Source of the DNA: a virus | Direction: 5' to 3' (one strand) | Virus record (IMG/VR): IMGVR_UViG_3300030450_002859 | Coordinates: 1 to 27,139 of that record | Length of the DNA stretch: 27,139 bases | In this document: positions 1 through 27,139 of the stretch, piece after piece | How positions within the stretch are numbered: position 1 is the first letter of the stretch | Layout: every line of letters begins with the position of its first letter | Notes under the pieces: generated by a model | Databases searched by the model: none | Told to the model about the DNA's origin: nothing | The model's input: the letters and a program-made list of their open reading frames with translations, nothing else | Program-made: the position numbers and the translations under genes

Positions 1-1
1 T

Positions 2-460
2 CAAGTAGCGTTAAAGCCAGACGAGTTTGACCCATGGGAAGCCTATAATGACCCAACATCTGCATCTTATAAATATAGGATGCAAGAAATGCAGCAAACT
101 ATTAATAGCGCTGTAACCCAAGCAACTGATGGAATACGTCAACAAACAGGTAGAAGCCAATTGCAATCACAACTAGCAGCCCAAGGGATGTCGGTTGATG
201 AAATTGGTTCTTTTATGGACTTTGCTGATAAACATCCTTCTGAGTATGGTTTAGAGAATGTTATTAAAATGTGGAGAGCTGTATCTCAGGCTCCAGCAGA
301 GAGTCATGGTGAAAACCCTCTTGATAAAGTACGTGATGTACAAAGTCAGCCTCAACCTACAGGTGTTCTTCAAGGAGAACGTCCTAAAGGTCCAAAGTCT
401 GACGAAGATTCAATGTGGGATAGCGTTATGAAAGCTGGTAGCCGTAATAATGTTTTATAA
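2..460 (+). CDS. Scaffold-like protein, C-terminal part (cut by the window edge)
   Basis: The reading frame is open to the left edge, so the gene starts upstream; the methionine at 80 is internal. About 152 residues are visible. The fragment is hydrophilic and rich in Gln, Ser, Asp and Glu. It contains a probably helical segment (MQEMQQTINSAVTQATDGIR) and a small folded-looking part around SVDEIGSFMDFADKHPSEYG, then a disordered Pro/Gly/Lys tail. It lies 19 bases upstream of the major capsid gene, the usual place of a head scaffolding protein, and its composition fits. Scaffold proteins guide capsid assembly and leave the procapsid. The role rests on position and composition, since scaffold sequences are poorly conserved. 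Another capsid-associated protein is possible. Confidence 0.7.
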   Translation, partial: QVALKPDEFDPWEAYNDPTSASYKYRMQEMQQTINSAVTQATDGIRQQTGRSQLQSQLAAQGMSVDEIGSFMDFADKHPSEYGLENVIKMWRAVSQAPAESHGENPLDKVRDVQSQPQPTGVLQGERPKGPKSDEDSMWDSVMKAGSRNNVL

Positions 461-479
461 AAACAAATAGGAGATTATA

Positions 480-1820
480 ATGGCAAATTATAATAGTGGA
501 CAAGTAAAATTCGCTACTCCTGGGTCGCAAACAGGTTTATCATTATCGAATGCATCGAGAAGATTATACGATTTTAGTGATAGAATTGCTGAGTTGGCTC
601 CAGAAGAGTCGCCGTTTTTTATTTACTTGTCAAAAGTAGGGAAAGTTCCAACATCGGATTCGCAATTCCGATTTTTGGAAGATAGAACTAAAATTGCGAT
701 TACTGATAGAACGTTTACAACTTCTAGTAACCTTGGTGCAATAGCTGAAGATACTACAGATACAATGACTGTATCTTCTTCTCCATGGCTTATTAAAGGT
801 ATGGTTGTTATGGTTTCATCTACTGTCTCAGGAATGGGTGAAGGAACTAATGCAGCAACATGCGTTATTACAGGAGTTAATTCAGCTACTGAAATAGAAG
901 TTCGATGGTTAAGAGAAAATAGTACAAGTGCCGTAAGTATTGATGGTTCTAGTACTGCTGTTAATTGTCAAGTAATTGGAACTGCATATGCTGAGGGTTC
1001 AGGAGCTCCAGATGTATGGTCACAAGAGCTAGACCACGATTATGGGTATACTCAAATCTTTAAGACAGCTTGTGAAATGACTAATACTGCTAGAGCAACT
1101 GTATATCGAGGCTATTCTGATGAATGGGCAAGATTATGGAATCTTAAATTAAGAGAACATAAAATCGATATTGAAAGAGCAATGTTGTTTGGTCAAAGAG
1201 CTTCGGTTGGTGGTGTTCAATATTCCGAAGGAGTTGTTGGTCACATTATCGCTGAAGGTGCAGCGCCAACAACAGATTCAACTCAATTATCTTATTCGGA
1301 AGGTAAAGCTTATCATAAATCAATAGCCTCAGGTTCAATGACATATGATAACTTCCTTTCTGATTTAGAAGTTGTTTTTGACCCTGCAAGAGGTGGCTCA
1401 TCATCTAAGTTAGCTTTATGTAGTCTTCCTGTTATATCTTTGTTTAACAAAATAGGAACATCTTCTTTTGTAGATGATTCTTTTGGAGGAACTGAAGATA
1501 ATCCAGGACGATATATGTTTGAGCGTTCTAATGGAACATTTGGTCATAAAATCATGAAAATAGAAACAATTCACGGTGATTTATCACTTGTGAAAGAGCC
1601 TTTATTTAGAGGTTTATCTTCTACGTTCATGGCTTTAGTTGATTTAGACCATGTGTCTTATCGACCACTTGTTGGTAACGGTGTTAATCGTGACACTTCA
1701 ATTACAACAAATGTGCAACAAGCAGATGAGGATTTACGAAAAGATATGATTCTTACAGAAGCAGGTCTTGAAATCTCTCTTCCTGAAACACATGCGTTGT
1801 TTAACATAGAAGGAGCATAA
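480..1820 (+). CDS. Major capsid protein (HK97 fold, SU10/DUF5309-like)
   Basis: This 446-residue protein is the best candidate for the main shell subunit. The N-terminal arm has the pattern SRRLYDFSDRIAELAPEESP (residues 26-45) followed by FFIYLSKVGKV. Capsid proteins of the SU10-like type have a similar 'region ... P..TPF ... L' opening. Residues 80-170 form a Ser/Thr/Val-rich beta stretch that looks like an inserted domain. From about 185 the sequence HDYGYTQIFKTACEMTNTAR leads into a long helix (about 212-240, REHKIDIERAMLFGQ), which fits the HK97 spine helix. The start has a strong AGGAG at 470-474. It follows the scaffold-like gene and precedes a small beta-rich protein. The family assignment comes from pattern memory. 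The capsid role is well supported by position, length and layout. Confidence 0.85.
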   Translation: MANYNSGQVKFATPGSQTGLSLSNASRRLYDFSDRIAELAPEESPFFIYLSKVGKVPTSDSQFRFLEDRTKIAITDRTFTTSSNLGAIAEDTTDTMTVSSSPWLIKGMVVMVSSTVSGMGEGTNAATCVITGVNSATEIEVRWLRENSTSAVSIDGSSTAVNCQVIGTAYAEGSGAPDVWSQELDHDYGYTQIFKTACEMTNTARATVYRGYSDEWARLWNLKLREHKIDIERAMLFGQRASVGGVQYSEGVVGHIIAEGAAPTTDSTQLSYSEGKAYHKSIASGSMTYDNFLSDLEVVFDPARGGSSSKLALCSLPVISLFNKIGTSSFVDDSFGGTEDNPGRYMFERSNGTFGHKIMKIETIHGDLSLVKEPLFRGLSSTFMALVDLDHVSYRPLVGNGVNRDTSITTNVQQADEDLRKDMILTEAGLEISLPETHALFNIEGA

Positions 1821-1822
1821 TT

Positions 1823-2278
1823 ATGAGAAGTGATGTATTAAACTCAAGTAGTAATAGTTATGGTGCCGTTCCTAATTATTTAAAAACAACAACTAAAACA
1901 GCTGATTTTACAGCAGTCGCAGGACATGTGTATGTTATAACAAAGTTAGATGGTTGCGATGTTACTCTTCCAGTTCCAAAAGTGGGAGATGTTATCAAAA
2001 TAATATTTGATGGCGCAACATCTAATAGTCATACAGTAACAACAGATGCATCAACTACCTTATATGAAGGTTGGGCTTCATTGTCTGATACTGCAGACCA
2101 AACAGCAGCAGCTATGGAAAACTTTGTAGCTGACGAAACTGATGACAGAGTATTGACTTTAAATAGGACAACTACTGGGTTATCAGGTAAAGTTACTTTA
2201 GTTGGCGTTGCTAATAATAGATGGTATATAGAAGCAGAACTTCAATCAAATGGAGATGCTTCTACACCATTTGGCTAA
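1823..2278 (+). CDS. Small beta-rich protein, probable capsid decoration protein
   Basis: This 151-residue protein is rich in Thr, Val, Ala, Asp and Gly and has alternating hydrophobic patterning typical of beta-sandwich proteins (for example HVYVITKLDGCDVTLPVPKV and LSGKVTLVGVANNRWYIEAE). No membrane segment or enzyme motif is visible. It starts three bases after the capsid stop, with its AGGAG inside the capsid gene's end, so the two are expressed together. A small soluble beta protein directly after the major capsid gene is commonly a decoration or cementing protein that binds the outside of the shell. A head-fibre protein is an alternative. The role is inferred from position and composition. 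Confidence 0.55.
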   Translation: MRSDVLNSSSNSYGAVPNYLKTTTKTADFTAVAGHVYVITKLDGCDVTLPVPKVGDVIKIIFDGATSNSHTVTTDASTTLYEGWASLSDTADQTAAAMENFVADETDDRVLTLNRTTTGLSGKVTLVGVANNRWYIEAELQSNGDASTPFG

Positions 2279-2301
2279 TCCGAACACATAAGGATTAATA
2301 G

Positions 2302-2354
2302 TTATTGGGAGCTATGGAGTAAGTCGTATAAAGGGCTTGCTCCGAATCCCATAA
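2302..2354 (+). promoter_or_regulatory. Two-stem RNA hairpin in the gap after the capsid genes
   Basis: The inner stem pairs GGAGTAAG (2316-2323) with CTTGCTCC (2336-2343): eight pairs, one a U-G wobble, with a 12-base loop. The outer stem pairs TTATTGGGA (2302-2310) with TCCCATAA (2347-2354), eight pairs with a single bulged T. Internal loops of 5 and 3 bases separate the stems. No T-run follows, so it is not a classical intrinsic terminator. It could act as an RNA processing or stability element, or a partial terminator that keeps capsid mRNA abundant. The pairing is read from the sequence; the function is inferred. Confidence 0.5.
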
Positions 2355-2371
2355 AGAATTTAAAGGAATAA

Positions 2372-2563
2372 ATGTCAAAGAAAATTAAAAAATATAAACA
2401 TGGTGGACCTGTTGATGATATACCTGCAATGTTAACTGAAGGTGAATATGTTATCAAAAAGGAAGCTGCTAAAAAACTTGGATATAAAAATTTAGACTAT
2501 ATGAATGAAACGGGAGAGTTACCCATAACTGATGCGAGAAAAAGGAGTAAGAAAAATGCCTAA
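2372..2563 (+). CDS. Mini-protein carrying an IPAMLTEGEYVIKK motif
   Basis: This 63-residue basic protein consists almost wholly of one motif: GGPVDDIPAMLTEGEYVIKK (residues 11-30) followed by EAAKKLGYKNLDYMNETGEL. The 'GG.V ... IPAML..GE.VI' pattern occurs in many phage structural proteins, often near the end of tape-measure or internal proteins, but here it forms the whole protein. The function of the motif is not known to me. It starts after an AAAGGAATAA ribosome site and lies downstream of the hairpin. Its stop overlaps the next start by eight bases (ATGCCTAA), so the two are coupled. It is a probable minor virion or assembly protein; the gene call is firm and the role is not. Confidence 0.8.
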   Translation: MSKKIKKYKHGGPVDDIPAMLTEGEYVIKKEAAKKLGYKNLDYMNETGELPITDARKRSKKNA

Positions 2564-2891
2564 AGTAGGAGATAAAAACTTTCCATATACACAAGCAGGC
2601 AAAGTCGCTGCAAAAGAATATGCTATGGAAACAGGACAGGATATTATACCAACATATGATGCTGGTGGAAGAGTTGAAAGAATACAAGCATATAATGAAG
2701 GTGGAAAAGTAGAGAAAGTAATGAGTCGTAAAAAAACTTCTTCTCATTTTCAAGGAACACCTCAAGATGTAGCAGAAAGAATGAATAGAAATTCAGCTTT
2801 TAAAAAAGGCATGGAAAAATATTATAATATGACTTTAAATGAACAAGGCGAATTGGTTTCTACATCAGTTAAAAAAAACAAAAAGAAATAA
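2556..2891 (+). CDS. Lys/Gly-rich small phage protein (MPKVG...FPYT type)
   Basis: The start is placed at 2556 because AAAGGAG (2541-2547) lies eight bases before it; the in-frame ATG at 2532 has no such site. The 111-residue protein opens with MPKVGDKNFPYTQAGKVAAK, a pattern I associate with small proteins near neck genes in uncultured aquatic phages. Two GG-V turns follow (AGGRVERI, EGGKVEKV), then a charged segment around FQGTPQDVAERMNRNSAFKK and a lysine tail. It is very basic. It is coupled to the gene before (8-base overlap) and the gene after (TAATG). A nucleic-acid-binding or virion-associated role is possible, but no function can be assigned. Confidence 0.8.
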   Translation: MPKVGDKNFPYTQAGKVAAKEYAMETGQDIIPTYDAGGRVERIQAYNEGGKVEKVMSRKKTSSHFQGTPQDVAERMNRNSAFKKGMEKYYNMTLNEQGELVSTSVKKNKKK

Positions 2892-3109
2892 TGGCTAGAA
2901 CACGAACATATTATTGTGATGGTTGTAATAAAACTGTAGAGTTTAGCATGGATGAAAGCCATATATGTAAGTGTGGTCGTGCATTTGGTGCTAATTTTAA
3001 CAATACAAAAGACCATGTAAATATGCGAACAACTTGGTCAGGACAAACTCAGGTAGAGTTTAGTCAAACAACAATGGACCAAGATATTGCGGAAAGGAAT
3101 GCTAGATAA
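2891..3109 (+). CDS. Small zinc-ribbon protein
   Basis: This 72-residue protein has the cysteine pattern YYCDGCNKTVEF near residues 7-18 and HICKCGRAFG near 29-38 (CxxC ... CxC). These residues probably bind one zinc ion and form a short ribbon. The rest is polar, with no catalytic motif or membrane segment. Start and stop overlap both neighbours as TAATG. The upstream bases (AAAAAGAAATA) hold no good Shine-Dalgarno sequence, so translation probably depends on ribosomes finishing the previous gene. It sits between a basic small protein and the first neck protein. It may be a minor structural or assembly factor; the partner is unknown. Confidence 0.75.
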   Translation: MARTRTYYCDGCNKTVEFSMDESHICKCGRAFGANFNNTKDHVNMRTTWSGQTQVEFSQTTMDQDIAERNAR

Positions 3110-4698
3110 TGGCTTTTGATACTGAAATACAAGCATTGGCTGGTTCTGCTACTCAAAGCGAAATGGACCAATGGATGACTGATGGGGCAAAGGAAATTAT
3201 TAATATGTTACCTCCAAAATTAAAAGAAAAATGTATGACAGAAAGTACAATAACTAATTCTCCATCATATTTGTCTGATTTGGATGGTATTGGTGAAATT
3301 TTACATGTAACAAGATTGTCTGCTGATTCTGGAGGATATAGAGTTCCGTGTAGAAAAGTTCCTTCAATGTATGGAGAAATGACAGGAGACTCTACTAATA
3401 TGATGTACTATGCAACTGCTACTGACCCTGCGTATTGGATAACAAGTTCAAATGATGCAGTAATATTAAATGTTAATCCTACACCTACAGCAAATCAAAC
3501 TGCAATAGTATATCATGTAGGTTATCCATCTATTGACGCTTCAGCAGTATCTACAATAGCAAACTTTCCAGATGAAGCTGAATATTTAGTGGTACTATAT
3601 GCATCAATTAAAGTATTGCAAAATAAAATGAATGAAATGACTGGAAATAGCGATGTAGCTACAGCATTTACAGCTGTTAATACAGAGCTTGATGAGACTC
3701 AAGCAATATGTGATTTGATAAATACTCAAGTTGATTCAGCCGTAAGTGAACTTGGAGAGGCAGCAACACAAGTTGACGCTGGAATAGATACTGCCTTAGC
3801 AGCAATAGTAACTGCATCAGGAAGAATTAACACGGCTGTAGCACTTGCAAATGCAGAATTTGATAAAAGTGATGCATTGTTAACTCTTGGGGAAACTGAT
3901 AGTGAAGGAGACGTAAACACTGCTTTAGCATTGTTAAAAGCAGCTGTGGACCAAGCTGAAACAGCTTGTGATAAATTTGAAAACGCAGATACTGAATCAA
4001 TATTTGGAGATGAAGACACATTTTTAACAGCAAGCTCTCAATTAGCAGAGGTAAAAGATGCATTGGATAATGTTAAAGCAATGTATGATACAGACCAACA
4101 AGATGATGATTCAGGAGGAGCTGCTGAATCGGTTTTATATTGGTTAAACGATGAAGACCCTGAAATGGTTCAAGCAACCATAGCTGCTATGGGAGCAGAA
4201 ATACAAAGAGCTCAAGCTAATTTAGCTCAATGGAACTCGATAGGCGACATGAGAGTCAAAGAAATAAATGCATGTTTAGCAGAAGCAAATGGATATAGCC
4301 AAGAAATTCAAACAAGATTAGCTCAATCGCAATCTAAAATATCAGCATCAAATGCTAGGATTGCAGCAGGAAATGCGTATTTACAAGAAGCTGGAGCTAG
4401 CGCTCAAGAGGCTCAATCTTATGCTTCTGAAGTTAATTCTAGGATTTCTCAAGTCGGAGGATATAATCAAGTTGTTTCTGGATATATAAATGCAGCTCAA
4501 GGATACGCTAGTGAAATACAAAGTAAAATAGCTATCTCTCAAGGATATATAGCAGAAGCAAGTGCTAGAATGGCAAAAGACGACCAAGATTATAAATGGT
4601 ATCAAAGTCAACAAGTTAAATTGCAACAAGATTATAATACAGGAATTGGGTTTCTTTTACCACAAGAAGCTTCTCCAAGAAGAGAAGAAAGGGATTAG
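3109..4698 (+). CDS. Neck/adaptor-like structural protein with long Ala-rich coiled-coil tail
   Basis: This 529-residue protein has two parts. Residues 1-175 look like a folded head-to-tail adaptor: a helical start (EMDQWMTDGAKEIINMLPPK), a middle beta part, and the segment FPDEAEYLVVLYASIKVLQ near 153-171, which resembles the closing helix of phage neck proteins. From about 175 the sequence becomes a long Ala/Gln/Glu/Ser-rich helix or coiled coil with loose repeats of the type 'YASEIQSKIAISQGYIAEAS' up to about 510. The end is charged (PRREERD). Such long helical extensions on neck proteins occur in several short-tailed phages. It is coupled by TAATG to the zinc-ribbon gene. The structural role is fairly safe; the exact position in the neck is inferred. 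Confidence 0.65.
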   Translation: MAFDTEIQALAGSATQSEMDQWMTDGAKEIINMLPPKLKEKCMTESTITNSPSYLSDLDGIGEILHVTRLSADSGGYRVPCRKVPSMYGEMTGDSTNMMYYATATDPAYWITSSNDAVILNVNPTPTANQTAIVYHVGYPSIDASAVSTIANFPDEAEYLVVLYASIKVLQNKMNEMTGNSDVATAFTAVNTELDETQAICDLINTQVDSAVSELGEAATQVDAGIDTALAAIVTASGRINTAVALANAEFDKSDALLTLGETDSEGDVNTALALLKAAVDQAETACDKFENADTESIFGDEDTFLTASSQLAEVKDALDNVKAMYDTDQQDDDSGGAAESVLYWLNDEDPEMVQATIAAMGAEIQRAQANLAQWNSIGDMRVKEINACLAEANGYSQEIQTRLAQSQSKISASNARIAAGNAYLQEAGASAQEAQSYASEVNSRISQVGGYNQVVSGYINAAQGYASEIQSKIAISQGYIAEASARMAKDDQDYKWYQSQQVKLQQDYNTGIGFLLPQEASPRREERD

Positions 4699-4701
4699 AT
4701 A

Positions 4702-5007
4702 GTGAAAGCAAATGATATTATACAACAAATTGAAAGAATGTTTGGAAGGCAACCTCAAGCGTATATGATTCGATTAATTAATGATGCTTTAATTGATATT
4801 TCATCTAAGAAAAAAGAGTATACAGTATCTTCATTGACTACTTTAGAACAATATAAGAGATGGTATACTCTTGATGACCAAGTCATTGATATAGTAAAAG
4901 TTGAAATTAAAGATACAGATGATAGATATGTAAGAATACCGAAACTTGCAGATGCACATAATCTATTACGTGAAGATACAGAGTCTTCGGATGACAGTTT
5001 AACTTAG
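4702..5007 (+). CDS. Small neck/adaptor-type protein, GTG start
   Basis: The gene begins with GTG at 4702, three bases after the previous stop, with an AAAGGG-like site inside the end of the previous gene. The 101-residue product opens with a helical region (NDIIQQIERMFGRQPQAYMI, RLINDALIDISSKK), then a beta region with RWYTLDD and VKVEIKDTDDRYVRIPKL. From memory this resembles the N-terminal half of adaptor proteins in short-tailed marine phages, in which the second half follows in the same chain. Here the frame ends at TAG 5005-5007, and the next gene starts eight bases later in another frame. The two may be subunits that together replace one longer adaptor. Confidence 0.65.
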   Translation: MKANDIIQQIERMFGRQPQAYMIRLINDALIDISSKKKEYTVSSLTTLEQYKRWYTLDDQVIDIVKVEIKDTDDRYVRIPKLADAHNLLREDTESSDDSLT

Positions 5008-5014
5008 GAGTATT

Positions 5015-5416
5015 ATGGCAAATAGAAATTATCCAAATGATTACTTTGCATGGTATAATGATGACAGAAGGCTTGCTGTCTTAGAATTAGACACAACTTC
5101 TACTTCAGGTGAAAAAAATAAAGAAAAATATGATTCTTTTCAATCTGAGACCGATGTGTCAAATGGTCTTCGTATTACTTATCATTCTAAATATGAAGCT
5201 GTAAGTTCTTCTAATTTAACTTCTGAATTAAGTACTGCAGTAGGAATTGATACTGGTTTGCAAGATTTAATTACATGTTTTGTAAAAGCTAGGCTATATG
5301 AAGATATGGGTGATTTGCAAAAAGCTCAATATTATCGAATGATGTATGAAAAAGAACTAAAACAATATCCATCAAGAAAAAGTGGTGTACGTGCATTATC
5401 TGTACCAAGAATGTAA
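5015..5416 (+). CDS. Neck/adaptor-type protein (partner of the preceding gene)
   Basis: This 133-residue protein starts behind a good GGAG (5007-5010). The first third has FAWYNDDRRLAVLELDT and a variable Ser/Lys-rich loop. The middle has RITYHSKYEAVSSSNLTSEL, and the end is helical with VKARLYEDMGDLQKAQYYRM then MYEKELKQYPSRKSGVRALS. The 'RLYED.GD..KA.YYR..YEK.L' type of closing helix is common in neck and tail-completion proteins of aquatic phages. It sits between two other structural genes. It is either an independent neck protein or the second half of an adaptor split in two here. No enzyme motif is visible. Confidence 0.65.
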   Translation: MANRNYPNDYFAWYNDDRRLAVLELDTTSTSGEKNKEKYDSFQSETDVSNGLRITYHSKYEAVSSSNLTSELSTAVGIDTGLQDLITCFVKARLYEDMGDLQKAQYYRMMYEKELKQYPSRKSGVRALSVPRM

Positions 5417-5426
5417 GGAAAATTAA

Positions 5427-6956
5427 ATGGCATATAATTCAACAACATGGTCCCCTGAGACTTTAACAAAGGCTAGTGAAACTACTTCACAAGAGTTAAA
5501 TAATGCTACGTTAAGCGGAACATTAACAGTAAGTGGAGCAACTCAATTAAATTCAACATTAACAATAGGTGTTGATGATACAGGATATGATGTTAAATTC
5601 TTTGGAGCCACAAGTGGAAGTTTTATGTTATGGGATGAATCTGATGACGCACTAGAATTAACAGATAGTACTCCTATAAAAATTGGTGATGGTGGAGATA
5701 TGCAAATATATCACAATGGTTCACATTCTTTTATTACAAATTCTACAGGTACTATGAATCTTGCAACTGAAAATAGCGGAATTGCGGTGTCAATAGGTCA
5801 TACAACATCTGAAACAACAGTCAATGACAATTTAACTGTTACAGGTATATTAGATATTACAGATGTAACGGCTGCAAATAATTATACTGGCGACACAGGT
5901 GCATTGAGATGTGAAGGTGGTGGTTCTATTGCTAAAAACCTTTATGTTGGAACAGATTTCCATGTTGATGGAATAGCTTATTTAGATGATACGGATATTG
6001 ACGGTACTTTAGTAGTAGATGGCTCAAACATATCCTTAGATTCAACAAGTACTTTAAATATAGATAATAGCAATACGTCTAATGGAATTACAATAGGAAC
6101 AGCTACAAGTGGAGTTCCTATTAGCATTGGTCATACAACATCCGAGACTACGGTTAATGATAATTTGACTGTTACAGGTGATTTGAAGTTATCAAGTAAT
6201 GTTATCAAGGCATCTGATGGAGGTTCAACAATAACTCTTGATACTCATGACAATATATGGATTGGAAATAATTTAATAGTTGGTGGAAATATTGTTAAAG
6301 CTTCTGATGGCGGAAATACTATTACAATGGATACATCTGATAATGTAACTATTGGAAATAATTTAAAAGTTGGAGGAAATGTTATACAAGCATCAGATGG
6401 TGGAAATACTATTACAATGGACACCTCTGACAATGTAACAATTGCTGGTGATTTAACTGTGACTGGCGGAGATATTGATTTATCAGGTGAAGCATCTCAA
6501 ATTACTTTAATTGATAATGCAACTGGCGCCCTTCAAATAGGTTCGGATGGGGCTCTTGATTTATTTAAACTCAATACTAGTGATGGTGGGCCAACAATAC
6601 AAATAAATTCTGCTAAGGGTCAGCTTTATGCAAATCTTCCCACTTTAAAACTAACGGAGACAGCTGTTGTTACTGGAGATGCTAATGATGCATCTCCTGC
6701 TAGTATTACACTTGATGCTAATTATATGGGTTCGCATACAGTAACAAGACATAATTATATGGTTTTAGAAAATCCAAATTTAACTAACACAACACTTACA
6801 AATGCTTGTGTATTTAGTTTTGATGCTAATGCAGGGACTCATAAGGCTATAGATAGTGGAAGTGCGCATCCTGATATAGATACCACAGATGCTTGGATGA
6901 AAATTAATATTAATGGTACGGTATATTACATTCCATGTTATACGGATAAATCTTAA
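5427..6956 (+). CDS. Repeat-rich tail or head fibre protein
   Basis: This 509-residue beta-structured protein is dominated by short repeats of the type 'GDLTVTG', 'TIGNNL' and 'DGGNTITMDT'. It starts with a probable attachment segment (MAYNSTTWSPETLTKASETT). Residues 255-345 contain three exact-period 30-residue repeats, and the segment IGHTTSETTVNDNLTVTG occurs twice, 111 residues apart. This pattern fits a trimeric beta-helical shaft. The last ~100 residues (from about TLKLTETAVVTGDANDASPA to NGTVYYIPCYTDKS) differ and probably form a tip or knob. No chaperone domain or lyase motif is visible. It opens the fibre region of the operon. Receptor binding is the likely role, inferred from the fold type. 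Confidence 0.75.
   Translation: MAYNSTTWSPETLTKASETTSQELNNATLSGTLTVSGATQLNSTLTIGVDDTGYDVKFFGATSGSFMLWDESDDALELTDSTPIKIGDGGDMQIYHNGSHSFITNSTGTMNLATENSGIAVSIGHTTSETTVNDNLTVTGILDITDVTAANNYTGDTGALRCEGGGSIAKNLYVGTDFHVDGIAYLDDTDIDGTLVVDGSNISLDSTSTLNIDNSNTSNGITIGTATSGVPISIGHTTSETTVNDNLTVTGDLKLSSNVIKASDGGSTITLDTHDNIWIGNNLIVGGNIVKASDGGNTITMDTSDNVTIGNNLKVGGNVIQASDGGNTITMDTSDNVTIAGDLTVTGGDIDLSGEASQITLIDNATGALQIGSDGALDLFKLNTSDGGPTIQINSAKGQLYANLPTLKLTETAVVTGDANDASPASITLDANYMGSHTVTRHNYMVLENPNLTNTTLTNACVFSFDANAGTHKAIDSGSAHPDIDTTDAWMKININGTVYYIPCYTDKS
5790..5846 (+). repeat. 57-bp in-frame repeat, copy 1
   Basis: This copy encodes SIGHTTSETTVNDNLTVTG. A second copy lies at 6123-6179, exactly 333 bases (111 codons) later. 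The copies differ at many third positions while the protein is nearly identical, so the duplication is old and kept by protein-level selection. Confidence 0.8.
6123..6179 (+). repeat. 57-bp in-frame repeat, copy 2
   Basis: This is the second copy of the fibre-shaft segment at 5790-5846. It directly precedes the 90-bp tandem repeats. Confidence 0.8.
6191..6460 (+). repeat. Three tandem 90-bp (30-codon) repeats in the fibre gene
   Basis: The units start at 6191, 6281 and 6371. Each encodes a '(G/S)N(V/I)(I/V)(K/Q)ASDGG(N/S)TIT(M/L)DT..DN' segment followed by 'IGNNL.VG' or a variant. Units 2 and 3 share a 20-base identical run (GGAAATACTATTACAATGGA) but otherwise differ mostly at third codon positions. 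Unit 1 is more diverged. They probably extend the fibre shaft. Confidence 0.85.
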
Positions 6957-6970
6957 TTGTAGGAGAATAA

Positions 6971-7138
6971 ATGAGCAAAAAAGTAAAAGAGGTAAAAGAG
7001 GAAAAAAAAGAAATAACTATTGATGATGCAATTGAAAATATAAAAAAGAAATTACAAAATTATCAAATAATGACAATTAAAGCAGAAGGAGCTCTTGAGG
7101 TTCTTTTGCAATTAAAAGGGGATAAAGAGAATGGGTAA
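6971..7138 (+). CDS. Small charged helical protein (55 aa)
   Basis: This short gene starts at ATG 6971 after TAGGAGAATAA, a strong ribosome site. The product begins with a very charged Lys/Glu stretch (MSKKVKEVKEEKKEITIDDA), then a predicted amphipathic helix (IENIKKKLQNYQIMTIKAEG, ALEVLLQLKGDKENG). It has no cysteines and no membrane segment. Its stop overlaps the next start by eight bases (ATGGGTAA), so the two small proteins are coupled. Pairing of a charged helical mini-protein with a one-pass membrane mini-protein is seen near lysis genes in phages, but no endolysin is visible here. The function is unknown. Confidence 0.7.
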   Translation: MSKKVKEVKEEKKEITIDDAIENIKKKLQNYQIMTIKAEGALEVLLQLKGDKENG

Positions 7139-7283
7139 AGACACACTTATAACAGTTGCTCAAGGAACAGGTGGTGTAGCATTAAGCTTTTGGGAGGTTC
7201 TTCCTGATATGCTAAGACTTGGAATATTGGTAGCTACATTTTTACATATAATAATAAAAATTGTAAACGATTATAACAAATAA
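7131..7283 (+). CDS. Small one-pass membrane protein (50 aa), holin-like candidate
   Basis: The product has a polar N-terminus (MGKDTLITVAQGTGGVALSF), a short amphipathic link (WEVLPDMLR) and one hydrophobic segment (LGILVATFLHIIIKIV, about residues 29-44), then a short charged end (NDYNK). Size and layout fit a small holin or another membrane-active phage protein. It overlaps the preceding gene by eight bases; an AAAGGGG run at 7116-7122 lies 8 bases upstream as a ribosome site. No endolysin or spanin gene is in the window, so lysis is only one possibility; a virion membrane-interacting peptide is another. Confidence 0.65.
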   Translation: MGKDTLITVAQGTGGVALSFWEVLPDMLRLGILVATFLHIIIKIVNDYNK

Positions 7284-7292
7284 TACACTCAC

Positions 7293-7307
7293 GGTCTCGT
7301 CAAGACC
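7293..7307 (+). other. Short inverted repeat in the 7284-7338 gap
   Basis: GGTCT (7293-7297) can pair with AGACC (7303-7307) around a five-base loop CGTCA. The stem is short and no T-run follows. It lies in the only sizeable gap of the fibre region, upstream of the AAAGGAG ribosome site of the next gene. It may be a minor RNA structure; chance is possible. Confidence 0.25.
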
Positions 7308-7338
7308 TTAAAGTATAACTCTTGAAAGGAGAATAAAC

Positions 7339-7707
7339 ATGGCAAAACCATTACATACATTTACAGTCGCAGAAGCAGGAAATCTACAAGTATATAGTGA
7401 TTATAACTATGAACAAATAGATATAAGTGGAGATAGTTTAGATACATCTCCTGCTAGTGCAACATACATTACAGAAGCAAATCCAGCTAAAAAAGTAGTT
7501 ATATACGATGGAGATGGAACTGTAGAAGATGCAGATACATTTACAATTGCTTTAAATGGAAACACTGATACTCAAAAGAAAATAGTAATTGAAGGCAGAA
7601 ATCTTCCATTTACTATAGAAGGATTGGTCATGAGAGCTTTAACTGTTTCTCTTCCAGATGGAGACACAACTGCTAGCGATACTGTAGATATATTATCATT
7701 TCATTAA
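7339..7707 (+). CDS. Small beta-rich virion-type protein
   Basis: This 122-residue protein is acidic and beta-patterned (for example KKVVIYDGDGTVEDADTFTI and KKIVIEGRNLPFTIEGLVMR), with many Thr, Asp, Val and Gly. No catalytic motif, signal peptide or membrane segment is visible. It starts with a strong AAAGGAG and lies between the mini-genes and the coiled-coil gene, inside the fibre region. It could be a decoration protein, a fibre adaptor or a fibre tip. I do not recognise a family. Confidence 0.7.
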   Translation: MAKPLHTFTVAEAGNLQVYSDYNYEQIDISGDSLDTSPASATYITEANPAKKVVIYDGDGTVEDADTFTIALNGNTDTQKKIVIEGRNLPFTIEGLVMRALTVSLPDGDTTASDTVDILSFH

Positions 7708-7716
7708 GGAGCTATA

Positions 7717-8646
7717 ATGGCAAACACATTTAGTTCAAGAAAGATTAAACCTTTAAAAAAAAGTGAATTAGATAAAAAAATTGCTCAAGCAAATAAATCG
7801 TTAAAGGCTAAGAATAAGAAACTTGATATAAACATTAAAGATAAAGAAAGTGAAATTAAGTCATTAGATAAAGAAACTAAATCTTTAAATAGTGAAGTCA
7901 AATCAATTTCAAAAGAAATTTCTAGTAGTAAAAGTTTATTATCCAAAGAAAAACTCAAATTATATGATATGTCCAAAAATATTAAAGATAGGGAGTCCCA
8001 TCTTTTAACTCTTAAGAATGAAGAAAGTTCCATTAATAATAATGTGGAAAAACTTAATAAAGAGGCTTTAAAGTTAAATGATGATATTGCTTATCTTGAA
8101 ACTAAAAAGAAAAAAGCGGATGATTTAATTGCGGATGTTGATTATTTTCAAAAACAAAAAGATATAAAGGAAAATGAGTTGAATGAGATTGAAAGAAAAT
8201 ATAGGGCTATTAAAGAAGATATATCCAATCAAGAATTATATTTTAAAAATAAATCAATTGAATATAACAAGCGAATTGCAGAAATGTCAGATGAAGCTCA
8301 AGAAGTATCTGCAAAAATTAAAGTAATTCAAAGAGATGCGGATATAGAAAAGGATAAATATAATAATGCTTGTGCTAAATTAAAAGAAATGAAAGAAGAT
8401 AAGTCTCTTGAATTAAAATCTGTTGAGTCTTTGGTTGGTAAAAAAGAAGATGAATATATCATGTGGGAGCGAAAGCTTGAAAAGATTAAAGAGTCTTATG
8501 AGTCTGAGCAAGAAAGAATATCTAAAATAAAAGGTAACTTTGAAAAATGGAAAGTTAATTCATTGGAGGAGGTTGCAAGAATGAAGCTTAAAAATAAAAT
8601 GGAAAAGATTGACAAAGCTGGGTTAAAGGAAATTTTAAATGGCTGA
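7717..8646 (+). CDS. 309-residue coiled-coil protein
   Basis: Almost the whole protein (about residues 18-290) is Lys/Glu/Asp/Ser-rich with regular heptad-like hydrophobic spacing (for example DKESEIKSLDKETKSLNSEV, MKLKNKMEKIDKAGLKEILN at the end), so it should form a long coiled coil. There are no cysteine pairs, no membrane segment and no ATPase motif, so it is not an SMC or Rad50 fragment. It starts with AAGGAG and overlaps the next gene by eight bases (ATGGCTGA). A rod of this length between fibre genes could be a spacer or scaffold used in fibre assembly, or a non-virion assembly factor. I do not recognise a family. Similarity to other coiled coils would not be informative. Confidence 0.7.
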   Translation: MANTFSSRKIKPLKKSELDKKIAQANKSLKAKNKKLDINIKDKESEIKSLDKETKSLNSEVKSISKEISSSKSLLSKEKLKLYDMSKNIKDRESHLLTLKNEESSINNNVEKLNKEALKLNDDIAYLETKKKKADDLIADVDYFQKQKDIKENELNEIERKYRAIKEDISNQELYFKNKSIEYNKRIAEMSDEAQEVSAKIKVIQRDADIEKDKYNNACAKLKEMKEDKSLELKSVESLVGKKEDEYIMWERKLEKIKESYESEQERISKIKGNFEKWKVNSLEEVARMKLKNKMEKIDKAGLKEILNG

Positions 8647-9085
8647 TGTAGGGAACGGCGTTTCAAGAGTTATAATGGATACTGATGGCGAACAGGCTAC
8701 AGTTACTAATAATAAGCTTGATGTAAATGCAACATTAGTTGCTGGTGCATCCATTGATATTGGTGATGTTGAAGTTAAAGGCCATTCAAGTATTCAAAGT
8801 TATAGAAACAGAGCAGTTGGAACAAGTGCTGAAATTATAAATGGTGGTTCATCTTCAGGTGGAAGCGGAAATGCTGGGGATTCAATTCCATGTAAACATA
8901 TAGATATTATGGCAGATATAGATAATACAGGTATTATACATGTTGGAGGAAGCGATTTAACTGCAGAGAATGGAATAGCTTTATATCCTGGGGATACATA
9001 TAGCGTAGACATTGATGATGCAAATAAAATTTATGTTTTAGCAAGCGTAGATGCAGAAGATGTTGCATTCGTGGTATATAACTAA
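8639..9085 (+). CDS. Beta-rich virion-type protein (148 aa)
   Basis: This protein has an N-terminal part with short beta segments (ATVTNNKLDVNATLVAGASI), a flexible Gly/Ser linker (NGGSSSGGSGNAGDS, about residues 68-82) and a C-terminal domain with a pattern seen in many phage structural proteins: IPCKHIDIMADIDNTGIIHV, then GGSDLTAENGIALYPGDTYS and IYVLASVDAEDVAFVVYN. That domain is probably a small beta sandwich. It is coupled to the coiled-coil gene by an eight-base overlap (with AAAGGA upstream) and to the next fibre gene by TAATG. It is likely a minor fibre or adaptor subunit. The family name is not known to me. Confidence 0.7.
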   Translation: MADVGNGVSRVIMDTDGEQATVTNNKLDVNATLVAGASIDIGDVEVKGHSSIQSYRNRAVGTSAEIINGGSSSGGSGNAGDSIPCKHIDIMADIDNTGIIHVGGSDLTAENGIALYPGDTYSVDIDDANKIYVLASVDAEDVAFVVYN

Positions 9086-10164
9086 TGGCTAATAGAGTAA
9101 CAAGAAATCACCGTAGAGATGGTATCCAATTTGGAGCAAATGGATATTTATCTTTAGCTGATAATGAAATTGATGTATCGAGTGGCGATTTAACTTTAGA
9201 TGTAGAAGGAGATATAAAATTAGACGCCAATGGAAATTCGATATATTTTGCCGATGGTGCTCAGACTGCTGGATTCGTAGCTATGACGTCAGGTGCAGCT
9301 ACACGTTTAAGACTTTATGAAATGGGTGGAGATTCAGATACTGATTATCTTAATATTGATGTAAAGGAACATGGTGAAACAGATATAAAAACGTCTGACG
9401 TAGCTGGTACAGCTGCTCATATATTAATTCAGCCTGATGGAGATTTGACATTAGACCCAGCATCTCAAAAAATAATTATTAATGCTACAGATAAACTTTA
9501 TCTTGATGGTGGAACCGATACTTATATATATGAAGATGCAGATGATGATTTGAGAATCGTAGTGGGTAATGTTGGTATAATGACGCTTTATCAAACTGCT
9601 GCTGTTGGCGAGAATTATGTATCTATCACTAATTCTAATTTAAGAATACCATCTACACATAAATTGCATTTTGACGGCGGTGGAGATACTTTTATACAAG
9701 AAGTTTCAGCAGATAATCTTAAGTTTGTTGTTGGTGATGACACTGTTCTTGAGCTTACTGAAGCAGGCAATTCAGGCAATCTTGTTAATATGGGCACAAG
9801 TGGTGCAGGCTTTACACAGCATGAACCAACATATGATGCTGCTGATACACAAGTATATTTTGCAAAGCTTGGTAATAAAGCATTTTTAACATTTGGAGCT
9901 GGCGACATAGGTAATATGCTTATATATTTTCCTAATGCATCTTGTAATTGCACATTGGTTATTAAGCAAGATGGAACAGGGAGTAGGACAGTTACTTCTT
10001 GGAAAGCACATGACCAAGCTGCAGGAAATGCAACTAATGTTCAATGGGCAGGTGGCTCTGCTCCTACATTATCAACAGGAGCAAATGCAATAGATATAAT
10101 AAGTTTTTATTGGGATAATGATAATCATACAGCTTATGGGGTAGCAAGTTTAAATTTTAGTTAA
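9085..10164 (+). CDS. Tail fibre-like protein (359 aa)
   Basis: The chain begins with a basic attachment-like segment (MANRVTRNHRRDGIQFGANG) followed by shaft-like beta repeats rich in 'GDLTLD', 'LDGGTDTYIYEDADDDLRIV' and 'LHFDGGGDTFIQEVSADNLK'. The last ~110 residues (from about FTQHEPTYDAADTQVYFAKL) resemble a globular tip with a 'TVTSWKAHDQ ... WAGGSAPTLSTGANAIDIIS' pattern common at the ends of phage fibres. No enzyme motif is visible. The start lies in TAATG and has no Shine-Dalgarno sequence just upstream, so it probably depends on translation of the gene before. It is likely a receptor-binding fibre. Confidence 0.7.
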   Translation: MANRVTRNHRRDGIQFGANGYLSLADNEIDVSSGDLTLDVEGDIKLDANGNSIYFADGAQTAGFVAMTSGAATRLRLYEMGGDSDTDYLNIDVKEHGETDIKTSDVAGTAAHILIQPDGDLTLDPASQKIIINATDKLYLDGGTDTYIYEDADDDLRIVVGNVGIMTLYQTAAVGENYVSITNSNLRIPSTHKLHFDGGGDTFIQEVSADNLKFVVGDDTVLELTEAGNSGNLVNMGTSGAGFTQHEPTYDAADTQVYFAKLGNKAFLTFGAGDIGNMLIYFPNASCNCTLVIKQDGTGSRTVTSWKAHDQAAGNATNVQWAGGSAPTLSTGANAIDIISFYWDNDNHTAYGVASLNFS

Positions 10165-10718
10165 TGGCATTTAAAGATAACATATTAACTTTTGAAGATA
10201 CAAAGATAACTGATACATCATCAGATATTGAAGTAATGATGGATTGGGAAGCGCCGATAATGGAAAAGAGCGCAGAGTTTATATGCCATAATAAAGGAGA
10301 TATATTAGAAATAGGTTTTGGTATGGGAATATGTGCTGATTATATACAAGCACAAGGAGTTAATTCTCATACTATTATTGAAATACATCCACAGATATTA
10401 GAAAGATTAAATACTTGGGCATCAGACAAATCAAATGTTACTATTATTGAAGGAGATTGGAGTTCAGTATCTTTATCTAATACTTATGATGGTATATTTC
10501 TTGATACGTTTGGTGATGATAGTTTAAATAAATTTAAAACTTTTGCATTAGCAAAAATTAAATCAGGTGGAAAAATAACATATTGGAACAATAATGAAGC
10601 AGAGTACAATCCCTATTCATTTGATTCTATTGATTATGAAAAGGTTTCAGTATCTCCATCGGAGAATATGTATACAAATATTGCATCTGATTATTATATG
10701 CCAAAGGTGGAAATTTAA
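10164..10718 (+). CDS. SAM-dependent methyltransferase, GAMT/RMT2-like
   Basis: This 184-residue protein has a class I methyltransferase fold. Residues 48-55 (LEIGFGMG) form the S-adenosylmethionine loop, E73 in HTIIEIHP fits the ribose-binding acid, and 109-116 read DGIFLDTF. The pattern matches guanidinoacetate methyltransferase and yeast RMT2, which methylate guanidino groups: VMMDWEAPIM (24-33), IECN-like strand, LNTWA, YDGI..DT, and near the end SDYYMP. E29 and D114 line up with the two acids that hold the guanidino group in mammalian GAMT (E45, D134). The chain is shorter than human GAMT (236) but keeps all these blocks. It is coupled by TAATG on both sides to fibre-type genes and lacks its own good ribosome site. 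The substrate is unknown; protein arginine or a small guanidino compound are options. Confidence 0.75.
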   Translation: MAFKDNILTFEDTKITDTSSDIEVMMDWEAPIMEKSAEFICHNKGDILEIGFGMGICADYIQAQGVNSHTIIEIHPQILERLNTWASDKSNVTIIEGDWSSVSLSNTYDGIFLDTFGDDSLNKFKTFALAKIKSGGKITYWNNNEAEYNPYSFDSIDYEKVSVSPSENMYTNIASDYYMPKVEI

Positions 10719-11383
10719 TGGCTATCATATATGCAGGTACAAATGATAGTTGGAGAAGAATAACTACTGCTTCATCTTGGTCTGATGCTAGAGGAGATGT
10801 GTCAAGTTCAGCAGGAGCTGGTACTACTTCGGGCAGTTATTATAATTTTGCTCTATATAATAGATATTTTGGAGGTAGGGGAGGAAATAATTATTATTGC
10901 TCAAGAGTTTTTCTTGAGTTTGATTTATCAGGAGAGTCAGGAACTGCGTCATCAGTTGATTTGAAAATTTACAGTGATAATCTCGGGACTAATGCTACAA
11001 ATGAAAAGACAGTTTATGCAGTTCAAGCAACAGCATTGGCAGACAGCAATGATGATTTTGGGAATGTATTTTCAAGTGGAACAACTTTAGGTACATTGTT
11101 AGGGAGTGCAGAAATTTCAACTACTTTAGGATATCATACTATAACACTTAATACAGCAGGAGTAAGTGCTGTAAATAGTGCAATAGGAAGTGGGTCATTA
11201 ATTATTGGAGTTATGGGATATTATGATTATAATAATTCTACACCATCTTTGGGTGGGAATTATGTTCAGCAGCAAGTATATTTTTCTAATTACACAGGAA
11301 CAAGTAGAGACCCGAAATTGGATATAACTTATGCAACGGCAACAGCAGAAGATAATGCAACATTTTTTGGGACAAATTTTTAA
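10718..11383 (+). CDS. DNRLRE-like carbohydrate-binding/receptor-binding candidate
   Basis: This 221-residue beta-sandwich protein has SRVFLEFDLSGESGTASSVD followed by LKIYSDN and a closing DPKLDITYATA. The order 'FDLS ... LKIY ... P.L.ITY' is typical of DNRLRE and related carbohydrate-binding modules found in secreted and surface proteins. The N-terminus (MAIIYAGTNDSWRRITTASS) is short, and the C-terminus ends in NATFFGTNF. Its place as the last gene of the fibre block, right after the methyltransferase, suggests a glycan-binding tip or accessory fibre. The start is TAATG with AAAGGTGG upstream. Family membership comes from pattern memory; a plain fibre tip domain is the alternative. Confidence 0.6.
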   Translation: MAIIYAGTNDSWRRITTASSWSDARGDVSSSAGAGTTSGSYYNFALYNRYFGGRGGNNYYCSRVFLEFDLSGESGTASSVDLKIYSDNLGTNATNEKTVYAVQATALADSNDDFGNVFSSGTTLGTLLGSAEISTTLGYHTITLNTAGVSAVNSAIGSGSLIIGVMGYYDYNNSTPSLGGNYVQQQVYFSNYTGTSRDPKLDITYATATAEDNATFFGTNF

Positions 11384-11397
11384 AGGAGCTTTTTGAA

Positions 11398-12183
11398 ATG
11401 GGAAGAAAAAAGAAAGGCGTTGTAAAACGTGCTATTATCACACCTGATAAACATTTTCCATTAGCTGACATAGCAGCTATAAATTGTGTTAAAAGGGCTA
11501 TTGAAATTGTGAAACCTGATATATATGTTGATTTAGGTGATGTTGGAGAATGGCACGGAAGTTCTCATTGGCAATGGAAAAAGAAAAAACGACCTCCTTT
11601 AGAATATCAGTTACCCTTTATTGAAGATGATATTGTTGAAGTAAATAAAGGAATGGATATGATTGATGAATCTCTTGATAAGGCAAATTGTAAAGAGAGA
11701 TATATCACAGAAGGAAATCACGATGATTGGATGAATAGATTTGTTGAAGAACATCCATATTTAGAAAGGTATAGGTTTGATAAATGCGTAAAGCTAAAGG
11801 AAAGAGGATACAAGTATTACCCCATGGGCAAGTATCTAAAAATTGGAAAGTTAGTAATGTATCATGGACATCACTTTGCTGGTATACAACACACACGCAA
11901 TCATCTGATGAGGTTAGGATGCAATGTTATGTACGGACATCATCATGATATTCAACAAAGTTCAGTCACTCATATTGATGGGCAAAAATCAGCTTGGAGT
12001 TTGGGTTGCCTTAAAGATATGTCAGCTGAACAAAACTCATGGCTTGGTGGTAGAAAGCATAATTGGAGCCATGCATTTGCCATTGTTGATTTCTTTAATG
12101 GCGGGTTATTTACTGTCCATGTTATACAAATTATAAATGGAATGACCTCATTATGGGGTGAAGTTATAGATGGGAATAAATGA
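11398..12183 (+). CDS. Calcineurin-like metallophosphoesterase
   Basis: This 261-residue protein carries the metal-binding motifs of the family in order: D17-x-H19 (TPDKHFP), GD at 47-48 (DLGDVGEWH), GNHD at 106-109, H156 in YHGHHFAG, and GHHH at 180-183. These residues hold two metal ions that cleave phosphoesters. Family members include nucleases (Mre11/SbcD type), protein phosphatases and nucleotide phosphodiesterases. There is no coiled-coil or ATPase partner gene, so an SbcCD-type pair is unlikely. The start has AAGGAGC upstream. It follows the fibre genes and overlaps the next membrane protein gene by ATGA. Similar genes occur in phages, but the substrate cannot be read from the sequence. 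Confidence 0.85.
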   Translation: MGRKKKGVVKRAIITPDKHFPLADIAAINCVKRAIEIVKPDIYVDLGDVGEWHGSSHWQWKKKKRPPLEYQLPFIEDDIVEVNKGMDMIDESLDKANCKERYITEGNHDDWMNRFVEEHPYLERYRFDKCVKLKERGYKYYPMGKYLKIGKLVMYHGHHFAGIQHTRNHLMRLGCNVMYGHHHDIQQSSVTHIDGQKSAWSLGCLKDMSAEQNSWLGGRKHNWSHAFAIVDFFNGGLFTVHVIQIINGMTSLWGEVIDGNK

Positions 12184-12443
12184 ATCCTATAGAGATAATA
12201 GAAAAGTTTGGGATACCTGTAGCGGTAGCTATGGCATTTGGTTTTTTTATATGGAAACAAAATCAATATATCCAAAAGGATTTAACTAAAGATATACATG
12301 AAAAGTTTAACAGATTAGAAGGAATTATTGTAAAATTGATAGACCAACAAAAGAAAATGCAAATTGAACAAAGAGGAATTGTTAAGTCTTATCAAACATT
12401 AATTGATATTATTACTAAATTATTTAAATGGGATAACAAATGA
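12180..12443 (+). CDS. Small N-terminally anchored membrane protein, holin candidate
   Basis: This 87-residue protein has one hydrophobic segment near the N-terminus (FGIPVAVAMAFGFFIWK, about residues 10-26), followed by a charged helical region (QKDLTKDIHEKFNRLEGIIV) that can form a coiled coil. This layout matches BhlA-type and other small phage holins. It overlaps the metallophosphoesterase and the next gene by ATGA at both ends, so the three are translated together. Without an endolysin nearby, a holin role is only a suggestion; a virion membrane anchor is also possible. Confidence 0.7.
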   Translation: MNPIEIIEKFGIPVAVAMAFGFFIWKQNQYIQKDLTKDIHEKFNRLEGIIVKLIDQQKKMQIEQRGIVKSYQTLIDIITKLFKWDNK

Positions 12444-12676
12444 TACAAGCAGTTATTATACAAAAAGTGGTAAAGCTAATTGCAAGTCAATTTAAGCTTG
12501 ATAAAATACTTGATTATGTTGAAAACCCTAATGAATTAGATGAAGAAATACAGCATCTTAGAGCTAGAGTAGAGTCCCTAGAAAAGATGGCTCATCCTTC
12601 AAGAGATTTTGTTATATGTGATGATTGTAAATGCAAGGTTGTAGTTGCTGAGCATATTGAAGAAAGAAGAAAATAA
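12440..12676 (+). CDS. Small helical protein with a C-terminal CxxC motif
   Basis: This 78-residue protein begins with an amphipathic helix (IQAVIIQKVVKLIASQFKLD), continues with a coiled-coil segment (EEIQHLRARVESLEKMAH) and ends with FVICDDCKCKVVV (CxxCxC), which may bind a metal ion. The pattern 'LE..AHP.R.FV.C..C' occurs in small proteins of several aquatic phages next to holin-type genes, from memory. It is coupled to the gene before by ATGA. The function is unknown. Its place after a membrane protein with a coiled coil suggests the two may interact. Confidence 0.7.
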   Translation: MIQAVIIQKVVKLIASQFKLDKILDYVENPNELDEEIQHLRARVESLEKMAHPSRDFVICDDCKCKVVVAEHIEERRK

Positions 12677-12691
12677 AATAAAGGAGAAGTA

Positions 12692-12883
12692 ATGAATATT
12701 GATTTAGGAAAAGCAATCTTTGATGCTTTATTTAATGATGAAAATAGAGATAAAATGATTGATGAGCTTAATAAAGTTGTTAATATACCGATAATTGGAG
12801 AAGAGATGGAAAGAAAAATTATCTCAAATCTATTTGAATGTATGGAAACTATATTAAAAAAAATCATGGTTAAAGAAGGATAA
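12692..12883 (+). CDS. Small helical protein (63 aa), unknown
   Basis: The gene has a good AAAGGAG site. The product is mostly helical with mixed charge (DENRDKMIDELNKVVNIPII and MERKIISNLFECMETILKKI). It has no membrane segment and no cysteine pair. It sits between the holin-type group and the large nozzle-like gene, whose start follows two bases after its stop. I do not recognise a family. Confidence 0.65.
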   Translation: MNIDLGKAIFDALFNDENRDKMIDELNKVVNIPIIGEEMERKIISNLFECMETILKKIMVKEG

Positions 12884-12885
12884 TA

Positions 12886-15798
12886 ATGCCTAAAAAGCAA
12901 TTACTTATAGATAAATTTGAAGGTGGGTTAAACACAGATTTTGACCCAAGAGATATTGCAGATAATGAATTTAGCGCATTAAAAGGCTTTAGTGTTGATT
13001 CTTTAGGAGTAATAAAGATGATGGGTTCTCATGGAAATCATGCTACGATTACTGCTGTTGCTAGCAATCTTGCTCCAGGTTATGGTTTGTTTCCATTTTC
13101 ATCAGATTATGATGATGCAGGGGAGCCAATACCTACAAATTATTTAGCATTCACAGAAGGTACATATGTTAAGATATGGGATGGCGGAGCATCTCCTGCT
13201 TTTGATGGTATGGTAAATGTTGCTTCTGGAGGATTCGACTTAGGTGAATCGGAGAATGCAAGAGAAGATGTTCATGCTTCTTTTTATGCTCCAGATGGAA
13301 ATTTAAGAGTTTGTGATGGGAATTTTACCAATTATACAAACAAACCTAAGCGATTAGGGTTTCTTAAAAAAGTAAAATATGGAGAAGGAAGCGACTCTGA
13401 TTATCCAACAACTTTAGCTGAAGTTGAAGTTGGTAACGGAGCTTCTGTTGGAGGAACCACTCAAGATGGATGGATTGTTAATGATGCTATGGTTGAAACA
13501 GGAGTGCCTTCCGCAAACCTTAAAATGATTAGCAGAGGAGACCATTGTAAAGGAATTATTGAAATAAGCTCAGGAGGAAGTGGTGCAGGAGGGGCAAATG
13601 CTATTAATGATATAACTGCCAATACTGGTACTGGTAGTCCTGGCACAGTAGTAATTTCAAATTCTGATTTGGATTTTGGAAGCCTAAATACTAATAACGG
13701 ATACTATAATGGACTTACATGTTCTATGTGGGGCTCTGCTGGAATTGCTAAATACGGAGTTGTTGTCGATTATGTGTATAATTCGGGAGCTACAACAGGT
13801 ACGTTTAAAATATGGTCAAGTCCAACAGGTGATACTGATTTTTATACTCAAGGAGCAAGAGATGATAGTGGAAATTGGGGATTTCAAGTAGGTCAAGACG
13901 ATTCTTCTATGTGGAATGCTGATTTAAATGGACATGCAAGAAATAGACAAGTAATATCAGCTGATTATGGAGTTACATTATTGTTTAATGAAGGCACCAC
14001 TTTAACAGGTGGATGGATGCCATCTTCTGATACAAAATATAAGTTTTATCATTCAACAACATTTGACGGAAATCAAGAATCTCTTCCATCCGTTTTTACA
14101 ATGTACCCTAGAAAAGCAGCAGCAACAGAAGTTGCGCATGAGGCTGTTACTGAAATGTATTTTGCTAATGGAAATCTTTCACTAAGCGCATCTTCTCCTT
14201 CAGGTGGAGCTGTGGGCGTTGCAGCCCCAGAGATACCTGTTACATTTAATTTGATTGTAAGGATGAGAAGTGAAAATGACCCTTATGGTGCTGGTAACTT
14301 TACAATAGGCTCTACAAGCTTTGATGAAGAAGACCAGAATACTGTTGATGCTCATGGAGAATATAATTTTCTAGGAGGCAATCAAAGAGTTACAGGGGGA
14401 CATATTTGGTGGGCATCAAGTGAAGATGGATATAAAAATTTATGGCTATTGTCGGAATATGACCTTGAAAAAGGAGCTAAACTATTTGGTGGAAGCGGTG
14501 GAGAGGGTATTGGGGCTTATTCTCCGTGGACATCATGGGTATATCCTGTTGCTACTAACCCTATCACTATGCCAACATGGTTTAAGGATGGCGTAGGATT
14601 AGTTACGAATCCTCCTAAACTCGAAACATATGAGCATTTATTTGGATATGCTCATGATACAAGGTTAAATGCTAAATGGAAGACATCAACCTTCGCAAAT
14701 GGACGTGCATATATAGGCAATATTTTAAGACAATATAAATCTACATTTAATGGTGGAGGAGCATTCCCAACTAATGCAGGCGAAGACGATTTGGCAATTA
14801 AAAGACAAGGAGCTATTGTAGGTTCTCCTGTTGGAAGATATGATATTTTTCCTGAAGACCCTAATTATGAATTTATTTCAAGCCCTGGAGATGGGGATAA
14901 AATTGTTAAACTTGAGGCATTTTCTGATAGATTAATTTGTTTTTATTCAAATAAACTTGAGATTTACAATATAGAAAAAACACTTGAACAGCTTGAAATA
15001 GAAATAAAAAATATGGGGCTTGATGGAGAGAACCCGTGTCAAGCATGTTTAACTGATGCTGGTGTTGCATGGATTAATTCATACGGTGTTCATTTTTTCA
15101 ATGGAGAAAAAGTCTCAACAATTAGTGATAAGATAAGAAATCAATGGATTGGCGAAGATGGATATACAGCATTTTGGAAATCAAATTCAAATGATGTGCC
15201 TGCTATTGCATATGACCCAAGAGCACAAAAATTGTTAGTTGTTAAAACTATAAGTTCTAGTGGGACAGATAATGAACATGTGCTTCAATTTAGTTTTAAA
15301 ACAAATTCATGGACATACAAAGAAGAGGCATTAACAAACGATTCTAATAAAAGGTTTACAATATATAAAGGTGATTTAATATTTGATGATGCAACACGAA
15401 TCCAGACTTGGAGCGATACCGCTGCTGCGGGAACTGGCTCAGGAGGCAATTTAATATATACAAAAGATATTGATTTTGGCTCTCCTGGGATAGATAAAAA
15501 GATTTATAAAGTATATGTAACATATCAATCTAATAATACTACAACAAATGTGCAGGTCAAATATGGGGTTAATGGGGACACTACGCCAACGGAAACATTT
15601 AGTGATGGTACTAATTTTTCATCTAATGAATTAGATGCAGCAGACGGATGGAAAGTAGCTGAATTAAAGCCAGCAACATCAGCTACGGCTAATAATATTA
15701 AATCATTTAGGCTTGCATTTACATGTGACAACACTGTTCCAGCAGAATTTGAAATTAATGATATAACAATAATCTATAGAATGAAAGGTATCAAGTAA
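12886..15798 (+). CDS. Large tail-nozzle / tail tubular B-like protein
   Basis: This 970-residue beta-rich protein opens with KFEGGLNTDFDPRDIADNEF, then KGFSVDSLGVIKMMGS. An opening 'F.GGLNT ... P..I...E ... N/F.V...G.I' is typical of nozzle and stabilisation proteins of short-tailed phages (T7 gp12 or P22 gp10 type). Around residues 680-740, KLEAFSDRLICFYSNKLEIY and then LTDAGVAWINSYGVHFFNGE match the beta-propeller part of these proteins, where the 'D+L..F..N.' and 'GV.W....GV..F.G' blocks recur. A variable region (about 190-560) may carry inserted domains. The stop overlaps the next gene as TAATG. It probably forms the lower tail tube and contacts the fibres. The identification comes from pattern memory. 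Confidence 0.65.
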   Translation: MPKKQLLIDKFEGGLNTDFDPRDIADNEFSALKGFSVDSLGVIKMMGSHGNHATITAVASNLAPGYGLFPFSSDYDDAGEPIPTNYLAFTEGTYVKIWDGGASPAFDGMVNVASGGFDLGESENAREDVHASFYAPDGNLRVCDGNFTNYTNKPKRLGFLKKVKYGEGSDSDYPTTLAEVEVGNGASVGGTTQDGWIVNDAMVETGVPSANLKMISRGDHCKGIIEISSGGSGAGGANAINDITANTGTGSPGTVVISNSDLDFGSLNTNNGYYNGLTCSMWGSAGIAKYGVVVDYVYNSGATTGTFKIWSSPTGDTDFYTQGARDDSGNWGFQVGQDDSSMWNADLNGHARNRQVISADYGVTLLFNEGTTLTGGWMPSSDTKYKFYHSTTFDGNQESLPSVFTMYPRKAAATEVAHEAVTEMYFANGNLSLSASSPSGGAVGVAAPEIPVTFNLIVRMRSENDPYGAGNFTIGSTSFDEEDQNTVDAHGEYNFLGGNQRVTGGHIWWASSEDGYKNLWLLSEYDLEKGAKLFGGSGGEGIGAYSPWTSWVYPVATNPITMPTWFKDGVGLVTNPPKLETYEHLFGYAHDTRLNAKWKTSTFANGRAYIGNILRQYKSTFNGGGAFPTNAGEDDLAIKRQGAIVGSPVGRYDIFPEDPNYEFISSPGDGDKIVKLEAFSDRLICFYSNKLEIYNIEKTLEQLEIEIKNMGLDGENPCQACLTDAGVAWINSYGVHFFNGEKVSTISDKIRNQWIGEDGYTAFWKSNSNDVPAIAYDPRAQKLLVVKTISSSGTDNEHVLQFSFKTNSWTYKEEALTNDSNKRFTIYKGDLIFDDATRIQTWSDTAAAGTGSGGNLIYTKDIDFGSPGIDKKIYKVYVTYQSNNTTTNVQVKYGVNGDTTPTETFSDGTNFSSNELDAADGWKVAELKPATSATANNIKSFRLAFTCDNTVPAEFEINDITIIYRMKGIK

Positions 15799-16187
15799 TG
15801 CAAAGGAGTCTTAAAGATAAAATTAGACAATTACGCAGTACAAAATCATATGCCCCTAAGATTGTTAAAAGAGAGCCTTTGCAATCAGAAGGTCATGAAG
15901 GGGATATTGCGCTAGGTATGACTGCGACAGGAATGAGGATGTATGCTAAGATTGGAAATAAATGGCATACATTTACATCTGATGACCAAGCTATAACTGG
16001 AATTACAGAGCAAATAGAAGCTTCAGAAACAACAGAATATGTAGTTACAAACTTCAATTCTTTAAGAAGTTTTGATTGCGATGCTGCTGATAATTGGCTA
16101 AAGGTCTCAAGACTATCAGATGTAGTTGCAACATTAATAAAAGATTTAACAAGATTGGGATTTTTAAAATCCAAAATTTCGCAGTAA
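15798..16187 (+). CDS. Small fibre- or tail-tip-like protein
   Basis: This 129-residue protein has a basic N-terminus (MQRSLKDKIRQLRSTKSYAP) followed by EGHEGDIALGMTATGMRMYA and KIGNKWHTFTSD. The pattern 'GD+.L....G...Y.K..NKW..F' recurs at the ends of phage fibres and in small head or tail fibre subunits. The C-terminus is helical (WLKVSRLSDVVATLIKDLTR). It is coupled to the nozzle-like gene by TAATG with AAAGG upstream. It is probably a small tail appendage or a nozzle-associated subunit. Function beyond that cannot be read. Confidence 0.6.
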   Translation: MQRSLKDKIRQLRSTKSYAPKIVKREPLQSEGHEGDIALGMTATGMRMYAKIGNKWHTFTSDDQAITGITEQIEASETTEYVVTNFNSLRSFDCDAADNWLKVSRLSDVVATLIKDLTRLGFLKSKISQ

Positions 16188-16205
16188 ATTTGAAAGGAGA
16201 AAAAC

Positions 16206-16904
16206 ATGTCAGAAAAGATTAAACAAAGAATAAAAAAGCTTAGCCATTTATCAGATATGCTTAGCGGGCAAAAAGTTGCAAGTGAGCAATTAGGGGAAGA
16301 TTTGGCGCAAGAGAGGAAAGATGAGCAAAGCTTGCAATCGTGGTTGCCATGGGCAAAAGAGCTTGCATCATATGCTATAGGAGCAGCGCTTGCTCCTCTT
16401 ACAGGAGGTACTAGTCTTTTACTCTCAGGGCTTATTAAAAGTGGTACTGCATTTGCAACTGATACTATGGGAGATTGGTTAGCAAGAGATGTTATGGGTC
16501 TAGGAGGACAAATGAGTGACATCGGACCTGTGAATAAATGGGGAAAGCAAGCTAGAGACAAAATGATGAAGCAGGTGGGCGGATTTAGAGGAAGCATAAC
16601 TGATGCTCTTACAGGTTCGCTTTTAAAAGGATATACAAGCGCAGCCCTTGACTCAGATGTGGCAAATAAATTCAAATCTAATATAGCGTCAAAATATTTA
16701 AAAAGTGATGCAGTCCCTGATTTTCTAAAAGTATCCATGTTGCAAGACACTGGAGAGGATAGTATTACAAATAAGCTTATCGAATCAGGATATATGGAGA
16801 CAATTGACCCTACCAAGTTAACTCCAGAAGCTCAGAGATTGGGTTCAGGGGATACGTTAAGGAAACTCTTAAACCAAGGACAAGGAACGAGGAAAGTATA
16901 CTAA
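16206..16904 (+). CDS. Probable internal virion protein (232 aa) with Ala/Gly-rich hydrophobic segment
   Basis: The protein starts with a charged helix (KIKQRIKKLSHLSDMLSGQK), then has a hydrophobic Ala/Gly/Leu-rich stretch (LASYAIGAALAPLTGGTSLL, continuing LSGLIKSG, about residues 53-80), then an amphipathic helical part. This layout is common in internal ejection proteins of short-tailed phages, in which such segments help cross the cell envelope. It begins the block of four large genes before the strand switch and overlaps the next gene as TAATG. The start has AAAGGAG. The role is inferred from layout; a membrane-active tail protein is an alternative. Confidence 0.6.
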   Translation: MSEKIKQRIKKLSHLSDMLSGQKVASEQLGEDLAQERKDEQSLQSWLPWAKELASYAIGAALAPLTGGTSLLLSGLIKSGTAFATDTMGDWLARDVMGLGGQMSDIGPVNKWGKQARDKMMKQVGGFRGSITDALTGSLLKGYTSAALDSDVANKFKSNIASKYLKSDAVPDFLKVSMLQDTGEDSITNKLIESGYMETIDPTKLTPEAQRLGSGDTLRKLLNQGQGTRKVY

Positions 16905-17995
16905 TGAAATTTATAACAGGACTATTAGATAATATAAAAAGTAAAGGAAGGTACGGAGATACCGAACTAAGAATTGTCAATAATGAAGTGTCTCATGTAA
17001 ATGAAGATGAGGCTAATTTAATTGATACTTATGGATTGCTAGGTGAGGTTGTTACACAGGGAATAGGTGCTGGAACTATTAATCCTAATACTGGATTACG
17101 GGAATATCATGAAGGTAGTTGGAGAACAGGCTTTGTAGCACATCCATATCATCATCCAAATTGGTGGGTGGGAGAAAACTCTCTTGTTTCAGATGCTGAG
17201 GACGTAATTGAGGATATTAAAGATTATACTGTGATTAACGTAGTAGAACCTCTTGAAGACTTTGCTGAAGACTATTGGGAAGACCCTGTTGACACTGTGA
17301 AAGACACTGTGTCAAACTGGTTTGATGGAGATGGGGGTTATTATGATGGTGGCACTGATGACGGTGGTGCTAGGGGATTAAGTCCTCAAGAAAAGTTTCA
17401 ACAGTTCCATACAGGTCACGATTTAAATACTTTAACTATTGAAGGTAAAGAAATAGATTATTCAAGGTCTAAATTGGCGGAATTTATTAATCCTGAGACA
17501 AATCAATTAAAAGACCCTGGAGGGCTTGTAAGATATATAAGAACTATGAATCCTACTTTAGCAAGAGATGTTCCAGGACTTGATGATGAAGAATTGATAC
17601 AATGGTTTCAGAGAATGGCTCCAAATTTCTTTGAATCAATGGGTGAGGTTCAAGATGTTAGAAAGCAATTTACATCAGATGCGTCAGGGTTAATAGAAAA
17701 GGCTGGCGCCAAAAGAATGCAGATGGATTTTTCTGAAGGCTTAAGCGGAATTACAAGATTTGGAGATACAAATAGAAAAATAGGCGAAGGGCTTTATAAA
17801 GATATACGTTCACTCGAAGCCAAGAAAGATAAAGATATTGAAACGCTTTATGATGAAGACCTTGCAGAGGGAGCAGACTTTATATATGGATTAACACTTC
17901 CTGACTCACCATATTATACGAAGCCATTAACCCCTGAAGAATTTAAACAGAGAGATTGGGGTGGTGGAACTGGTGATGGGGGTTTTAGATATTAA
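16904..17995 (+). CDS. Probable internal virion protein (363 aa), acidic
   Basis: The N-terminal part contains NEDEANLIDTYGLLGEVVTQ followed by GIGAGTINPNTGLREYHE (about residues 33-70). A 'DEA.LI..YG..GE ... G.G..NP.TG..EY' pattern recurs in virion proteins of aquatic phages, from memory. The middle is acidic and aromatic (EDFAEDYWEDPVDTVKDTVS) with a Gly/Asp-rich linker (GDGGYYDGGTDDGGARG). The C-terminal half is helical, with GAKRMQMDFSEGLSGITRFG. No catalytic motif is visible. It is coupled to the gene before by TAATG and probably packaged with the DNA or built into the inner tail. The function is unknown. Confidence 0.6.
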   Translation: MKFITGLLDNIKSKGRYGDTELRIVNNEVSHVNEDEANLIDTYGLLGEVVTQGIGAGTINPNTGLREYHEGSWRTGFVAHPYHHPNWWVGENSLVSDAEDVIEDIKDYTVINVVEPLEDFAEDYWEDPVDTVKDTVSNWFDGDGGYYDGGTDDGGARGLSPQEKFQQFHTGHDLNTLTIEGKEIDYSRSKLAEFINPETNQLKDPGGLVRYIRTMNPTLARDVPGLDDEELIQWFQRMAPNFFESMGEVQDVRKQFTSDASGLIEKAGAKRMQMDFSEGLSGITRFGDTNRKIGEGLYKDIRSLEAKKDKDIETLYDEDLAEGADFIYGLTLPDSPYYTKPLTPEEFKQRDWGGGTGDGGFRY

Positions 17996-18030
17996 ATCAA
18001 ATAAGTTTATAGGAAGAAAGAGGTGTTTAT

Positions 18031-19947
18031 ATGGGTGTATATGAAGATGCATTAGCAATAGCAAGAAGGGATTCTTCTTCATTGTCTTCAAAAGATGTAA
18101 ATAGAGAGCTTAAAATCATGAGCTTTATTGAAAATATTTTAGGTCAAGAAGGAAGACAGAGTAAATTAAAAATGGACAACCTTAGAGACCAAGGCTATAT
18201 TCAAAATCAATTTACAAATACAGTTTCTAGGTTCATGTCTGCTTATACAAATCCTGATGGAACAATATCAAATGAAAACATTGGTAATGTAAGAAATCAA
18301 ATTGAAAAATTGCAATTTCAATATGAAAAACAATTTCCAAATTCCATTGAGCTTATTGGTATGCAATCTGAAGGATTCAATGCTAAGTTAAATCAAGCTG
18401 AAAACTCTAATATTAAATATGAAAATATGAACTTTCAATTAAATAATCTTATGGGAGAAGGAGAGGGAAGTTTAACTTCATTGCTTGGTAAATATGGTAA
18501 CCTAACAAGTGAAGATGTAATAAATAATAGAGAGGAACTTATTAATGAACTTTCTACTGTTACTAAGAATGTAGGAGATTTTAAGAAAACATTTGATAGT
18601 AATAATTTTAATTCAAGAATAGGTTCAAGCACATTAACTGATAATATGACTAAATCTGCGGTTATAGTTAAGTCTTTACAGCAACAATTGCTTGACATTG
18701 ATAGTGCAAGTCCTAATAAAATTTTAACAAAGAGCGAACGTATAGCTTTTGAGCAGTATCTTGAGAATGATAGTATTGAGCTATTGAACGACATAAATAA
18801 AGACAATGAGGAGAATATTAAAAACAAGAAAAAACAATCGTTTGAGGCTATTGAAAATAATCTTAGCTTGATAAATGAGGCTAACAATATATTAAATCTT
18901 GCAAAAAATAAAGAGTATATGGCTTCAAACCCAAACATGACTCTAGTAAAGATAGGTAAAAATGGAAGTGAAGTAGATTCTGGTCGAACCGCTAATGAAT
19001 GGATACAGATTAAAAATAATGCTAAGAATGACCTTATAGTAGGTAAGTATGATGAAAAATTAAGGAATTTATATTCAAGTGGAATGGGATATTTAGACTT
19101 ATATTCAGATAGACCTTTAGCTTCAATCATAGAAAGCAATGAAGATTTGCATGATGTTTTTAATTATAAAACTAATAAGCTTCCTATGAATAAAAGAATA
19201 AATACTGGGCCACCTAAATCTAATATTGAACCAGAGGTTGGTAGCCTAAGATATAAGGAATCTCAAAAAACTACACAAGTTAAAAAAGAAGACGGTAAAT
19301 CTAATCAAAATGATGCAAAAAGATTAGCTGAAATAGATGAGTATATGGCTCAAGAAATAGAAACGTCTTCGGGAAAAAGAAGAAGAATCAATGCTCCTCA
19401 AGATTCATCAGGAAAATATATAGACCCTTCAATAGAAAAAGCATTTAATGAAGGAGCAGAACTTAGAAAAAAACAAGCAAATAGTCACTTGAATCATATT
19501 AATACATATTTGCAAATTAAAGATGGTTCGAAGCTTACCAATAATAAAAAAGTACAAGAATTTGCTAAAGAAATCCAAAAAGAAACAGGATGGAGAATGG
19601 GTAGTGTTTCAAGAGCTATTGGAAAACTTCGACAAATATCAAAACTTGTTGATGAGCTTAACTCTATTAAAAAAGAAACTAATTTCAGAGGCAGCCCTGA
19701 AGCAATTCGAAATAAAGAAAAGCAAATACAAAATGCAAAATCTGATTATTTAAATTGGGCACAAACTGGATATATATTTCCTGCAAAAAAACCTTTTAAT
19801 GAAACAGTAAAAACATTAACTAAGGATGAGTTGTTAAGGTATTCTAATCGTGACTATGCTGGACCTCCAAGTTATAAAAAAATAGCAGATAACGAGCTTC
19901 GAAAAAGAGGAGTTGGGATTCCATTTAAAGAAACTCTTAGGCGATAA
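18031..19947 (+). CDS. Probable internal virion protein (638 aa), helical
   Basis: This protein is rich in Asn, Lys, Glu, Ser and Ile and looks mostly helical, with coiled-coil stretches (for example ILTKSERIAFEQYLENDSIE and LLNDINKDNEENIKNKKKQS). There is no membrane segment or known enzyme motif. A 35-base gap with a GAAAGAGG site precedes the start. The gene sits between the acidic protein and the giant gene, the place of the second large ejection protein in many short-tailed phages. A structural role inside the head or tail is likely. I do not recognise a family. Confidence 0.6.
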   Translation: MGVYEDALAIARRDSSSLSSKDVNRELKIMSFIENILGQEGRQSKLKMDNLRDQGYIQNQFTNTVSRFMSAYTNPDGTISNENIGNVRNQIEKLQFQYEKQFPNSIELIGMQSEGFNAKLNQAENSNIKYENMNFQLNNLMGEGEGSLTSLLGKYGNLTSEDVINNREELINELSTVTKNVGDFKKTFDSNNFNSRIGSSTLTDNMTKSAVIVKSLQQQLLDIDSASPNKILTKSERIAFEQYLENDSIELLNDINKDNEENIKNKKKQSFEAIENNLSLINEANNILNLAKNKEYMASNPNMTLVKIGKNGSEVDSGRTANEWIQIKNNAKNDLIVGKYDEKLRNLYSSGMGYLDLYSDRPLASIIESNEDLHDVFNYKTNKLPMNKRINTGPPKSNIEPEVGSLRYKESQKTTQVKKEDGKSNQNDAKRLAEIDEYMAQEIETSSGKRRRINAPQDSSGKYIDPSIEKAFNEGAELRKKQANSHLNHINTYLQIKDGSKLTNNKKVQEFAKEIQKETGWRMGSVSRAIGKLRQISKLVDELNSIKKETNFRGSPEAIRNKEKQIQNAKSDYLNWAQTGYIFPAKKPFNETVKTLTKDELLRYSNRDYAGPPSYKKIADNELRKRGVGIPFKETLRR

Positions 19948-19961
19948 GGAAATAATGTTTA

Positions 19962-22900
19962 ATGGCTAACAAGACATATAAATATACAAGCGATGAATTT
20001 ATAAATTATTTAAGAAATGATGACCCTGTCTTTCAAAATTCTTTCCATCAAAATTTACCTGATGAAGAATTGTATAGACTTGGAATGAGAACATATAGCA
20101 ATTATGCTGACCAAGTTGAGCCGTTAACTCCTATTGAAAAACCTGATGTAGATGTGTCTCCTGGTTGGTTTGACTCTATTCCTAGATACGGTATAGATGA
20201 GAACTCTCCTGATTTTATGAAGTCTGCTTATGCAAATTCTTTACAAGGGATGCTTGACCTTTATGAAGATGGTAGATTACCTTTTGAATATGAAGAGTAT
20301 GATTTAAATATTTTAGAACAACTTGGTGCTGGTATTATGGGACTAGCTATGCCATTAGATGCACTTACCATGTTTGGCGGTGGTGGAGTTGTTGGTGCAG
20401 GAATCAAAAAAGCAGCAACAAAAACATTAGGTCAAAAAGCATTCCAAAAAGAAATATCCGATAAAGCTTTTAAAAAGAAAGCTCTTGAAGCATTGACAAG
20501 TAAAGGTCTTGACCAAACAAGAGCAGCAGACATATTTAATAGAATGGTAGGAAGTGGTTCACAGTTTGCTGTGTATGAAGGTGCTAAAGGTGGAGTTGGA
20601 GCAGCTTTAAATGGAGAAGATGTAAAACAAGGAGTGTTTCATGGAGTTGTTCATGGTGGTACTTTAGGTGGCGTATTAGGACTTACAGGCGGAGTTCTTG
20701 GTAACTTTTATAAAGAACTATCGGCAGCAAAAAATATAAAGGCAGGAACGTTATTTCCTAAGACTCCTGGATTAACAGGTGGTGCAAAAGCAGCTGAAAC
20801 AAGAACCATAAATGCAGCAACTAACACAAATAAATATGTTAATTGGAGCGATGATGCAATTGAAACATGGATGAAAAGAACGGGTCCTGGTTCTCAATTC
20901 TCAGCAGAAGTAGGAGTTCTTACGGGAGCTGCTCAATTGGATAGATACAAGCAAGGTGAGGAGCTTACTTGGGGCAACTTGTTTAATGATGCATTTTTCA
21001 ATATAGGTTTCGTGGGTACGATGAAGGCTGGTACAAAAGCAGTTGAATCAAGCATGAAAGCATATAGAGGATGGAGAGATACTCTTACTCCTGAAGAAGC
21101 ACGTGCAAAAGAAACATTTGAACGTTATGAAAAAGCTAGTGAAGAAGTATCAAAATCGGTGAATGTTGAAGACGCAACAACTCCTCAAGGCAAAGCTATT
21201 GCTGATGCTATTAAAAAAATGCCAATTGAAGAACTTAAAGCTAACGATTATCAAATATTAAGAGATAAAAAAATTGCGATAGATGAAGCGATAAATAAGA
21301 CTAAAGTATTTGAAGAGCTTATTAAAGATACTGAAAAAATGGGTACATCAGAATTATCTAGGTGGAAAGATAAGATGGGAGAGGTTGCTGAAGTACTTAA
21401 TGGTGCCGAATTAGCATTGGATGAAGTTGCAAAGTCTGGAAAACCTATATTTGCTAAAGAAGAAATTAGTCAAATGAGGTCCGATATACAAAATTATCGT
21501 AAAGCATTAAACAATCAATTGCTTAGAAAAACAGATATTAAAGCGGAAGATGCTAAGGCTGAGCAGCTTGAAATGACAAGCCTTATTAACTTTATAAAAA
21601 CTGAAGGTGTAAAACAAGGTGGTAAAGGTTATAAGCCTACTATCGTAGAAGAGGGAGTGACAAGAGAGGTTCCATTAAAGAATCTTGGAGAATTAAATTT
21701 AGAGCAATTGCAATCAATAGAGTCAAGCCTTGTGCAAGCAGGTACTAAAAGAGTACAGGTTGTTAAAGAAGGGCAAGTACCTTATGAAAACATTAAACTT
21801 GATGTGGAAAGTAAAGGTTTATTAAATAAAGATATTAAATCTGCTTTGCCTGTTGCCGAAAAAAATATAATAATTGAATCTAAGTTAGGAGAGGTAAATA
21901 AAGATATATTATCTTATTCTGCAGATAAACTTAAGACATTACGAGGAACTTCAAAAGATGCTACTACTCAAGCAAAGAATTTATTAGAGTTTTCTGAAAA
22001 CAATATCAATTACAAAGTAAGCGATATAAGAAATTTAAATGAAGTTCAACAAAAAAGTTTAATAGCAGATTATATTAATGATTATTTTGGTTTTAATATA
22101 ATCAATAAAAAAACAGGACAAGCTTTAAAAGAATCGCAAATATTAAAATATTTTAAAAATGATAATGCTAAAACTAAACATGCAATGAGAGAAGTTACTA
22201 GGGTAATTAACTTGCTAAAAGAACACTTTCATCAAGAAGGTGGAATCAAAGATGTAATAGGATTTGATTTGATGAAACCTCAGGGTAAATTATTAAAAGG
22301 ATGGCAGCCATCAAGAATTGCCCAAAGAGAGCTCACTATTACTGGCGGTACAGAAGGACTAGGAAAATTAACTCAATGGGTTAAAAATAACTTCAAAGAT
22401 TATACATCTGAATTTGGAGGTGTTTATAAAAAAGGCAATACTTCTTTAATGATGGAAATGGCAACCAAAGGAAAGATGAGGCCAGGAGAAATACCAAGTG
22501 CAACAGTAAAAGATATTGATGTGCGAGCAGGGACTATTGAAGTTAAAGCTCCTGGAAAAACTGGAAGAACAGTAGCTATTGGCACAGCTCTTGCTAAAAA
22601 ATTGCAAACACATGCAAAGAAAAATAAACTAAAACTAAATGAGCAGCTTTTTGTAAAAGATGTAAAGCAACTTAATGAAGTATTAAAGCAAGTATATGCA
22701 CAAGCTCCTAAAAAATTAATACCTATCATAAAAGATTTATATACAGGAAAGCTTGTCCCTTATGATGCAAGTTTAAAAATGCCTACAGTTAAAGTTGGAA
22801 AATTGACACTTGGAGGAAGCCCTTACACAAGTAGGATTCAAGAATCGTCTATATTTAGAAGATTATTTGGAGATGGAGGTGTAGACCTTGGGCATGCTGA

Positions 22901-25900
22901 GGGAAGAGGTCAAGCACAAGCAAGAGCTAGCTATAAAAAAGCAGGAGATGCTCCGCCTAAATCTCCATTTGGAAAAGATATTGAACCTACTACACCACCT
23001 ACTAAAGGTCCAAGAAGAGATGCTATTGAAACTATAGAACAGGCAAAAGATAGACATTTAGAGATAGCTTATAAAACTAAAAACAAAAAAACAAAAGATG
23101 TTCAAGAAAAAATTGCGGTTGAAAAAGATATAATATTAAAAGCCTTGTCTGAGGGTGAAGGTGCAAAGTTTTTTGAAAGTGAAGCATTAGAAATATTATC
23201 TCGACACAAGCAGACACACATTGATGCATTGAAAGATAAAAACTTAGATGCAAAGAGTGTTGAGTTCCATAAAAATTGGGTTAAAAGTTATGGGGATGTA
23301 GCAAAGACTATATCAAAAGGATTCGCAGGAAAAGATAAGGTTAGACTTTTCAATAGTGAGACTCGACAAAGGATGACGATTGATAATGCTAAAAAGATAG
23401 CATATGCAGCTAGAGATTACCATATAAAGCAAACAGGTATGTGGAAAAAAGGAATGTCTAAATCTGAAAAGTCAAAGATTGAATCTAAACTTATTGAAGA
23501 AAGTGTAGTAGATGCAAAAAAATATAATCTAAAGAAAATATCTGAATTAAACTTAGAGCAAGTTAAAGAACTTGTTGATGGAATAAATGCACGAGAAGCG
23601 GTTAAGCCTGAGTCAAAGTTTGCGATTAGGGAGGCTAAGTTTTTTAAAGAAATGTCTGATAAGTATAAGGACTTATCACGTGATGATATAGCTTTAATGT
23701 TAAGAGACTTAGGGGTTAAAGACGGAGCTGTAAAAAATATTAGAAATATTGAAACATTTGATACTGTTGAAGCAATAATTCATTCAACAAAAGAGCAAAT
23801 GCCTAAATTGGATACATTCACAACTGGTGCTATGGAGCTTGTAAATAATCCTGAGGTAAGAATGCCACGATTTAGAACAACTTCATCAATTTGGCATGGA
23901 TTTGCTCCACTTCTTATTAGGCATAAAAAAACAGAAGCTATAGGTGGTATGCTTATTGATGCAGAGGTTGTTAATGCTAGACATAAAAAACTAGCTACAG
24001 AAACAATTGAGTCTGTAATGCCTAAAGTAAAAGAAGCTGGGTTTAAACATAATGAAGCATATATGTTTATGTTTATAGATAAAAAAATGTATACAGGAGA
24101 GAATGCAAAATTTCTATCTCCAAGAGAAAAGAAATTTATAGACATGATGAACGATAAGAAGCCTAATCCTATCAATACTGCGGTGGCTGAAATAAATAGC
24201 ATGTATAAGAGATATTGGGAAAAGGCTAAAGAGGTTGTTATAAGCTCTGATTGGGCATCCAAGATGAAGCAAGAAGATTATATCAACTACCTCAACCAGA
24301 AACATCTTGAAAACTATTATACAAGAAGGGTTAATCCTAAAGTGCTCGATGCATTGCAAGATAGAAAAGGTAATGTTTGGATGGGAATATTCAACAAGAA
24401 TCTTGATGCAGAAATAGCAAAGATGAAAAGAAAGACTGATAAAAAAGGTAAGTTTATTGAAACTCAAGATGCATTCAAATTGAGAAAAGCAGAAAAAAGG
24501 AAAGATGATAATCTTAGAAAAAAAATAGAAAAAGATATGGATAGATTTTTCTTTTCAGCAGGAACTCGTGTTGATTTTAGTTTTATGAAAAATAGAAAGT
24601 TTGACTTACCAAGAAAAATTGAAATTGAAGTTAAGGACAGAGATGGCAATGTAAAAGGAATGAAAGAGGTTAACTCTTACATAGAAAAATTTGATGCTAT
24701 TGTTGGGTATTATGGTGTTGGAATGTCAAAGCTTTTAACAATGTTAGAATATTTCCCTGAGTTTACAACTGTAGGTCAAAAATTTGGAGGAGGACAATTA
24801 AGCACAAATATGTTTAAGCTCATGGAAGGTAAAAATAGTGAGCTTGGGGTCAATGCAGAATGGGCTAATTTTATTAAGATGGGATTAGAGAATTACTTAG
24901 GCTTAGGTGGGCAAAGAGGAAATGTTCCGCTTAAAAGAAATCTAGGTATTATATCATCAACAAGTGCTGCTATTGGCTTATCATCTCCTACATCAGGTCT
25001 TAAAAACTTAGCAATTGGTATACCTCGTTCAATTGGTCATTTTGGATATGCAAATACATTGAAAGCTTTATATAGATTTGCTACAAACAATGAAGATTTG
25101 ATGAGAAGAGATTTGAACTGGGTAAAAGATTATGGTTCAAAACAATTAGTATTAGAAGCTCAAGAAACTGCATTTGAAAGACTTCCATTTATAGGACATA
25201 AGCTTACGATGGATAATCTTTTCACATTTAATGCAATGACAAAAACAGAGGGTATAAATCGTATTGTTTCATCATATGCTGGGAATATGGCTTTTGAGCA
25301 AATGAATGCAGCTTATCATGGACGAGGTAAAACAGGTATGTTAATGATGGGCGGTAAGAAAGAGATACTAAGAACATATAAAGATGTATGGAAATTGAGC
25401 GAAAAAGAAATCAAGTATATAACTGAAACTCCCTATGAAAATCTTAACACTAAAAATAAAAAGCTTATGGATTTTATAACTCTTAAGGTTCAAGCTTATT
25501 CACATATAGCTACTCAAGGTTCTACATCTGCCGCTCTTTTACCTAAATGGATGTCAAACGATTATGCCAGACCTTTAACTTTATTCCAAAGAATGGCATG
25601 GTCAACAACTAATGATATTGCAACTAATTACTTAAAGCCTTTAAGGAACTTTCAAAATCCTATGCCAATATTAAGAGCTACACTTGCTCATGGATTAACA
25701 GGAGCAGCATTGTATAAGTTTTATGAAAAAATTATGGGTTATGAAGTTCCTGAGCAATTACGAGACAATACTGATATAAGAAAATGGTTGCCTTACTTAT
25801 GGCGTTCTGAGTTTTTTGGATTGTTTGGCGAGTTCTTTAACCCTCACTCATCACATTTATATGATAAAAATAAAGGGTTTTTAGATTTATTTGGAAGTGA

Positions 25901-26630
25901 TGCAACTCAGTCCAGAGGATTATTAGAACCTGTTATTATAAGAAATGCAGCAGTGCTTTTAGAGAATGGTTCTGAAATATTAAAAGCTGTGGCACCTTTT
26001 GACTTTGGAGGTAAGCAAACCAAACTTGCAAGACAAGCAGTTAAAGACCTTACAACACAATCTATAGTAGTAACAGGACAATTATCAAGAATATATGACA
26101 ACTATCGCTCATCTGATTTAAAGTCTCATAGAAAATTAAAGCATGTATCAAGAGAATTTATGAAGCTAAAAGGCAAAACATTCCCAAGAGCTATGATTCA
26201 AAACTTCAGAGCACCTTATTATAGAGATTTGAAAGATAGTTTTTGGCATAAGAACGAACAAGAATGGGCAAGGACATATTGGAATGCATATAATTATATA
26301 GTAACAGAATATCAAAATGAAGGATACCACCCCCATGCTGCTCATAAGAAAGCAAAGACAACTATAAAACAATCTTTATCTTATATGAATCCTGTTAAGC
26401 AATTCTCAGAAGACTCTAAGGGTAGAGTTATATCAAAAAAAGCAGAATACTTAAATTTCTTAAAAAAGAATGCACCTGATAAGTATAAAGAAGCTCTTAG
26501 GTTAGAAAAAGAATTTGAATTTAGAATGAGGAAAATAGAGAGCATTGTTGGTAAGTATCAAAAAAGATATTCTGTTTTTCCTATGGGTCCAAAGGCTAAA
26601 TATACAGGTAAATACTTCGGTATATATTAA
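19962..26630 (+). CDS. Giant internal virion protein (2222 aa) with an embedded tyrosine-recombinase-like domain
   Basis: This is the largest gene in the window and probably the main ejection protein. Residues 1-110 are polar. Glycine-rich hydrophobic segments follow near 118-150 and 195-245 (LGAGIMGLAMPLDALTMFGG, GVVHGGTLGGVLGLTGGVLG), which may insert into membranes. Residues 370-760 are helical. Residues about 760-995 resemble a tyrosine recombinase (separate entry). Residues 1000-1300 are Lys-rich. The C-terminal third (about 1640-1930) has LGIISSTSAAIGLSSPTSGL and YARPLTLFQRMAWSTTNDIA, similar in style to domains at the ends of 'large polyvalent' phage proteins. The start has AAGGA 11 bases upstream, with a four-codon ORF between. 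It ends against a - strand gene. No lytic transglycosylase motif is visible. Confidence 0.75.
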   Translation: MANKTYKYTSDEFINYLRNDDPVFQNSFHQNLPDEELYRLGMRTYSNYADQVEPLTPIEKPDVDVSPGWFDSIPRYGIDENSPDFMKSAYANSLQGMLDLYEDGRLPFEYEEYDLNILEQLGAGIMGLAMPLDALTMFGGGGVVGAGIKKAATKTLGQKAFQKEISDKAFKKKALEALTSKGLDQTRAADIFNRMVGSGSQFAVYEGAKGGVGAALNGEDVKQGVFHGVVHGGTLGGVLGLTGGVLGNFYKELSAAKNIKAGTLFPKTPGLTGGAKAAETRTINAATNTNKYVNWSDDAIETWMKRTGPGSQFSAEVGVLTGAAQLDRYKQGEELTWGNLFNDAFFNIGFVGTMKAGTKAVESSMKAYRGWRDTLTPEEARAKETFERYEKASEEVSKSVNVEDATTPQGKAIADAIKKMPIEELKANDYQILRDKKIAIDEAINKTKVFEELIKDTEKMGTSELSRWKDKMGEVAEVLNGAELALDEVAKSGKPIFAKEEISQMRSDIQNYRKALNNQLLRKTDIKAEDAKAEQLEMTSLINFIKTEGVKQGGKGYKPTIVEEGVTREVPLKNLGELNLEQLQSIESSLVQAGTKRVQVVKEGQVPYENIKLDVESKGLLNKDIKSALPVAEKNIIIESKLGEVNKDILSYSADKLKTLRGTSKDATTQAKNLLEFSENNINYKVSDIRNLNEVQQKSLIADYINDYFGFNIINKKTGQALKESQILKYFKNDNAKTKHAMREVTRVINLLKEHFHQEGGIKDVIGFDLMKPQGKLLKGWQPSRIAQRELTITGGTEGLGKLTQWVKNNFKDYTSEFGGVYKKGNTSLMMEMATKGKMRPGEIPSATVKDIDVRAGTIEVKAPGKTGRTVAIGTALAKKLQTHAKKNKLKLNEQLFVKDVKQLNEVLKQVYAQAPKKLIPIIKDLYTGKLVPYDASLKMPTVKVGKLTLGGSPYTSRIQESSIFRRLFGDGGVDLGHAEGRGQAQARASYKKAGDAPPKSPFGKDIEPTTPPTKGPRRDAIETIEQAKDRHLEIAYKTKNKKTKDVQEKIAVEKDIILKALSEGEGAKFFESEALEILSRHKQTHIDALKDKNLDAKSVEFHKNWVKSYGDVAKTISKGFAGKDKVRLFNSETRQRMTIDNAKKIAYAARDYHIKQTGMWKKGMSKSEKSKIESKLIEESVVDAKKYNLKKISELNLEQVKELVDGINAREAVKPESKFAIREAKFFKEMSDKYKDLSRDDIALMLRDLGVKDGAVKNIRNIETFDTVEAIIHSTKEQMPKLDTFTTGAMELVNNPEVRMPRFRTTSSIWHGFAPLLIRHKKTEAIGGMLIDAEVVNARHKKLATETIESVMPKVKEAGFKHNEAYMFMFIDKKMYTGENAKFLSPREKKFIDMMNDKKPNPINTAVAEINSMYKRYWEKAKEVVISSDWASKMKQEDYINYLNQKHLENYYTRRVNPKVLDALQDRKGNVWMGIFNKNLDAEIAKMKRKTDKKGKFIETQDAFKLRKAEKRKDDNLRKKIEKDMDRFFFSAGTRVDFSFMKNRKFDLPRKIEIEVKDRDGNVKGMKEVNSYIEKFDAIVGYYGVGMSKLLTMLEYFPEFTTVGQKFGGGQLSTNMFKLMEGKNSELGVNAEWANFIKMGLENYLGLGGQRGNVPLKRNLGIISSTSAAIGLSSPTSGLKNLAIGIPRSIGHFGYANTLKALYRFATNNEDLMRRDLNWVKDYGSKQLVLEAQETAFERLPFIGHKLTMDNLFTFNAMTKTEGINRIVSSYAGNMAFEQMNAAYHGRGKTGMLMMGGKKEILRTYKDVWKLSEKEIKYITETPYENLNTKNKKLMDFITLKVQAYSHIATQGSTSAALLPKWMSNDYARPLTLFQRMAWSTTNDIATNYLKPLRNFQNPMPILRATLAHGLTGAALYKFYEKIMGYEVPEQLRDNTDIRKWLPYLWRSEFFGLFGEFFNPHSSHLYDKNKGFLDLFGSDATQSRGLLEPVIIRNAAVLLENGSEILKAVAPFDFGGKQTKLARQAVKDLTTQSIVVTGQLSRIYDNYRSSDLKSHRKLKHVSREFMKLKGKTFPRAMIQNFRAPYYRDLKDSFWHKNEQEWARTYWNAYNYIVTEYQNEGYHPHAAHKKAKTTIKQSLSYMNPVKQFSEDSKGRVISKKAEYLNFLKKNAPDKYKEALRLEKEFEFRMRKIESIVGKYQKRYSVFPMGPKAKYTGKYFGIY
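22239..22946 (+). other. Tyrosine-recombinase-like domain inside the giant protein (residues about 760-995)
   Basis: The ordered catalytic pattern of tyrosine recombinases can be read in frame. Box I is MRPGEI with R840, followed by DIDVRAGTIEVKAPGKTGRT, the beta hairpin that carries the catalytic lysine (K862 or K866). Box II has YTSR (955-958), a Y-x-x-R form of HxxR, then RRLFGDGGVDLGH with H978, and Y991 in ASYKKAG. Spacing from R958 to H978 (20) is near normal; H978 to Y991 (13) is about four longer than usual. The helical region before it (about 710-790) could be a core-binding domain. All six key positions have an allowed residue, so activity is possible but unproven. Residues around LGH are unusual (AEGRGQAQAR). 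Confidence 0.55.
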
Positions 26631-27091
26631 TCTTTAAACACCTTGTTAATTGGTATTAGAACCATCTGACTTGCATCATCATCTCCGCCCATTACAAGCC
26701 TAGCATCACCGCTTTCATGCAATTCTTTTATACGTGCCTTAAGCTGTTTAACAGGCATTACAAACCCACCTTTAATAGTGTTCTTAATTGACAATAATTG
26801 TATCCAAGTACGTGCATCCGTTGTTGATATGCCTGATAGTTTACCACGACACCTCACCTCGATTGCAATATTGCCTGTATTAGCCCATATATCACGTTCT
26901 GTCTTAACTTCTATCCGTCCATCACCTTCAAAGACTTGTTCTACGTATTTTTCACCTACTTTGCCGAAGTCTAAATCGACATCAAATTTATTATTTATGT
27001 AATCTTCGCTGAGTGGCATCCATCTACCCCTTTCTAAAATGTCGCATGGCCCAAGTATTTTAATTACTTGTTTTAAGAATGTCTTCTGCAT
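26627..27091 (-). CDS. PD-(D/E)XK-type nuclease
   Basis: This protein has 154 residues from the ATG at 27091. The motif GDGRIEVKTERD (E61-V-K63) together with E47 in the preceding helix (GKVGEKYVEQVF) and TGNIAIEVRCRGKLSGISTT (72-91) matches small phage nucleases with a PD-(D/E)XK core, in which 'EVK ... TGN..IE ... GK.SGI.TT.A' recurs. It likely cuts DNA, perhaps junctions or host DNA; the exact substrate is unknown. A second start at 27019 (residue 25) has GAAAGGGG upstream and avoids overlap with the upstream gene, and may be the real one. The stop overlaps the stop of the giant gene on the other strand. It belongs to a leftward, probably early or DNA-metabolism module. Confidence 0.7.
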   Translation of the reverse strand: MQKTFLKQVIKILGPCDILERGRWMPLSEDYINNKFDVDLDFGKVGEKYVEQVFEGDGRIEVKTERDIWANTGNIAIEVRCRGKLSGISTTDARTWIQLLSIKNTIKGGFVMPVKQLKARIKELHESGDARLVMGGDDDASQMVLIPINKVFKD

Positions 27092-27139
27092 ATCTAGCTA
27101 TTAATATTGAATCAGCAGTTATTAGTGTCACTCTTTTGA
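27060..27139 (-). CDS. C-terminal fragment of an unknown gene (cut by the window edge)
   Basis: On the - strand a frame is open from the right edge for 25 codons and stops at TAA (27062-27060). The visible end reads VTLITADSILIARYAEDILK then TSN. It overlaps the first 32 bases of the longer nuclease frame in another reading frame, or lies 40 bases before the internal nuclease start. The spacing fits a leftward operon. The length is too short to name a product, and chance openness in AT-rich DNA cannot be excluded. Confidence 0.4.
   Translation of the reverse strand, partial: KRVTLITADSILIARYAEDILKTSN

Follow-up and report, generated by a model that had tools for sequence, protein, structure and literature searches.

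What does a methyltransferase encoded in the middle of a phage fibre operon modify? The question is raised by the window, by which we mean the whole 27,139-nucleotide stretch analysed here (IMG/VR record IMGVR_UViG_3300030450_002859, positions 1 to 27,139), where a gene resembling guanidinoacetate methyltransferase (GAMT) lies between two fibre-type genes, with TAATG as the junction at both of its ends (Table 1). Judged from sequence, the locus suggests that one arginine of the adjacent tail-tip protein is methylated by a GAMT-like marine phage enzyme. The basis for this reading is computed: a GAMT-like fold, conserved acids, coupled genes and an evolutionary link to one specific residue. Taken together, these lines make it likely, in our estimation, that a GAMT-fold guanidino N-methyltransferase methylates Arg54 of the adjacent CBM96-like tip (adhesin) protein.

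Table 1. Coordinates of the methyltransferase gene, its neighbours and the residues discussed in the text.
Feature	Position in window	Strand	Basis
Upstream tail-fibre protein, 359 aa, with a C-terminal domain common to relatives	9085..10164	+	PHROG 9017
GAMT-fold guanidino N-methyltransferase (predicted), 184 aa	10164..10718	+	Sequence, alignment, predicted fold
Glu29 codon, pairs with GAMT Glu45	10248..10250	+	Alignment; invariant in 93/93 viral domains
Asp114 codon, pairs with GAMT Asp134 (proposed catalytic base)	10503..10505	+	Alignment; invariant in 93/93 viral domains
Candidate substrate: CBM96-like tip protein of 221 aa	10718..11383	+	Adjacency in 80/95 loci, predicted fold
Arg54 codon, proposed methylation site, in G-R-G-G	10877..10879	+	Lies in the turn that joins predicted strands 41-53 and 56-69

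The gene product is best read as a guanidino N-methyltransferase that uses SAM and has the GAMT fold. The initial annotation had arrived at a GAMT-like assignment by way of four motif blocks (VMMDWEAPIM, LEIGFGMG, DGIFLDTF and SDYYMP), all of which are found in the 184-aa translation, and the kinship is borne out by sequence and fold alike. The best PDB matches by phmmer are four GAMT sequences (9.2e-15 to 2.4e-14), and the first match outside this group is an rRNA methyltransferase at 0.027. The structural model that the annotation had called for, built with AlphaFold2 from 64 aligned sequences (mean pLDDT 96.3), has the GAMT fold: VIA-align places human GAMT (3orh, Z 23.1) and rat GAMT (1xcj, Z 22.9) at the top over 181-182 residues, with NodS as the next family (Z 16.2). 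GAMT is also the top match by Foldseek, with CARM1 and PRMT1 further down the list (E 4e-6 to 8e-6). We dropped identification as an rRNA or generic methyltransferase because the Pfam and NCBIfam matches are partial: RrnaAD scores 28.1 bits (Pfam cut-off 24) over residues 43-128 only, and the NCBIfam ksgA equivalog reaches 29.9 bits where the cut-off is 171, short of a full-length match. PHROGs returned no family for the enzyme.

The resemblance extends to the active site. Glu45 of GAMT is the residue that binds the guanidino group, and the annotation had assigned E29 and D114 of the phage enzyme to the positions of the guanidino-binding acids; counted along rat GAMT in the phmmer alignment, the two residues do pair with 45 and 134. 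Asp134 of GAMT is proposed to remove a proton from guanidinoacetate (PMC12471008).

Relatives of the enzyme are widespread in IMG/VR, where a first scan fetched 66 and a profile scan confirmed 491 (80 kept). One of 50,697 GenBank phage records has a relative, a 634-kb uncultured phage in which two fibre-like genes, coding for 762 and 1169 aa, lie ahead of the methyltransferase. Cellular relatives number 126 confirmed, with 80 kept. The resulting alignment comprises 93 viral domains, 80 cellular ones and 1 GAMT, 174 distinct domains in all, divergent enzymes scoring 36-43 bits having been left out of the viral rows. Loss of either acid in close relatives had been named beforehand as grounds for abandoning the assignment; both are retained in every one of the 93 distinct viral domains. 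Among the 80 cellular relatives, the E29 column reads E in 43, Q in 34 and L in 3, and the D114 column D in 44 and H in 36; the subgroup in which the acids are exchanged for Q (34/80) and H (36/80), represented by L080, L091 and L129, suggests a different substrate. All 35 viral rows of the enzyme tree fall in one clade (support 92/79) outside GAMT, and rat GAMT clusters with two bacterial rows, L147 and L138. GAMT-like domains are also carried at the C-termini of NRPSs in Nitrospira, Nostoc and others (L074, L083, L084 and L129 among them).

The divergent enzymes (L262:6895-7449, L332:5366-5914, L339:5327-5908 and L378:5386-5727) are placed between a fibre gene and a member of another tip-protein family. 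All of them keep E29, and D114 is kept wherever the sequence reaches it. In this second tip family, R-G is present both with and without the enzyme.

The coupling by TAATG to fibre-type genes on both sides, pointed out in the annotation, stands on closer inspection of the neighbours. The product of the upstream gene matches PHROG 9017 ('tail fiber protein', 1.4e-6), and that of the downstream gene has the predicted fold of a polysaccharide-binding module (see below). Related phages likewise keep the enzyme beside fibre genes: of 95 distinct loci, 80 have a CBM96-like tip gene next to the enzyme, downstream in 79 and upstream in one, and a model of the fibre C-terminus matches the gene immediately upstream in 60 of the 95. 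Five of the 15 loci that have no tip gene (L042, L162, L200, L212 and L213) end at a contig edge right after the enzyme. The remaining ten have different neighbours, chiefly fibre-like or tail genes, with L061, which has no tail gene beside the enzyme, as the clear exception. One of the ten, L055, is cut on its upstream side. Because these ten loci continue past the enzyme and have neighbours other than the tip protein, the substrate would not be the same everywhere.

Several other features of these neighbourhoods were recorded. Glycosyltransferases and an FkbM methyltransferase lie near the enzyme at L046:5610-9218, and a 2OG-Fe(II) oxygenase and a glycosyltransferase at L057:4954-7884; both gene sets resemble a tail-modification cassette. 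Just 3' of the tip gene, the window encodes a metallophosphoesterase (11398-12183; PHROG 221, 3.8e-21), a gene that is tied to fibre loci in relatives too. A 2222-aa open reading frame occupies 19962-26630, and a 970-aa protein yielded no relatives in a single-protein scan.

The AlphaFold model of the tip protein (pLDDT 93.6) matches chondroitin-/alginate-binding modules, namely 8wab (Z 16.8) and the alginate-binding 7vbo (Z 15.5), with the next structure at Z 10.2. The model thus has the fold of a polysaccharide-binding module of CBM96 type, although sequence identity to these two structures is 15% and 11%, respectively, sugar binding is a prediction, and the Pfam CBM96 score is 19.2 bits against a cut-off of 26. 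R54-G55 forms the turn of a predicted beta-hairpin. Across 40 diverse tip proteins with a mean column identity of 22%, the only invariant residues are Met1, Arg54 and Arg63. No match to the tip protein was found in GenBank phages by tblastn; a single-protein scan with the window protein found no relatives, and one with the L294 tip returned that sequence alone, in two contigs. A C-terminal tail like N-A-x-F-F-G-x-N-F (window 11354-11380) recurs in different tip proteins and may be a tag for attachment or processing that they have in common. Homologues of 651-726 aa that are much extended at the N-terminus (L309, L316, L334, L341, L342, L345, L364, L365, L370, L371, L372 and L256) occur at loci without the enzyme, and Q is common at their R54 and R63 columns.

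The link between the enzyme and a single residue emerges when tip proteins with and without an enzyme gene are compared. Tip homologues independent of the enzyme were reached via the metallophosphoesterase gene and the fibre C-terminus. The 80 metallophosphoesterase-linked control loci, chosen independently of the enzyme, contain an enzyme match in 8 (one of them divergent) and a tip homologue in 9, two of which have no enzyme. In the discovery set, R54 is present in 81/81 tips with the enzyme and in 3/11 stand-alone tips without it; the corresponding counts for R63 are 80/81 and 11/11. A blind scan of 206 tip columns ranks R54 as the most enzyme-linked (Fisher 1.8e-9) and the adjacent G55 second (9e-4), with no association for R63. 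This association was first found post hoc and was then repeated in a held-out set, retrieved with scan patterns that included R63 and the C-terminal tail and from which R54 was absent. Among the new sequences, R-G occurs in 12/12 tips with the enzyme versus 1/6 stand-alone tips without it (7e-4), and R54 alone in 12/12 versus 3/6 (0.025).

When both sets are combined, R54 is found in 93/93 tips with the enzyme versus 6/17 stand-alone tips without it (Fisher 2.9e-11), and the R-G pair in 90/93 versus 3/17; these counts include some near-copies in both groups. The 17 enzyme-less tips exclude 14 fused proteins (12 from the discovery set, plus L448 and L449). With fused forms included, R54 occurs without the enzyme in 5/23 (discovery set, 12 fused) or 7/31 (all 14 fused). 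Eight tip fragments (L399, L402, L419, L425, L428, L429, L439 and L456) enter no count: they have fewer than 600 bases upstream and no enzyme is seen there.

The same pattern is evident on the tip tree (110 stand-alone proteins, columns 53-57 masked). Enzyme-less tips form 11 lineages amounting to 16.5% of the tree length, and all seven R54 losses fall within them (binomial 3.3e-6); on this unrooted tree a loss cannot be told from a gain. The 92 discovery rows, placed on a tree built with more care, give 8 enzyme-less lineages and 5 losses, again all within those lineages. Not all losses carry the same weight: several (L366, L367, L311 and L353/354/356) coincide with a shortened hairpin, so the clean substitutions weigh most. 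These are R->K in L328/L329, R->K in L415/L417 and R->T in L422; L328 and L018, the most similar pair, share 72% identity (as do L329 and L018) and differ by R->K at position 54. A search of whole contigs found the enzyme gene in 0/11 enzyme-less records, which may be fragments, and in 3/3 positive controls; an earlier check of 24 records, run with no positive control, found none.

The association could also arise from shared descent or host type, with Arg54 serving structure or binding independently of methylation. Consistent with this, R54 is kept in 6 of the 17 enzyme-less tips (L349, L350, L294, L424, L427 and L443), which implies that Arg54 can serve without the enzyme gene or that the enzyme lies outside these fragments, and the second tip family keeps R-G without the enzyme. 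Yet the enzyme-less tips are 11 scattered lineages that hold all of the losses, and besides the adjacent G55 no other column behaves alike; we therefore regard common ancestry or host type as a very unlikely explanation. A host protein might instead be the target during infection, with the place beside the tip gene a convenience of late expression. Host protein methylation does rise in phage-infected Cellulophaga (PMC13288928), but such a target leaves unexplained that, of the neighbour's residues, Arg54 alone follows the enzyme, and we give this possibility slightly less credence still.

The initial annotation had favoured a virion target in the fibres while allowing for a small guanidino compound. 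The former is upheld as far as a virion protein is concerned, in that the tip protein downstream carries the enzyme-linked arginine; it finds no support in the fibre upstream, where an alignment of the last 150 residues from 57 loci shows no invariant arginine, and the upstream C-terminus was rejected as the target on that ground. The same result counts against a different virion protein, for example the upstream fibre, or a number of tail proteins being what the enzyme methylates. Given that the fibre C-terminal model matches the -1 gene at most loci, and that loci lacking the CBM96-like protein often have a fibre-like upstream neighbour, we consider this alternative unlikely rather than negligible. 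As for a small guanidino compound, the enzyme might act as an auxiliary metabolic gene product that converts, for instance, guanidinoacetate to creatine. GAMT is its closest solved structure, and an ocean survey in which nine Arctic virus populations had GAMT (K00542), at an 85.4-fold enrichment relative to microbial homologues, interpreted the viral gene as serving creatine synthesis (PMC11360552). Against this, the amidinotransferase family PF02274 has no member in the 23 enzyme-bearing viral records searched (3/14 control genomes were positive), the records being possibly fragments and the host a conceivable provider of the activity; creatine synthesis was set aside on this result. Moreover, the gene is found inside the fibre operons of very different phages, the enzyme is linked to one arginine of a neighbouring protein, and the viral clade falls outside GAMT. 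The phage GAMT-like gene probably does not make creatine, and action on any small guanidino compound appears highly improbable.

According to the favoured reading, methylation of Arg54 in the tip protein, the enzyme would be translated together with its substrate and would act on an R-G motif located where a predicted beta-hairpin turns; that Arg54 is the methylated residue is what we infer from the evolutionary link. The nitrogen concerned can be proposed by analogy. GAMT methylates the guanidine nitrogen bearing the carbon chain. BlsL, the blasticidin S guanidine N-methyltransferase, does likewise, according to its published description. Because both enzymes act at this position, the phage enzyme would probably methylate the internal (delta) nitrogen, yielding delta-N-methyl-arginine. 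The mark may then tune or protect the carbohydrate-binding adhesin tip, which is a guess. The full proposition, that marine phages possess a dedicated GAMT-lineage arginine methyltransferase that places delta-N-methyl-arginine on an exposed hairpin of their own carbohydrate-binding adhesin, is in our judgement evenly poised between right and wrong.

In the open-licence literature that we searched, no phage-encoded arginine methyltransferase is described as acting on a tail protein. The reading specifies one enzyme, one substrate and one residue, and is therefore testable. If true, it would describe a virus-encoded, virion-directed system of protein arginine methylation, widespread in uncultured phages to judge from the 491 IMG/VR relatives, and would offer a handle on the chemical tuning of adhesins by phages. 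It would also supply a virus-encoded source of virion arginine methylation; a 2026 study describes methylated phage proteins in phages without a known methyltransferase gene (PMC13288928). Adhesin methylation may be what the 'viral GAMT' assigned to creatine synthesis actually does: should the reading hold and the genes of the Arctic survey belong to this family, the creatine assignment of PMC11360552 would be corrected.

In comparison with known systems, the phage enzyme is closest to GAMT, with which it shares the fold, the equivalents of E45 and D134, a GFGM-type SAM motif and the W28-E29 block. It differs in being 29% identical and approximately 45 residues shorter, in belonging to a separate viral clade, and in being encoded in a tail operon without the amidinotransferase partner in the 23 records. 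BlsL, whose authors report low similarity to GAMT, acts on a nucleoside antibiotic intermediate, unlike the proposed phage target. The window enzyme matched a distant homologue, from a cluster with blsE and blsF, at 3e-9 (34% identity over 51% of the query). RMT2, the arginine delta-N-methyltransferase of a yeast ribosomal protein, carries out the same kind of chemistry on protein arginine and, by description, has an IIExHP motif that we take to be similar to that of the phage enzyme. R-G motifs are classic targets of the Type I-III PRMTs; GAMT nevertheless matches the phage enzyme better than these do by a wide margin, in both Foldseek and VIA-align, and the 184-aa protein presumably has no room for the PRMT beta-barrel.

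What the first reader, a model, noticed from the sequence alone, without database searches (positions are those of the whole stretch)
22239..22946. Tyrosine-recombinase-like domain buried in a 2222-residue virion protein
Seen: an in-frame ordered set R840 (MRPGEI), K862/K866 in a beta-hairpin-like stretch, Y955-x-x-R958, L-G-H978 and Y991, at spacings close to those of phage integrases. Known: tyrosine recombinases (XerD, Cre, lambda Int) use R-K-H/Y-R-H/W-Y and are normally stand-alone proteins of 300-400 residues. Inference: a DNA recombinase module has been fused into a probable ejection protein. If active and delivered with the DNA, it could circularise or integrate the genome, or resolve ends, at the moment of entry, before any gene is expressed. 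If inactive, it may have been kept as a DNA-binding part. I do not know of a described example.
Basis: partly seen in the sequence, partly recalled or inferred. Interest (0 to 1): 0.78.

Follow-up and report, generated by a model that had tools for sequence, protein, structure and literature searches.

The report
Recombinase-like domain inside giant phage protein
A very large protein, probably carried in the particle of a marine virus of bacteria and sent into the cell with its DNA, contains a built-in relative of the enzymes that cut and rejoin DNA at specific sites, and the same arrangement recurs in at least five related viruses, so DNA cutting or binding may be delivered with the incoming genome.

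Summary
Confirmed in substance, and broader than reported. Residues ~640-1000 of the 2222-aa protein (window 19962-26630) are a diverged tyrosine-recombinase module: a core-binding-like part plus a catalytic domain. A Pfam hit (PF00589) just reaches the cut-off; NCBIfam XerA gives E 6.6e-9. A profile of six related giant proteins matches an integrase profile (Prob 97%, E 1e-11), and its best matches among all PDB sequences are XerD and XerA, though weak (E 0.14-0.25). In these giants, only 17-34% identical to the window there, the four invariant columns are G760, R840, G977 and H978, all integrase hallmarks. The module recurs in at least six phages of a widespread group with SU10-type capsids, none with a detected stand-alone integrase.

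The residue list needs correction. R840, K866, H978 and Y991 hold up. The box II arginine may be R958 or R966; only R966 is kept in the closest relative. The box II histidine is absent, and the arginine-to-LGH spacing is short. Catalysis is therefore open. Virion packaging and ejection are inferred from gene position and from analogous giant proteins, one found in virions by mass spectrometry. Most likely it is a DNA-handling module delivered with the genome, perhaps active in some members and DNA-binding only in others.

The parts
19962..26630 (+). giant protein, 2222 aa, last gene of the late (virion) gene cluster
   Evidence: ORF list and translation; 65% identical homologue in IMGVR_UViG_3300030098_005490; more distant homologues in at least 8 further contigs
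21879..22961 (+). tyrosine-recombinase-like module, residues 640-1000; evolves much faster than its flanks
   Evidence: NCBIfam/Pfam hits; identity to the relative drops to about 13-53% per 15-residue block over most of 640-1009, against 73-93% from residue 1010 on; HMM-HMM Prob 97%
22029..22274 (+). core-binding-like part, residues 690-771, ending in EGGI..(G)FDLM, which corresponds to the integrase 'reGl..nP' motif
   Evidence: XerA profile match starts at residue ~706; G760 invariant in six giants; the same part scores 14.9 bits on its own in L303
22419..22961 (+). catalytic-domain-like part, residues 820-1000
   Evidence: PF00589 at 827-900; AF2 pLDDT 82-98 over residues 800-929 with an integrase-containing alignment; XerA Z 10.7
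22479..22490 (+). box I: R840 and E843 (RPGE)
   Evidence: R840 = R in 90 of 90 integrases and 6 of 6 giants; E or D at +3 in all six giants
22557..22568 (+). beta-hairpin K866 and R869 (GKTGR)
   Evidence: K866 conserved in the relative; R869 aligns to the conserved hairpin Arg
22833..22859 (+). box II region with R958 and R966 (candidate second catalytic Arg)
   Evidence: R966 conserved in the relative; R958 favoured by a seven-sequence HMM-HMM alignment: unresolved
22887..22895 (+). LGH motif, H978 (His/Trp of the pentad)
   Evidence: G977 and H978 invariant in six giants; also GLGH in three split relatives
22932..22934 (+). Y991, candidate nucleophile, 13 residues after H978
   Evidence: Tyr 11-16 residues after GH in the giants
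20154..20732 (+). N-terminal conserved part (residues 65-257) of the giant-protein family
   Evidence: matches at 30-38% identity in relatives
23619..26627 (+). C-terminal conserved part (residues 1220-2222), a separate ORF in three relatives
   Evidence: 27-34% identity in several relatives; own ORF of 1015-1019 aa in L288-L290
480..1820 (+). SU10-type major capsid protein, used to find the phage group
   Evidence: PF17236 E 1.5e-29; at least 599 related stretches in IMG/VR

Best explanation
The giant protein is a multidomain late protein of 'polyvalent' type, probably carried in the virion and ejected with the genome. Its middle holds a tyrosine recombinase captured in an ancestor of this marine phage group. 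Shown: homology to the tyrosine recombinases, recurrence in six phages, retention of R840, K866, LGH and Tyr, and no stand-alone integrase detected. Inferred: packaging and ejection; that the module grips the incoming phage DNA (or host DNA) as a C-shaped clamp, as recombinases do; and that, at least in members with a full set of residues, it can nick and rejoin one strand through the tyrosine (relaxing, end-joining or circularising the genome during entry). In members that lost box I or box II residues it would be a DNA-binding part only. Probabilities: tyrosine-recombinase homology 0.95; delivered with DNA 0.75; still catalytic in at least some members 0.45; catalytic in this very protein 0.3.
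For: family hits; own HMM, shuffles; six-giant profile vs integrases: Prob 97%, E 1e-11, score 80-88 vs null maximum 29; best PDB matches XerD, XerD, XerA, E 0.14-0.25; invariant G760, R840, G977, H978; no other PF00589 match in 31 related records; structural cluster, phage group; giant proteins at the same position; one found in virions by mass spectrometry; L300 and L303 keep core-binding and catalytic parts.
Against: The HxxR histidine is missing; box II is not recognised by HMMs in the window protein; the box II Arg-to-His distance is 12 or 20 here, against about 23 usually; the AF2 model has pLDDT under 50 from residue 931 on; the module is degenerate or absent in several relatives. No evidence of packaging in this phage.
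Confidence: 0.6

Rival explanations
1. Repurposed, catalytically dead recombinase: the module only binds DNA (for example the genome end in the portal or tail, or a host site), like the SPbeta repressor MrpR/YopR, which keeps the fold but is thought to have lost activity.
For: Fast divergence and shortened box II; loss of box I Arg or box II Arg in relatives; MrpR and SroF are among the best fold matches; MrpR precedent PMC10516654.
Against: R840, K866, LGH and the Tyr are kept across giants that share only 17-34% identity with the window module; a pure binder has little need for the Tyr, although MrpR also keeps its Tyr and changes there make it temperature-sensitive.
Confidence: 0.4
2. Structural or packaging role inside the virion, comparable to baculovirus VLF-1, a tyrosine-recombinase-family protein involved in nucleocapsid assembly and genome packaging.
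For: Position among late genes; VLF-1-type proteins appear among the viral fold matches; VLF-1 described as a packaging-related recombinase homologue.
Against: Some relatives lack the module (L291, L294), so it is not needed for assembly across the group; phage packaging normally relies on terminase and portal.
Confidence: 0.15
3. Pure relic: a recombinase gene that fell into a tolerant hinge of the giant protein and is decaying without function.
For: Low identity of the module (30-38%) between flanks that are 80% identical; absent or unrecognisable in some relatives.
Against: Recurs in the middle of at least six divergent giants with hallmark residues invariant and both subdomains kept in L300 and L303.
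Confidence: 0.15
4. Chance similarity; not a recombinase at all.
For: Single-sequence Pfam score is only marginal.
Against: Profile-profile, shuffle, multi-family and PDB sequence searches all point to tyrosine recombinases.
Confidence: 0.03

Closest known systems
XerA / XerD / integrase tyrosine recombinases (PF00589, NF040815)
   Same: core-binding plus catalytic layout, box I RxxE, hairpin Lys, LGH, Tyr
   Different: embedded in a 2000-2500-aa late protein; box II histidine lost, box II Arg uncertain, Arg-LGH spacing altered; long insertion between hairpin and box II
Polyvalent proteins of phages and conjugative elements (Iyer et al. 2017, PMC5512222)
   Same: giant multidomain protein at the end of the virion gene cluster with variable middle modules; a relative (L293) has an HENAH motif after the module, compatible with a zincin peptidase part
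   Different: the words integrase and recombinase do not occur in that survey's main text; no profile match to its domains in the window protein
DarB-like / PLxRFG giant virion proteins (F116, Bcep22, JC1)
   Same: size class, position; JC1 gp69 (4515 aa) found in purified virions (PMC9144972)
   Different: no detectable sequence homology of the C-terminal parts; no integrase module in the eight sampled
Baculovirus/nudivirus VLF-1
   Same: tyrosine-recombinase homologue tied to virion formation
   Different: stand-alone protein of insect viruses; [quoted passage not shown]
MrpR/YopR and SroF of SPbeta-group phages
   Same: recombinase fold reused by phages
   Different: stand-alone repressors, not late giant proteins

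Membership tests
tyrosine recombinase (DNA_BRE_C, PF00589) | significant profile similarity | tested here: met
   marginal; strong
tyrosine recombinase (DNA_BRE_C, PF00589) | box I Arg with acidic residue at +3 | tested here: met
   R840/E843; 6 of 6 giants, R in 90 of 90 integrases
tyrosine recombinase (DNA_BRE_C, PF00589) | catalytic Lys in the beta2-beta3 hairpin | tested here: inconclusive
   K866 is conserved in the relative and lies in the hairpin, but aligns to the catalytic column only in some alignments
tyrosine recombinase (DNA_BRE_C, PF00589) | box II HxxR: His | tested here: not met
   Y955 or S963 at that place; no His in the relative either. Known members also vary here, so this weighs on activity more than on homology
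tyrosine recombinase (DNA_BRE_C, PF00589) | box II HxxR: Arg | tested here: inconclusive
   R958 or R966; alignments disagree
tyrosine recombinase (DNA_BRE_C, PF00589) | His/Trp in LGH motif | tested here: met
   G977-H978 invariant in six giants
tyrosine recombinase (DNA_BRE_C, PF00589) | nucleophilic Tyr downstream | tested here: inconclusive
   Y991 at +13; Tyr 11-16 residues after GH in relatives, usually about 9 in integrases
tyrosine recombinase (DNA_BRE_C, PF00589) | active site assembled in the fold | tested here: inconclusive
   2-sequence AF2 failed (pLDDT 40); integrase-guided model confident only for residues ~800-929 and circular by design; fold matches XerA Z 10.7
tyrosine recombinase (DNA_BRE_C, PF00589) | strand cleavage and rejoining | not testable with these tools
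   needs protein
phage polyvalent protein | giant multidomain protein next to virion genes | tested here: met
phage polyvalent protein | domains of the published polyvalent set | tested here: inconclusive
   none found in the window protein; HExxH motif in L293 and L287, no Pfam match for L293
phage polyvalent protein | packaged and injected | not testable with these tools
   only by analogy with JC1 gp69

The most novel reading that the evidence does not exclude
An active tyrosine recombinase or type IB topoisomerase-like enzyme is built into the ejection protein of a widespread marine podophage-like group and acts on the incoming genome at the moment of entry, before any phage gene is expressed.
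Probability: 0.33. Interest if true: 0.88.

Novelty: new variant of a known kind. Interest (0 to 1): 0.72.

Why it matters
Recombinases are normally made inside the cell from the phage genome. A recombinase module delivered with the DNA would offer a way to circularise, relax, anchor or protect a genome before expression, and would add tyrosine recombinases to the known cargo of ejected phage proteins. It also widens the case of VLF-1, whose virion-related role was described in 2024 as unique to baculo-like viruses.

Tried and rejected
Direct relatives of the module or of the whole giant by tblastn in 50,697 phage records: none (one search gave only three matches at E 1-5, judged chance). Six pattern scans of IMG/VR with pieces of the giant or module gave one relative or none; only the capsid protein opened the phage group. 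One scan of 84,980 prokaryote genomes with the giant's C-terminal part: none. Box II by single-sequence PSSM: top 3.5-6.5% of shuffles; joint score 2 of 300 column shuffles, yet unrelated windows of the same giants scored higher, so not significant by itself. Homology of the C-terminal part to DarB/PLxRFG giants: not detected. Integrase module in 11 other giant late proteins: not found. In the split relatives L289 and L290 the integrase HMM score is no better than shuffles, so they are called remnants by eye only.

Full report
Check of the observation. PF00589 is found at residues 827-900: 28 bits in the genome scan, 27.3 bits for the segment and 24.5 for the whole protein against a cut-off of 27.1. 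NCBIfam XerA_Arch matches residues ~706-904 with E 6.6e-9, which includes the core-binding part. An HMM I built from 90 bacterial integrases hits only this place in the giant significantly; the segment scores 32.6 bits against a maximum of 7.4 in 2000 shuffles. R840 aligns to Arg in all 90 integrases.

A close relative. One IMG/VR contig (3300030098_005490, L002/L005) carries a homologous giant, 65% identical (an assembly gap breaks its N-terminal part). Identity falls to about 30-38% in most of 650-1000 and jumps above 80% after residue 1000, so the module evolves fast or is exchanged. Of 13 Arg in residues 690-998 only R840, R869 and R966 are conserved; H978 and Y991 are conserved as well. 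The relative has no PF00589 hit, but its module ranks third in a set with 2000 shuffles of the window segment under the integrase HMM.

The phage group. The window begins with an SU10-type capsid protein and an SU10 adaptor. A capsid search found at least 599 related stretches in IMG/VR. Among 31 of the longer contigs, the only PF00589 match of any kind lies inside another giant protein (G099, 2311-residue frame), at 16.6 bits, below the family cut-off. Seven of these contigs exceed 41 kb, so absence of a stand-alone integrase is likely, though the records may be incomplete and diverged integrases could be missed. Giants homologous to the window protein at one or both ends occur in many of them. 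In three (L288-L290) the protein is split into a ~1200-aa and a ~1018-aa ORF.

Recurrence of the module. L287, L293, L300 and L303 (2226-2535 aa) carry a recombinase-like module in the middle, each above 500 shuffles with the integrase HMM. L303 and L300 keep a clear core-binding part, and L300 and L293 a clear box I. In an alignment of six giants, which are 17-34% identical to the window there, the invariant columns are G760, R840, G977 and H978. The six-sequence profile matches the integrase profile with Prob 97%, E down to 1e-11 over up to 217 columns; scores 80-88 versus a maximum of 29 in 40 column-permuted nulls (the null was run on one of the three alignments). Against all PDB sequences its first three hits are XerD, XerD and XerA, at weak E-values 0.14-0.25. 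This evidence does not use integrases to build the query, so it is not circular, although L287, L293, L300 and L303 were picked out partly by their integrase score.

Box II. Here the evidence is weaker. R958 and R966 are both candidates. The HxxR His is absent. The Arg-to-LGH spacing is 12 or 20 here and roughly 18-30 elsewhere in the group. By HMM-HMM the box II region of seven giants scores 21.0 against 13.5 for the best of 60 permutations, suggestive but modest. Relatives with a lost box I Arg (L288-L290) or box II Arg (L300) suggest that activity is not kept throughout.

Structure. The 2-sequence AF2 model failed (pLDDT 40) but showed helix-strand-strand-strand-helix at the right place. 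With 54 viral integrases in the alignment, residues ~800-929 reach pLDDT 82-98 and match XerA (Z 10.7, rmsd 3.3, 132 residues), Cre, lambda Int and topoisomerase IB; residues 931-991 stay under 50. This model is guided by integrases and by a trim I chose for register, so it shows compatibility, not proof.

Virion status. Inferred. The gene closes the late cluster, as giant proteins do in Mel-JY34, CRP-810 and Kuura, whose capsid proteins are distant relatives. Mel-JY34's giant belongs to a DarB/PLxRFG-like family, and JC1's 4515-aa DarB-like protein was found in purified virions (PMC9144972). No sequence homology between those and the window giant was found.

Mechanism and novelty. The best-supported reading is a DNA-handling module delivered with the genome; whether it cuts DNA is open. 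Polyvalent proteins are known (PMC5512222), but the main text of that survey does not mention integrases or recombinases. My literature searches found no described case, within an open-access library only. A 2024 paper calls the virion-related use of tyrosine recombinases unique to baculo-like viruses (PMC11654684). Reuse of the fold without catalysis is known from MrpR (PMC10516654).

Noticed in passing
L288-L290 (G102, G092, G089): The giant protein is split into two adjacent ORFs downstream of the recombinase-like remnant, so the C-terminal ~1018 residues can exist as a separate protein.
   Followed up: partly
L293, residue 1005; L287, residue 1086: HExxH motifs after the recombinase-like module in two relatives, possibly a zincin peptidase part; absent in the window protein.
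   Followed up: no
window 10164-10718: ORF with a methyltransferase-like Pfam match (RrnaAD, E 1.4e-6) inside the late gene cluster.
   Followed up: no
window 6261-6444: Two 90-base tandem copies (86% alike) inside the 509-aa ORF 5427-6956.
   Followed up: no
L006 1533-2348, 4297-5689: The relative's replication side carries a DNA methylase, a Sak-type annealing protein and a PD-(D/E)XK nuclease on the opposite strand.
   Followed up: no
window 22224-22295 (residues 755-778): Within the fast-evolving module, FHQEGGIKDVIGFDLMKPQGKLL is well conserved (about 70%) in the relative, corresponding to the end of the core-binding domain.
   Followed up: partly
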